From positions 1-61,873 of the forward strand of contig CAIXRH010000348.1 in assembly GCA_903921785.1 (NCBI GenBank): a stretch of 61,873 bases of DNA, written 5' to 3'. Shown here one piece after another: positions 1 to 61,873 of the stretch. A model generated the notes under the pieces. It searched no databases and was not told where the DNA came from. It saw only the letters and a list, made by a program, of their open reading frames with translations. How positions within the stretch are numbered: position 1 is the stretch's first letter; each line of letters opens with the position of its first letter. Position numbers and translations under genes: made by a program. This DNA is from an uncultured Pseudomonadota bacterium (GTDB lineage Bacteria > Myxococcota_A > UBA796 > SXON01).

Positions 1-7777: not shown

Positions 7778-8191
7778 GTGCCCGTCCCCCTTCGCGCGCT
7801 CCTGCCCCGGCTCGCCGCCGCCCGACCCGCCGACGCGGCCGCCGTACGCCTGTGGCTCACCGAGCGGGTCCGCGCCGAGCTGGCTCCTCGGATCGGGCTG
7901 GTTCCCCCGGTCCGTTCCGCGCTCGACGAAGCGCTCCCCGCCCTCGACCGGCTCGACGACGCCCTCGATCACGCCCGCGCCCGCCTCGATCCCGGCCCCT
8001 TCCGCCCGGAGATGACGGTGCACGCCGCCCACGCCCGTCACTCCGGGGTGCAGGCGCTCTTCGCTCGTCGCGGCCTGCCTGGCTGCCCCGACTGTCCCGT
8101 CGGCGCGGATGAAACGCTCGCGGAGGCGGCCGCGGCCGAAGGGTTCGCGGTGGGGGAACTCTTGAATGAGCTCGAGGGGTTGGCCTCGTGA
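7778..8191 (+). CDS. DUF1858-like domain protein
   Basis: Cytoplasmic protein of about 137 residues from GTG 7778. The N-terminal half is helical and Arg/Leu/Ala-rich. The last 60 residues (EMTVHAAHARHSG...LFARRGLPGCPDCP...ETLAEAAAAEGFAVGELLNELE) fit the DUF1858/TIGR03980 helical domain, which normally carries a CxxC. Here the pair is CPDC. The domain is found alone and with redox proteins, but its reaction is not settled. The stop overlaps the start of the next gene (GTGATG), so the two are coupled. The start codon is uncertain. Confidence 0.6.
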   Translation: MPVPLRALLPRLAAARPADAAAVRLWLTERVRAELAPRIGLVPPVRSALDEALPALDRLDDALDHARARLDPGPFRPEMTVHAAHARHSGVQALFARRGLPGCPDCPVGADETLAEAAAAEGFAVGELLNELEGLAS

Positions 8192-8913
8192 TGGTCCACC
8201 GCCTGCTGCTGCTGCTCCTCTCGGTCGCCCTGGCCGCCGGCATCACGTTCCCCACCCCGATCTCGTTGGTGAGCGCCGACGGCACGCACCTCGCCGCCGC
8301 GTGGGGTGCGCCCGCCAAGGCCACCCGCGGCGTGCTCTTCGTGCACCAGGCCGGGCGAACCAAGGAAGACTGGTCCTTCCTGGCGGACAAGCTCTATCAC
8401 GACGGCAACGTCGTCCTCACGGTGGACCTGCGTGGCCACGGCGCCAACCGCACCGCCACCCCCGCCGAGCTCACCGAGGCCGACTACCAGGCCATGCAGA
8501 CCGACGTCACGGCGGCGCTCGCGCACCTGGAAGCCAAGGGCGTCACCCGGGTGTGCATCATCGGGGCGGAGCTGGGGGCGAACCTCGCGATCAACGCCGG
8601 GGTTGCCGACCCGAAGGTGGTGTCGGTGGTGCTCCTTTCGCCGGGGATGGAGATCAAAGGCGTCATCGCGTCGGATGCGGTGCAGCGGTTCGGCGCTCGT
8701 CCGGTGGCCCTCGTGGCCGCGCTCGACGATCGGTACGGCGCCCACAGCGCCCAGACGATGGACGCGACCGCCCTTGGAGAGCACACCCTGAAGCTCCTGG
8801 ATTCCGGCGGCAAGGGCGTGAAGATGCTCAACGCGGACCCCACGCTCGAAGGCTGGATCGTCGGCTGGGTGGGTCAGCATTGGGAAGCGCCGAAGGCCGC
8901 GCCCAAGCCCTGA
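8188..8913 (+). CDS. Secreted alpha/beta hydrolase-fold protein, nucleophile replaced by Glu
   Basis: The 241-residue protein has an N-terminal signal peptide (RLLLLLLSVALAAG). It keeps fold landmarks of the alpha/beta hydrolases: FVHQAG in the oxyanion region, DLRGHGAN, and the elbow IIGAELGAN (residues 124-132). Relatives normally read GxSxG, often GASIGAN. Here the nucleophile position (128) is Glu, so classical esterase chemistry is not expected. An Asp (ALDDRYG) and a His (GEHTLKLL) are present in plausible triad positions. Start is GTG 8188 or ATG 8191, overlapping the upstream stop. Possible roles are binding, or an altered hydrolase. Confidence 0.75.
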   Translation: MMVHRLLLLLLSVALAAGITFPTPISLVSADGTHLAAAWGAPAKATRGVLFVHQAGRTKEDWSFLADKLYHDGNVVLTVDLRGHGANRTATPAELTEADYQAMQTDVTAALAHLEAKGVTRVCIIGAELGANLAINAGVADPKVVSVVLLSPGMEIKGVIASDAVQRFGARPVALVAALDDRYGAHSAQTMDATALGEHTLKLLDSGGKGVKMLNADPTLEGWIVGWVGQHWEAPKAAPKP

Positions 8914-8933
8914 ATTCCGACGGGGGTGCGCGG

Positions 8934-8970
8934 ACCTCCCGGCCCACCTCCACCCTCGCGAGCCACGACC
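8934..8970. repeat. Dispersed intergenic repeat, second subtype, copy F
   Basis: This 37-bp stretch matches 29081-29117 at 36 of 37 positions; both begin ACCTCCCGGCCC and end GCGAGCCACGACC. Both copies lie shortly downstream of a gene end on the plus strand. Part of it also resembles the sequence at 11578-11600. Confidence 0.7.
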
Positions 8971-9131
8971 GGCGTCGGCGCTCGCCGTGGGCGGCGGGAC
9001 CAGGGAGAACGGGCCCTCCGCCCGCGGAGGCCAGGTACGGTCCCGCCGCGGCCCTCCCGTGACGTCGTCAGCCGAGCTAGCTTGGGGCGCGCGCGCCGTC
9101 CGGCCAGGGCGCGCTCTCCCGAGGCTCAGCG

Positions 9132-10340
9132 ATGTCCACCTCCCCGCGGATCGTCACCTTGGAGCTGCGCGCCGCCGTGCGCTGCCGCGCGTGCTCCGTG
9201 CTCACGCCGCTCCCCGGGCTCCGCGCCCACGTGAGCTGCCGCAACTGCGCGGAGCCGATCGACTACGCCGCCAAGGCCGCGGACGCCCGTGTCGGCGGGC
9301 TCCGCTACCCCTTCGGCGGCTGGGGAGACGCCCTGGTCGACGCGGCGTTCCTCCGCAAGATCGGCGAAGACTGCGTCGACGCCCGCGACAGCAACGGCTC
9401 CCCCGTGCAGCTCAAGCGCGTGGCGGCGCCGGCCTGCCCCCAGTGTGACGCGGACCTGCCCTTCCCCGAGCCCGCCGCCGAGTGGGTCACCTGCCCCGCG
9501 TGTGCGGAGGCGGTCCCGGTGCGCTGGCCCGACGCGGAGACCGCCCTCTGGGACGACCGGATCACCTGCGTGGTCGGCGATGCGGCGGGCCGCGGCCGCA
9601 CGATCGATCAAACGAGCTCCGGCGGCGAGACCATCGGCTGCGGTGGCTGCGGCGCCCCCGTGGCCTTCGGCGACCCCAAGGATCGCCGTCGCACCCGCAC
9701 GTGCACCTTCTGTGGCGCCGCCAACTACCTGCCCGACGCCGCCTGGGTCGTGCTCCACCCGCAGCCGCTCTGGCACCGCAGCCACCTCGTGTACGCGCTG
9801 GACCCCACCCAGACCGCCAGGATTCTCGCGGCCACCACGGGGCTGGACTGGTACTCGGTGCTCGACCGCACGGAACGGTCCAAGCTCGCGGCCGCCGCGG
9901 CCCACGTCGCGGACGAAGCGCGGGCCGCGGTCGTGGCCGCGGCCGCCACCGGCGCTGCCCGCCCCGACGACGTCGAGCGCCTCGCGGTCGATGGCGCGCT
10001 CGACGACGCCCAGGCGGCCGTGATCGACGCCCACCTCGACGTCGCCGCGCGGGAACGGCTCGGCACGAACGCCGCCGCGGCGTTGGTCCGGGTGTGGGCG
10101 CGGTCCGAATCGTCGGGGTCGCGACGGCTCGCCGCCGCGCACCCCGCGGTGGACGGGGCGCTCCTCGCCACGCTCGCCGTCGACGGGGACGCTGGCGTGC
10201 GCGCCCGCGTCGCCGCGCGCAAGGACACCCCGAAGGCGCTCCTCGCCCGCCTCCGCAAGGACCCGGACGCGGGGGTGGTGGCGGCCGTGAAGCAGAACCC
10301 GCACTACGAGGCGGGGTTCTTCGAGCGGCTTTTTGGGTGA
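9132..10340 (+). CDS. Zinc-ribbon protein with C-terminal LRV-type repeats
   Basis: Cytoplasmic protein of 402 residues with no signal peptide. The N-terminal 200 residues carry three CxxC pairs-of-pairs that look like zinc ribbons: CRAC/CRNC, CPQC/CPAC and CGGC/CTFC. A middle helical region follows. The C-terminus has units such as VDGDAGVRARVAARKDTPKA and KDPDAGVVAAVKQNP, matching the leucine-rich-repeat-variant (LRV/HEAT-like) pattern. I do not recognise a specific family; a scaffold or nucleic-acid/protein-binding role is inference. It stands alone on its strand behind a 218-bp spacer. Confidence 0.7.
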   Translation: MSTSPRIVTLELRAAVRCRACSVLTPLPGLRAHVSCRNCAEPIDYAAKAADARVGGLRYPFGGWGDALVDAAFLRKIGEDCVDARDSNGSPVQLKRVAAPACPQCDADLPFPEPAAEWVTCPACAEAVPVRWPDAETALWDDRITCVVGDAAGRGRTIDQTSSGGETIGCGGCGAPVAFGDPKDRRRTRTCTFCGAANYLPDAAWVVLHPQPLWHRSHLVYALDPTQTARILAATTGLDWYSVLDRTERSKLAAAAAHVADEARAAVVAAAATGAARPDDVERLAVDGALDDAQAAVIDAHLDVAARERLGTNAAAALVRVWARSESSGSRRLAAAHPAVDGALLATLAVDGDAGVRARVAARKDTPKALLARLRKDPDAGVVAAVKQNPHYEAGFFERLFG

Positions 10341-10418
10341 GCGCCCACCCCGAGCAGGCGCCTCCGGCGCCGCCCACGCGATCGGCCATGCCCGCCGTTC
10401 GGCCCTTCGTCGTCGCCT

Positions 10419-10687
10419 CGCTTCGCCCGCCTCCGCACCTCCCTCGATGCCCGCCCCGGCACGGACGACGCCCGGGACGAAGCAGTGAAGGCCTGCGAGC
10501 TTGAAGCCCTCGCGTTGGCGGAGGTCAGCGTGGCGCTCGAACCGGCCACGACGCACCGCCTCACGCTGGACGTCACCGGCATGGTCCGGGACACCACGAA
10601 CCTCTCTACGCGCCCGACTGCGACACCGCCCTGAGCTTCCGCGGCCTCGCCGTGGACTTCACCGTGGCGAAGGGCGACAGCGACTGA
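10419..10687 (+). pseudogene. Frameshifted remnant of an unidentified gene
   Basis: From 10419 one frame shows coding-type third-position G/C use (RFARLRTSLDARPGTDDARDEA...VTGMVRDTTNL). Near 10605 the signal moves to another frame that ends ALSFRGLAVDFTVAKGDSD at the TGA at 10687. The switch falls in CTCTCT; removing one CT restores a single frame through the join. No clean start is seen, so the 5' part seems to be missing too. It may be a decayed gene or a sequence error in a small intact one. Product unknown. Confidence 0.45.
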
Positions 10688-10782
10688 GGCATGCAGTGAC
10701 CGGTCGGCGTCGCCTCTGACCCCCGACCGGGGTTATCGGCGCCGGCCCCCCGTCGGTCCACCCTCTGCCCCCTCGGTGCCCC

Positions 10783-11538
10783 ATGCCCGTCACCTTCATC
10801 ACTGGCGCCTCCACCGGAATCGGCGCGGCGCTCGCCGTGGAATTCGGCTGCCGCGGCCACAAGGTCGGGATCATCGCCCGGCGGCCGGAGCTGCTCGCCG
10901 AGGTGGCGAAGCAGGTAGAGGCGGCCGGCGGCAAGGCGGCCTACGCAGCGGCGGACGTCACCCGGCGCAGCGACCTCGCCGAGGCGATCGCCTCGCTCGA
11001 AGCCCAGCTCGGCCCTTGTGATCTGCTGGTCGCCAACGCGGGGATCGGCGAGCCGACGCCCGCCCAGAAGGCGCCGATCGAGGCCATCGAGCGCATCCTC
11101 GACCTCAACGTGCGCGGCGTGCTCTACGCGATCGGCGCGGTGTTGCCGGGGATGGTGGCGCGGAAGTCGGGGCACATCGCGGCGGTGAGCTCGGTGGCCG
11201 GGTTCCGGGGCCTGCCCGGCACCGGCGGCTACAGCGCCAGCAAGGCCTACGTCACGACGCTGCTGGAGAGCTTCCGGGTGGACCTCAAGCGCAAGGGCGT
11301 CGCGGTCACCAGCATCAACCCCGGCTTCATTGAGACGCCGCTCACCTCGGTGAACAAGTTCCCGATGCCGTTCCTGATGAAGACGGACCGGGCGGCGCGC
11401 ATCATCGCCGACGGCCTGGAGCGCCGCCGCGCCGAGATCACGTTCCCGCTGCCGATGAAGCTCCTGATGAACTTCGCCCGCCTCCTCCCGAACTGGCTCT
11501 ACGACCTCATCATCCATCGGGCCAGCCCGATGAAGTGA
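10783..11538 (+). CDS. Short-chain dehydrogenase/reductase
   Basis: Classical SDR of 251 residues that should use NAD(P)H to oxidise or reduce a hydroxyl/keto substrate. The cofactor motif TGASTGIG is at 7-14, NAGIG at 85-89, the catalytic Ser in VSSVAG near 136 and YSASK at 150-154. Arg33/Arg34 after strand 2 suggest NADP preference (inference). The C-terminal RLLPNWLYDLIIHR could contact membrane, as in some lipid-modifying SDRs. Substrate unknown. It is converged on by the radical SAM gene. Confidence 0.88.
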   Translation: MPVTFITGASTGIGAALAVEFGCRGHKVGIIARRPELLAEVAKQVEAAGGKAAYAAADVTRRSDLAEAIASLEAQLGPCDLLVANAGIGEPTPAQKAPIEAIERILDLNVRGVLYAIGAVLPGMVARKSGHIAAVSSVAGFRGLPGTGGYSASKAYVTTLLESFRVDLKRKGVAVTSINPGFIETPLTSVNKFPMPFLMKTDRAARIIADGLERRRAEITFPLPMKLLMNFARLLPNWLYDLIIHRASPMK

Positions 11539-11564
11539 ACGATTCGGGTGGTTCCCCCTCCCGT

Positions 11565-11630
11565 CTCGGCAGCCGGCGTCGCGAGCCAGGACAGGCGTCG
11601 GTGGTCGAGGGGTCCGCCGAGCGTCGGTGC
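11565..11630. repeat. Dispersed intergenic repeat, copy 2
   Basis: Contains the degenerate core TGGTCGAGGGGTCCGCC (11602-11618), preceded by GCGTCG as in other copies. The 5' part also resembles the 8934/29081 subtype. It lies just after the SDR gene, in a 288-bp spacer between convergent genes. Confidence 0.45.
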
Positions 11631-11699
11631 GCGGCGGGGGGGACGGGGGGCGCGCGGGATCAGGGCGCCGTGAGCCCCCTCATCCGGCGCTCCGCGCCA

Positions 11700-11720
11700 C
11701 CTTCTCCCGGAGGGAGAAGG
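11700..11720. repeat. REP-like hairpin between convergent genes
   Basis: CCTTCTCCC-GGA-GGGAGAAGG is a 9-bp perfect inverted repeat. With the flanking CTCATCCGGCGCTCCGCGCCA it resembles extragenic palindromes found in many proteobacteria. It lies between the SDR (plus) and radical SAM (minus) genes and could stop transcription in both directions, though no T-run follows. The rest of the spacer shows no gene. Confidence 0.6.
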
Positions 11721-11826
11721 AGAAGATTGTCTCGATCGCGAATGGATCCAGAAGACGACGAATTTCGACCGACGAGACGGAGCCTCCCGGCGGCTCGGCC
11801 TGGGCCCGGAGCGCCGACCGGAATCC

Positions 11827-12759
11827 TCAGGCCCGCCAGCAAACGCACCGGGCGCAGGTCGGCTCGCTCTCCACGTGGAGGGCGCGTCGTTCGGGGCGAG
11901 CCCCGCGCATCGCGGCGCGCAAGCCGCCGGCGGTGTCCGCCGAAGAAGGCAGGAAGAAGCAGTGACGCCAATGACCGGTGGGGTCCACGACGCCGGAGGT
12001 CCAGGGGGCGAGGCAGGGCGGGGCGGTGGCGTCGCCGCGGCTCAGGCGCAAGACCCGATCGCGGGCGAAGGCCGACATCTGGACAAAGGGATCGGCGGCG
12101 GCGCGGGCGAGGAAGTCCGCGAGCGCGGGGAGCTGGTCCGGGCGCGCGGGCGTGCCGCGATCGTCGTTCCGCTCGCCGAACCCCCCGCTGGAGGTGTCGG
12201 CCGCGAGGAGGCTCATCGCGCCGAACCCGGCGGCGCGGGCGCCGTCGCGGATGGCGTCGAGCTGGTCGACGTTCTCCGCCCACACCGTCACCCGCGCGTG
12301 GCTCCGGTGGCCCTCCAGCGCGCGCACCCCGTCCCGCACCGCCGTGAAGCCCCGCACGCCGCGGAGGCGGGCGTAGGTGTCGTCGTCGACCGCGTCCCAG
12401 GAGACGTAGACCTCCCGGGTGTGCGCGCGAACGAGGTCGGCGTGCTTCCGCAGCGCCAGCCCGTTGGTCATCAGCACCACCGGGAGCGCCGCCGCGAAGC
12501 CGGGAAGCAGGCGGTCGAGCTCTGGGTGCGCGAGCGGTTCGCCGCCGGTGAGCAGGAGCTCCCGGAAACCCAGCCCCCTCGCCTCCTCTGCGAGCGCCAA
12601 CCACCGCGACACCGGCAACTCTCCAGGCTCCGCCTCCCGGAACGCGCAGCCGGCGCAGCGGCTGGTGCACCGGTGCGTCACGTCGAGGATGAGCACGTCG
12701 GGGTGCATGAGCCCGGTCGCGCGCAAGGCGCGGGCGCGGATCGCCCGGGCCGGATTCAC
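11827..12759 (-). CDS. Radical SAM protein
   Basis: The 310-residue protein has a [4Fe-4S]/S-adenosylmethionine motif CTSRCAGC, the GGEPL motif (LLTGGEPLAHPELD) and a standard partial TIM barrel. The C-terminus carries extra Cys (a PPCLAP stretch and CARCVC), a reduced SPASM-like region that may hold a second cluster. Such enzymes often modify peptides or cofactors; the substrate is not visible. Start is GTG 12759, with ATG 12708 as an alternative. It lies 22 bp after the ferritin-like gene, as the last gene of a seven-gene directon. Confidence 0.85.
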   Translation of the reverse strand: MNPARAIRARALRATGLMHPDVLILDVTHRCTSRCAGCAFREAEPGELPVSRWLALAEEARGLGFRELLLTGGEPLAHPELDRLLPGFAAALPVVLMTNGLALRKHADLVRAHTREVYVSWDAVDDDTYARLRGVRGFTAVRDGVRALEGHRSHARVTVWAENVDQLDAIRDGARAAGFGAMSLLAADTSSGGFGERNDDRGTPARPDQLPALADFLARAAADPFVQMSAFARDRVLRLSRGDATAPPCLAPWTSGVVDPTGHWRHCFFLPSSADTAGGLRAAMRGARPERRALHVESEPTCARCVCWRA

Positions 12760-12781
12760 GGGACCACGGCCCGCGACGCCC

Positions 12782-13264
12782 TCAAACCGAGGCGTTCGCC
12801 CAGCGCTTCTCGGCCGAAGCCAGGAGGTCCCGGTGGGCGCGGTCTTCTTCGGCCATCTTCTGGAGCAGGTCGCCGAACTCGGGGAAGACCTTGAAGAACT
12901 GGATGCGGCCGTGCAGCTCGGCCGAGCTCTCTTCCACCCACCGCGCGAGCTTGAGCGCCTCGCCGATGCTCACGCCCTCACGCTCCGCCTTCTCCCGCGC
13001 CGTGCGCACGGCGCCCAGGAAGCCCGCGGCATCCGTGGATTCCGAGTCGAACTCCTGCTCGCCTTCCTGCGGCATCCCCGCGAGGGCCGACTGGTGGATG
13101 CGGATGCTCGCCGCGTGGTATCGCTCCGCTTCGGCGTAGTTCATCCAGAAGTAGGAGAGGTCCCGGCGCCCCGAGAACCGCTTGGCGAAAACCTCATAGA
13201 GGCCGGCGCACTCCAGCTCGATGGCGACCGCGAGCTCAAGTACGTCCTTCCAGCTGTTCGACAT
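12782..13264 (-). CDS. Ferritin-like/rubrerythrin-type protein
   Basis: A 160-residue all-helical protein without a signal peptide. Carboxylate/His pairs spaced as in diiron four-helix bundles are visible: an early IELECAGLY, AEAERYH, EESSAELHG and AEEDRAH. A diiron or peroxide/iron role is inferred. No C-terminal rubredoxin Cys4 domain is present. ATG 13264 is chosen over an upstream in-frame start because GGGGAG lies five bases ahead. It sits 30 bp after the GMC oxidoreductase gene and 22 bp before the radical SAM gene. Confidence 0.75.
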   Translation of the reverse strand: MSNSWKDVLELAVAIELECAGLYEVFAKRFSGRRDLSYFWMNYAEAERYHAASIRIHQSALAGMPQEGEQEFDSESTDAAGFLGAVRTAREKAEREGVSIGEALKLARWVEESSAELHGRIQFFKVFPEFGDLLQKMAEEDRAHRDLLASAEKRWANASV

Positions 13265-13294
13265 GCGACTCCCCAAGCGGAGCCAATTGTAACC

Positions 13295-14824
13295 TCAGCC
13301 CGCGACGGCCGACTCGGCGAGGATCCCGTCGGCGACCACGTCAGAGAGGGCGTAGATCGTCAGTTGTGGGTTCACTCCGCTCGCCGTGGGGAACAAGCTT
13401 CCGTCGGCCACGTAGAGGTTTGCGTAGGCCCACATACGTCCTGAGGGGGTGACGACCCCTCCCGCGGGGCTCCCGGCCATCCGCGCGGTGCCCATCTGGT
13501 GGAAGCAGAACAGCGCCAGCTCCCCGCCGGACCAGCCCACCTCGTCGAGCTTCTTGAAGTCACGCGTGGAGCGGAGCACCGTGAGGCGGTTGTGGCCCGT
13601 GAGGGCCGCCTTGGCCCCGGAGGCGAGGTAGGCCTCGGCGCACTTCTCCACCGCCTGTCGCATCCGCCAGGCGTCTTCCGGGGCGAAGGTCCAGGCGATC
13701 TTGGGGCGACCGTCGCCCACCGAGATCCGCCCGGGCGCCTGGTCGCGGAGGAGGATGCCGGCGGCAGTGTACTCGTTGTACCGAAGCAACTGGCGCTGCC
13801 GCTCGAGGCCGAAGCCGGGGAAGATGGTCGCGGTGATCCCCGGCGGCGCCCCGATGCCCTCCAGGAGGGCGCCGATCGGGTGGTCGTTGAGCACATCGGA
13901 GAACTCCCCGATGTAGTAGCCCTGCTTGATCCCCTCGTAGTTGGCGATGCGCTCGCCCGGGTACCAGCCGCACACGGGCGTGCCGGGGTGGGTCCAGAAG
14001 TTGCGGCCGAGCTGGCCGGAGGGGTCGTCCACCCCCGAGCTCAGGAGCAGGTACGGGGTGTGGATGGCGCCGCCGCTCACCACGACCACGTCGGCGTCAA
14101 TGCGGAAGGTGCCACGGGGCTGTCGGGCGGCGTCGAGCAGCGTGCCTTCCACGCCGGTGGCGCGGCCGGCGGCGGTGAGCACCCGGTCCACGCGAGCGTC
14201 GGTGAGCAGCGTGGCGCCGGCCTTGGTGGCGAGCGGCACGAAGGTGATCGCGGCGGACTGTTTGGCGTTGTAGGCACACCCAAGGTCGCAGAAGCCGGAG
14301 CCGTAGCAGTCCTGGGCGTTGCGATGGAAGGTGTCGCCCTTCCAGCCGAGCGCCTCGGCGCCGCGGCGCAGCTTGTCGTTGTTGACGTTGAGGTTCGCCA
14401 CGGCGAGCTTCCGCACGTGGAGGATCTCCTCGATCTTCTCAAAACGCGGCGCCATCTTCTCCGGCTCGAGGTCCGGCAGGTCGAAGCGCCGGGCCCAGTC
14501 GCGCAGGAGCGCGGGCGGGGTGCGGAAACAGTCGAGGTAGTTCACCACCGAGCTGCCGCCGACCACCCGGCCGTGCAGCATGGCCATCGAGCCATCGTCC
14601 GTCGTGCGCAGCCCCGCCTCGTGGTAGAGCTTGCGCATCATCTCGCCTTCGCGCTGGGTGAATTCCGAGGCGGGCACGTAGGCCCCGGCCTCGATCATCA
14701 GCACGTCCCGGCCCGCTTCGGCGAGCCGCTTGGCCACGGTGCTCCCGCCCGGCCCGGTGCCGACCACCACGACCTGCACCTTCCGGGTGAAGGTCGGCTC
14801 CACCGTGTTGCCCGACAGCCTCAT
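13295..14824 (-). CDS. GMC-family oxidoreductase (FAD-dependent)
   Basis: Flavoprotein of 509 residues that should oxidise an alcohol or sugar hydroxyl. The FAD motif GTGPGGSTVAKRL is at 22-34, LHGRVVGGSSVVNY is the GMC signature region, and the C-terminus has FHQMGTARM and a SGVNPQLTIYAL stretch carrying the active-site His/Asn region. The upstream gene encodes a gluconate 2-dehydrogenase subunit 3-like protein, the usual partner for export and assembly. The true ATG is at 14824; the longer in-frame extension overlaps that partner. Electron acceptor and substrate are unknown. Confidence 0.9.
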   Translation of the reverse strand: MRLSGNTVEPTFTRKVQVVVVGTGPGGSTVAKRLAEAGRDVLMIEAGAYVPASEFTQREGEMMRKLYHEAGLRTTDDGSMAMLHGRVVGGSSVVNYLDCFRTPPALLRDWARRFDLPDLEPEKMAPRFEKIEEILHVRKLAVANLNVNNDKLRRGAEALGWKGDTFHRNAQDCYGSGFCDLGCAYNAKQSAAITFVPLATKAGATLLTDARVDRVLTAAGRATGVEGTLLDAARQPRGTFRIDADVVVVSGGAIHTPYLLLSSGVDDPSGQLGRNFWTHPGTPVCGWYPGERIANYEGIKQGYYIGEFSDVLNDHPIGALLEGIGAPPGITATIFPGFGLERQRQLLRYNEYTAAGILLRDQAPGRISVGDGRPKIAWTFAPEDAWRMRQAVEKCAEAYLASGAKAALTGHNRLTVLRSTRDFKKLDEVGWSGGELALFCFHQMGTARMAGSPAGGVVTPSGRMWAYANLYVADGSLFPTASGVNPQLTIYALSDVVADGILAESAVAG

Positions 14825-14837
14825 GGTGCGCCCCCGC

Positions 14838-15353
14838 TCATTCCGGCTCCCCGAAGCGCAGGTCGTGCACCGGGAGCAGGTAGCGCCCGAGCCACGGCCC
14901 GCCGTAGGCGATCGACGGGAAGACCGCCGGGTTGGTGTAGCAGTGCGCCAAAACGAGCTGCCGCAACGCCTGTCCGACCTGCCGCCGGAAGGCGAGGGGG
15001 CTCTGGAGCCAGTCGTCGAGCGCCGCGGCCTGTGCGGCCTCGTCCAGCTCCACGAACGGGCGAAACGTGGGCACGAGCGCACGGGAGAGCAGGTCGAACG
15101 TGCCCGGGAGGCTCGACAAGAGCGACTGCTGGCTCTCGTCCATGAACCCGAGGGTCTCCGCGAGCGGCGTGCGCAGGTCCAGCGCGTCGGCGCCCGGGCC
15201 GTAGAGCACCCGTTTGAGCGCATCGAGCACGGCGAAGTCGTCCTCGCCGAAGGTGGCCTTCGGCGGAGGCAGCGCGGCGCGCAGGGGCAGCGGCACGGCG
15301 AGTACGGCCGTGGCAGCCCCGAGCATCAAGATCCGGCGGCGAGAGACGTCCAC
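14838..15353 (-). CDS. Gluconate 2-dehydrogenase subunit 3-like protein
   Basis: The 171-residue protein has a twin-arginine-like leader (SRRRILMLGAATAVLAVP). A helical body ends in the family-typical GGPWLGRYLLPVHDL. Subunit 3 proteins accompany GMC flavoproteins and in known systems carry the Tat signal for the complex, which implies a periplasmic enzyme. It begins with GTG and ends 13 bp before the GMC gene. Confidence 0.82.
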   Translation of the reverse strand: MDVSRRRILMLGAATAVLAVPLPLRAALPPPKATFGEDDFAVLDALKRVLYGPGADALDLRTPLAETLGFMDESQQSLLSSLPGTFDLLSRALVPTFRPFVELDEAAQAAALDDWLQSPLAFRRQVGQALRQLVLAHCYTNPAVFPSIAYGGPWLGRYLLPVHDLRFGEPE

Positions 15354-15381
15354 CGCCGGGATGTATCCCGAGTTCGGCCGC

Positions 15382-17031
15382 CTACCGCTGCCGGCGCGAC
15401 ATGAACGTGCCGACGGCGCCGAGCACCGCGAGGCCGGGCACGGCGAGCATCGCGATCAGCCCCACCACGAGGGCGGGGAGGCCGCCGACGGTGATGGCGC
15501 CGGTCTTCGACTCGTCGGCGTGGATGGTGATCTGGTTCTTGTCGTCCACCATCCAGCCGATGCTGCCGAGGAGCAGGTCGAGGTTGGAGCCGTTGGCCGA
15601 GATCTGGTTGGTGGCGAAGTCGCTGTCGCCGATCACCACCAGCTTGCCGCCGGCCTTCTTCTCCAGCTTCTCCAGCAGGGCCGGGGGAGCGGCGATGGCC
15701 GGGGCGCTGTCCACCGACGGGATCGCGCCCACCACGCTGGACTCCGCGATCGCCGCGGGGTCAGTGACCTCCACCGCCACCATCACCGGCACCTTGCCTA
15801 CCTGATCCACGCCCGGGTCCGGGTTCGGCGGAACGGTCGCGAGATCGGCGAGGTTGGTCTCGCCCCAGCTCTGGTCGCTGCTGTGCGCCAGCTCGGTGAC
15901 CGTGAGGCCCGCGATGTCCGCGCCCTTGCCGACCGAGCGGGCCAGCGGGAGGATGGCCGGCTGGGTGAGCTTCTCCGTGATCGGGTGGGTACCGAAGCTG
16001 TCGTCCATCAGCACGAGGAACGACGGACCCTGGGCCACCTGCCGGTAGGGATCGGCCTCGATCACCACGTCGTTGCCCACCTTCACGCCGTAGCGGGCGA
16101 GGTCCGCGGCGAGGTTCGGGGTGACCAGCGGGTCGACCATCACCACCGCCTTGCCGCCCGCAGCCACGTACTGGGCGATGCGGTCGAGCTCGGTGGGGAG
16201 CAGGTCGGTCTTGGGGCCCGCGAGCAGGAGGACCTCGCAGTCCTCCGGCTTGGGCTGGGTGCTCCCGAGCGGCGTCGCGGTGACCGTGTAGTTCTGCTTG
16301 GTGAGCTTGCCGAGCGCCGCGCCGTACCCGGCGGGGTCCCCGGTGTCGTCTGCGCCGCCTTCCCCATGCCCGGTGACGGCGCAGAGGGTGTGGCTCGTGG
16401 TGGTGGTGGCCTTCACGATCGCGTTGGTCACCGACTCTTCATCAAAGCCGCTGGTGATCCGCTGCTCGCGGTCGCCCACGCGGAGGATCACCGTGCCGTA
16501 GAGGCTGGTGATCCCTTCCTTCTCGGCGATGAGGTTGTCGCTGAGCGGATCGTAGTAGTTCACCTCGATGAGCGTGCTCGCTTCGAGGTAGCCCTTGAGC
16601 AGCTCCCGGAAGTTGTTCTCCTCCGCGCTGCCGCGACCGAAGAACGCGAGGATCTCCACCTTCTCGGTGAGCCCCTTGGTGACGGTGAGCGTCTGGTCGC
16701 TCAGCGAGAAGCGCTTGCTGGCGGTGAGGTCCCAGCGCTTGTCGTAGCGATGACCGACGACGTTCACCGCGATCAGCAGGCCGGCCGCCACGAAGACGAG
16801 CAGGCCCGACAGGAAGGCGCGGCCCACGGTCTGGTCCTTGCCCAGCGCGGACAACGAGCCCCAGTCGAGGAACAACCAGAGCCCGAGCAGCACGAAGCCG
16901 CCGGCGCCCAGGCCGTGGAACGCGACGGGGAACTCCCAGCCGGCCGCCTGCGTCAGGATCAGCCAGCTCGCTCCCCACGCCGCGATGAGGAAGGCCCCGA
17001 CGACGGCCAGAATCCAACCGATTGCGCGCAT
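15382..17031 (-). CDS. GldG-like ABC transporter-associated membrane protein
   Basis: The 549-residue protein has two or three N-terminal membrane segments and a large periplasmic domain. That domain begins DLTASKRFSLSDQTLTV, typical of the GldG/ABC_transp_aux family. It continues with VEILAFFGRG, AVTGHGE and VVIGDSDF stretches and ends in a C-terminal membrane helix followed by SRRQR. In Flavobacterium, GldA/F/G support gliding; elsewhere the set has unknown cargo. It follows the permease gene by 12 bp. Confidence 0.88.
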   Translation of the reverse strand: MRAIGWILAVVGAFLIAAWGASWLILTQAAGWEFPVAFHGLGAGGFVLLGLWLFLDWGSLSALGKDQTVGRAFLSGLLVFVAAGLLIAVNVVGHRYDKRWDLTASKRFSLSDQTLTVTKGLTEKVEILAFFGRGSAEENNFRELLKGYLEASTLIEVNYYDPLSDNLIAEKEGITSLYGTVILRVGDREQRITSGFDEESVTNAIVKATTTTSHTLCAVTGHGEGGADDTGDPAGYGAALGKLTKQNYTVTATPLGSTQPKPEDCEVLLLAGPKTDLLPTELDRIAQYVAAGGKAVVMVDPLVTPNLAADLARYGVKVGNDVVIEADPYRQVAQGPSFLVLMDDSFGTHPITEKLTQPAILPLARSVGKGADIAGLTVTELAHSSDQSWGETNLADLATVPPNPDPGVDQVGKVPVMVAVEVTDPAAIAESSVVGAIPSVDSAPAIAAPPALLEKLEKKAGGKLVVIGDSDFATNQISANGSNLDLLLGSIGWMVDDKNQITIHADESKTGAITVGGLPALVVGLIAMLAVPGLAVLGAVGTFMSRRQR

Positions 17032-17043
17032 GTGCGGACCTGC

Positions 17044-17796
17044 CTACCGCCACCGCAGCGCTTCGACGCGCTGGGTGGTGACGAAGAGGAAGAAGACGAT
17101 GACCGAGACGAAGTAGACGGCGTCGTTGGTGTGCACGACGCCCTTGCTCAGCTGCTCGAAGTGGTTGAGGAGCGCGATGTGCTCCAGCGTGGCCTTGAGG
17201 GCGCCTTCGCCGGGGAGCGAGGCCGCCCAGCCGAGGATCCACAAGCCCAGGTTGATGCCGAACGCCACCACCAGCGCGATGAGCTGGTTGTCGCTGAGCG
17301 ACGAGGCGAACATCCCGATCGCCACGAAGACCGCCATCAGCACGACGAAGCCGCCGTAGGTGGCGTAGAACACGCCGGAGTCCGGCGTGCCGAGCGAGAA
17401 CAGCGTGGCCGGCACGTAGAACGTGGTGGCCACCATCGCCACCGCGTACGCCAGACTGCCGAGGAACTTCCCGAGCACGATCTGCGTGGACGTGACGGGC
17501 GACGTGAGGAGCAGCTCCACGGACCGCTCCCGGCGGTCCGCCGCGATGATGCCCATGGTGACCGCCGGCATGACCAGGAGCGCGATGACGCTCAGGTTGC
17601 TGAACAGGTTCTGGACGATCATCTCGGTGACGTTCTGGTTGTCCGTCCCCATGGGCGGCTGCAGCGCGAGGCTGCCGATCATCAGCGAGAAGAACAGGCC
17701 GCTGAGCGTGGTGAACGCCACGAGGACGATCCACCCGATCACGCTGGAGAAGTACCCGCCGAGCTCACGCCGGGCGATAGCGAAGATGGCCTTCAC
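17044..17796 (-). CDS. ABC-2 type permease (GldF-like)
   Basis: The 250-residue protein has six membrane segments. Its N-terminus MKAIFAIARRELGGYFSS and the loop IIAADRRERSVELLLTSPVT are characteristic of ABC-2/GldF permeases. Its start overlaps the ATPase stop by 4 bp, so the pair is coupled. With the ATPase and the GldG-like protein it should form one complex in the inner membrane. Confidence 0.9.
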   Translation of the reverse strand: MKAIFAIARRELGGYFSSVIGWIVLVAFTTLSGLFFSLMIGSLALQPPMGTDNQNVTEMIVQNLFSNLSVIALLVMPAVTMGIIAADRRERSVELLLTSPVTSTQIVLGKFLGSLAYAVAMVATTFYVPATLFSLGTPDSGVFYATYGGFVVLMAVFVAIGMFASSLSDNQLIALVVAFGINLGLWILGWAASLPGEGALKATLEHIALLNHFEQLSKGVVHTNDAVYFVSVIVFFLFVTTQRVEALRWR

Positions 17797-18692
17797 GCCG
17801 CACCTCCCGAGGAGATCAGCCGCAGGTAGATGTCTTCCAGGCGTTCGCGACCGACCATCTCGTGGAGGCCGAAGGGGGCCGCCACGCTGGCGACCGCTTC
17901 GCGCACGTCGGTGTCGGCCCGCACGGTGTACGACCCGTCGTGCAGCTCCACCCCGATGACCGAGGGGATGGCCTCGAGCGCCTTGGCGAGGCCCTCGCCG
18001 GGACGCGCCACCTCGACGCGCACCACCCGGCCCACGCCGGAGAGGTGGTCGAGCTGGTCCTGCGCCACGATGCGGCCGCGGTTGATGATGATCACGCGGG
18101 AGCAGATCGCCTCGATCTCGCCCAGCACGTGGGTCGAGAGGATGACCGTGCGGTCGCCCGCCGCCAGCTCCCGGATCAGCTCGCGGATCTCGACGCGCTG
18201 CGCCGGGTCGAGCCCCGAGGTGGGCTCATCGAGCACCAGCACCTTCGGATCGTGGACCAGCGCCTGCGCCAGGCCGACGCGCTGCCGCTGGCCCTTGGAG
18301 AGGTGGTCGATGATCTTGTTCTGGATGCCCAGGAGCCCAACCCGATCCATCGCGTGGTCGGCCGCCTTGTTCACCGATTCCACCCCCTTGAGGGTGGCAG
18401 CGAACCGGACGTAGTCCCGGACGTTCATGTTGGTGTAGACCGGCGGGACCTCGGGGGAGTACCCGAGGATCGCCTGCACGGCGCGCGGGTTCTCCGCGAC
18501 GTCGAACCCGGCCACCCGGGCGTGCCCGTGGGACGCTCCGAGCGAGCCGGCGATCACGCGCATCGTCGTGCTCTTTCCGGCGCCGTTCGGCCCCAGGAAG
18601 CCCACGACTTCGCCCTTCTGCACGGTGAACGACACGTCACTGATGGCGGTCGTTGTTCCGTACCTCTTTGTAAGGCTTTCTACCTCGATCAT
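17793..18692 (-). CDS. ABC transporter ATPase (GldA-like)
   Basis: ATP-binding subunit of 299 residues. Walker A is GPNGAGKST, the signature LSKGQRQRVGLAQAL, Walker B VLVLDEPTSGLDP and the switch His is in ILSTHV. A C-terminal extension of about 80 residues fits the GldA/CcmA type. It is first in a directon of seven genes reaching 11827, with gaps of 30 bp or less. The 180-bp spacer to the divergent gene at 18873 should hold the promoter; no clear -35/-10 was identified. Confidence 0.93.
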   Translation of the reverse strand: MIEVESLTKRYGTTTAISDVSFTVQKGEVVGFLGPNGAGKSTTMRVIAGSLGASHGHARVAGFDVAENPRAVQAILGYSPEVPPVYTNMNVRDYVRFAATLKGVESVNKAADHAMDRVGLLGIQNKIIDHLSKGQRQRVGLAQALVHDPKVLVLDEPTSGLDPAQRVEIRELIRELAAGDRTVILSTHVLGEIEAICSRVIIINRGRIVAQDQLDHLSGVGRVVRVEVARPGEGLAKALEAIPSVIGVELHDGSYTVRADTDVREAVASVAAPFGLHEMVGRERLEDIYLRLISSGGAA

Positions 18693-18872
18693 CGGCGGTC
18701 CATCCCCAGTCCGGAGGGCCGCAAGGCTAACCGAGAGGGGCGGTCGCGGCTACAGAGTGGACAGCCAAGCACGCTCAATCACATTTCGTGACGCCGGAGA
18801 CCGCCGGGCGGAGGCGGGGTTCGCGGCCTTCCCCTCGGCGGGCCCCCCTCCCGGACGTGGTAGAGTGCCCCC

Positions 18873-19361
18873 GTGACGTGGTTGCTCTGGGCCTCGCTGG
18901 CGCATGCTTCCGCCGCCCAGGCGGTCGAGGTCCAGGTGCTTTTGCGGGATGCCCCGAGGGGCACCGCCCCGCTCGTCGCCACCACCTGGCTCGGGGAAGA
19001 ACGTACGCTCACCCTGGTGGACGACGGCTCGGTCCCCGGGGACAAGCCGGGGGACGAGGTCTACGTCGGCCGGTGGACCGGCGAGCCCGTGCGCGTGCTG
19101 CCCGTCCGCATCCTCCTCACCTCCGCCTCCGGCGCGCAGACGGTTGCGGCGTTCAACGAGGTGCTCGACGACGGCGAGAACGACCTCTCCTACGTGGTGG
19201 AGCTGGGCGATCCGGTGTCGGTCCGCCGGGTGGCGTCCGCGTGGTCGCAGCGCTCGGCCGAGGTCGCGGAGCTCGCGCGCACCGGGGCCTCCATCGGCTG
19301 GGCCGCGCTGGTGCTCGGGTACGTGGCGTGGTTGGTGGGCCGGAGCCCGGGGCCGCGATGA
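18873..19361 (+). CDS. Ig-like domain/TM protein, first gene of module A
   Basis: The 162-residue protein has a signal peptide (MTWLLWASLAHASA) and a beta-rich domain. That domain carries VDDGSVPGDKPGDEVYVGRW, the DDG...GDxVYxG motif of choice-of-anchor/Ig-like domains. A single C-terminal membrane helix follows near 137-157. It matches the N-terminal parts of the proteins at 21007, 39804 and 42638, but lacks their cytosolic domain. The stop overlaps the GT-C-like start by 4 bp. Start is GTG. Confidence 0.7.
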   Translation: MTWLLWASLAHASAAQAVEVQVLLRDAPRGTAPLVATTWLGEERTLTLVDDGSVPGDKPGDEVYVGRWTGEPVRVLPVRILLTSASGAQTVAAFNEVLDDGENDLSYVVELGDPVSVRRVASAWSQRSAEVAELARTGASIGWAALVLGYVAWLVGRSPGPR

Positions 19362-21007
19362 GCTGGCGCGGGTGGATGACGCCGCTGGTCTTCCTGCTCC
19401 TCGCAGCGGTGTGGACGTGGCCCGCGCCGATCACCGCCGAGCTCCTCGGGCGCCGCGCCGACGCCCTGGGCACCGTCTGGTTCGTCTCCGCCGCCGCGCG
19501 GCTCCTCCCCGGGCTCCACGACGGCCTCACCGGCTGGCCGCTCGGCGCAGACTACACCCGCCCCGACAGCTGGACGATGCTCCTTGTCGGCCCCTTGAGC
19601 GCCCTCCTCGGCGCCCCGAGGGTGGTCGCGCTCGTGGCGTTCCTCGGCGTCACCGCCTCGGCCTGGGCCGCCGAGACCTTCGCGCGCTCCATCGGCGCCC
19701 GGGCGCCCTGGTCGCTCGTGGCCGGGATGGCCTACGCGTTCTCCGGCCTCGGCAGCACCGCCTTCATCGAGGGCTACCCCTACCACCTCGCCGATCCCTG
19801 GCTCCCGCTGTTCGGCGCCGCGTGGCTCCGCGCGGTGGACGCTGACGGGCGCCCCCGGGACGGCCTGGCCGCCGCCGCCCTCTTCGCCCTCGCGCTCGGC
19901 ACCTCCGCCTGGCACGGACTGGCCGCCGCGATCCTCGGGATCGGGCTGCTCGCGGCCGCGCGCGCCCAGGGAGTCGTGCGGCCCCGCCCGGTGCTCGCCG
20001 CCGCGACCGCCGTGGGCGTCCTCGCCCTCGCTTACGCCGCCGCGTTCTTCTCGAACGCCCCGGCCTCGGAGGTGGCGTCGAGCGGCCTCGGCGGCCTCTC
20101 CACCCTCAGCGATCGGCTCCTCCTCCACACCGCCCCCGGCCCCGCCGTGGACATCGACGGGCGCGGGCAGACCGCCTGGTTCTCCGCGGTGATGCTCGCC
20201 GGGCTGGCGGTGGCTCCGGTGCTCGTGGGGCGGGACTGGCGGGTACGCGCACTCGGCCTCACGGCGCTGGTCGCGCTCGGGCTCGCGCTGGTGCCGCTGC
20301 CGTGGGCGAGCATGGCCCAGTGGGTGCCCACGTCCCGCGCCGGCGCGCTCGCCGCGTTGCAGGCGGCGTTCGGGCGGTTCCCCGAGCGGCTCGGCTGGGC
20401 GTGGCTCGCCGCGGGCGGGGTGGTGGCCGCGAGGGCCCTCACCGAGCTGGAGCGGATCGCCGGGCGGTGGACGTGGCCGCTGCTCGCCGCAGCCGCCCTC
20501 GAGCCCTTCGTGGCGCTCCGCCTGCCGCAACGTCAGGCCGTGAGCCCCGGCGGCGCGCCCTCGGCCTACGGCGCCAGCGCCGGCGCCGTCTTCGACCTCT
20601 GGCCCGAAGACCTCGCCCGCGACCCGGGCTGGGACCTCCGCGTCACCAACACCGACTGCTTCTACCAGGCCGCCCACGGGCGCCCGATCGCCGACCTCTG
20701 CCTGCTCGTCCCCGGGCAGCAGAGCCCCCGCGCCCGCCTCGGCGAGTGGGTCACCGATGCGCTGCTCGACGGGGACGCGAGCAGCGTCGAAGCCCGGCTC
20801 TCGGCGTTCGGCTTCGCCACGATCGCCTGGCACCCCGACGTCTTCCGGCCCTCCACCCGGTCTCGCCTCGCCGAGGCGCTCGCGCGGGTCGACGGCGCCC
20901 CGGCCGAGTCCACCGACGCGGGGGACCATGTCGTCGCCTTCGCGCTCGCTTCCCCGGCGGAGGGCGTGGCCGGCGCCGAGGCGTACGCGGCCTGGGGGGC
21001 GCCGTGA
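19358..21007 (+). CDS. GT-C-like polytopic membrane protein, module A
   Basis: The 549-residue protein begins MSWRGWMTPLVFLLLAAVW. About ten hydrophobic segments and a C-terminal soluble domain of about 170 residues follow. The first periplasmic loop contains GWPLGADYTRPDSW, in the place where GT-C transferases hold acidic catalytic residues. Glycosyl transfer on the periplasmic face is inferred. Both ends overlap neighbouring genes (4 bp and 1 bp). The order Ig/TM, GT-C, Ig/TM/cytosolic is repeated on the other strand at 43564-39804. Confidence 0.7.
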   Translation: MSWRGWMTPLVFLLLAAVWTWPAPITAELLGRRADALGTVWFVSAAARLLPGLHDGLTGWPLGADYTRPDSWTMLLVGPLSALLGAPRVVALVAFLGVTASAWAAETFARSIGARAPWSLVAGMAYAFSGLGSTAFIEGYPYHLADPWLPLFGAAWLRAVDADGRPRDGLAAAALFALALGTSAWHGLAAAILGIGLLAAARAQGVVRPRPVLAAATAVGVLALAYAAAFFSNAPASEVASSGLGGLSTLSDRLLLHTAPGPAVDIDGRGQTAWFSAVMLAGLAVAPVLVGRDWRVRALGLTALVALGLALVPLPWASMAQWVPTSRAGALAALQAAFGRFPERLGWAWLAAGGVVAARALTELERIAGRWTWPLLAAAALEPFVALRLPQRQAVSPGGAPSAYGASAGAVFDLWPEDLARDPGWDLRVTNTDCFYQAAHGRPIADLCLLVPGQQSPRARLGEWVTDALLDGDASSVEARLSAFGFATIAWHPDVFRPSTRSRLAEALARVDGAPAESTDAGDHVVAFALASPAEGVAGAEAYAAWGAP

Positions 21008-22101
21008 TGCTCCTCTGGGTCGCCTCCGCCCTGGCGGGCAGCTTCATCGTGGCGATCCGCGAAGATGGCGGCGCGTTCTCGGGCGCCGTGCCCCGCGTCA
21101 CCATCACCGACGCGGCCGGCAACGCCGTCCGTATCGACATGCAGGACGGTGGAACGACCGTCGACAAACGCGCGGGAGACGCCGTCTGGACCGGCGACAG
21201 CGGCTCGGTCGGCGCCGGCCCCTACGCGCTCCTCATCACCGACGGCGGCGATGTCCGGGTGTGGAAGGGGTCCTTCGCCGCCACCGGCAGCGATCCGGTG
21301 GTGCTGCGCGTCTCCGCCCAGACGGGCGGGGTGCTCACGGAGCTCGGCGAGCACGACGTGTCGGTGGGCGACGCGCCGCCGGTCTCCCCGACCAGCGAGG
21401 CCCCCTCGGCCAACCCCGCGCCCCCCGGCGAGCCGATGCCCGACGGGACCGGCGCCCCAGCGGGAGCGCCGCAGCCCTCCGGCGACGCCGGGCAGGGCGG
21501 CGGTGGCGCACCGAACGCCGGACCTGGGGACGCGGGCCCGAGCGGCGGGGTCAGCGCGGTGACCACGAGCGCCGGCGACTTCCTGGAGGAGCTGCTCAGC
21601 TCCGACCCCTTCCAGGCGCTCGGCGCGGGCCCCCGGGCTGGCGCGTGGGCGCTGGTAATCGGCGTCTTCGCCTGGGTGCTCGCCGGTTCGCGCCGCTTCA
21701 GCGCCGCGGCGATCGACGCCCTCCCGGGCCCGCTTCCCCCCGTCGCCGTCCGCGGTGTCGTGCCGATGGACGGCGAATGGGACGCCTTCGTCCGCACCCT
21801 CGCCGGCCCCTTCCGTGTCATCCTGGTCGGCGCGGCGAACCCCGGCGTCGTCCCCGGCGGAACCGTCTTCCCCCTGGGCACCGGCCGCGTCCCGGTGGAC
21901 GACGTGGTCGCCCTGCACGCCCACCTCACCCCGACCGGCCCCCCGATCGCGGTGGTGATCGTCGGCGGCCTCGCCGGTGAAGGCGGGCCCGGCGATCAGG
22001 CGGCCCTGGAGGACCTCGGCAAACGCCTCCCCAAAGAGGCCGTCGCCTACGTCTTCGCCAGCGCCGCTTCGCGACGCTCCAGCTCCGCCACCGCGAGCTG
22101 A
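21007..22101 (+). CDS. Ig-like/TM/cytosolic-domain protein, module A
   Basis: The 364-residue protein has a short signal peptide (MLLWVASALAGS) and an Ig-like domain with MQDGGTTVDKRAGDAVWTG. A Pro/Gly/Ala linker (about 120-195) and a membrane helix (about 217-235) follow. A cytosolic domain of about 120 residues has three strand-like stretches: FRVILVGAANPG, PIAVVIVGGLAGE and LPKEAVAYVFA. The same pattern is seen in the proteins at 39804 and 42638. I know no family name for it. Its last 55 bp overlap the end of the opposite gene. Confidence 0.7.
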   Translation: MLLWVASALAGSFIVAIREDGGAFSGAVPRVTITDAAGNAVRIDMQDGGTTVDKRAGDAVWTGDSGSVGAGPYALLITDGGDVRVWKGSFAATGSDPVVLRVSAQTGGVLTELGEHDVSVGDAPPVSPTSEAPSANPAPPGEPMPDGTGAPAGAPQPSGDAGQGGGGAPNAGPGDAGPSGGVSAVTTSAGDFLEELLSSDPFQALGAGPRAGAWALVIGVFAWVLAGSRRFSAAAIDALPGPLPPVAVRGVVPMDGEWDAFVRTLAGPFRVILVGAANPGVVPGGTVFPLGTGRVPVDDVVALHAHLTPTGPPIAVVIVGGLAGEGGPGDQAALEDLGKRLPKEAVAYVFASAASRRSSSATAS

Positions 22102-23009
22102 GCCAGTCGCGGCACCACGCCGCAAGCCAGGATCACCGACCCCAACGCCGCCGCCGACTCCGCGGCCACCGGCCCCACGCCTGCCACCACCGCGAGGACG
22201 GGCAGCAGCGCACGCGGAGCGGCGCGCCGAAGGGCCACCACCGCCACGGCGGCGAGCACCACGATTGGGGCGGACAACGCTGCGAAGCCTATCGGGTCGG
22301 CCGCGCGGAGCGGGAGCGCAGGCAGGGCCAGGAGCGTGGCGCCGACGCCGATCGCCACCAGCCGAGGGAACGTCGCCCGCGCGCCAACCTCGCGCGCGCC
22401 AACGCCCGCGGTGATCGCCAGGAGCACGACCAACGTGGGCACTTCCGCGGGCGCCACGGCCGCGATGAAGCCGGCCGCCCCCGCCGCCCCCGCCAAAATC
22501 CCCGGCCCGCCCCGGAGGGACTTCAGCGCCAGCCCCCACGCCAGCGGGAGCGCGGCGAGCGCGGCGAGCGTGGCGGTGTCCCCATCGGTCAGCGCCGGCG
22601 AGACCACCAACTCCCAGAGCAGGCCACCGACCAACGCCGCATATTCGTCCGTCCACCACGAGCCCACGAGCCAGGCGGCCGAAAACCCCGCGGCGAGCAC
22701 CCACAACGTCGCGGTGACGGCGGGCCAGGAGCCATGCAGCCAGATCAGCGGAAGCGCGAGCACAGCGTCGAGCGGGTAGCCGCCCAGGCCGGTGGCTCCG
22801 GCCGCGTCCGCCAGGGCGCCGACGCCGACGCCGGCTTGAGCGACGATGCGGAAGCGGGTCGCGGCGGCGCCCGCGGCGTCGGCCCAGCGCGCCACGCCGA
22901 GGACGAACGCGCCGAAGGCGAGGATGCCCGCGCCGATCCCGAGCTGCGTCACCCGCGGGCGGACCAGCGCCGGCACGAGTCGGAAGCGGGGCGGCTCCAG
23001 GGAGGACAT
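22047..23009 (-). CDS. Short GT-C-like membrane protein
   Basis: The 320-residue protein has about eight hydrophobic segments. Order and spacing resemble the N-terminal half of the GT-C-like protein at 19358: a WLHGSWPAV stretch, a GSWWTDEYAALVGGLLW loop, then ALTDGDTATLAALAALPLAW against its SGLGSTAF/LADPWLPLFGAAW. No soluble C-terminal domain is present. It may be a shortened paralogue or a separate membrane partner. It converges on the module A protein with a 55-bp tail overlap. Confidence 0.55.
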   Translation of the reverse strand: MSSLEPPRFRLVPALVRPRVTQLGIGAGILAFGAFVLGVARWADAAGAAATRFRIVAQAGVGVGALADAAGATGLGGYPLDAVLALPLIWLHGSWPAVTATLWVLAAGFSAAWLVGSWWTDEYAALVGGLLWELVVSPALTDGDTATLAALAALPLAWGLALKSLRGGPGILAGAAGAAGFIAAVAPAEVPTLVVLLAITAGVGAREVGARATFPRLVAIGVGATLLALPALPLRAADPIGFAALSAPIVVLAAVAVVALRRAAPRALLPVLAVVAGVGPVAAESAAALGSVILACGVVPRLAQLAVAELERREAALAKT

Positions 23010-23075
23010 CTGCGGCCTCGTAGCCGCGCCGGGGCGCTTCGTCCCGCGGGGAGGCGCTCGGACCGATCGTGTCGA

Positions 23076-23157
23076 AGGCCGGCCCGAGAGCCCCGCCCAT
23101 CCCCCCGGCCGACCTCGGCGGTCGAGGAGCGACCGTCGGCGGGCATGGCGGGGCGGG
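23076..23157 (+). repeat. Dispersed intergenic repeat, copy 3
   Basis: The best-kept copy, with core CGGTCGAGGAGCGACCG (23119-23135): a 6-bp inverted repeat CGGTCG/CGACCG around AGGAG. It is followed by TCGGCGGGCATGGCGGGG, which is shared with 49296-49330 on the opposite strand with about one mismatch in 40. It lies in the spacer before the GT4 gene. Confidence 0.75.
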
Positions 23158-23195
23158 CGGTCACCACCGCCGCCGCCCGATTACCGGGGGCTCTC

Positions 23196-24179
23196 GTGCT
23201 GCGCGTCCTCCACGTCCTCCCGACCCTCGACCCCGGCGGCGCCGAGCGGCTCGTGGTGGAGCACGCCCGTCGGAGCGAGGGCGTGGCGATCGCCACGGTC
23301 TTCGGCGGCGGCGCGCTCGAACCGCAGCTCCCCGCCTCGGCCGCCCTCCCCCTCGGCGAGCGCCGCCCCGGCCGCCCCTCCGCCCGGGCGTTCGCCCGGC
23401 TGGTGGCGGCCGCCCGCGCCGCCGACGTCGTCCACACCCACCTCTTCGCCGGCGACCTCTGGGGCGGGCTCGCCGCCCGGCTCGCCGGGCGGCCGCAGGT
23501 GAGCCACGAACACAACGTCGACCGCGACGAGGCGGCGCACGTCCGTGCCGCGCGGCGGGTCATCGGGCGGTGGCCGGCGCTCACCCTCGCGGTGAGCGAA
23601 GCGGCCGCGCGGCACAGCTTCGCTGCGGAGGTTCGCGTGGTGCCCAACGGGGTGGACCTCGCCCGGTTCACCCGGCCCTGGCGCGGCGGCGGCGGGGTGG
23701 TCGCGCTGGGGCGTCGGGTGCCCCAGAAGGGCTTCGACGTGCTGGCGGCGGCGCTTCCGTCTGGGGTGCACGCGCGGCTGTTCGGCACTGGAGACCCCCC
23801 ATTTTCTCATCCCCAGGTGCGCTGGGAGCCCCCCACCGAGGCCGTGGCCGAGCTCCTCGCCGGCGCGGACGTGCTGGTCGTCCCCTCGCGATGGGAGGGC
23901 TTCGGCCTCGTTGCGCTCGAAGGGCTGGCGGCGGGCGTGCCGGTGATCGTCACAGCCGTCGACGGCCTGGTCGATCTCGTCGGCGACGCCGCCATCCTGG
24001 TCCCGCCGGACGACGCGGCCGCCCTGCGCGACGCCCTCGTGCGGGTCCTCGGCGACGCCGCGCTCCGACACGACCTCAGCCGACGCGGCCGCGAACGCGC
24101 GGCGCGCTTCCCTCTGGAGCGCACCTTCTCAGCGTGGAACGCCGCCTACGCGGCGGCGACGGCCCCTACGGGAGGGTGA
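23196..24179 (+). CDS. GT4-family glycosyltransferase
   Basis: GT-B fold enzyme of 327 residues, expected in the cytoplasm, using a nucleotide sugar to extend a glycan. The N-terminus LHVLPTLDPGGAERLV has the GGAE motif. The C-terminal nucleotide-binding region has VVPSRWEGFGLVALEGLAAG with the EX7E pair, preceded by VPNGVDLARF and VALGRRVPQKGFD. GTG 23196 is preferred (GGGGG upstream); ATG 23145 lies inside the repeat copy. It overlaps the following minus-strand gene by 14 bp at the 3' end. Confidence 0.88.
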   Translation: MLRVLHVLPTLDPGGAERLVVEHARRSEGVAIATVFGGGALEPQLPASAALPLGERRPGRPSARAFARLVAAARAADVVHTHLFAGDLWGGLAARLAGRPQVSHEHNVDRDEAAHVRAARRVIGRWPALTLAVSEAAARHSFAAEVRVVPNGVDLARFTRPWRGGGGVVALGRRVPQKGFDVLAAALPSGVHARLFGTGDPPFSHPQVRWEPPTEAVAELLAGADVLVVPSRWEGFGLVALEGLAAGVPVIVTAVDGLVDLVGDAAILVPPDDAAALRDALVRVLGDAALRHDLSRRGRERAARFPLERTFSAWNAAYAAATAPTGG

Positions 24180-25284
24180 CCGCCTTCTCCTTCACCAGCT
24201 TCACCTCGAAGCCCTTGCCTTCCCAGTCGGCCTGCACGGACTTCACCCACTCTTCCACCGCCGCGTTGCCCTTGATGGGCGTGGGGGAGTGGACGATGGG
24301 CCACGGAGACTCGATGGTGCAGGTCTTCCCCGCCTTGGCCTTCTCGGCGCGCAGCGGCGCTTCGAGGTCGGCGAGGATGGTCCAGCGCTTGCCGGGCTCG
24401 GCGACCGCCACGTAGTGGATGAACGCCTGCTTCTTGCCGCCGCAGTCGCCCGACTCGATGGAGGCGGCGCCGTAGGTGTAGATGCCCTTGTCGGCCACGT
24501 CGCCGTAGAGGACGGGGAGGAGCTTGGCCGCCGCGCCGTCCGACCCGCTGTTCGCGAGCTGGCTGGCTACGGACTTCGCCTTGTCCTTGTCGACCTTGCT
24601 GGCGACGTTGACCAGGGCGCCTTCGAGCGCGGCCTGGTTCTCGGGGGTGATCGACTCGCCCATCTCCGGCTGAACCGCTTCGCCCATCTTGAACAGGATC
24701 GCGTCGAACGGGCCCTTCTCGGCGGCGGCGATCGCCGCGTCGGTGAGGGTCGGGAGCGCGGCGGACTTCTGCTTCTTCACGTAGATCGCCATCAACTCCA
24801 CGAACTTCTCGTCGTAGTGCTTGGCGGGGGGCGTGCGCACCTGCTTGTCGATCCACACGGTGAGCGCGGGGTCTTCGCAGGAGACGAACGCGTCTTCCCA
24901 CTGCTTGAACTCGATGTCCCGCAGGCCGAGGTACGCGCCCTCGAGGTAGGTCACGACCTTCGGGTGCTCCTGGCAGGCGGTGCCGACGGCGTTGGCCACC
25001 TCGTCGCGCGCTTCGTAGTTGCTGATCTTCCCGAGGGAGCTCCACATCGGCTTCCACACGTCCTTCTCGATCGCGACCATCGCGAGGGCAGTGAGCGCGT
25101 CGGTGTCGGTGGCCTTGCCGAGCGCATCGAGGAAGCTCGACTCGCCGATCGTCTTGTCACAAGCGACCAGATCGCTGAACGCAGCGGCCACGCCCGCGGA
25201 GTCCGCGGCCTTGAGGGCGGCGAGCGGTTTGTCGCAGGAAGCGGCGTGGGCGGAGGCGACGACCAGCACGAGGGAAAGGATCAT
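24166..25284 (-). CDS. Secreted protein of unknown function
   Basis: The 372-residue protein has a signal peptide (MILSLVLVVASAHAAS). The body is Ala/Lys-rich and mostly helical with regular helix pairs that could be HEAT-like. Its few Cys (CDKPL, VACDK, CQEH, VSCED, SGDCGG, KTCTIE) may form disulfides. No known family was recognised. It is probably periplasmic. It is transcribed away from the CehA-like gene with a 133-bp spacer between the two starts. Confidence 0.7.
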   Translation of the reverse strand: MILSLVLVVASAHAASCDKPLAALKAADSAGVAAAFSDLVACDKTIGESSFLDALGKATDTDALTALAMVAIEKDVWKPMWSSLGKISNYEARDEVANAVGTACQEHPKVVTYLEGAYLGLRDIEFKQWEDAFVSCEDPALTVWIDKQVRTPPAKHYDEKFVELMAIYVKKQKSAALPTLTDAAIAAAEKGPFDAILFKMGEAVQPEMGESITPENQAALEGALVNVASKVDKDKAKSVASQLANSGSDGAAAKLLPVLYGDVADKGIYTYGAASIESGDCGGKKQAFIHYVAVAEPGKRWTILADLEAPLRAEKAKAGKTCTIESPWPIVHSPTPIKGNAAVEEWVKSVQADWEGKGFEVKLVKEKAVTLP

Positions 25285-25417
25285 CCGAGTACGACTCCAG
25301 CGGGCGCGTGGCTAACATCCCGGGGCGGGAGGTGTCGCGGCCAGGGGCCCAACAATCCCGTGGAGATCACCGTTCCTGACCGGCGGTCATGAAACGTCAC
25401 CGGGTTAGGGTCACGTC

Positions 25418-28288
25418 GTGCTCCTGCTCCTCCTCGCCGCGTGCGACCACCCCACTTGTCTCGACGGCACGAACGACTGCGAAATGCCCTCGCCGTGCGC
25501 CGATCTCGCGCTCACCTGCGATGGCGGCACCTCCGAGGTGCGGGTGCTCGGGCCGGGCGATCCCGTCCCGGGCGGGATGGATGCGCTCGCCTCCCCGGGG
25601 GACATCCTCCTCGCCAACGACAAGGTGCAGGTGGTGATCGATGCGCTCGATCACCCGCACTACATCGCGCCCACCGGCGGCGCGATCCTGGACATGTCGA
25701 TCACCGGGAAGGACGACGACTCCGTCCGCCACATCTTCCAGGCCACCGGGCTCCTCCCCGAGGAGGCGTTTCACTACACCTCCCTCGAGGTGATCGAAGA
25801 TGGCGACATCAAGGCGGTGCAGGCCATCGGCACGCTCGATGGGTACCCCGACATCCCCGTGGCCACCCGCTACGAGATCCGCCCCTGTGAGCCCGGCGTG
25901 CGGGTGCGCACCGAGATCTCCAACGGCACGTCCGACGCGATCTCGCTGTACCTCACCGACGCGTTCTACTGGGGTGGCCGCGAGCTGATCCCGTTCACTC
26001 CGCGCGCGGGCTCCGGGTTCACCCACCCCTCCTTCGGCCTGGGGGACATCGTCACCGCGTTCTTCGACGTACCCTTCATGGTCGCGGCGCTGCACTCCCC
26101 GCCCGCCTCCAGCGTGGGCGTCCTATCCTGCGACGACGACACGCTCAGCGGCTTCCAGAGCGACAACGTCTCGGCCATGGGCCTCGCGCCCCGGGTCTTC
26201 CCGAGCCGCGACTGGGAGATCTACGAACGGTTCATCTTCCTCGGCGAAGGCGCCGGGGTCTCCTCCGCGGCCGACATCGCCTACGACCTGAAGAAGACCC
26301 TCTTCGGCGAGGCCTACGTCACCGTGAGCGGCACGATCGAGGCGCCGGGGGGAACCCTGGGCGAGACGATGCGGGCGATGCTCGAGATCACCGACTCCGA
26401 CGAGGTTCCGGTCACACAGGTGCTCCCGGCGGCCGACGGCACGTGGTCGGCCCGGGTGCCGGCGAACCGCAGCTACACCATCCAGGCCGAGGCCTTCGGC
26501 GTCCCCGCGGGGAGCGACACGTTCGAGGCCGGCACCTCGGATGTCGACGCCGGCACGCTCACGCTGGATGCAGTCGGCGAAGTCAGCATCGACGTGACGG
26601 TGGACGGCGTGGCGGACCACGCCCTGGTCTTCGTGATCCCCGCCGATGACGCCACCGCCGAGGCCACCGCCGCCACGGTCTACGGGTTCTTCGACGATTG
26701 TGCGCCGATGCTCGGCTTCACCCACGGGGGCAGCCCGGCGTGCAACCGGGTGCTGGTCAACGGGCCCACGACCGTGGCCCTGCCGCCCGGCACCTACGAC
26801 TTCTACACCTCCCGCGGGCCGTTCTCCACGCTCGGCGCCGCCCGTGGCGTGAAGGTGGAGGCGGTCACCGGGCAGAGCGTGTCCCTGGCGGTGGAGACGC
26901 TCGACCTCCAGCCCGTCGGCACCCTCAGCGGCGACTTCCACGTGCACGGCGGCAAGAGCTTCGACGCGAACATCCCCGACGTCGACCGCGTGGAGGCCTT
27001 CGTCGCCTCGGGGATCGACGTGATCATCTCCACCGAGCACGACGCGGTGAACGACTACGCCGCCGCCATCGAGCAGCTCGGCGTCGCCGACCGGCTCCTG
27101 CTCGTGACCGGCACCGAGTCCACGGGGCACCTGCTGTGGCGCTACCGCACCGACTACGGGTTCCCCCAGGTGATCGGCCACTGGATGTTCTGGCCCATGC
27201 CCTACGATCCAGAGGGCCCGTACCGCGGCGCCGCCTACGACGAGAAGGCGGAGCCGGGCACGCTCTTCACCCGCGAGGTCGCCGCCGGGTGGGATCGCGA
27301 CAACGGCGTGAACCAGCTCAACCACCCCTATGGCGGCGCGCAGTTCGGCCGCGACTACTCCTGGGCCTCCGCCGCGGGCTTCGACCAGACGAAGCCCCTC
27401 GCCACCGAGTACGACGGCTCTGGGCAGAGCCTCTTCTTCCACACCCCCGAGGGCGCCGACTACTCCAACGCCGACTACGACGTGCAGGAGGTGATGAACG
27501 GCACCAAGAACGAGAACCTGATCCAGTACCGTTCCTTCTGGTACTACCTGCTCAATCAGGGCATCGTCCGCGGCGGCACCGCCAACTCCGACAGCCACAG
27601 CCTCGTGGAGAACGTGCTCGGCACCCCGCGCAACGTGGTGTTCACCAGCACCACCCGCGAAGCGTTCGATGTCGGCACCTTCGACGCCGACGTGCGCGCT
27701 GGCCACATCCTCGGCACCAACGGCCCGGTGATCCTCGCGAACATCGCCGAGCACACCCCGGGCCTCACCAGCTTCACCCCCGGCGACAGCGACGTGCTCC
27801 ACGTCGTCGTCCGCGCGGCGCCCTGGGTGCCGGTGGACGAGGTGCGGATCGTGGTCAACGGCGAGGTGAAGCAGACGATCACCGACCTCGTGGTCCCCGT
27901 CGATCCGTTCGGCACGGCCGACCTCGACCGGCTCGACACCGACGTCGCCCTCACCGACCTGCTCCCCGCGTCCGGGGACGCGTACATCGTCGTCGAAGCC
28001 GGCCACGCCCTCATGGAGCAGGCCGACCTCGACTGCAACGGCCTCGTCGACACGGGCGACAACAACGGCGACGGCACGATCGACTGGCAGGACGTCGCCG
28101 ACCTCACCGAGGACCCCGGCGTCGACTGCCTCGACACCGTCGGTCCGCTCGCGGAGCCGCCCGAGCCCGAGCGGGACACGCCCGACTGGTTCTTCCGCTC
28201 CGTCACGCCCAACGGATACGCCGCGGCGTTCACCAACCCGTTCCTCTTCGACCGCGACGGCGACGGCGCGTACACGGGGGTGAAGTGA
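25418..28288 (+). CDS. CehA/McbA-like PHP-domain lipoprotein
   Basis: The 956-residue predicted lipoprotein has leader LLLLLAAC. The N-terminal about 450 residues are beta-rich, with carbohydrate-binding or Ig-like looking segments. From about residue 500 a PHP-type metal-dependent hydrolase follows: GDFHVHGG, STEHDAVNDY, TGTEST, NQLNHPYGG and GTANSDSH supply His/Asp/Glu ligands. CehA and McbA are carbaryl hydrolases of this superfamily; natural substrates of most members are unknown. The C-terminus has an EF-hand/dockerin-like LDCNGLVDTGDNNGDGTIDW. The stop overlaps the next ATG by one base. Confidence 0.85.
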   Translation: MLLLLLAACDHPTCLDGTNDCEMPSPCADLALTCDGGTSEVRVLGPGDPVPGGMDALASPGDILLANDKVQVVIDALDHPHYIAPTGGAILDMSITGKDDDSVRHIFQATGLLPEEAFHYTSLEVIEDGDIKAVQAIGTLDGYPDIPVATRYEIRPCEPGVRVRTEISNGTSDAISLYLTDAFYWGGRELIPFTPRAGSGFTHPSFGLGDIVTAFFDVPFMVAALHSPPASSVGVLSCDDDTLSGFQSDNVSAMGLAPRVFPSRDWEIYERFIFLGEGAGVSSAADIAYDLKKTLFGEAYVTVSGTIEAPGGTLGETMRAMLEITDSDEVPVTQVLPAADGTWSARVPANRSYTIQAEAFGVPAGSDTFEAGTSDVDAGTLTLDAVGEVSIDVTVDGVADHALVFVIPADDATAEATAATVYGFFDDCAPMLGFTHGGSPACNRVLVNGPTTVALPPGTYDFYTSRGPFSTLGAARGVKVEAVTGQSVSLAVETLDLQPVGTLSGDFHVHGGKSFDANIPDVDRVEAFVASGIDVIISTEHDAVNDYAAAIEQLGVADRLLLVTGTESTGHLLWRYRTDYGFPQVIGHWMFWPMPYDPEGPYRGAAYDEKAEPGTLFTREVAAGWDRDNGVNQLNHPYGGAQFGRDYSWASAAGFDQTKPLATEYDGSGQSLFFHTPEGADYSNADYDVQEVMNGTKNENLIQYRSFWYYLLNQGIVRGGTANSDSHSLVENVLGTPRNVVFTSTTREAFDVGTFDADVRAGHILGTNGPVILANIAEHTPGLTSFTPGDSDVLHVVVRAAPWVPVDEVRIVVNGEVKQTITDLVVPVDPFGTADLDRLDTDVALTDLLPASGDAYIVVEAGHALMEQADLDCNGLVDTGDNNGDGTIDWQDVADLTEDPGVDCLDTVGPLAEPPEPERDTPDWFFRSVTPNGYAAAFTNPFLFDRDGDGAYTGVK

Positions 28289-29046
28289 TGTTCTGCGACG
28301 CCTGGATCGACGGGGTCCCGCAGGGGCCCGTGGCCGCCGACATCGTGGATGGGGACCTCGGCGCCGCCCACGGCGTGTGCCCGACCACGTCCATCGGCCT
28401 CACCGCCGGCGGCAACGCCATCGTGGAGCTGGAGAACCTCTACGGGCGCATCCGCGCCACCGGCACGCTCACCGGCAGCTACGCCCTCTCCGACCGCGCC
28501 GAGCTCTACGCGAAGGTCGAGGCCGTGCGGTTCGACACGATCATCACCGCCATCTCGGTCACCGGGATCGGCCCCGGCTACACCGACGTGGGCGCGAGCT
28601 ACCGCCTCCTCGAAGGCCCCCACGCCGCGCTCGGCCTCCACGGCACGCTCGTGCTCCCGACCGCCTTCACGCTCGACCAGCACAGCTGGCCCCTCGGCGT
28701 CGACGTCGGCGCGGACGGCGTGTACGCCGTGAAGGACAACTTCCTCCTCCACGCTTCGGTCGTGCCGAATTTCGGCGCGGCGCTCGGCGGCGGCCCCGCG
28801 TATCCCGCGTTCGGCGTGAACCTCGACCTCGGCGCCGAGTGGAAGCCCTTCAAGCGCTTCGGCGTCGTGCTCGACGGGATCTCGGCGTTCGGCCGCACCG
28901 ACGTGCTCGACTACGCGGGCGTCGGCGTGGGCTTCCGGGGCGGCATCGGCGACCACTTCGGGCTCTCGCTCGAAGCGCGGGCGCCGCTGGTCGGCAAGGC
29001 CCGGGAGCTGGCGGGCGCGGACCTCCGGGGGACCTGGCGGTTCTGA
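28288..29046 (+). CDS. Outer-membrane beta-barrel-like protein
   Basis: The 252-residue protein has alternating amphipathic strands (YALSDRAELYAKVEAVRF, GYTDVGASYRLL, VGVGFRGGIG). It ends in GTWRF, the aromatic C-terminus expected of BAM-inserted barrels. Its start overlaps the stop of the PHP lipoprotein. The visible N-terminus (MFCDAWIDGVPQG) has no signal peptide, so either the true start or an upstream frame is missed, or it is exported another way. A partner role with the PHP lipoprotein is inferred from coupling. Confidence 0.65.
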   Translation: MFCDAWIDGVPQGPVAADIVDGDLGAAHGVCPTTSIGLTAGGNAIVELENLYGRIRATGTLTGSYALSDRAELYAKVEAVRFDTIITAISVTGIGPGYTDVGASYRLLEGPHAALGLHGTLVLPTAFTLDQHSWPLGVDVGADGVYAVKDNFLLHASVVPNFGAALGGGPAYPAFGVNLDLGAEWKPFKRFGVVLDGISAFGRTDVLDYAGVGVGFRGGIGDHFGLSLEARAPLVGKARELAGADLRGTWRF

Positions 29047-29080
29047 ACTCCTCGGCGAGCCGACCGACAACGGTGGGTTC

Positions 29081-29117
29081 ACCTCCCGGCCCTCCTCCAC
29101 CCTCGCGAGCCACGACC
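29081..29117. repeat. Dispersed intergenic repeat, second subtype, copy G
   Basis: Matches 8934-8970 at 36 of 37 positions. It lies 35 bp after a gene end, the same setting as the first copy. Confidence 0.7.
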
Positions 29118-29172
29118 AAGGTCGGCGGGGGATCGGTCGCGAGGGCGGCGGCCGGCCGATAGAGGCGGGTCC

Positions 29173-30852
29173 ATGATCCCGCCGCGCGTCCTCCTCGTCT
29201 ACGCGAACCCGGCGGTCACGGCGTCGCCGGTGCCGCCGTACGGCGCGGAGCGGATCGCGCACGCGATGCGCGGCGCCGGCTGCGAGGTGCGGCTGGTCTC
29301 GCCGTTCTTGGAGCGTCGCCCGGTCCGCGCGTTGGACGAGGCGATCGCGGCGTTCCAGCCCACGCTGATCGGCTTCTCGGTCCGCAACCTCGACGACGCG
29401 CTCGTGGTGCGCTCGGCGGAGGGGCTCACGCCGCTGGACACCACGTTCTACCTGCCGCGGATCCGACCGCTGGTGGCGCTGGCGAAGGCGCGTGGGGTGC
29501 CGGTGCTGCTCGGCGGCGCCGGGTTCACGGCGGCGCCTGAGGGCGTGCTCCGGTATCTGGGCGTGGAATTCGGCATCGTCGGCGCGGCGGACGACCTCGC
29601 GTGGCGCCTCGGGCGCGCGCTGGTGGGCGGCGCTGACTTGTCCGAGGCGTTGCCCGACGATCCGCGGGTCCTTCGCGGGCCCACGCCGCCGGCGCCCGGG
29701 CGGCCGCGCGAGCCGAGCGCCTTCCGGGCCCCGCCGGGCCCCACGCCGCGGGACGCCGCCTGGCTCACCCTGGCGCGGGACCGCAGCGGCCGCGTGCCCG
29801 TGGCGATCTCCGCCGGCTGCGATCGCCGGTGCAGCTTCTGCGTGGAGGGAGCGTTCGTGGGGGGCGGGGTGCGGCCGCGGCCGGTGGAGGAGGTCATCCA
29901 CGAGATCAAGCTGCTCCGCCGCGCCGATGTGCGCCGGGTGTGGCTGGCCGCCAGCGAGCTCAACGTCCCCGACGCCCGCCACGCCACCGCCATCCTCCGC
30001 GCGCTCGCCGCTGAGAAGCTCGGCGTGGACGTGACCGGCTTCCTCCAGCCCGCCCCGGTGGACGACGCCCTCCTCGACGCCTTCCTCGCCGTCGGCGTCG
30101 ACCCCGTGGGGCTCTCCTACGAATTCGGCCACCTCGACGACACGCTGCTGCGCGCCGGGGCCGGTCCGGCCAACCGCGCCAGCCTCGACCGCCTGGTCGC
30201 GCTCTACCAGAGGCGCGGTCACCGCGGCCTCGGCGGCAGCGTGCTCTTCGGCGCGCACCCCGCCGAGGACGACGCCAGCGTGGACCGCGCCCTGGCTACC
30301 GCCCGCGCGCTCGACACCGCGTTCCCCGACGGCCTCGGACTCGCGTGGGCCGCCGGCGGCCGGGTCTACGCGAACGCGCCGCTCGGGCGGTGGGTGGCCG
30401 AAAACCTCGACGCCGCGCGCCCTCACCTCTACGGGAAGGTCAGTCCGGGCTTCGTCGAGCCGCTGGTCTACTGCAAGCCGGGCGCGCCGCGGGAGCTCTT
30501 CGTGCGGGTGCAGGCCGGGCTCGCCGGGTGCCGCGGGCCGATGCACGCGCTCAACGCCGAGACCGTCCTCGATCCGCGCGCGCTCCACGTCGAACGCGAC
30601 GTCAACCGCGGCGTTCTCGCGCTCGCCGCCGGGGAGGGCGCGGCGGCCGCACGCGCTTGCCGCAGCGCCCTCCGCGTGCAGCCGAACCACCGCGACGCGC
30701 TGGAGACCCTCGCCCTCGCCCAGGCGAACCTCCTCGGGCAGCCCGCGGCCGCGCTCGCGACCTTCCGCCGGCTGCGCGGGCTGGTCAGCGGGAAGTGGGC
30801 CGAGCAGACGGACCGGGTGATCGCGCAGCTGGAACACCACGTCGGGGGGTGA
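29173..30852 (+). CDS. B12-binding-type radical SAM protein with C-terminal TPR region
   Basis: The 559-residue protein starts with a Rossmann-like cobalamin-binding domain (VLLVYANPAV, then IGFSVRNLDD and VLLGGAGFTAAP). The DxHxxG of true B12 binders is not obvious. The radical SAM motif CDRRCSFC is at about 216. The C-terminal 90 residues hold TPR-like helices (RACRSALRVQPNHRDALETLALAQANLLGQ). Class B radical SAM enzymes of this layout make methyl transfers or ring changes on lipids, cofactors or natural products; the target here is unknown. It lies alone between two repeat copies. Confidence 0.82.
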   Translation: MIPPRVLLVYANPAVTASPVPPYGAERIAHAMRGAGCEVRLVSPFLERRPVRALDEAIAAFQPTLIGFSVRNLDDALVVRSAEGLTPLDTTFYLPRIRPLVALAKARGVPVLLGGAGFTAAPEGVLRYLGVEFGIVGAADDLAWRLGRALVGGADLSEALPDDPRVLRGPTPPAPGRPREPSAFRAPPGPTPRDAAWLTLARDRSGRVPVAISAGCDRRCSFCVEGAFVGGGVRPRPVEEVIHEIKLLRRADVRRVWLAASELNVPDARHATAILRALAAEKLGVDVTGFLQPAPVDDALLDAFLAVGVDPVGLSYEFGHLDDTLLRAGAGPANRASLDRLVALYQRRGHRGLGGSVLFGAHPAEDDASVDRALATARALDTAFPDGLGLAWAAGGRVYANAPLGRWVAENLDAARPHLYGKVSPGFVEPLVYCKPGAPRELFVRVQAGLAGCRGPMHALNAETVLDPRALHVERDVNRGVLALAAGEGAAAARACRSALRVQPNHRDALETLALAQANLLGQPAAALATFRRLRGLVSGKWAEQTDRVIAQLEHHVGG

Positions 30853-30865
30853 TGCCGACCGGCCG

Positions 30866-30940
30866 ACCTCGCCCGCCGCGCCATTCTCCCCCCGGCGGCT
30901 CCTCGACCGCCACCCTCGACCGGGGGGCACGGCGGGGCTC
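30866..30940 (-). repeat. Dispersed intergenic repeat, copy 4
   Basis: Core (30893-30909, minus strand) CGGTCGAGGAGCCGCCG, followed by a GGGGGGAGAATGGCG stretch aligned with the ATGGCGGGG part of copy 3. It fills the 108-bp gap between convergent genes. Confidence 0.65.
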
Positions 30941-30960
30941 CCGCGCCACCCCCTCGCCAC

Positions 30961-31566
30961 TCAACCTGCGTCGAACGTGTCGAACCAGGCGAGCACGTCC
31001 GCCGGGCCGCGCACCTGCACCGCGCGCCAGCCGCGGGCGGCGGCGGCGGCGACGTTGTGGGCGTTGTCGTCGAAGAAGACGAGGTTGGCGGCACCGACCA
31101 GGGCCTCCACCGCCGCGAACGCCCCCGGGGAGGGCTTGAGGTGGCCGGTGCGGTAGGAGAGCACGAGGTGGTCGAAGGGGGCCGCGAGCCGCGGCGCGAG
31201 CCCGGGCCAATGCAGGGGGTTGGTGTTGCTCAACATCGCGAGCGGGATGCCGAGAGACCTCGCGCGTTCCACGCAGGCGATGGCTTCGGGTGTCACCGTG
31301 TCGGCCCAGCGGCGGAGCGCGTCGAGGAACGCCGGCACCGTCACGCCCGGGCGGCACAGCGTGGCGACGGCGGCGGCGCCCATCGCCTCCGTGCCGTCCG
31401 GACCGAGCTCGAAGGCACGATACTCCCGGGACTCGACGACGAAGCGCCAGAAGCTGGCCGAGTCCACCTCGGGGCGGAAGAGCGGCCGGAGCGGCGCTTC
31501 GTCGAACTGCACGAGCACGCCGCCGAGGTCGAAGACGAAGGCGGCGGGGCGGGGGAGCGGCGGCAT
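30961..31566 (-). CDS. HAD-superfamily phosphatase (YihX-like)
   Basis: Cytoplasmic hydrolase of 201 residues. Motif I is FVFDLGGVLVQFDE with the nucleophile Asp; the second Asp of the usual DxD is Gly, as in YihX-type sugar phosphatases. Motif II is LSNTN, the lysine motif HLKPSPGAF and motif IV FFDDNAHNV. A helical cap sits between motifs I and II (subclass IA). The substrate is likely a sugar phosphate or similar. The 229 bp upstream, to the divergent cytochrome gene, hold no other gene. Confidence 0.85.
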   Translation of the reverse strand: MPPLPRPAAFVFDLGGVLVQFDEAPLRPLFRPEVDSASFWRFVVESREYRAFELGPDGTEAMGAAAVATLCRPGVTVPAFLDALRRWADTVTPEAIACVERARSLGIPLAMLSNTNPLHWPGLAPRLAAPFDHLVLSYRTGHLKPSPGAFAAVEALVGAANLVFFDDNAHNVAAAAARGWRAVQVRGPADVLAWFDTFDAG

Positions 31567-31795
31567 GGTCGCGGCGTAGCGCCTGGGCGTGGGGGCGGGC
31601 AAGCCCGGGGGCGGCCCGTCGGAGCGGAGCGGCAGGAATTCGCCGGAGCGCGGCAGGATGCTGCCGGCGCAAGGGGGTGGACGGCGCCATGACGCCGGGC
31701 GGTCGGCGCGTTCACCCTTCGTTTTGAGCAGGAGCGCCGCGCCCGAGCGCGGCGGCACGGCGCTTGCCCTCTCCCGGGTCCTCCCTGGAGCCATC

Positions 31796-33097
31796 ATGTC
31801 CTTCCTGCTCGTGTCCCTCCTCCTCTCCGCGTGTTCGTTCGGCGAGGGCGGCGAAGGCGGCGAAGGCGGAGGGGGAGGCGGCGACGACGGGAACGGCGGA
31901 GGGGGAGGGGGCGGCGGCGGCGGCGGCGGCACCGACACGGGCACCACGGGCACCGACACCGGCACCGTCGACACCAGCACCGGCGGCGACACCTCGGCGC
32001 CCACCGACGACTTCTGCGGGGTGAAGACCATCCTCGCCGCCCATTGTGCGAGCTGCCACGACGCTTCTTCGCCGAGCGGCGGCCTGGACCTCAAGACCGA
32101 TCCGTACGCCGCGCTCGTCAGCGTGCCCAGCGGGCTCTACGGTGGGCGAACCCTGGTTGTTCCTGGAGACGCGGCGGGCTCGTTCCTGTACGTGAAGATG
32201 ATCGACGGGCAGGGCGGCGACGGCGCGGTGATGCCGATGTCCGGCGTCCTCTCGGCCTCCCTCACCGACGTCGTGCGCACCTGGATCGACAACGGTGCGT
32301 CGTCGAGCTGCGCCTCGCCCGACACCGGCACCGTCGACACCGGGGGCAGCGGCGGGTACCACCCAACCGGCTGGAGCGATCCGAGCCAGCATGGCTTCGC
32401 GGCGAAGTTCCAGACCGAAGACTGCAAAAGTTGCCACGGCAGCGACCTCTCCGGGGGCTCCGTCGGCGTGAGCTGCAGCAGCTGCCACACCTCCGGCTGG
32501 CAGACCGACTGCACCTTCTGCCACGGCGGCACCGACGGCGACACGCAGGGCGCGCCCCCCGAGGACCTCGACGACTCCACCACGTCCCTGACCTTCTCCG
32601 CGCACCACGCCCACACCGAGGACACCGCGCTCCACGACGCCTTCAGCTGCGCCCAGTGCCACACCACCCACCGCACGGCGCTGGAGTCGAGCCACTTCCT
32701 CGACACCGCCGACAGCGCCCCGGGGACCGCGGAGATGACGTTCACCGCCGGGCTCTCGCCGTCCGCGAAGTACAGCGCGGGCACCTGCTCCAACCTCTAC
32801 TGCCACGGCGACGGCACCGGGAGCAACGGCACGATGAAGTCCACCGGCTCGGTCACCTCGTGCGAAGATTGCCACCGTTCCAGCGGCCTGAACGGCAAGC
32901 ACGGCGACCACCTCGACGAGGGCGTGGGCTGCGCCGAGTGCCACAGCGACACGGCGTCGAGCAACACCAAGATCAAGGACCCCACCAAGCACGTCGACGG
33001 CAACGTGGACGTGGCCCTCCCCGCCGGGATGACCTGGGCCAGCGGCAAGTGCGACGGCAGCTGCCACGGGGAGCGCCACAGCGGTCGCACGTGGTGA
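31796..33097 (+). CDS. Multiheme c-type cytochrome lipoprotein, CxxxxCH/CxxCH type
   Basis: The 433-residue lipoprotein has leader LLVSLLLSAC, a Gly-rich stretch (about 20-45) and an Asp/Thr/Gly linker. Heme-binding motifs in order are CASCH, CKSCH, CSSCH, CTFCH, CAQCH, the six-spaced CSNLYCH, CEDCH, CAECH and a five-spaced CDGSCH. That gives seven standard and two unusual sites, up to nine hemes. The C-terminal part fits the GSu_C4xC_C2xCH domain first noted in Geobacter. Probable role: surface electron transfer. ATG 31796 has GGAG seven bases ahead. Confidence 0.88.
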   Translation: MSFLLVSLLLSACSFGEGGEGGEGGGGGGDDGNGGGGGGGGGGGGTDTGTTGTDTGTVDTSTGGDTSAPTDDFCGVKTILAAHCASCHDASSPSGGLDLKTDPYAALVSVPSGLYGGRTLVVPGDAAGSFLYVKMIDGQGGDGAVMPMSGVLSASLTDVVRTWIDNGASSSCASPDTGTVDTGGSGGYHPTGWSDPSQHGFAAKFQTEDCKSCHGSDLSGGSVGVSCSSCHTSGWQTDCTFCHGGTDGDTQGAPPEDLDDSTTSLTFSAHHAHTEDTALHDAFSCAQCHTTHRTALESSHFLDTADSAPGTAEMTFTAGLSPSAKYSAGTCSNLYCHGDGTGSNGTMKSTGSVTSCEDCHRSSGLNGKHGDHLDEGVGCAECHSDTASSNTKIKDPTKHVDGNVDVALPAGMTWASGKCDGSCHGERHSGRTW

Positions 33098-33128
33098 CCC
33101 GCGCCGCGCGGGTTGGCGACGCCGGACG

Positions 33129-34418
33129 CTACTCCCAGTGGTCCGGGTGGTCGGGGTAGCCGAGCGCCTGGAGCATCTCGGCCACGCGCGGCGTGGCACA
33201 GAGCGGCCCGAGCATGTCGATGCGACGGAACCAGCGGCGATGCCGCGGTTGTTCCGTCGCCATCACCACCGGGAGCCCGGCGGTGAGGGTGTGCTCCAGC
33301 TCGTCATGCACCGGCACCCCGAGCCAGTCGCTGAGCGCGCCCATCGCCTCGGCCTGCCGCGCGTTCGGGCCGATCACGTCCTCGAAGCGGAGCTGGAAGC
33401 GGTCGGCCGCGTTGTCGGCGAGCACCGCGCGGTGGGCCGAGCTCCACTGGTAGGCGCAGACCTCTTCGAGCGACGCGTCGGTCCAGTCGGCCCAGCCGGG
33501 GGGACGGTCGAACTTCCACCAATGGTCGCCGCCGGGGACCACGTCGCTGTAGCCGCCGATGCGCAGCCCCTCCACGCGGTGTGAGTGGAACCCCGGAAAC
33601 CGCCAGCCGTCGTAGAGCCCGTTGATGCTCGCGGCGGCGTTGCGCGTGAGGTGGAGGACGCGGATGCGCGCGTTGGGAAAGAGCCGGCGGAGGAAGCCGA
33701 GGCGGTACACGTTTCCCGGGGTCTTCACCACCAGCGGGCGGGTGGCGAGCTCCTCCGCCGTGGCGTGGTGCCAGGGCAGCGTGAGCACGAAGGGCGGCTC
33801 CTCGACCGGCGAGCCGGGCACGAACGGGGTGTCCGGGCCGAGGTCCGCGGCGAGGCGGCGGTCGAAGTCGTAGGCGCCAGGGTGGAAGGCGGGCCAACGG
33901 GCGCGCCAGCGGGCGAAGAGGTGCGCGTAGAACACCTGCGCGTCGGCGAAGTGGCCGGGCGCCCACCCGGCCGTGGTGACGAGCTCCGCGAGAACGGCGC
34001 GGACATCGTCGGCGATCTGGGCGCCGACCACCGGGAGCTCGGGCCACTGGAGGCAGAGGCGGGCGGCGATCTCGGCGGCGAACGCCTCCACCGCGGCGGG
34101 GCCGTCGAGCCGATCGGTGGGCTGGCCGCAGTCGGCGCCGAGGGCGGCGCCGAGGCCGGCGGGGATCGGGTGGTCGGCGGGGACGGAGTCGTCGGCGTCG
34201 CCGGCGCAGCCGAAGAGCCGGAGCTGCGGGTTCACTTCGGCGCGGAAGTGGAGCAGGGAGCGGCTGCGGCGGAGCACCTCGGCGAAGATGGAGCTGCCGC
34301 CGCGGGAGCTCGACGCGATGACCACCACCTCGCGCGCGGCCTGCGCCACGTCGAGCGCGGGGAGGCCCGCTCGGAGCGCGGCGACGCGCTCACGCACGGA
34401 CGCGACGTCAGCGGCCAC
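33129..34418 (-). CDS. Sulfotransferase-fold protein (first type)
   Basis: The 429-residue protein has a PAPS 5'-phosphosulfate loop-like ASSSRGGSSIFAEVL (about 36-50) and a 3'-phosphate motif region RVLHLTRNAAASINGLY. Expected reaction: transfer of sulfate from PAPS to a carbohydrate or other acceptor. The loop reads SSSRGGS rather than the common TxRSGS, so the match is moderate. It overlaps the preceding sulfotransferase gene by 11 bp. Confidence 0.75.
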   Translation of the reverse strand: MAADVASVRERVAALRAGLPALDVAQAAREVVVIASSSRGGSSIFAEVLRRSRSLLHFRAEVNPQLRLFGCAGDADDSVPADHPIPAGLGAALGADCGQPTDRLDGPAAVEAFAAEIAARLCLQWPELPVVGAQIADDVRAVLAELVTTAGWAPGHFADAQVFYAHLFARWRARWPAFHPGAYDFDRRLAADLGPDTPFVPGSPVEEPPFVLTLPWHHATAEELATRPLVVKTPGNVYRLGFLRRLFPNARIRVLHLTRNAAASINGLYDGWRFPGFHSHRVEGLRIGGYSDVVPGGDHWWKFDRPPGWADWTDASLEEVCAYQWSSAHRAVLADNAADRFQLRFEDVIGPNARQAEAMGALSDWLGVPVHDELEHTLTAGLPVVMATEQPRHRRWFRRIDMLGPLCATPRVAEMLQALGYPDHPDHWE

Positions 34419-35424
34419 GAAGCGCCAACCGGAGCTTGATGCGCTGCATCAGCCAGAACCGCCGCCAGCGCTGGCCCACGTTCTTGTCCTTCCGCAGCGA
34501 CCGCCACTCCACCTTGAGCCAGAGCAGATCGTCCACGAAGCCCCACTTCACCTCGCGCCACCAGGCGGCGAGGCCGGTGGGCGGCGCGCGCCGCGGCGCG
34601 TCGAGCGGGTAGCCGAGCGTCTCGAGCATGCCGCCCGCGATCTCCTCGACGGTGGCGATGTCCTCGGCCGTGAGGTCCTTGCGGTACCGCGCGAGCCGGT
34701 CCTTCTTCATCGGCGCGGCGGTGTTCTTCCAGGACTCGGAGAGCGAGGCCGACTTCACCGCTTCGCCCTTCTCGAACCACCGGAGCATGTCGGGCTCGAA
34801 AGGCTCGCCGAGGAATTCGCAGATGCGGCGCACCTCCGCCTCCGGCTCGGCCACCAGCGACTCGTACATCACCCGCAAGACCCCGCCGCCCGGCTCGGCA
34901 GCGAGGCCGCGCGACTGCTGCTCCGTCCAGAGGCGGGCAGCGTTTGCAGGGTGGAAGGCTGAAAAGACGGACTCGCGCGCGGACGCGGCGACGTCGCGCG
35001 CGTCGCGGATGAGCCAGAGGAACCGCGCGTCGGGGAATTCGCTGCGAACGAGGTCGACGTGGTCGACCATGAAGGTGCTCTTGCAGCCCCAGCGCTCCTT
35101 GCCGACGTGGGCGAGCAGCGCCTCGTGCAGCGCCACGTAGACCCCGAAGACCGAGCGGCGGCGCGCGCGCGAGACCACGTCCTCCGCGGCGGGGATCCAC
35201 TCCCAGGGGTGGATGTGCTCCCGAACCAACGAGAGCACGTCGCCGACGAGCGCCGCGAACCGCGCGTCCTCGGAGAGGTCGCCGTACTTGGCCTCCAAGG
35301 CGCCGAAGTAGCGCATCACGTGCGGCGGGTGCGGCACGAGGATGTGCGCATGGGCGTTGAGGATCAGCCGCAGCAGGTTGGAGCCGGACCGCTCGGTGCC
35401 GATGATGAAGATGGGGGCAGACAC
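34408..35424 (-). CDS. Sulfotransferase family protein (second type)
   Basis: The 338-residue enzyme has a clear PAPS-binding loop IIGTERSGSNLLRLIL near the N-terminus and the 3'-phosphate motif FLWLIRDARDVAASARES. The C-terminal helix region is Arg/Lys/Trp-rich (WRSLRKDKNVGQRWRRFW) and may touch the membrane. It likely sulfates a cell-surface glycan or lipid. It lies upstream of, and overlapping, a second sulfotransferase-like gene, so both probably act on the same product. Confidence 0.88.
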   Translation of the reverse strand: MSAPIFIIGTERSGSNLLRLILNAHAHILVPHPPHVMRYFGALEAKYGDLSEDARFAALVGDVLSLVREHIHPWEWIPAAEDVVSRARRRSVFGVYVALHEALLAHVGKERWGCKSTFMVDHVDLVRSEFPDARFLWLIRDARDVAASARESVFSAFHPANAARLWTEQQSRGLAAEPGGGVLRVMYESLVAEPEAEVRRICEFLGEPFEPDMLRWFEKGEAVKSASLSESWKNTAAPMKKDRLARYRKDLTAEDIATVEEIAGGMLETLGYPLDAPRRAPPTGLAAWWREVKWGFVDDLLWLKVEWRSLRKDKNVGQRWRRFWLMQRIKLRLALRGR

Positions 35425-35472
35425 GGGCGCGCCATTGTCACACGACGGGCGGGGGGCGCGCCACCGTCGGGA

Positions 35473-37209
35473 TCATTGGGGCGGAATCCGCAGCCGCTGT
35501 CCGGGCGTCAGCTGCTCGCTCGAGGTCCCGAACACGAGGCCGTTGAGGTCGGCCAGCTCCGCCACGCGGTTGGGGTCGCCGAGGTACCGATCGGAGAGGC
35601 TCAGGAGGGTGTCGCCGGGCTGCACCACGACGGTCCCGGGGGTGGTCTCTTCGGCGGGCCCATCGCAGGTGTCGGTGACGTCCTGGGCGCTGGTCTCGGG
35701 GCGGAGCTGTGTGCGGAGGTCGGCGGCCTCGGCGGGCATCTCTTTCTTCGCGAACCGCCAGAAGTCCCCGGCGGTGTCGCCGCTGCCAAGCGTCTCCCGG
35801 TCGAGCGCTTCCAGCTCGGTGACGGCCACGGCCACGGCGCCGGGGTCGTGGGACGCGAAGGCGTCCCACAGGGCCTGGATGCGCGGCGAGTTGACCTGGT
35901 TGCCGCTGGTCACGGCGTTGAGCGCGTCGACGGTGGACTTGAACGCCGGGTCGACGACGTAGAAGTAGGGGACGTAGCTGTAGGTCCTCGTCCAGTCCGT
36001 GCTGGGGCTACCCCAGTCGGCTCCCGGGGGCGTCGCGCCCACAAGGTGGGCGAAGATCGAGGCCTGCCGCGCATTGTCGAAGTCCGTCGCCACCGTCTGG
36101 ACCCCGTTGGGGGTCTTGGCGCTCACCGCGACGTTCGCGGCCGGGTCCTTGGCGGGCGCGAAATCGTCCGCCTGGCTGCCCTCCGGTTGTTCCAGCCAGT
36201 AGGCGTTGAACTCCGACCGGTAGGCCTCGAAGTAGCCCGAGCTGGCCGCCGTGTCGGTGCAGGTCGGTGCGCCCTGGCCCCGCGACCAGGCGCCGCCCGT
36301 CTGGTCGGCGTCGTGCTGCACCTCGTGAATCAACGTCTCCACCAGCAGCGACTCCGGAAACAGCGTGGGGCCGTAGAGGGTCAGCACGCCGTCGTTCCCC
36401 ATCGTGCCGACGACGCCGGCGAACTGCATCTCGATCCCGGCGTCGTTGGTGGGGGTGCCGGAGGCGTCGACCGAGGCGTCGTAGGTCGCCGGAGCGCCGA
36501 AGCGCGCGCGTTCGTCGAACCACGCGAGCTTCCCGGCGTTGCCCTCCGGGCGGAGGTGCCCGTCGTGGGTGAGGGAGAGCACCCGGAGCTCGGCCAGCCC
36601 GTCGTCGATCCACTCCACGGAGTTCTTCAGCAGGGCCGGGCGGGACTCCCCCGCCTCCGGATCGACCACGATCGACCGGGCGGAGGCCATGACCGCGGCG
36701 ACCTTCGCCTCATCCGCCACGTGACGGGCCAACGCTTCGGCCTGGGTCGCGGGCGCGTTCTTGAACGGCCCAGGCATCGTCGGGACCTGCGCTTGGGGAA
36801 CGAGCGCCGCGGCGAGGCCGGATGCGGCCTCACCCCCTTGGCCTCCCGCCCCCGTTCCGGCGTTGGTGGCGCCCGCGCCGAGCTGCGAACCGACTGCCGC
36901 GGTGGCGGAGCGGCCCGAGAGTTCGTCCGCCTCCCCCAGCCAGTCGCTCACCCACGGCACCGTCGACATCGTGAGCGCGAGCTGCACCGCGGTGGGGACG
37001 GGGAGCGCATCCAGGACGACGGCGCCCACCGGGCCGAGGGTGGGGAGGAGGGCGGCCAGCGAGTCCACGGGCAGCGCCGCCGCACCCCCCGCGAGCCCCA
37101 GCGACGCGAGCAGGGCCTGGTTGGAGCCGGCGCTCGCCGGCGCCTGGCTCGACGTGGGAGGCTCGGGGGTGACGGCCGGCGCGGGGGTGACGGAACGGGT
37201 GAGATCCAT
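35473..37209 (-). CDS. LysM protein with HExxH motif, no signal peptide
   Basis: The 578-residue protein has a Pro/Ala/Thr-rich N-terminus (1-60), a hydrophobic Ala/Leu/Val stretch and an HExxH zinc-protease signature. The signature is in LLVETLIHEVQHDADQTGG (His295, Glu296, His299), with a possible distal ligand in the YFEAYRSEFNAYW region. A LysM module closes the protein (VVVQPGDTLLSLSDRYLGDP...LTPGQRLRIPP, about 525-577). It carries no leader, unlike most neighbours. Metallopeptidase activity toward the cell wall, or an exported toxin/effector-like use, is inference. It ends 48 bp before the sulfotransferases. Confidence 0.7.
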   Translation of the reverse strand: MDLTRSVTPAPAVTPEPPTSSQAPASAGSNQALLASLGLAGGAAALPVDSLAALLPTLGPVGAVVLDALPVPTAVQLALTMSTVPWVSDWLGEADELSGRSATAAVGSQLGAGATNAGTGAGGQGGEAASGLAAALVPQAQVPTMPGPFKNAPATQAEALARHVADEAKVAAVMASARSIVVDPEAGESRPALLKNSVEWIDDGLAELRVLSLTHDGHLRPEGNAGKLAWFDERARFGAPATYDASVDASGTPTNDAGIEMQFAGVVGTMGNDGVLTLYGPTLFPESLLVETLIHEVQHDADQTGGAWSRGQGAPTCTDTAASSGYFEAYRSEFNAYWLEQPEGSQADDFAPAKDPAANVAVSAKTPNGVQTVATDFDNARQASIFAHLVGATPPGADWGSPSTDWTRTYSYVPYFYVVDPAFKSTVDALNAVTSGNQVNSPRIQALWDAFASHDPGAVAVAVTELEALDRETLGSGDTAGDFWRFAKKEMPAEAADLRTQLRPETSAQDVTDTCDGPAEETTPGTVVVQPGDTLLSLSDRYLGDPNRVAELADLNGLVFGTSSEQLTPGQRLRIPPQ

Positions 37210-37368
37210 GCTCCGTCCGCAGTGCAGGCGCCGTGCCTACGGGCGAACGTCGATCGTTTTCGCGGAGCCTGATGGACGGCCGTCGGGGCTGTCGGACGGC
37301 CGTCGATCTTCGGGCGCGCGTCCCCTCGATCGGAGCTCCCGCGCGCCGCACGTTTGCGCCGCCGCCGA

Positions 37369-38166
37369 CTACTCCTCGCCGCCCTCGCCCGCGCCATCTT
37401 CGGCCGGGCCCTCGCTGCCGTCGTCGCGCACATGGCCGATGCGGCGGGAACGCGCGGACCAACGCCCACCCGCGTCGTCCGCAGGGGGGACGGGGAAGAC
37501 GCCGTTGGCCTCTTCGTCCCAATCGAGGCGGAGCTCGTAGAGCGCGCGGTCCCAGCGGGCGAGCATCGGGGGGATCGCGAAGGGCACCGCGAAGGTGCCG
37601 GACTCGACGGCCACACGCCGGACGACGTCGTCTGCGTCAAGCGGCGCGAGCGTGTAGATCGCCACGGAGGGCCCGTGCTTGTCGATGTGGAAGAGCACCA
37701 CGGCCCGGCAGTGCTCGAGCACCTCGGGGAGGGCGCTCGCGGCGTAGAGCTCGGCGGGAACCTGCGTCGCGTCCGCGAACCCGGTGAGGTGGTACAGCGA
37801 CTCCACCAGCGGCTCGGGCATCCGCCCGTCGGTGACCACGAAGCCCTCGGCTTTCGGGCCGGTCACGCCGTCGATCTCGCCTTCGAGCAGCGCGTCCATC
37901 TCCAGGCCTTCAGCCCGGGCGATCCAGCGCACCGCGGGACGGGTGCGGATGCCGCCGTGCAGGGGCTCCTGCCAGTCCTCCTCCAGGACCATGTCGTGGG
38001 GGAGGGCGAGCGGATCCCCGGCGTTGCAGAACGCGAAGACCGTGCTGCCAGGGAACAGCGCCGGGAGCAGCGCGCCGGCGGGGACGCCGCCGAAGCGGTA
38101 CCCGCGGAGCGCATCGCGCGCGCTGTCGTCGGTGAACTGGGCGCCGCTGAGCACCAGCCGGTACAC
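37369..38166 (-). CDS. Unrecognised cytoplasmic protein with acidic tail
   Basis: The 265-residue protein has mixed alpha/beta composition, no signal peptide and no membrane segment. It begins VYRLVLSGAQFTDDSARDALRGYRFGG and ends in an acidic Gly/Glu tail. GTG 38166 is preferred because a strong GGAGGAGG lies five bases upstream; ATG 38280 in the same frame is weaker. No family was recognised. The LysM gene follows after 159 bp in which nothing is seen. Confidence 0.6.
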   Translation of the reverse strand: MYRLVLSGAQFTDDSARDALRGYRFGGVPAGALLPALFPGSTVFAFCNAGDPLALPHDMVLEEDWQEPLHGGIRTRPAVRWIARAEGLEMDALLEGEIDGVTGPKAEGFVVTDGRMPEPLVESLYHLTGFADATQVPAELYAASALPEVLEHCRAVVLFHIDKHGPSVAIYTLAPLDADDVVRRVAVESGTFAVPFAIPPMLARWDRALYELRLDWDEEANGVFPVPPADDAGGRWSARSRRIGHVRDDGSEGPAEDGAGEGGEE

Positions 38167-38290
38167 CGTGGCCTCCTCCGCATCCGGGAGACCGGGCAGC
38201 CAACGCTCCCGGCCGCGGCAAAGGCGACTCGGAGCGGCGGACTCGATCGAATCGTGGCAATAGCCGAACGCGCGCACCATGGCCCGGCGG

Positions 38291-39799
38291 CTAACGCTTC
38301 CCGAGGACCAATACCAGCGGCGCATCGCGGGAGTGGGTCTCCGCCACCACGCGGCCGTCGGCGCCCATCGCCTCGACCCGCACGGCGGGGTGGCCCGCGG
38401 GCACTGCCAGGGAGAACGAACGCTCCCCACGGAGCACCACCGCCGCGAGCTTCTCGTCGGTGAGGCTGCGGACGGTCACCTCCACGGGCTCCGGCGGCGC
38501 GTCCACCGTGCCGGCGACGGTCCAAGCGGGGGAGGTGTCGACGGGGGCGGCGCCCGCGGTCGCAGCGCTCCCCGTCGCGGCGCCCGGAGTGGTCCCGTCG
38601 CGGCCGCGGTCGGCAGCCCCGGCCCCCGAGCTCGCCGCCAACCCCGACGCCCCGCCGGGAAACAGGTTCACCTGCGGCGACATCGCCCCCGGGGACGCCC
38701 CGCGGCTGTCGGGAGCGGTGTCCACCACCCCCGACGCGTCGAACGCCTCGGCGCGCCCGAGCAGCCGCTCGGTCGGCCAGCGGGCGGCGCGGAGCGACGC
38801 CACGATCGCGTCGGCGACGACGGCGTTTCCGGCGGCGGAAGGGTGCAGGTCGTCGAGGAACAGGGCGTCCGGTCCGGCCGTGACGGCGGCGGCCTGGAAG
38901 GCCTCGAGGGTGTGCACGACCACCGTGCCATGCCACGTCGCGACCGCCGCCTGGGCCCCGAAGTACGGCGCGCGCACTTCCTCCCCCGAGAGGTCGCCCC
39001 GCGCCATGTCCCGGTTCGTCGGCTGCAGAAAGACCACCCCCGCCCCATGCTCCCGCGCCGCCCTCACGATCGCGTCGAGGTTCTCCGCGAACCGCGCCGG
39101 CGGCACCCGCCGCACGCCCTCCGCGGGGAACTCGCTGTGCCGCGTCCAGGTGACGAGGTGTGCGCCCGCGCCGCCCCGCGCCCGGTCCACCCAGCCGCCG
39201 ACGAGCCGGAAGAACGCGGATTGTCCGAGCAGCGACCCGCCGTACACCCGCTGCGTGCGCAAAAGGTCTTCGTCCTTGAAGTGGTCGAAGTTGTAGTCGC
39301 TCCAGACGTTGGCCACGACCACGAGCGACGGCTCCAGGCCCCAACCCACCTCGTCGAGCAACAGCCGCGTCTGCTCGGTGGAGTAGCCGGGCACCGCGGC
39401 GTTGACGGTGTCCGCGTCGATCCCGGCGCCCCGCAGCGCCCGACCGAGCAGGACCGCCGGAGTGTCGTCGTCGGCGACGCCGTGGCCGAAAAAGCTGGAA
39501 TCGCCGGTGATCATCACCCGTTCGCGGCCCCGAGGCCGCGGCACCCGGGGCTTCTCCCCACGGAGGCCGAGGTCGTTGATCGTGGCCTTGGCGCCGGCGT
39601 TGTTGCGGATGCCCGTGCCCATGCCCCAGAGGCGGGTCGGGTGGCCGACCATGATCACGTCGCCCGGGTCGCGGCCCTGCCAGCCCGGGACGACCGGGTC
39701 GAGGAAGCGCGCGTAGCCCTCGCCAAGGAGCAGGAACGCGGCGACCGCGATCAGGGCGCCGGTGAGGCGGAAGCCCAGGCTCGGCCGCCGACGCGCCAC
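38291..39799 (-). CDS. Membrane-anchored SGNH/GDSL hydrolase
   Basis: The 502-residue protein has one N-terminal membrane helix (11-27) and a periplasmic SGNH domain. Block I is MITGDSSFFGHG with Ser101, the Gly block VPGYSTEQ, the Asn block NVWSDYN and block V DDLHPSAAGN with Asp317/His319. Residues about 350-430 are a Ser/Ala/Gly linker, followed by a beta-rich C-terminal domain. Relatives remove or add acetyl groups on glycans (AlgX/PatB-type). It ends module B, 4 bp after the Ig/TM/cytosolic gene, so glycan acyl chemistry is likely. Confidence 0.85.
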   Translation of the reverse strand: MARRRPSLGFRLTGALIAVAAFLLLGEGYARFLDPVVPGWQGRDPGDVIMVGHPTRLWGMGTGIRNNAGAKATINDLGLRGEKPRVPRPRGRERVMITGDSSFFGHGVADDDTPAVLLGRALRGAGIDADTVNAAVPGYSTEQTRLLLDEVGWGLEPSLVVVANVWSDYNFDHFKDEDLLRTQRVYGGSLLGQSAFFRLVGGWVDRARGGAGAHLVTWTRHSEFPAEGVRRVPPARFAENLDAIVRAAREHGAGVVFLQPTNRDMARGDLSGEEVRAPYFGAQAAVATWHGTVVVHTLEAFQAAAVTAGPDALFLDDLHPSAAGNAVVADAIVASLRAARWPTERLLGRAEAFDASGVVDTAPDSRGASPGAMSPQVNLFPGGASGLAASSGAGAADRGRDGTTPGAATGSAATAGAAPVDTSPAWTVAGTVDAPPEPVEVTVRSLTDEKLAAVVLRGERSFSLAVPAGHPAVRVEAMGADGRVVAETHSRDAPLVLVLGKR

Positions 39800-39803
39800 T
39801 CCC

Positions 39804-40958
39804 TCAGCCGACCTCGAGGCCCCGGGGCCCCGCGACGACGTTCACCGTGGTGTCGCCGTGGGTGAGCGCCCAGCCGTTGACCGACGGCGCCGCCACCACG
39901 CGGGGGAGCGGGCTGTCGCCGTCCTTGTCGAGCAGGACCACGCCGCCAACCTCCTTGGGGAGCAGATCACGGTAGTCGCGGAGCGCTTCACGATCGGCCG
40001 CGTCCAGCACGATGAGCACCACCAGGGGCGCGCCGGACTCCTCCGCGAGCGCCTCCGCCACGTCGCCCACGAGGCCCGGGCGCACCCCGACCACGCGGTA
40101 CACCGGGCCGCCGAACAGGGGCTTCACGTCGACCTCGGCGCGCGCGACCAGCAGCACCCGGTGGTGCTGGGCGAGGAGCACCAGCAGCGGCTGAACCAGC
40201 GCGGCGGCCTGCCCGTCGGCGACCCAGGCGACCAGTCCGTCAGAGATGCTGGGGAACTTCGGGGAGAGCAGCCCGGGCTCGGGGAGCACCTGGAGCTCGG
40301 CCGTGCGGGCGCGCGGGGCGGCCCGCGAACGACGCCACAACCACGCCACGCCGAGGAGCGCGAGGAGCCCCACGCCGAAGCCGATGAACAAGAGCCCGTC
40401 CGACGAGCTGGAGTCGGCGAACGTGACCGGCGAACGCGAGCTGGACCCCGCGCTCGGCGGCACCGCCCCGGAGAGGCCTGCGCCGCCGCCACCGCCACCG
40501 CCGCCACCCCCACCGCCGCCACCACCGCCGCCCGGACCGTCTACCGCCGGACCCGTGGGCGTCGTCGGCGAACCGCCGCCGTCCGCGCCGGCGGTCGGGG
40601 AGGGCGGCGAGGAGACGACCACCGAGAGCGTTCCGTCGGCCAGCGAAACGTCGATGTCGTGGGGGATCGACGCGTCTTCGAAGGTGGCGTTGCCCTTGCC
40701 GAGCGACTTGCCGTCGGCCACGAGCTCCAGCGTCGCCTCCGTGGCATCCACCTGGGACACCCCGGCGAAACGACCGTCGCCCTTGGCGAAGTCGGGGCGC
40801 TCCCCATCGTCGGCGAGCACCACGTCGGCGGTGGTGCCGCCGGTCGTGAGCTTCACCACCAGCGGCGCGGAGTAAGCCGTGCCGTTGGAGTCGAACCGGA
40901 TGACCACCGGGTGCGGCTCCGCGTGGGCCGTGGCGAGGACGAGGAGGGCGGCGAGCAT
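39804..40958 (-). CDS. Ig-like/TM/cytosolic-domain protein, module B (second)
   Basis: The 384-residue protein has a signal peptide (MLAALLVLATAHAE), an Ig-like domain with LADDGERPDFAKGDGRFAG and a linker with about 17 consecutive Gly. A membrane helix (about 190-210) is followed by a WRRSR stop-transfer. The cytosolic domain repeats the strand pattern of its paralogues: HRVLLVARAEVD, PLVVLIVLDAAD and LPKEVGGVVLLDKDG. It is the counterpart of 21007-22101. It is closely flanked by the GT-C-like and SGNH genes. Confidence 0.72.
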   Translation of the reverse strand: MLAALLVLATAHAEPHPVVIRFDSNGTAYSAPLVVKLTTGGTTADVVLADDGERPDFAKGDGRFAGVSQVDATEATLELVADGKSLGKGNATFEDASIPHDIDVSLADGTLSVVVSSPPSPTAGADGGGSPTTPTGPAVDGPGGGGGGGGGGGGGGGGGAGLSGAVPPSAGSSSRSPVTFADSSSSDGLLFIGFGVGLLALLGVAWLWRRSRAAPRARTAELQVLPEPGLLSPKFPSISDGLVAWVADGQAAALVQPLLVLLAQHHRVLLVARAEVDVKPLFGGPVYRVVGVRPGLVGDVAEALAEESGAPLVVLIVLDAADREALRDYRDLLPKEVGGVVLLDKDGDSPLPRVVAAPSVNGWALTHGDTTVNVVAGPRGLEVG

Positions 40959-40970
40959 CCCCCGGTTGTA

Positions 40971-42653
40971 TCATTCACCGGCACGTCGGGGCACGGCCAC
41001 TAGGCTCACCGAGAGCGTGTCGTCCTCGAACGTGGCAAAAGGAGTCCAACGCGCGAGGATGTAGGCGTCGAGCGCGGTGCGGGTGACGAAGCGGTCGTCG
41101 CGCGGGCGGGTCACCACGACGGCGTAGGGGACGCTGTCGGCGGCGCCGACGCAGCTGGCCCGGAGGGTGTCGACGCATCGGGCGAGCGCCGCGTCGGTCG
41201 TGGACGTGGGGCAGTCCGGGGTCGGGCAGGCGAGGCCGCCCGCCGCCGCGCTGACCTCGTGGACGAACGCCGCGACGTCACTGCCCGGCGGGTACCGCTC
41301 ACGTACGGCGGCCCCGACCTCCACCATCAGCGCGGCGTCCGCATCGATGGCGGCCAGCGACGGCGACGGTCGCCCGGCCAGGGTGCCGATCGCGAAGAGG
41401 GCCGCGAAGACCGCCCCGAACGCGGCGCTGCCGCGAGCGCCCGGGCGCAGCCGGCCCCAGGCGGCCGCCGCCGCCGACCCGAGCCCAGCCAGCCCGCGGA
41501 AAACGAGCAGCAGCACCAGCGGCAAGAAGGTGTTCGCGTAGCGCAACGGCGCGCCGGCCAGGAACAGCACCGGCACCGGCGCCAACGCCAGGGCGACCGC
41601 CCCGCCCGCGGCGACGCCCCGGGCCGCCCACTCCGCCTGCAGCCGCGCCGCCCGGGGCACGCGCTCCATCCACCCCCGCGGCACCTCCGGCCGCCCCCCG
41701 AGCCCCGGCCCCAGCGCCCCGAGCCCCATCAACGCGACGATCCACCCGCCCCCGACCCGCCCCCCGCTCACCGTGGAACCCAGCCACCGCAGCGCGCTCG
41801 TCGTCGCCACCGAGCCGTTGAGCCGCACCGCGTCCATCACCCGCTGAAGTGGCGGCTCGGCCACCGGCGCATGGGCCTGATCGATGGGCACCATCCCCGC
41901 CATCACCGAGGGCAGGAGCAGGGACAGCGGCATCGGCGGGAGCACGCGGTGGATCGCCCAGGCGATCCCGACGAACGGCAGGGTGAAGGCGCCGAGCGCG
42001 CGCAGGCGGCGCCCCGGAGGGGCGGCGCCGACCAGCGCCACCACGGCGGGGACCACGCAGGGGATCGTGGTGAAGTGGGTGGTGAAGCCCAGGGCGGCGA
42101 CGGCCCCGGCGATCGCCGCGCCGAGGGGTGAGCGGCCGCCCGCGAGAGCGGCGGCGAGCACCGCGGGCCAGGCGACCGAGACGGCGACATCAACCTGGAA
42201 GCGGGTGGCCCCCGATCGCAGCTCCGGCTGGAGGAGGACGGCGAGGGCCGCGGCGGCGGCGGGTCCGCGCCCCATCCGGGCCGCCCGCCCGAGCCCGTAG
42301 ATCAGCCCGCCGAGCCCGAGCTGGAGCAGGTGGTTGGTGAGGTGCCCGGCGAGGGGCACGTCCAGACCCCACGCCCGGCCGACCGCCACCGTGAGCAACG
42401 TCCACGTGGGGAGCCGGTGTGGGTCCAGCCGCGAGAACGCGCCAGCGCCGAGGGCGATGGCTTGCTCGGCCCAGCGCCCGGCGTCCGGGCCGTCGAGGAG
42501 GAGGTCGCGGAAGCCCGCCCAGGCGGGAGTGCCGGAAGGAAGCGCCGGATCCCCGGGCGCGGCGCCGCGGCTCCAGGCGAACCACCCGACGAGGAGGAGG
42601 AGGGCGACCAGCGCCGCGTCGAGCGCGCGGCCGCGGGTCACGCGGGGGCCCAC
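40971..42653 (-). CDS. GT-C-like polytopic membrane protein, module B
   Basis: The 560-residue protein has about ten membrane segments and a C-terminal soluble domain with two Cys pairs (CPTPDCP and CVDTLRASC). An early loop (GFRDLLLDGPDAGRWAEQ) precedes the second membrane helix, in the place of GT-C catalytic loops. It shares gene order, size and layout with the protein at 19358. It overlaps the upstream Ig/TM gene by 16 bp and is 12 bp from the next gene. Sugar donor and acceptor are unknown. Confidence 0.7.
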   Translation of the reverse strand: MGPRVTRGRALDAALVALLLLVGWFAWSRGAAPGDPALPSGTPAWAGFRDLLLDGPDAGRWAEQAIALGAGAFSRLDPHRLPTWTLLTVAVGRAWGLDVPLAGHLTNHLLQLGLGGLIYGLGRAARMGRGPAAAAALAVLLQPELRSGATRFQVDVAVSVAWPAVLAAALAGGRSPLGAAIAGAVAALGFTTHFTTIPCVVPAVVALVGAAPPGRRLRALGAFTLPFVGIAWAIHRVLPPMPLSLLLPSVMAGMVPIDQAHAPVAEPPLQRVMDAVRLNGSVATTSALRWLGSTVSGGRVGGGWIVALMGLGALGPGLGGRPEVPRGWMERVPRAARLQAEWAARGVAAGGAVALALAPVPVLFLAGAPLRYANTFLPLVLLLVFRGLAGLGSAAAAAWGRLRPGARGSAAFGAVFAALFAIGTLAGRPSPSLAAIDADAALMVEVGAAVRERYPPGSDVAAFVHEVSAAAGGLACPTPDCPTSTTDAALARCVDTLRASCVGAADSVPYAVVVTRPRDDRFVTRTALDAYILARWTPFATFEDDTLSVSLVAVPRRAGE

Positions 42654-43564
42654 CGGGGCGCGCCGTCCTGGAGCACCAGCTCAGGCGCCGCCTCGCCCGC
42701 AGGCACGAGCACGAAGACCGGGACCTCGGGGGGGAGCTCCGCCGCCACCTCGACCCAGTCGTCGGCTTCGTCCGCCGGGGCGGCGACCACCACCGCGACG
42801 GCGCCTTCGCCGCAGGCCTTCACCGCGCCCGCCAGCCGCTCCGGCTCCGAACGGCGCAAGCGCAGCACGCGGCCGGCAGGCCCGCGGACCTCGGGACCGT
42901 CGACGAGCAGGACCGTGTAGGCGGTGGCCAGCTCGGCCACGAGCGCCTTGGCCACCGCCCCGTCCGCCACCCGGACCCGGCCGCGCGGCAGTCGCTCGCC
43001 CCCAAGCGGCGTGGGCGTCGGCACCCGCGAGACGCCCACCGGCCGGGCGCCCCGGCCCCACCGCGACGCGGCCGCGATGGCGCCCACCAACGCCGACACC
43101 AGAAGAAACGCCCCGATCCCCCACTGCTGTTCGCGGGTTGCCGTCCGGCGTACTCGGGCGATGGCCTGCGTCCGTCCCACGGTGACGTCCACGTCCGCCC
43201 CGCGGATCATGAACTTCACCCACCGAGCGCCGGCCGCGGGGGTCCACGCCACCTTGCCCTTGGGAAAGGTGCGCGTTCCCGCCTCGAAGGTCGTCGAGAA
43301 TTCGTCGCCGCCGAGCTCCACCTCCCCGGTCCAGACGTTGTCCCCCTCGACCTCGTCCACGCCGCGGCCGTCGTCGGTCGTCTTCGCGGTGACGGACTCG
43401 CCATCCGGCCCGACGAAGTGCACGAGCAACGCTTCGTCCGGCGGCATGCCGGCGCCGTGCACCGTCACCAGCACGGGCCCGGCGGCCCAGGCCGGAGCCG
43501 CAAGCCCGAGGCTCAGGGCGGCCCCGAGCGCGAGGGCCACGGCGAAACGACGGAAGGGGTTCAC
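42638..43564 (-). CDS. Ig-like/TM/cytosolic-domain protein, module B (first)
   Basis: The 308-residue protein has a signal peptide (FAVALALGAALSLGLAAPAWA) and an Ig-like domain with TTDDGRGVDEVEGDNVWTG. A membrane helix (about 148-167) leads to a cytosolic domain with YTVLLVDGPEVRG, AVAVVVAAPADE and LPPEVPVFVLVPAGE. These line up with the cytosolic parts at 21007 and 39804. The GTG start touches the stop of the DUF3634-like gene directly. It is the counterpart of 18873-19361 but keeps the cytosolic part. Confidence 0.72.
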   Translation of the reverse strand: MNPFRRFAVALALGAALSLGLAAPAWAAGPVLVTVHGAGMPPDEALLVHFVGPDGESVTAKTTDDGRGVDEVEGDNVWTGEVELGGDEFSTTFEAGTRTFPKGKVAWTPAAGARWVKFMIRGADVDVTVGRTQAIARVRRTATREQQWGIGAFLLVSALVGAIAAASRWGRGARPVGVSRVPTPTPLGGERLPRGRVRVADGAVAKALVAELATAYTVLLVDGPEVRGPAGRVLRLRRSEPERLAGAVKACGEGAVAVVVAAPADEADDWVEVAAELPPEVPVFVLVPAGEAAPELVLQDGAPRWAPA

Positions 43565-43942
43565 CTACGCCCGCCGGCTCATCGCCCAGGCCAACCAGGC
43601 GATGCCGAGCATCTGGCCGAGGGTGGGCTTGTCGATCGGCGGGGCATGGCGGAGGTCGGCCGCCGGGTACATGCGGAAAGCGTTGCGGAGCCGCTGCTGT
43701 GGCCCTTCCGGGATCCCCCAGAAGCTCAGCCCCGCGCCGTGCTCCCGCGCGACCGCCGAGATGCTCCCCGAGGCGAGCTTCTCGTCCCGCACCACGTCGT
43801 GGACGTCCTGGAGAAAACGCACCGGGACCCGCCCCTTCACGATCAGCACCTCCCCTCCCCGGATCGACAGCTTGAACAGCGTACGCTGGCTCAAGAACCA
43901 GAAGACGCCGAGGGCCAGGGCGGAGAGGACGAGGATCGTCAT
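43565..43942 (-). CDS. DUF3634-like small membrane protein
   Basis: The 125-residue protein has an N-terminal membrane helix (MTILVLSALALGVFWFLS). A cytosolic stretch follows with LFKLSIRGGEVLIVKGRVPVRFLQDV and IPEGPQQRLRNAFRMYP, the pattern of DUF3634. The function of that family is not known. It is the first gene of module B, directly joined to the Ig/TM gene. A 115-bp spacer to the divergent GH5-like gene should contain promoters. Confidence 0.75.
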   Translation of the reverse strand: MTILVLSALALGVFWFLSQRTLFKLSIRGGEVLIVKGRVPVRFLQDVHDVVRDEKLASGSISAVAREHGAGLSFWGIPEGPQQRLRNAFRMYPAADLRHAPPIDKPTLGQMLGIAWLAWAMSRRA

Positions 43943-44057
43943 GGGGGGACGATCTATCGCGCTCGGGGAGGCGAGCCGGTTCCGGGGTGCGGCGTCGACG
44001 CGGAGGAGGGTGGCGGACCACCGGTGCCTCCCCGTCCCCGTACGTTACGCCGCCCCG

Positions 44058-45470
44058 ATGCTTCCCTTCCTCCTCGCCTGCGCCAGCCCCGACCCCGACG
44101 ACACCGCCGCGCCGTCGGGGCGGCGACTGCACGCTGAAGGCACCGCCATCGTCGACGAGAGCGGCCAGCCCGTCGTCTTGCGCGGGGTCGCGCTCGGCGG
44201 CTGGATGTTCCACGAGAACTGGATCACCGCGGTGGACTACCCGGCGCATGCCCGGCTGCACGTGCTCGGGCAGGAAGCGGGGGTTGGCCCCGCCGTGGAC
44301 GAAGCGATCATCGCCGCCGGCCCCTCCGAGAAGGGCGACGCGGACTGGCTCGCGGCCGTCCGCGCCGAGCTGGCCGAGCGGATGGACGAAGCCGCGGCCG
44401 ACGCCCTCCTCGCCCAGCTCGCGGCGTACCCGTCCATCGTCGACGACTCCGACCTCGCGCTCCGCCTCGTGCTGGAGGCCCGCTTCGGCGTCGCTGGCCG
44501 CGACGCGCTTTTGGACACGTTCCAGGGCGCCTGGGTCACCGACGCCGACCTCGCCTGGATCGCGGACCACGGCTTCAACACCGTGCGCGTGCCAATGGGC
44601 TACCGCGACCTCACCTCGATGAGCGACACGGCCCCGCCCACCGAGTTGGTCTGGAACGAGGCGGCGTTCGCTCGCCTCGACCACCTGCTCGACACCTGTG
44701 CCGACCTCGGCCTGTACGCCGTGCTCGACATCCAGGAGGCCCCCGGCGGACAGAACGAGTACGCCGGCCCGTCTACGCTCTACACCGACCCGGCGATGCA
44801 GGCGCTCTCCGTGGAGCTGTGGACCGAGCTCTCGCGCCGCTACCACGACCGCGCCGAAGTCGCGGCGTACTCCCTGCTCGCGGAGCCCATGTCCGCCCCC
44901 ACCGCCGACGCGCGCGACGCGATGTACGACCAGCTCGTGCAGGCCATCCGCGCCGAGGGCGACGACCACCTGCTGGTCATCCACGACGGCTTCCGCGGGA
45001 TGTACACCCTGCCCGATCCCGCCACCTATGGCTGGACGAACGTGGTGTACTCCACGCACCTCTTCGAGTGGGACGTGGACAGCGCCGAGGGCTACACCGA
45101 GCGTATGGCGCTGGACCAGCAGCTGTTCAGCACCGCCCAGACCGAGCAGCAGGTGCCCTACTACATCGGCTCCTTCGCGACGTTCGTCGACGCGGACTGG
45201 GCCTACACCGGCGCCGCGACCATGGTCTCCACCTTCGAGTCCGAAGCGTGGAGCTGGACCTTGTGGACCTACAAGCGCATCGATGACCCGGTGGACGTGG
45301 CCCTCTGGGGCACCTCCACGGCCTGGGGCCTCCGCGGTCGTTTGCAGGGCGAGCTTGCCCGCCCCGATCTCTACCGCGACGACGAGGCGACCCTCGCCGC
45401 AAAGTTCTCCGCCTACGCCGATCTCTCCATCGAGCCCAACGAGGCGCTCGTGCAGGCCGTCGCCCCGTAG
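44058..45470 (+). CDS. GH5-like glycosidase-fold lipoprotein lacking the nucleophile
   Basis: The 470-residue lipoprotein has leader MLPFLLAC. Hallmarks of GH5, close to the exo-1,3-glucanase group, are LRGVALGGWM, GFNTVRVPMGY, DIQEAPGGQN, VVYSTHLFEW and WTLWTYK. The acid/base Glu is at 276, but in AEP instead of NEP. The nucleophile region reads YYIGSFATF, with Ser372 where GEF/GEW has Glu. Retaining hydrolysis is therefore unlikely; carbohydrate binding is more plausible. It stands alone, facing the next minus-strand gene 5 bp away. Confidence 0.8.
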   Translation: MLPFLLACASPDPDDTAAPSGRRLHAEGTAIVDESGQPVVLRGVALGGWMFHENWITAVDYPAHARLHVLGQEAGVGPAVDEAIIAAGPSEKGDADWLAAVRAELAERMDEAAADALLAQLAAYPSIVDDSDLALRLVLEARFGVAGRDALLDTFQGAWVTDADLAWIADHGFNTVRVPMGYRDLTSMSDTAPPTELVWNEAAFARLDHLLDTCADLGLYAVLDIQEAPGGQNEYAGPSTLYTDPAMQALSVELWTELSRRYHDRAEVAAYSLLAEPMSAPTADARDAMYDQLVQAIRAEGDDHLLVIHDGFRGMYTLPDPATYGWTNVVYSTHLFEWDVDSAEGYTERMALDQQLFSTAQTEQQVPYYIGSFATFVDADWAYTGAATMVSTFESEAWSWTLWTYKRIDDPVDVALWGTSTAWGLRGRLQGELARPDLYRDDEATLAAKFSAYADLSIEPNEALVQAVAP

Positions 45471-45474
45471 CGCC

Positions 45475-46059
45475 TCAGCGCGCGGCGCCCGGCCCGATGT
45501 GCCGATCGAGCCAGGCCTCCATCGAGGGCGCCGTGAGGTCGAGCTCCGCGGCCGGACCCGCCTTCTGCGCCACCTTCTCCCGGGCGTTCGCCAGCGCCTT
45601 GCTCACGAAGGTGTGCTCCACCGGCTCGTCGGCGCTCAGCCCGAGCTGGCGCATGAGGTTCGCGGTGCGGTCGCCGCTGAACCGCTGCATGAGCCCATCG
45701 TCAAGCGCGGTGAAGAACACCGGGACGACGCCGGGATGGTCGCCGGCGAGGCGCGCCAGGAGGTTGCGGTTCGCGACGGGGAGCGGGTGGCGTTCGGCCA
45801 CGAGGATCGCCGCGCCCTCCGGGCCCCGCGCCGGACGATCCGCCCGGACCAGCACGAGGTCGGCGCCAGGCGTGCGCCCAGCCGCGAGGAGCGCTTGCCG
45901 CACCCGCTCCAGCGTCGCCTCAAAAAATGCGTAGATCACCACCGGACCCTTGCCCGCCTCGCGGACGATCGCGGCGTCGCGCGCGGCGAGGTCGACCCAC
46001 ACCCGGTCGACCGAAGGAGGATCCGGAGGAGGCGCCTTGCCGAAGAGCCAGTCGAACAT
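45475..46059 (-). CDS. Unrecognised small cytoplasmic protein
   Basis: The 194-residue protein begins MFDWLFGKAPPPDPPS. A Rossmann-like alternation follows (VVIYAFFEATLERVRQAL, ADLVLVRADRP, VVPVFFTALDDG). No signal peptide or membrane helix is visible. No catalytic motif was recognised. It ends 5 bp from the GH5-like gene end, convergent with it. Confidence 0.6.
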   Translation of the reverse strand: MFDWLFGKAPPPDPPSVDRVWVDLAARDAAIVREAGKGPVVIYAFFEATLERVRQALLAAGRTPGADLVLVRADRPARGPEGAAILVAERHPLPVANRNLLARLAGDHPGVVPVFFTALDDGLMQRFSGDRTANLMRQLGLSADEPVEHTFVSKALANAREKVAQKAGPAAELDLTAPSMEAWLDRHIGPGAAR

Positions 46060-46129
46060 CGGCGCCTCGTAACCGACGAAGGCGCACGGCAAGATGGCGA
46101 CGGGGTGGAGGTCGAGGCACGGCGTGCTG

Positions 46130-46195
46130 CCCGGCGACGTCGGCGCGAGAGGAGCCACGGGGGCGAGAATGGGGGGCCGCAAGGGGCGATGCCGA
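46130..46195 (-). repeat. Possible degenerate copy of the dispersed repeat
   Basis: The plus-strand sequence GAGGAGCCACGGGGGCGAGA followed by ATGGGGGG resembles the minus-strand part of copy 4 (GAGGAGCCGCCGGGGGGAGA then ATGGCGCG). It is in the 166-bp spacer between divergent genes. The match is weak and short. Confidence 0.3.
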
Positions 46196-46225
46196 TCCGG
46201 CGCCCCCACCGGTTATCCCTCCCCC

Positions 46226-47305
46226 GTGCGTCGCCGTCTCCTCGCGACCCTCCTCCTCCCGGCCCTCTTCGGCTGCGGTCCGGTCACCCTCTGGACCAGC
46301 CTGTTCCCACTCGAATACAACGTGGAGACGACGCTGACGTTCGCCGGCGCCGGGCCGCCGATCACGCAGCGCGCCGTCACCCACTGCCGGGTCGTGGACG
46401 CGCGCGACAGCCTCGCCGCGAACATGGAGCCGAGCTCCGGCGGCGAGCGCCTCTGGTTCCGCGACGCGGACGGCGGGCTCCTGGTGCTCAGCTCGCTCGA
46501 CCCGTGCCGCTGGGCGTTCGCGGAGTCCCTCCCCCCGCTCGGGCGGCCGCTGCCCCTCGCCGCTCGCAATGACCCGACCCGCGCCACCGACGCGCTGCTG
46601 GTCCCGGACGCCGACGCGTGGCGCTTCGACAGCGCCACCGACCCCACCCGCATCGACGTGTTTGCCACTGTCGCGATGTTTTCTCCGCTCGCGACCCTGA
46701 CGATGGGCACGATGTCGATCACCGAGGCTCCCGTAACGACCACGTTGGATGATGCGTTTCCGTGGCTCAAGGTCGCCGAGGCCGCACATCGGGCGGCCAA
46801 GGAGGAGCGAAAACGTTCTGGTGAAACGACGCTGTCGCGACCAGCATCGTTTTCCTTCGAGGGACTCACCGCGGAGGTCTTCGCGCTGCGCAACGGCGCC
46901 ACCTGCCCGGCTCCCGACCCTGCGGCCGAGGGCCCCCTCCTCCTCGACGCGGGGGAGTCGTGCGGGTCGCTCGCCGTCTGCGAGCCGGGGCAGGAGCGCG
47001 CGTGCGTGGAGCCGTTGGGCGGGCTCGAGCCGGAGATCGCCGCGGACGGGAGTGTCGTGCGCTACCACCTCGACGCACGACAGCTGGGCTTCCGGGGCCG
47101 GGCGCTCCGCGACGACACGCTGCCGGCAGAGGCACCGCGCGAGAACGGGAGCTGGCGGCCGACCGTGTGCTTCGGCGAGCGGTGCTGGCAGCCGACGCAG
47201 CTCCGCCACCCGAAGGTGTACTACCCAGCGGCAAACCTCTACGTGGAGGTGACGCCCGTCCGGATCGGGGTCTACCGCGGGGACCTCATCCACGAGGCGC
47301 GTTAG
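46226..47305 (+). CDS. Lipoprotein of unknown function
   Basis: The 359-residue protein has a GTG start and lipobox leader RRRLLATLLLPALFGC. The body is beta-rich with eight or so Cys (HCRVVD, DPCRWAF, ATCPAP, ESCGSLAVC, RACVEP, CFGERCW) likely in disulfides. No known domain was recognised. It is followed after 18 bp by the beta-helix lipoprotein gene on the same strand and may be co-expressed with it. Confidence 0.65.
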   Translation: MRRRLLATLLLPALFGCGPVTLWTSLFPLEYNVETTLTFAGAGPPITQRAVTHCRVVDARDSLAANMEPSSGGERLWFRDADGGLLVLSSLDPCRWAFAESLPPLGRPLPLAARNDPTRATDALLVPDADAWRFDSATDPTRIDVFATVAMFSPLATLTMGTMSITEAPVTTTLDDAFPWLKVAEAAHRAAKEERKRSGETTLSRPASFSFEGLTAEVFALRNGATCPAPDPAAEGPLLLDAGESCGSLAVCEPGQERACVEPLGGLEPEIAADGSVVRYHLDARQLGFRGRALRDDTLPAEAPRENGSWRPTVCFGERCWQPTQLRHPKVYYPAANLYVEVTPVRIGVYRGDLIHEAR

Positions 47306-47323
47306 CGACCCCCGGAGCCGCGA

Positions 47324-49283
47324 ATGTCCACGCTTCCTCTCCGCCTGATCCGCCCGTGTCTCCTCGTGAGCCTCCTGGTCGCGTGCGCGACCCCGCCCCC
47401 GCGCGACACCGGGGGGGACCGCGCGCCCGACACCGCGGACCCGTCCGACACCAGCGGGGTCGACTCCAGCCCCACGGACACGGCCGACACCGGCGAGCCC
47501 CCCGTGGACGCCGATGGCGACGGCGTCACCGAGGTGGGCGGCGACTGCGATGACGGAGACGCGGCCGTCTTCCCGGGCGCCACGGAGCGCTGCGACGGCG
47601 TGGATGAGGACTGCGACGGCGTGGTGGACGGCGGCCTCCGTGTCCCCGAGGATCAACCTTCCCTTCAGGCCGCCATCCTCGCCGCAGCGGACGGCGCCAC
47701 CATCTGCATCGCCGCCGGGACGCATGCGGCCGGCGTGGCGATGAACGATCGGTCCCTGACCATTGAGGGCGCCGGGAGCGCCCTGACGGTACTGGACGCC
47801 AGCGGCATCCCCACGGCCATGAAGGTGGATGGCGGCGTGGTGACCCTGCGGGGACTCACGATCACCGGCGGTGCGGCGGAGCGGGGCGCCGGGCTCGCGG
47901 TGTTCGACGCGGCGGTCACCCTGGAGGACGTGGCGGTCCGAGACAACGTGTGTGTCGCGACGTCGTGTGAGGGCACGGGCATCTACGGCGCGCGCGCGCG
48001 ACTCACCGCAACCGGGCTGCAGGTGACCGGAAACACCCAGACCGCGAGCACGTGCACGGGGGCTGGCATCTACCTGTCCGAGCCCGACGGCGCGGAGCTC
48101 GCCGACGTGGAGGTGACGGAGAACCGCCAGACCGGCGCCGTCTTGCGCGGCAGTGGCGCCGCCTTCGTCGGCGAGGGGGACGTGGCGTTGGAGCAGGTCC
48201 GCTTCGACGAGAATGAGCAGTCGGCCGAGGGGGATGGCTCCGCGTACGGCTCCCCCTCGGGCGCCGGCTTATACGTAGAGAGGACGACCCTGACGGGGGA
48301 GACGGTGAGCACGTCCCAGAATCGCGCGACGATGGGCGCGCTGAGCGACTCCGCCGACGGTATCGGCCTCTCCGTGTTCGGCGCCGACGTGACCGTGGTC
48401 GGGCTCACGGCCGACGACAACCTCGTCGAGGCGCGGGAGGCGCTCTGGGTGAGCGGCGGCGGCGCGAGGGTCTGGGAAGGTGCGCTGCGCGTGGACGGCG
48501 GGACCTTCAGCCGCAACGGAGTCGCGACGACCGCTTACGCCAGTGTGTCCGGCACGGGCCTGTCAGCCTTTTACTCCACGTTGGAATTGGACCACGTGGA
48601 GATCGACGAAAACGACGTCTCGACCAGCCAATACACGCCGGAGTATCTCCTCACGGGCGGGGGCCTCGACGCGGTGTCCGTGGTGTTGACAGCGGCCCAC
48701 CTCGCGGTCCGCGGCAATTCCGGCGACGCGGATCAGCCGCTGGTCGGGGGGGGAAATCTCCCTCAACCAGGGCTCGGGAGTGTTCACAAACCTCATCGTT
48801 TCGGGGAACGGGGTGGACGAGGCGGACACGGAGGACGCCGTGGCGATGGCCATCACCGAGGCGAGCGTGACCCTCACCAACGCCGACATCGTGGGGAATG
48901 GTCGCGATGGGTGGTGCTGCAGCGCCCCGGTGTGGCTCACCCGAGGCGCCGACGTGACCTTCGTGAACGTGGCGGTGATCGCGAACATCGGCCACGACGC
49001 GGGCGCGTTCGCCGTCGATGAATCCACCCTGGCGCTGCGGTACGGCGACCTCTATGGCAACAGCGCGCCCACCTTCACCAGCATGGACGATCCGACGGGC
49101 ACGGACGGCAACCTCGCCGTGGACCCTGGCTACACCGACCTGACGGGCGGCCCCGTCGATTGGGACCTCCACCTCGCCGCGGGCTCGGCGCTCTTCGACG
49201 CGGGCGACCCGGGCCTCCTCGACGCCGACGGCACCCGCTCGGACATCGGCGCGTTCGGCGGCCCAGGAGGCGCGGACTGGTGA
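47324..49283 (+). CDS. Beta-helix lipoprotein with a MopE motif, frame broken at a G8 tract
   Basis: About 652 residues if read through. The leader (LLVSLLVAC) and Asp/Thr linker are followed by one MopE-type unit (DADGDGVTEVGGDCDDGD...CDGVDEDCDG). A right-handed parallel beta-helix of short repeats comes next (LTIEGAGSALTVLDASG, TLRGLTITGGAAERGAG). The frame is lost at eight G (48746-48753) and resumes in the next frame with EISLNQGSGVFTNLIVSGNG, running to 49283. Seven G would keep one frame. Poly-G slippage, a pseudogene or a read error are all possible. Probably a surface protein. Confidence 0.75.
48746..48753 (+). repeat. G8 homopolymer at the frame break
   Basis: Eight consecutive G follow GTC inside the beta-helix gene. 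With seven, GTC GGG GGG GAA ATC continues one open frame; with eight, translation ends in a basic nonsense tail near 49021. This is a likely slippage site. Confidence 0.8.
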
Positions 49284-49287
49284 GGCC

Positions 49288-49350
49288 GGCGCCCACCCCG
49301 CCATGCCCGCCGACGGTCGCACCTCGACCGCCGACGCCGGCCGGGCGGAA
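49288..49350 (-). repeat. Dispersed intergenic repeat, copy 5
   Basis: Core (49314-49330, minus strand) CGGTCGAGGTGCGACCG, followed by TCGGCGGGCATGGCGGGG as in copy 3. It lies in the 69-bp spacer between convergent genes. Confidence 0.75.
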
Positions 49351-49352
49351 GG

Positions 49353-50075
49353 TCAGCCCTCGACCACCGCCCCCTCGACATCCCCCAACTCAAGCGGGAT
49401 CGGCGCTTCAAACGTCATGGACACACCCGACCAAGGGTGAGCCAACGTAAGCCGCCACGCGTGGAGCAGGAGGCGGGGCGCGGCCGCGGCGACCTCCGTT
49501 GGGGCGTAGAGCGCGTCCCCGAGGATGGGGTGGCCGAGCGCGGCGAGGTGCACACGGAGCTGGTGGGTGCGACCGGTGACCGGCGCGAGCGCGACCAACG
49601 TCGTGCCGTCTGTCCGCGAACGCACGGTCCACGCCGTCTGCGCGGGCTTTCCATGGGGGTCCACCCGCTGGAGCGGCGGACGTTCGGGGTCGGGCGCCAA
49701 GGATAGCTCCACCCGCCCTTCGTCTGGCGTCAACGCTCCCACCACCCTCGCCAGGTACCGCTTGCCGATGGTGTGCGCTTGGAACTGGGCCCGCAGCGCC
49801 GCCTCGGCTTTCCGACGCAAGGCGAAAACCAGGACGCCGGACGTGCCGAGGTCGAGCCGGTGCACCACCAGGGCCGTCGGGTGTTCTTCACGAATCCGCA
49901 GGAGCGCCGAGTCCGCGTGTGCGGGGTCCGGGCCGGGGATGGAGAACAGCCCAGAAGGTTTGTCGACAATGACGAGGTCCTTGTCGACATACAACGTGCG
50001 GAGCGGCGCTCGGGCGGGGGGGGCGTACACGAGCGGCGGCGGGGCGCCGGGGTGCGGCCCGCGTGTGTCCTTCAT
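49353..50075 (-). CDS. RluA-family pseudouridine synthase
   Basis: The 240-residue enzyme isomerises uridine in rRNA or tRNA. The catalytic motif HRLDLGTSG contains the nucleophile Asp. LYVDKDLVIVDKPSGL, KRYLARVVG and GRTHQLRVHLAALGHPILGD are family blocks. No S4 domain is present, as in RluA/TruC-type members. Which RNA site is modified cannot be told. The ATG overlaps the stop of the methyltransferase gene by 4 bp, so the two are coupled. Confidence 0.92.
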   Translation of the reverse strand: MKDTRGPHPGAPPPLVYAPPARAPLRTLYVDKDLVIVDKPSGLFSIPGPDPAHADSALLRIREEHPTALVVHRLDLGTSGVLVFALRRKAEAALRAQFQAHTIGKRYLARVVGALTPDEGRVELSLAPDPERPPLQRVDPHGKPAQTAWTVRSRTDGTTLVALAPVTGRTHQLRVHLAALGHPILGDALYAPTEVAAAAPRLLLHAWRLTLAHPWSGVSMTFEAPIPLELGDVEGAVVEG

Positions 50076-51193
50076 GACGCGGCGGGGTCGGCCCCCGCGC
50101 GGTCGGTGGCCGCCACCAGGGCGGTGGGGTGGGCGCCGAGGGTGTCGCACCGGGCGCGCCACTCGGCGAGCGCCGTAGGGTTGGTGCGCCGGCGACGGGT
50201 GGCCCGGAGGAGGCGGTTCTTGGGGGTGTGGCCGGCGTCCACGAACTCCACCACGTCCACCTCGAAGCCGTGGGCCTCCAGCCAGTCCACGCGCAGCGCG
50301 TCGGTGAGGGTGGCGGCGTGCTCCCGGAGCAGCATCCCGTGGCGGTACGCCGGGGTGGGGCCGCCGCGGTTGTGGCGGAGCTCCGCCGCGATCTCGGCCT
50401 GGCAGCAGGGCACCACGAAGAGCGCGGCCGCGCCGAGCTCCACCGCGGCCACCAGCGCTTCGTCGGTGGCGCCGTCGCAGGCGTGCAGCGCGAGCACGAG
50501 GTCGGGCGGGCCGCCGAGGCGCTCCACGAGCCCGCCGGCCGCGGCGATCGTGCTCCGCGAGAAGTCGACGCCTTCGAGGCCGAGCGTCGCCGCGCGGTCG
50601 GCGCAGCGGGCCACGAGGTCGTCGCGTACGTCCACCCCGTGGATGCGGAAGGGCACGCCGGCCACCCGGAGCGCGTCGGCGAGCACAAAACCGAGGTAGG
50701 CGTTGCCACATGCGAGGTCGAGCACCCGCAGCGGCGCCTCGACGCTCACGCCCCGCCGCGCGCCGGCCTCCCACGCGGGCTTCAGCAGCTCCACGAGGTG
50801 GCTCACCTGCTTGTACTTCTTGGCGTTCTGAGCGGAGATCGTCCCGTCGGCGTTGGCGATGCCGAGGGCGCGGAGGAGCGCCCCGTTCTCGTCGGCGCGG
50901 AGGCCGCGCGCTTTGCCGGCCAGGGCCTTCTCAGCGGCCACCGCGGCCGGGACCTCTCGGGCGGCGCCGTGTCGCGCGTCGAGCAGCACGCGCCCGCCGT
51001 CCGCGCGCACGACGGTGACCTTCACCAGCCCGTCGTTCGCCGCCTTGGTGGCGGCTTCGATCACGGCGTCCACCGCCGTAGATCCGGGGAGGACGCGCTC
51101 TTCGCCGCCTCCCGCGCGAGCGAAAACCACCCGGTCGAAGCCGGCAGCCAGGGAGACGCGGAGGTTCTGCTTCAGGCGGGAGAGGGAGCGCAC
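50072..51193 (-). CDS. SAM-dependent methyltransferase (Methyltransf_32-like)
   Basis: The 373-residue protein has an N-terminal about 130-residue domain rich in Ala/Arg. A Rossmann methyltransferase domain follows: motif I LDLACGNAYLGFVLA, then GVDVRDDLVARC, ALHACDGATDEAL and VVPCCQAEI. ACDGATD plus PCC are typical of the Methyltransf_32/METTL25-type group. Coupling with a pseudouridine synthase suggests RNA modification (inference). Confidence 0.82.
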   Translation of the reverse strand: MRSLSRLKQNLRVSLAAGFDRVVFARAGGGEERVLPGSTAVDAVIEAATKAANDGLVKVTVVRADGGRVLLDARHGAAREVPAAVAAEKALAGKARGLRADENGALLRALGIANADGTISAQNAKKYKQVSHLVELLKPAWEAGARRGVSVEAPLRVLDLACGNAYLGFVLADALRVAGVPFRIHGVDVRDDLVARCADRAATLGLEGVDFSRSTIAAAGGLVERLGGPPDLVLALHACDGATDEALVAAVELGAAALFVVPCCQAEIAAELRHNRGGPTPAYRHGMLLREHAATLTDALRVDWLEAHGFEVDVVEFVDAGHTPKNRLLRATRRRRTNPTALAEWRARCDTLGAHPTALVAATDRAGADPAAS

Positions 51194-51259
51194 GGGGCGC
51201 GGTTAGCCCGGCGGGGACCGGAGCGCCCTGCGCAGTGGCCGCTCACCCGGCGATGACGC

Positions 51260-52162
51260 TCAGTACACCGTCGCCGGCACCGCCACGAAGTCGAACGTCA
51301 CGGAGAGGGCGTCGCCCACGCCGTCGCCGTCGGTGTCGAGGTCGGCGAGGGCGTCGGCCAGCGAGGCGTCGTAGCCTTCCGCCACCGCGATCTCGGCCAT
51401 CAGGCTCTTGTCCATGCCGAAGGCGAACTTGCCGGAGTTGCCGGACTCGTCCGCCGTGCCGGTGACCAGCACCGGCGTGGCGTTGACGAGGGTGAACCCG
51501 CCCACATCGAACGAGCCGCTGGCAAAGCTGAAGGTGTAGGTGCCGCTGGTGATCGAGCCGGCGCCGTTCTCCACCGCGAGGCCCTTGCCGTTGATCTGGG
51601 CGCCGGCCGAGAACGCCTCAGTGCCGCTGTAGTCGTCGGTGTGGTCGCCATCGACGTCGCTCGGGCTGAGGAACGCGCCGGTGATCGACGGGTCATCGCA
51701 CCAGTCGTCGACCCCCCACATCTGCCACGCAAGCACCACCGGAGTGGTGGGGAACGTGTCGATGATCGAGGTGTTGAGCGCGTCCCGCACGGCGGCGAGC
51801 ACGTTGTCGCCGGTGCCGTCGCCGTCGAGGTCGAGGCCGCCGCGGGTCTCCGCCACCTCGAGCGTCTGCACCACCCACACCATCTGGGACTTCGAGGCGG
51901 GGCAGGAGCCGGCGGTCCCCGTGTCGGTCCCCGTGTCGCCGCCGGTGTCGGTCGCGGTGTCGGCGGTGTCGATTCCCGAGTCCTTCCCGGTGTCCACCCC
52001 GGTGTCCTTGCCGGTGTCCTTCGCGGTGTCGGTGCCGGAGTCGGTGTCCGTGTCGTTGCCCGAGCCGGTGTCGGCCGTGTCGGAGCCGATGGGGCTCTTG
52101 CCTTCAGTGGAGTAGGTCTGCGAGCAGCCGGCGAGCACGATGAGGAGGGCCAGGCGGGACAT
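51260..52162 (-). CDS. Asp/Thr-rich-linker lipoprotein
   Basis: The 300-residue lipoprotein has leader LALLIVLAGC. A long low-complexity linker of DT/DTG units (about 25-85) is followed by a compact beta-rich domain. That domain contains DLDGDGTGDNV and DLDTDGDGVGD, which look like calcium-binding Asp loops. It is probably a surface protein; no family was recognised. The linker type recurs in other lipoproteins of this window. Confidence 0.72.
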   Translation of the reverse strand: MSRLALLIVLAGCSQTYSTEGKSPIGSDTADTGSGNDTDTDSGTDTAKDTGKDTGVDTGKDSGIDTADTATDTGGDTGTDTGTAGSCPASKSQMVWVVQTLEVAETRGGLDLDGDGTGDNVLAAVRDALNTSIIDTFPTTPVVLAWQMWGVDDWCDDPSITGAFLSPSDVDGDHTDDYSGTEAFSAGAQINGKGLAVENGAGSITSGTYTFSFASGSFDVGGFTLVNATPVLVTGTADESGNSGKFAFGMDKSLMAEIAVAEGYDASLADALADLDTDGDGVGDALSVTFDFVAVPATVY

Positions 52163-52208
52163 CACGACCTCGGGATGAGCCGGCGTGTACCGGCGGATCC
52201 GCCGCGTG

Positions 52209-54587
52209 TCAAGCGGTTTCGCGCGCAGCCCCACGCCGCCGCCTGCCGATCCAGGCCGCCAGCGGCACCCCGATCGTCCCGAGCAGCGCGACGATCGCCG
52301 CGCCGAGGAGCCAGCGGAGGAGGCCGGGATCGTAGCGGAAGACGACCGTGTGGCCGCCGGCCGATCCGAGGTCGACGGCGCGGTAGATCACGTCGGCCTG
52401 ACGGATGGGCGTCGGCACGCCGTCCACCGTGGCCGTCCAGCCGGGGTAGTTGGTGTCGGCCAGCACCAGGGTGCCGGGCCCCTCGGCCCGCAGCGTCACC
52501 TCGGTGTCCCGGTACGCCACCACCTCGGCGGCGAGGGCGTGGGCCGGGCCGCCGTCCACGCAGGCGAGCGCACGGGAGCCGTCGCCCTCCAGGACCACGC
52601 TCCGGTCCGGGTCGGCGGCGAGGGTGAGCCGGAAGGCCTCCTCCACATCGCCCGCCCGCTGCGCACAGGCGACGACGCGGGCGCGCGGGAGCGCCCCGGG
52701 ATCCTCGTAGACCTGCCAGGCGCCACGAACCAAGGGAATCAACCCCGGCAGCTCGTGCACGGCGGCGATCCATCGCACCGCCAACCGCCGCGAGATCTCC
52801 GGGTGGTCGAGCCACCGCCGGACCTTGGCGGTGCCCTTGTCGCCGACGTCCAGGCCGCCGGAAGCGAGCAGGGCGTCGTTGCGGACCAGGAGGAGCGGCG
52901 AGGGCACGATCACATCGCTGGTGCCCAGCGGGAGGCCGAGGCTGGCGGAGAGGAGCGCGCCGTCGAGCTCGCTGGGGATACGACGGTCGAGCACGGTGGT
53001 GCGCGAGCCGCCAAGCTCGGTCATCACCGGCGCGAGCCAAGGCGGCCGGGCGTCCACCTCCGCCGCGGGGACGGTCGGGTGGTAGTCGTGGCCGAAGGCC
53101 AGGAGGTCCGCGGCGACAAGGGCGGCGAGCATCCGGGGGCGGCGCACGAAGAGGGCCGTGGCGAGCAGGAGCGCCAACGGGAGGAGCACGCGGGACGACC
53201 GAGGCGAGGTGCTCTCGCGGAGGTCCGCGAGGATGTGCCGCACCTTCGCGGGGATGGCCGAGGCCACCTCAGGATCCGGGGCGGGGAGCGCGGCGGCGGC
53301 GAGCACGGAGGGGAGCGCCGGGGGCGGCGGGAGGTCGAGCTTCTCGCGGAAGTGATGGTCGAACCAGCCACCGATCTCCGCCGCCCGGGTGCGTAGCCCG
53401 AGGTTGGCGAAGCCGGTCGTGAGCGAGAAGAGCGCGGCGATCCAGACGATCCGTCGCCGGGCCACGCCGGGGCGGGCGTGCCGGCGCAGCACGTCGACCC
53501 CGTGGGCCGCGAGCACGGCCACCGCGGCGGTGACCACCAGCGCGAACCGAGCCGGGAACCGGAAGAACCCGAAGCCGGGCACGTGGCGGAGCAGCGCCCA
53601 GGCGGGCCCGCCGAGCATCAAGACCAGCCCCACCACCCCCACGGCGGCCCAGAACCGCGAGCGCCGCAGCCCGGCGGCCGCGAGGATCGCTGCCGGGACG
53701 CCGACATACACGCAGGTCTCCCACGCGTCCACGCCCGAGCCCCAGTACTGCCCGGCGCGGTGGAAGTAGGTCTCGGTCACGTCGGCGGGGCGCTCGAAGC
53801 CGAACGCCTTCGGGAGCACGAAGTTGATCAACTCCTGCATCGGCATCGCGCCGATCGAGGCGAACGCCGCCCCGACCCCGCCCTCCCGCATCGAGAACCG
53901 GCTGAGCTCCAGGCTCGCCGCGAGCTGCGGCGCGGCGATGACCACGCCCGCGGCGCCGCCGAGCGCCCACCGCAGCAGGTCGCGGCCACCGAGCCGGACG
54001 AGCGCGTGGGCGCCCAGCATCAACCCCGCGAACGCCGCGGCCTGCGGGTGCCCGGCGAGCCCGAGCATGCCCACGCCCAGCGCCGTCAACCACGTGCGCC
54101 CGGTGACGGTGGCGAAGAGCACCCACCCCACCCAGGCGAGGCCGTTCTGCATCCCCAGGTAGAGCGCGTGGGAGACGAAGAAGCCGGAGAACGCCCACAC
54201 CAGCCCGCCGACCAGCGGCGCTGCTCCCCGGAGTCGCAGCGCCCGAAGGTAGGCCCACATCCCCATCGCGGCGAAGATGTGGTGGCCGAGCACGCTCCAG
54301 TCCAGCGCGAGCCCGTCGGGCAAAAGCAGGAAGAGCAGCATCGTCGGCGGGTAGAGGAAGCCGCCTTCTCCCTCGGCGAGCAGCGGGAAGCCGTTGCCGG
54401 CGCCGCTCGCCCACCAGGGCACCTCCCCGGATGCCCACCTCTGAGCCGCCCAAGACCGCCAGGGCAGGTGGTGGTGGCGGAGGTCGTGGTAGCCGAAAAC
54501 GCCGGTGCCCACGGCCGCGGAGGGCGCCAGCAGCACCGCCACCAGGGCGAAGATCACCAGGGGGAACAGCCAGTCCCGGCGCTTCAC
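52209..54587 (-). CDS. YfhO-family membrane protein (GT-C-like)
   Basis: The 792-residue protein has about thirteen membrane segments. The N-terminal loop GYHDLRHHHLPWRSW, FPLLAEGEGGFLYPP and the C-terminal YPGWTATVDGVPTPI are hallmarks of YfhO. In Bacillus, YfhO is needed for glycosylation of lipoteichoic acid, which supports glycosyl transfer on the outer face of the membrane. Its start overlaps the sulfatase gene stop by 4 bp. It ends a three-gene operon. Confidence 0.88.
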   Translation of the reverse strand: MKRRDWLFPLVIFALVAVLLAPSAAVGTGVFGYHDLRHHHLPWRSWAAQRWASGEVPWWASGAGNGFPLLAEGEGGFLYPPTMLLFLLLPDGLALDWSVLGHHIFAAMGMWAYLRALRLRGAAPLVGGLVWAFSGFFVSHALYLGMQNGLAWVGWVLFATVTGRTWLTALGVGMLGLAGHPQAAAFAGLMLGAHALVRLGGRDLLRWALGGAAGVVIAAPQLAASLELSRFSMREGGVGAAFASIGAMPMQELINFVLPKAFGFERPADVTETYFHRAGQYWGSGVDAWETCVYVGVPAAILAAAGLRRSRFWAAVGVVGLVLMLGGPAWALLRHVPGFGFFRFPARFALVVTAAVAVLAAHGVDVLRRHARPGVARRRIVWIAALFSLTTGFANLGLRTRAAEIGGWFDHHFREKLDLPPPPALPSVLAAAALPAPDPEVASAIPAKVRHILADLRESTSPRSSRVLLPLALLLATALFVRRPRMLAALVAADLLAFGHDYHPTVPAAEVDARPPWLAPVMTELGGSRTTVLDRRIPSELDGALLSASLGLPLGTSDVIVPSPLLLVRNDALLASGGLDVGDKGTAKVRRWLDHPEISRRLAVRWIAAVHELPGLIPLVRGAWQVYEDPGALPRARVVACAQRAGDVEEAFRLTLAADPDRSVVLEGDGSRALACVDGGPAHALAAEVVAYRDTEVTLRAEGPGTLVLADTNYPGWTATVDGVPTPIRQADVIYRAVDLGSAGGHTVVFRYDPGLLRWLLGAAIVALLGTIGVPLAAWIGRRRRGAARETA

Positions 54588-56569
54588 TTGGGCGGTGCTC
54601 CGGACGAGGGCGGCGCGGGGGGAACGGCCGGGGCCTCGGGCGTGACCGGAGCCGCCGGCGGAGCGCCGGCCGGCGCGAGCTCCGGCGCCGCCAACGTGGC
54701 GTCCGGGTCGGTGTACCCGAGCGCTTCCAGCATCTCGGCCGTGGCCCCCTCCGGCGCCGAGTGGTCCACCCCCCGCTTGAGCCCCTGCACGCTCTCGTGC
54801 GCCTGCCGCACCGCCTTCTCCTGGGTGGGCGCGAGGTCGTGGAGCTCGTGGGGATCGTCGGGGAGCGAGTAGAGCTCAGGGGCGCCGGCGTCGGTCTCCA
54901 GGTACTTCACGCCGTTCGGGGAGCGGATCCCGTAGAGCCAGGCGCTGTCGGTGCGGCCGAGGAGGAACTGCGGCGAGCCGGGCTGCTGGGCGCCGCCGAG
55001 GCGATCCTGCAGCGCCTGCGAGCGCGTACCGACCAGCTTCGGCACCCCCGCCGCCTCCAAAAGGGTGTTCGCAACGTCCATCTCGGTGACCTGGTCGTCG
55101 TTGCGCGCTCCCGGCTCCCACCCCATGCGGGTCTGCCAGAGCAGGAGCGGCACCCGGAGCACGTCGTCGTACAGCCCGTGATGGTTGAAGTGGATGCCGT
55201 GTTCGCCGAGGCTCTCGCCGTGGTCGCCGACAGCGAGGACAGCCGCTTGATCCAGGCGATGACGAGCACGCAGCCCGTCGAGGAGCACGCCGATCTGGGC
55301 GTCGGTGAAGTGGACCTCGGCGGCGTACTGGCGCTTGAGCCCCTCCACCTCGGCGTCGCTGTAGGCGTAGCCGGGCTCCTTCGCGAGGATCGCCCGGTGG
55401 TCCACCTCGGGCCCCGGCTCGCCGTGGAGGTCGTAGGGCGAGTGGGGATCGAAGAGGTGCACCCAGAGGAAGATCGGCTGCTCGGGAGGCACGGTGTCCA
55501 CCCAGGCCAGCGCGCGGGCGACGGTGGCGTCGCCGCGGCGTTCGAGGAGCGCCGGCCAGTCGGCGGGGTCGCCGTAACGAAGCAGGAGCCGGAGGCCGAG
55601 CCACCCCGCGCGGAATTCAGCGATGCCCCGGAAGCGGGGGGCGAAGTCGTCGTCGTAGACCTCAAACCCCTGATCGAGGCCCACGGAGGAGTCCAGCGCG
55701 AAGGAGCTGACGAAGGCGCCGGTACGCCACCCGACGGCCTGGAACTGTTCGGCGACGGTCTGCTCGCGGAGGGAGAGCGCGCGGCCGTTCTGCACGACGC
55801 CGGTGTGGCGGGGGTGCTGCCCGGTGAGCATCGCCGAGTGGCTCGGGGCTGTCTCGGGCAGCGGGGTGATCGCCGCGTCGAAGGCGGCGCCCTCCCGCGC
55901 GAGCCGGTCGAGGTTGGGGGTGGCGGTGGCGCTGCCGTAGGTGCCGAGGGCATCGCGACGCAGCGTATCCACGGAGATCAGCACCACGTTGGTGGCCTGG
56001 GGGGGCGGCGGGTTCGTCGGCGGCCGATCCTCCTGGCCCACGAGGACGCTGAGGCCCACGAGCGCGAGCGCCCCGAACGCGGCCGGGATGCGGAAGCCGA
56101 TGCGCGGGGTGAGCCCGATGAACTCCCGACGGTACGCGAAGCCCGAGAGCAGGAAGCCCATGAACGACGTGCTCGCGAGCACCACGCTCGATCCGACGAC
56201 GTTCTTGAGGTCCCCCCGCCGCGCCATCTCGGCGACCAGCGGGAGGAGGGCGAAGGCGGTGAGCAGCGTCCAGGCGGCGCCGAAGCCCCGCTGGTAGCGG
56301 CGCCAGAGGGGCGTCCACCCACGCATCCGCCAGGCGATCACCCCGCCCACGAGGCCGGCGGCGAAGGCGAGGAGCGAGTCCGCCACGACGGCGCCGAGGG
56401 TGAGCTCGGCCCGCTCCAGCCCCGTGAGCAGCAGGCGCGAGCGCCAGCCGACGATCAGGCCCTCCAGGCCGCCGGCCAGCGCGCCGACGGCCGCCACCTG
56501 CCCCGCGATGCGGAGGGGGACGCGCCCCTCGGGGACCGGGGGAACCTCGAAGGTCTCGTCGTCGTTCAC
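54584..56569 (-). CDS. Membrane-anchored sulfatase-fold hydrolase/transferase 1
   Basis: The 661-residue protein has four or five N-terminal membrane helices and a periplasmic alkaline-phosphatase-superfamily domain. Metal ligands are in VVLISVDTLRRDALG and AVGDHGESLGEHG. The nucleophile site reads ETAPSHSAMLTG, with Thr where type I sulfatases have Cys or Ser, and His instead of the Arg of CxPxR. Phospho-transferases of the LtaS/EptA type use Thr. The C-terminus is Pro/Ala-rich. It overlaps both neighbours by 4 bp. Confidence 0.85.
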   Translation of the reverse strand: MNDDETFEVPPVPEGRVPLRIAGQVAAVGALAGGLEGLIVGWRSRLLLTGLERAELTLGAVVADSLLAFAAGLVGGVIAWRMRGWTPLWRRYQRGFGAAWTLLTAFALLPLVAEMARRGDLKNVVGSSVVLASTSFMGFLLSGFAYRREFIGLTPRIGFRIPAAFGALALVGLSVLVGQEDRPPTNPPPPQATNVVLISVDTLRRDALGTYGSATATPNLDRLAREGAAFDAAITPLPETAPSHSAMLTGQHPRHTGVVQNGRALSLREQTVAEQFQAVGWRTGAFVSSFALDSSVGLDQGFEVYDDDFAPRFRGIAEFRAGWLGLRLLLRYGDPADWPALLERRGDATVARALAWVDTVPPEQPIFLWVHLFDPHSPYDLHGEPGPEVDHRAILAKEPGYAYSDAEVEGLKRQYAAEVHFTDAQIGVLLDGLRARHRLDQAAVLAVGDHGESLGEHGIHFNHHGLYDDVLRVPLLLWQTRMGWEPGARNDDQVTEMDVANTLLEAAGVPKLVGTRSQALQDRLGGAQQPGSPQFLLGRTDSAWLYGIRSPNGVKYLETDAGAPELYSLPDDPHELHDLAPTQEKAVRQAHESVQGLKRGVDHSAPEGATAEMLEALGYTDPDATLAAPELAPAGAPPAAPVTPEAPAVPPAPPSSGAPPK

Positions 56570-58305
56570 GGCGTTTCGTGCTCCAGGTAGCCGAGCGCTT
56601 CCATCGCCGCCCGCGTCTCCGCGTCGTCTTCAGCGGCGACGCTGGCCGTTCCCCCGGAGAGGAGCTTCCGCAGCAGGTCCACCCGTACGGCGGGGGCGAC
56701 CTGCGGGGAGAGCTCCCCCGGGTCGGCCGCGAGGTCGAAGAACAGCGCCTTCGGGGCGGCGCCCGCCGCGTCCTTGAGGATGAGCTTGCTGCCCGCGCCG
56801 CGGAGGGCGTGGTCCACCGGGGGGGTGGCGACGAAGCGCGCGGCGGTGGTGGAGGAGACCACCGGCGTCTCGCGGCAGCCCTTTCCGCTGAGCTCGGGCA
56901 CGCGCGAGACCCCGTCGAACGTGACGCCGTCGGGGGCGGCGACCCCCGTGAGCTCGCGGATCGTCGGCGCCACGTCCACCCCACCGACCTGGCAGTCCAG
57001 CACCACGCCCGCGCCCACGTGCCCCGGCCAACGCACCACCAGGGGCACGCGCAGCGAAGGATCGTAGAGATCGTCGCCGTGGTCGAAGAGATACCCGTGC
57101 TCGGTGAGGCTCTCGCCGTGGTCAGCGGTGACGACGACGATGGTGTCGTCGAGGCGGTCGCCGAGGGCGGCGAGCACGCGCCCAACCGCCGCGTCCACGT
57201 CCTGGACCTCGGCGTCGTAGGCGCGGGAGAGCCAGTCGGTGGAGGTGACGGCGCGGTCGCGGGCGGGCCAGTAGGGCGGCAGCGTGAGCGCGGCGCCGTC
57301 CGTGGGCGGGGCGCCGAGGGCCGCCTCGTCGCGCGGATGGTAGGGTCCGTGTGCGTCGTAGAAGTGCACGAAGGCGAAGAAACGTTCGTCGCGGTGGTCG
57401 CCGAGCCAACGTTCGGCGTGGGCGAGCACCCGATCGGCGCTCCGCTCGCGCAACGCGTGCTCCTTGAGCGCCACCTGATCCCAGGCCTTCACCAGGGAGA
57501 GCGACTCTGCGCCGGGCCAGGCGCCGAAGTCGTCGTCCCACACGTCCATGCCTTGCCCCCACCCGTACTTGCCGTGGAGTGGAAAGCCCGCCACGAAGCC
57601 GGCGGTGACCCAGCCGGCGGCGCGGAGGTCCTTCCACACCAGCGGACGGTCGCCGAGGGCGGTGCCATTGCTGACCACGCCCGAACGGAAAGGCGCGACG
57701 CCGGTGAGCATCGCCAGGTGCGACGGCTCGGTGATCGGCGCCGCGGCGATCGCCTGGGTGAAGCTGGTCCCCTCGCGGACGAGGCGCGCCCAGACCGGCT
57801 TGTCCCCGACGTGATCCGCCCGCGTGGTGTCCATGCTGACGACGAGCACGCTCGGGCCGCCGCCCTTCGCCCCGTGCACCGACTGCCCCCGCCCGCCGGC
57901 CACCACGAGCGCGGCCGCCCCCCAGATCGCGAGCCGGGACACCGTGAGCCACCGGGAGACGACGGCCCCGAGCGCCCCACCGATCACGAACGCCGCCGGG
58001 ATGCCGAGAAAAACCCTGGGATCGCGCAGCGACTCGTTGAGCGCGTGATCGTAGCGCCACCACACGGCGGCGTGGAGCGCGGCAAGCGCCGCCGTCGTGA
58101 ACATCCGCCACCGCGGGGCCTGCCGCGCGAGCGTGGCGATCGCGGCCGCGCCACCGGCGGCGAGCACGCCGAGGCTCACCGAGAGCGCCACGAAGGCCAG
58201 GGATTGTGCGGCGCCGAAGCCCCGGAGCGGCGACGCGCGGACCGCCGCCTCGAGCGCGCCTGCGGCCACGCCCACCCCGATCACGAACCCGACGTCCCTG
58301 CGCAC
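56566..58305 (-). CDS. Membrane-anchored sulfatase-fold hydrolase/transferase 2
   Basis: The 579-residue protein has four or five N-terminal membrane helices, then the periplasmic domain. It shows VLVVSMDTTRADHVG, ITEPSHLAMLTG (Thr at the nucleophile position), FVHFYDAHGPYHP and VVTADHGESLTEHGYLFDHG. It is a paralogue of the following gene. Both end in an EALGY-type helix. First gene of the sulfatase-sulfatase-YfhO operon. Confidence 0.87.
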   Translation of the reverse strand: MRRDVGFVIGVGVAAGALEAAVRASPLRGFGAAQSLAFVALSVSLGVLAAGGAAAIATLARQAPRWRMFTTAALAALHAAVWWRYDHALNESLRDPRVFLGIPAAFVIGGALGAVVSRWLTVSRLAIWGAAALVVAGGRGQSVHGAKGGGPSVLVVSMDTTRADHVGDKPVWARLVREGTSFTQAIAAAPITEPSHLAMLTGVAPFRSGVVSNGTALGDRPLVWKDLRAAGWVTAGFVAGFPLHGKYGWGQGMDVWDDDFGAWPGAESLSLVKAWDQVALKEHALRERSADRVLAHAERWLGDHRDERFFAFVHFYDAHGPYHPRDEAALGAPPTDGAALTLPPYWPARDRAVTSTDWLSRAYDAEVQDVDAAVGRVLAALGDRLDDTIVVVTADHGESLTEHGYLFDHGDDLYDPSLRVPLVVRWPGHVGAGVVLDCQVGGVDVAPTIRELTGVAAPDGVTFDGVSRVPELSGKGCRETPVVSSTTAARFVATPPVDHALRGAGSKLILKDAAGAAPKALFFDLAADPGELSPQVAPAVRVDLLRKLLSGGTASVAAEDDAETRAAMEALGYLEHETP

Positions 58306-58384
58306 GGCGCCTCCTTACCCTGTCGTACGCTTCCGACAGCGCGAGCGTCGCGCGGTGGCGGAAGTTGAGGTAGGTTTCATTCCC

Positions 58385-59020
58385 GTGACGATCCTCCTCT
58401 TGTTCGCCTGCGCCGGCGCCGACGCCAATCCGCCGCCCGAGGTCTCCATCACCGACCCGGCGCAGAACACCGAATTCCGCGCTGGGGAGCCGTTCACGGC
58501 CGCCGGCATCGTGGATGACGACGATGGCCCCAAGTCGCTCGACGTCACCTGGGCGTGGGACCCCGCGCCCGAGGTGGAGGGCAACGCCCTTCAGGGCGAC
58601 CGCGACGTCACCCTCTACATGAGCGGCGGGCTGCCTGCGGAGGGGGAGTACTCCCTCACCCTCACGGCGTCGGACGTGCACGGCGCCACCGCGTCCGACA
58701 CCCATCGTGTCACCGTCACCGGCGGGCAGGCGCCCATCCTCGCGCTCAAGGAGCCCACCGAGAACGGCGTGTACGACTACGGGTCTCCGCTCATCGTGGA
58801 GGTCGACGTCAACGCGAGGGACGACTCGATGTCCGACATCGAGCTCACCTGGGGCGGCGTGGCGGAGGGTGTGGCCGATGCGCCCGCCGTGCCGCCGGAG
58901 AACGGCCTCGTGATCTTCTACATCGAAGACCTGGGCCGGGGGAAGAACACGCTCTCCGTCACCGCGACCGACCCTGCCGGCGAGTCCGACACGGCCGAGG
59001 TCACGTTCAAGGTGAACTGA
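58385..59020 (+). CDS. Small lipoprotein with tandem Ig-like (PKD/cadherin-like) domains
   Basis: The 211-residue lipoprotein has leader VTILLLFAC (GTG start). Two beta-sandwich units of about 90 residues follow. Each opens with P-x-x-x-I/L-x-x-P-x-E/Q and closes with a strand such as YSLTLTASDVHGATASDTHRVTVTG or NTLSVTATDPAGESDTAEVTF. Likely a surface or adhesion-type protein. It is divergent from the sulfatase operon with a 79-bp gap. Confidence 0.72.
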   Translation: MTILLLFACAGADANPPPEVSITDPAQNTEFRAGEPFTAAGIVDDDDGPKSLDVTWAWDPAPEVEGNALQGDRDVTLYMSGGLPAEGEYSLTLTASDVHGATASDTHRVTVTGGQAPILALKEPTENGVYDYGSPLIVEVDVNARDDSMSDIELTWGGVAEGVADAPAVPPENGLVIFYIEDLGRGKNTLSVTATDPAGESDTAEVTFKVN

Positions 59021-59061
59021 ACCGGGGCCGGGCCGTCGGTGCGTTCAGGGCGGCGGGAGCA

Positions 59062-59146
59062 GGGTGTCGAAGGGCCGGTGGCGCTCCACCGGCTTGCCGG
59101 CCGGGACACGTCGGTGGTCGAGGAGCGGCCGGCGGCGAGACTGGCT
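59062..59146 (+). repeat. Dispersed intergenic repeat, copy 6
   Basis: Core TGGTCGAGGAGCGGCCG (59115-59131), with upstream GTGTCGAAGGGCCGG matching the start of copy 3 (GTGTCGAAGGCCGG). The central part contains its own inverted repeat GCCGGTGG/CCACCGGC. It lies between convergent genes. Confidence 0.65.
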
Positions 59147-59168
59147 CCCCGGGCGGGACCGCCGCCGC

Positions 59169-60650
59169 CTACCCCCCCGGAAATGCGTCCGGCTCCCCGT
59201 GCACACCAAGGTCGAAGCCGAGGAGCATCCCGTCCGAACGCTCGGAGCCGTAGAGCACCTGGGGCTCCCAGCCGCCGACGCCGCTCCCCCAGTGCAGGTT
59301 CGAGATCCAGCCGGTCATGCCCCCTGCGTAGACCTCCTCCGCCTCCCCGCCCGCATCGGTGAACCGCCACACCGTGCTCGGGCGGAGCTCCGTGACGTAG
59401 AGGTTCCCGCATTCATCGAGGTTCAGCCCGTCGAGATACCCGTGGGTGCCGTCACCGTCGACCCCGAGGGGCGTGCAGCCCAGCCCCGCGCCGTCCTCGG
59501 CGACGAGCTCCACGCACTGCCCCACGTAGGAGAGGAGGTCGGAGTCCGACACACAGTCGTCGTACAGCGCCTTGCCCTTACAGCCCTCCCGCTTGTCCGC
59601 GAGGGCCTCGCTTCGGGCGTAGCACACCGGCACCTGCTGCCAGCTCATCGTGCAGGTCTCGGGGAGGCCGTCGACCTCGCAGGCCGACCCCGGAGGTTGT
59701 TTCGCGCAGGCCGCCACCCGCTCGCCGGCACTGCCAGGGCAGAACGCGGCCGCCCACTGCGTGGCGGGCACACACTGGCTGAGGATCGGGTTCCCGAACC
59801 GCTCGGTCGTGCAGGGGGCCCCGTCCGGGAGGCCGGCGCACGGGGCGACGTCCACCTCCGACGCACACTCGAGGCCGCCGCGCCCATCCTCCGCGCACGC
59901 TCCCAGGTACCCGCCCGGGGCTCCGCACGCGTCGCCCACCGCGGCGTCCTCACAGGGCGCCCCCGGCGCCACCGGGGTCTCCACGGCGACGCGCGGCGCG
60001 GACCAGCCGCCGGAGCCGTCCTTCGTCACCGCCCAGACGTACCCCCCGCCGCAGCTCCCGATGAACAAGGTGGCGTCGGAGGCGCGGTAGCGGAGCCCGT
60101 TGGGGCGGTACAGGTGCTCCGCCACCACCTCGTCCTCCCCGGTGGACGGGTCCACCCGCCGCACGGTCCCCGCCACCTCCTCGGACACGTACACGTGCCC
60201 GTCCGGGTCCACCTCGAGTCCGTTGGGGTACTCCAGCCCGCCGAGCACCACCTCCACGTCGCCGGTGTTCACGTCCACGCTCAACAGCGCCCCGTCGCCG
60301 ACGTCGCAGATCATCAGGTGCTCCCCGTCGGGGAGGAAGCGCGTGCCCGCTGTGCCGGCCGCCACGCCGGGTACGATCACGGTCAGCGAGCCGTCGAGCC
60401 GCTGCGCGACGAGGTCCTGGCCATTCACGAACAGCACGTTCCCCTCCGCGTCGAACGCGAAGTCCTCCGCGTCCATCCACCCGGGGAGCGGTTCGGCGGA
60501 GGGCGGCAGCGGCGGGAGCGGCGGGAGCGCCTCGCAACGCTTCTCGGAGGCCGTGTCGACGCCGTCGTCGCCGGGGCCGGTGTCGGTTGGGGCCGGAGGG
60601 TCCATCTCGTCGGACGCCGTCGAGCAGGCCAATGCGAGCAGCATCCACAT
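59169..60650 (-). CDS. Beta-propeller (SMP-30/NHL-like) lipoprotein with a Cys-rich insert
   Basis: The 493-residue lipoprotein has leader MWMLLALAC. Blades of the SMP-30/NHL type are visible before about 230 (EDFAFDAEGNVLFVNG, YPNGLEVDPDGHVYVSEE, RPNGLRY). The propeller is interrupted by about 180 residues with more than 15 Cys (DACGAPGGYLGACAED, APCAGLPDGAPCTTE). It resumes with YLDGLNLDECGNLYVTE. The insert resembles small disulfide modules of scaffold or adhesion proteins. Lactonase activity is possible, but binding is equally likely. ATG 60650 is preferred to 60704. Confidence 0.75.
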   Translation of the reverse strand: MWMLLALACSTASDEMDPPAPTDTGPGDDGVDTASEKRCEALPPLPPLPPSAEPLPGWMDAEDFAFDAEGNVLFVNGQDLVAQRLDGSLTVIVPGVAAGTAGTRFLPDGEHLMICDVGDGALLSVDVNTGDVEVVLGGLEYPNGLEVDPDGHVYVSEEVAGTVRRVDPSTGEDEVVAEHLYRPNGLRYRASDATLFIGSCGGGYVWAVTKDGSGGWSAPRVAVETPVAPGAPCEDAAVGDACGAPGGYLGACAEDGRGGLECASEVDVAPCAGLPDGAPCTTERFGNPILSQCVPATQWAAAFCPGSAGERVAACAKQPPGSACEVDGLPETCTMSWQQVPVCYARSEALADKREGCKGKALYDDCVSDSDLLSYVGQCVELVAEDGAGLGCTPLGVDGDGTHGYLDGLNLDECGNLYVTELRPSTVWRFTDAGGEAEEVYAGGMTGWISNLHWGSGVGGWEPQVLYGSERSDGMLLGFDLGVHGEPDAFPGG

Positions 60651-60796
60651 CGAGCGTTCCGGGAGGGCGACCCGCGCGGCGCGGCCGAACGGGGACCTCA
60701 ACATAGCCGCGAATCCCCTCCGGACACCAGCGTCCCGACGGCGTTCCGACCCACGGCTCTCCCGGGGCGTCGGGGCGCCGCCGACGGCCGCCCCGC

Positions 60797-61540
60797 TCAG
60801 CCGGGTTCGGGCGTCCCCGCGCGGGCGAACTGCAGCGTCACCTCGTGGAGGATGTCCTTGAAGGACGCCGGCGCGGCGGCGGTGGGCACCACGAACCCGC
60901 CGCGGTCGCCCACGGCCACCTTCATCTTGAGCTCCCCCGACTTCACGACCAGCCCGGGGAGCGCGCTGCCCAGCGAATCGAGCAAGGAAGCGGTCATCCC
61001 GGCGAGGGCCTGGGGGGGGACCACGGTGGGCAGCTCCTTCGCCCCGAGCGTGGCGCGAAGGGTGTCGTTCTCGGCGGCGAGGAGGACGTTCTTGGCCTCC
61101 GCCGCCGCCTGACCCGCACGGAGCAGCGCCTCGGCCGCCCGAACCTCTGCGAGCGCTTCGTGCGCCGCGCCCAGCTTCTCCCGCAGCTCCCCAGCAGCGT
61201 CCACCGCCGCGTTGCGGGTGCGGGTCAACTCCTCCAGCCGACGCGCAGTCGCCTGGTCGTCGGCGGCGAGCGCTTCGTTACGGGCGCGCTCGGCGGCCAG
61301 CTTCTTCTCCAGCTCAGCCGCGGCCTTGTCGGCGGCGGTGGCCCGGGAGGTGAGGGTCTTGAGCTGGGTGGCCAGCTCGTCCAGCCGCGCCTTCAGCTCC
61401 TTGTTGGCCGCCGCGGTGGCGGTGGCCGACGCCTTCGTGTTGAGCGCCACGGCGTCCTCGAGCACCTTCACCCGGGCGCGGAGGGTGTCGTTCTCGGTGG
61501 TGAGGGCCGCGACTTGGGCGGCGGTCGGAGTCTTGGCCAT
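60797..61540 (-). CDS. Coiled-coil protein with small C-terminal domain
   Basis: The 247-residue protein begins MAKTPTAAQVAALTTENDTL and forms a long Ala/Glu/Leu coiled coil to about residue 165. A short globular part follows (GLVVKSGELKMKVAVGDRGGFVV). It has no leader. Its start lies one base after the stop of the next upstream gene, so the pair is coupled. Function unknown; a scaffold is suggested by the coiled coil. Confidence 0.68.
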   Translation of the reverse strand: MAKTPTAAQVAALTTENDTLRARVKVLEDAVALNTKASATATAAANKELKARLDELATQLKTLTSRATAADKAAAELEKKLAAERARNEALAADDQATARRLEELTRTRNAAVDAAGELREKLGAAHEALAEVRAAEALLRAGQAAAEAKNVLLAAENDTLRATLGAKELPTVVPPQALAGMTASLLDSLGSALPGLVVKSGELKMKVAVGDRGGFVVPTAAAPASFKDILHEVTLQFARAGTPEPG

Positions 61541-61541
61541 T

Positions 61542-61873
61542 TCACTTCACCTTCTGGTCGACGACGACCCGTTCGCGGAGCACCCGACCGCTGCCGTCGG
61601 AGACGAGGACCAACCAGCGACCGGCGCCGGGGACCAGGAAAGGCTTCACCACCAGGGTGCCGAAGGCCTTGACCAACCGAAGCGTGTCGACCTCCTTCGC
61701 CACCATCGCCCTCACCTCTTCGGCGGTTAGCACGCTCGCGGGCGGGGGCGGGACGGGCGCCGCAGTGACCGGGAGCTTCCCGGCCACCGCGACGTACTGC
61801 ACCTTCACCGACGACACGAGCCCCGACTGGAGGTTCGTGGGGGTGGCGGTGTTCAGGGACCCCGGCTCGGCGC
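61542..61873 (-). CDS. C-terminal part of a gene cut by the window edge
   Basis: The frame is open to the right edge and ends 1 bp before the coiled-coil gene start (TGA A ATG). At least 110 residues are visible, starting NTATPTNLQSGLVSSVKVQY. A Pro/Ala stretch, VLTAEEVRAMVAKEVDTLRLV and a beta-hairpin-like end (WLVLVSDGSGRVLRERVVVD) follow. An internal GTG at 61817 could be a start, but coding seems to continue beyond. Not recognised. Confidence 0.55.
   Translation of the reverse strand, partial: AEPGSLNTATPTNLQSGLVSSVKVQYVAVAGKLPVTAAPVPPPPASVLTAEEVRAMVAKEVDTLRLVKAFGTLVVKPFLVPGAGRWLVLVSDGSGRVLRERVVVDQKVK

Follow-up and report, generated by a model that had tools for sequence, protein, structure and literature searches.

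Most known bacterial GT-C glycosyltransferases are single chains, some of them fused to a carbohydrate-binding domain. In OST/STT3 and PIG-M/PIG-X, the GT-C catalytic subunit is joined by small lumenal single-span partners. GT136, EmbA-C, and AftD are GT-C enzymes with carbohydrate-binding modules (CBMs) in cis (PMC11127046), and in GT-CA enzymes the catalytic Asp sits at the tip of juxtamembrane helix 1 (PMC12041299). Outside the GT-C enzymes, AlgF of alginate acetylation has two β-sandwich domains and binds the SGNH protein AlgJ and AlgX, but not polymannuronate (PMC10641220). BcsE of E. coli cellulose secretion contains a catalytically incompetent P-loop fold, NTPase*, along with REC*/GGDEF* domains, and is recruited to the membrane via BcsF (PMC11470070).

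The window, a stretch of 61,873 nucleotides, contains a gene trio, IgA-GTC1-IgB, to which these systems are the nearest known. Like GT136 (Citrobacter ORF12) of three-component pentofuranose transfer, it combines a predicted GT-CA transferase with a periplasmic Ig-like, CBM-like domain (PMC11127046). However, the CBM of GT136 lies within one protein, whereas the trio usually has two separate single-span subunits, one with a cytosolic domain, whose genes flank that of the GT-C. The mycobacterial arabinosyltransferases AftD, AftA, AftB, and EmbA-C provide the nearest solved GT-C folds, with roughly 15% of structurally aligned residues identical; CBMs are present in Emb and AftD, with no matching arrangement shown. 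The resemblance to OST/STT3 and PIG-M/PIG-X is one of layout only, with no sequence match found. AlgF-AlgJ likewise joins a β-sandwich mediator to a membrane SGNH protein, but AlgF lacks the cytosolic domain of IgB and no sequence match to it was found. BcsE depends on BcsF for recruitment, whereas IgB is anchored by a membrane helix of its own and bears an Ig ectodomain. Hence GT-C enzymes with an Ig-like CBM are known in cis, while the papers and libraries consulted gave no description of a GT-C with paired single-span Ig subunits from a family that also serves SGNH enzymes and has a dead RecA-like cytosolic domain, and literature searches returned no paper on the trio. The features discussed are as follows.

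18873-19361, + strand: IgA1, 162 aa, GTG start; leader, periplasmic Ig-like (CBM-like) domain, one membrane helix.
19358-21007, + strand: GTC1, 549 aa; predicted GT-CA-fold glycosyltransferase with a C-terminal periplasmic domain.
21007-22101, + strand: IgB1, 364 aa; leader, Ig-like domain, Pro/Gly-rich linker, membrane helix, cytosolic degenerate RecA-like domain.
22047-23009, - strand: short GT-C-like polytopic protein, convergent with IgB1 and overlapping its end.
38291-39799, - strand: SGNHa, membrane-anchored GDSL/SGNH hydrolase; conserved direct partner of IgB2.
40958-39804, - strand: IgB2, 384 aa; Ig-like domain, Gly-rich linker, membrane helix, cytosolic degenerate RecA-like domain.
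42653-40971, - strand: GTC2, 560 aa; putative member of a second GT-C family.
43564-42638, - strand: 'IgA2', 308 aa; IgB-family member with Ig domain, membrane helix, and cytosolic domain.
43565-43942, - strand: DUF3634 protein, directly upstream of module 2.

An earlier note on this DNA had described six genes in two modules, and these are borne out by coordinates, codon composition, and gene calling. Module 1 (IgA1-GTC1-IgB1, 18873-22101) has overlaps of 4 and 1 bp and module 2 has a 16-bp overlap and a 12-bp gap; all six genes show coding-type codon composition and each was picked by a simple gene caller. Each of the four small proteins begins with a leader, as the note had it, and carries a D(D/G)G...GDxx(W/Y/F)xG-type loop followed further on by a hydrophobic helix. 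Their homology extends beyond this motif. IgA and IgB are related over the Ig domain with an E-value of 2.7e-12, which weakens to 3.3e-5 when the motif is masked; the motif carries most, yet not all, of the signal. Homology restricted to the motif is ruled out for IgB1, IgB2, and IgA2 by whole-length matches that include the cytosolic domain (IgA2 with IgB2, E = 8e-18; IgB2 with IgB1, E = 3e-13). IgA1 has no cytosolic domain.

The note's further claim, that one module is present twice, held for the layout but not for the parts. Module 2 is IgB-GTC2-IgB because IgA2 is a full IgB-family protein with the cytosolic domain. GTC1 and GTC2 have no detectable sequence relation (hhalign probability 0.5%), so the same architecture was built twice; this and the IgB membership of IgA2 rule out one duplicated module. 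A DNA search of the window's own genome found no second copy of module 1. GTC2 belongs to another GT-C family and is a facultative member of its module. Ig partners stand beside GTC2 homologues only in genomes G046, G048, and G000; other GTC2 homologues lie near glmU-like genes and elsewhere, and in G041 the IgA2 and IgB2 genes are adjacent with no GTC2 between them. IgB is followed directly by an SGNH gene in 10 regions, with an overlap of 1-4 bp in four, which makes the SGNH hydrolase the commoner partner of IgB2. SGNHa scores 46.4 bits against PF13472, above the gathering score of 32.9. A GT2 gene abuts one GTC2 homologue (L094). Another GTC2 branch adjoins a glmU-like gene, often with a response-regulator-like gene, and has no Ig partners (L069, L075, L091, L093, L095, L099, L108, L124).

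Conservation was assessed in 63 genomes of one order, from which 100 regions were taken, their genes called and labelled by profiles; all sequence evidence comes from MAGs. GTC1 homologues are present in 37 of these genomes, as are GTC2 homologues. IgA lies directly upstream in 37 of 43 confident GTC1 gene calls (one gene being counted twice, in L122 and L163), and 23 of those 37 pairs have the exact 4-bp overlap seen in the window. The remaining six calls were not scored as paired, four being in fused frames and two at a contig edge or next to an uncalled upstream gene. IgB is also directly downstream in 15 of the 43 calls. It is less constant than IgA, as 27 GTC1 calls are without a scored downstream IgB. 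Viewed from the partner, 46 of the 56 IgA-profile matches in the 63 genomes (E ≤ 1e-10) are immediately 5' of a GTC1 homologue and three more are the C-terminal Ig domain of a fusion. IgA occurs in families f1, f2, f4, f5, and f6 of the order and is absent from f3, the distribution of IgB being nearly equal, and one genome of the same class outside the order also has the IgA-GTC1 pair (L165). The trees of the partners mirror each other (r 0.92, 0/5000 permutations), although shared ancestry alone could give that. Module 1 is a conserved unit, and the pairing with GT-C genes that had been proposed from one genome holds across genomes, as does the description of two dedicated Ig-like membrane partners.

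In some genomes the trio is a single protein. Uninterrupted Ig-GTC1-Ig frames are found in L083 (G026, 897 aa), L159 (G060), L160 (G061), and L161 (G062), the sequence of the last containing ambiguous bases. Ig-GTC1 fusions with a further C-terminal helix occur in L120, L163, and L164. The triple fusions belong to families f4 and f6 and the L120 fusion to f2. The number and order of helices indicate that both Ig domains of the fusions face the periplasm. Fusion of otherwise separate genes is strong, though indirect, evidence that their products may form a physical complex. Most genomes encode these parts as separate co-translated subunits and a few as one fused protein, which makes the subunit roles separable by genetics and offers a natural single-chain form for structural work.

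The L083 fusion was modelled from alignment A4 (42 sequences; pLDDT 80.6, pTM 0.82), and the fold of IgA1 was taken from its homologous part. A mixed alignment of single Ig proteins and the fusion (A5) put the Ig proteins on the GT-C and was discarded. The ten best Foldseek matches of the fusion model are all GT-C enzymes: AftD (E = 5e-7), yeast and human STT3 (6e-5), AftA (1e-3), PglB (1e-3), and ArnT (2e-3). These support the GT-C nature of GTC1 and predict that it has a GT-CA glycosyltransferase fold. Near-invariant residues of GTC1 are D35, R68, D70, E138, and FPxR at 341-344. D35 (D223 of the fusion) is Asp in 25 of 26 sequences and starts a helix (223-237) after TM1, a position that in the model matches the catalytic Asp of GT-CA enzymes. 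On this reading GTC1 would carry out glycosyl transfer from a lipid-linked donor. In GTC2, D50, D57, H79, and R80 are invariant.

The earlier view that these proteins match no named family also stood. Pfam and NCBIfam hold no family for GTC1, IgA1, IgB1, or IgB2, and members of the wider families did no better. GTC1 gave no match to PMT_2 (PF13231), with one of 26 relatives at E = 0.028, and its profile matched nothing among PDB sequences; GTC2 reaches 24 bits against PMT_2, below the gathering score of 26.1 (E = 5e-5). The Ig profiles found only chance-level matches among PDB sequences. Across the families and PDB sequences searched, no module protein matched a characterised enzyme. Pfam has no model of the IgA, GTC1, and IgB families, which would be new to it.

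Structural comparison was more informative for the Ig-like proteins. Their Ig domains match CBM20/CBM41 structures with TMt 0.5-0.67 and have the β-sandwich shape of CBM20/41/48 (8x8k, TMt 0.67; 2j71, 0.54-0.62). The IgB2 model (pLDDT 84, pTM 0.52) comprises a CBM/prealbumin-like Ig domain, a membrane helix, and a cytosolic domain, whose relative placement is unreliable given this pTM. The cytosolic domain matches RadA, KaiC, Elp4-6, and the NTPase* of BcsE (Foldseek E = 2e-4). It has no conserved Walker A: the pattern appears in only 4 of 45 sequences, three times at residues 81-84 inside the Ig domain and once at residue 243 of 471. The model thus predicts a catalytically dead RecA-like domain resembling that of BcsE.

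The neighbourhood of the Ig genes is recurrent. Within four genes of an Ig protein there is GTC1 in 29 genomes, a second GT-C in 22, SGNH in 16, and a sulfatase-superfamily gene in eight. Three genomes (G041, G046, and G048) have both modules and these neighbours on one contig within about 20 kb, and keep the tail-to-tail overlap of the short GT-C-like gene with IgB1 (L070, L072, L074). These recurrent neighbours and their clustering argue for a glycan-decoration locus. In comparison with three-component Gtr/GT136 glycosylation, no polyprenyl-phosphate-sugar synthase was recognised beside module 1 or 2 and no flippase beside module 1; GtrA (PF04138), the sole class searched genome-wide, was not found. 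Near the IgB-SGNH pair, at 33129-35424 on the - strand, lies a sulfotransferase gene together with another gene of weak sulfotransferase likeness; L181 also has a sulfotransferase, and L182 a gene similar to the second. Three overlapping genes at 52209-58305 on the - strand encode a polytopic protein with weak likeness to YfhO and two membrane proteins that contain sulfatase/phosphodiesterase domains.

The reading favoured here, at a probability of roughly two in three, is that the locus encodes a periplasm-facing inner-membrane glycan-decoration complex in which GT-C and SGNH enzymes share one Ig-like adaptor family. Module 1 would form an inner-membrane glycosyltransferase complex whose GTC1, working at the periplasmic face, transfers a sugar from a polyprenyl-phosphate carrier to a glycan. 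IgA and IgB would be its partner subunits, each with a periplasmic β-sandwich (CBM/prealbumin-like) domain near the active site that may hold the acceptor or scaffold neighbouring enzymes, while the dead RecA-like domain of IgB, which lies in the cytosol, would link the complex with a signal or partner there. In module 2 the same type of adaptor would serve an SGNH hydrolase and, in a few genomes, a different GT-C. Use of an IgB-type adaptor by both modules suggests a glycan-decoration platform with several enzymes on one adaptor family. The neighbours suit the role in envelope glycan decoration that had been proposed earlier, which is likely. A more tentative and rather doubtful extension is that IgB-type proteins are general transmembrane adaptors, the Ig ectodomain docking on periplasmic glycan-modifying enzymes with unrelated folds, GT-C or SGNH, and the dead RecA-like domain giving control from the cytosol. 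If true, envelope glycan modification would be under a hitherto undescribed form of inside-out control.

The main choice within this reading concerns what the Ig domains do, and here a rival that is compatible with the rest of it comes a little short of even odds: the Ig proteins may be pure protein-protein scaffolds, their CBM likeness reflecting a shared β-sandwich fold only. Members of the IgB family are partnered by GT-C and by SGNH enzymes, which are unrelated to each other, and the IgB2 Ig domain also matches the C-terminal domain of AlgF (6d10, TMt 0.52), itself a binder of AlgJ and AlgX and not of the polymer (PMC10641220). Conservation in the aligned sequences reveals no obvious surface aromatic pair for binding, so glycan binding is weakly suggested; in the IgA Ig domain only positions 64 and 107 are mostly aromatic, and these may be core residues. 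Conversely, acceptor glycan is bound by Ig-like CBMs in GT-C enzymes of known function (PMC11127046), and CBMs rank first among single-domain matches to the Ig domain of the fusion. The acceptor could also be a protein, with the trio acting as a PMT/OST-like enzyme and the Ig subunits recruiting substrates. STT3, PglB, and Pmt structures are among the fold matches, GTC2 has its weak PMT_2 match, and eukaryotic OST and PIG-M also need lumenal partner subunits. However, the GT-C fold itself does not decide the acceptor, the best fold match is a polysaccharide arabinosyltransferase, and the SGNH, sulfatase-type, and further GT-C neighbours suit glycan modification, making this alternative unlikely.

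A very improbable alternative is that the GT-C proteins are no longer catalytic and serve as flippases of lipid-glycan, as channels, or in export. They are polytopic and clustered with envelope genes with no adjacent donor synthase, but the GT-CA fold, the near-universal Asp at the catalytic position, and the lack of any transporter among the leading Foldseek matches oppose this. The 'channel' and 'export' of the earlier note are not supported, as the model is that of a GT-CA transferase with nothing pointing to a channel. Scarcely any weight falls on the pairing being operon inheritance within one lineage by proteins that do not act together. In its favour, the families are confined to one order and one genome of the same class; against it, gene fusion occurred in more than one family, many genera keep the pair, paralogous copies in a single genome keep it too, and most pairs have the 4-bp overlap.

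Several occurrences of these families lie outside the common arrangement. Two genomes of one genus (L177, L178) have lone IgA genes with no GT-C, next to genes resembling a transporter and a peptidase, and one region (L196) has three IgB-type genes plus IgA and GTC1. A contig search returned six relatives, five titled Deltaproteobacteria bacterium and one Klebsiella pneumoniae. The latter, a MAG (L200, CAMBIK010000185.1), encodes a GTC1 66% identical to that of the window, and its title looks mislabelled.
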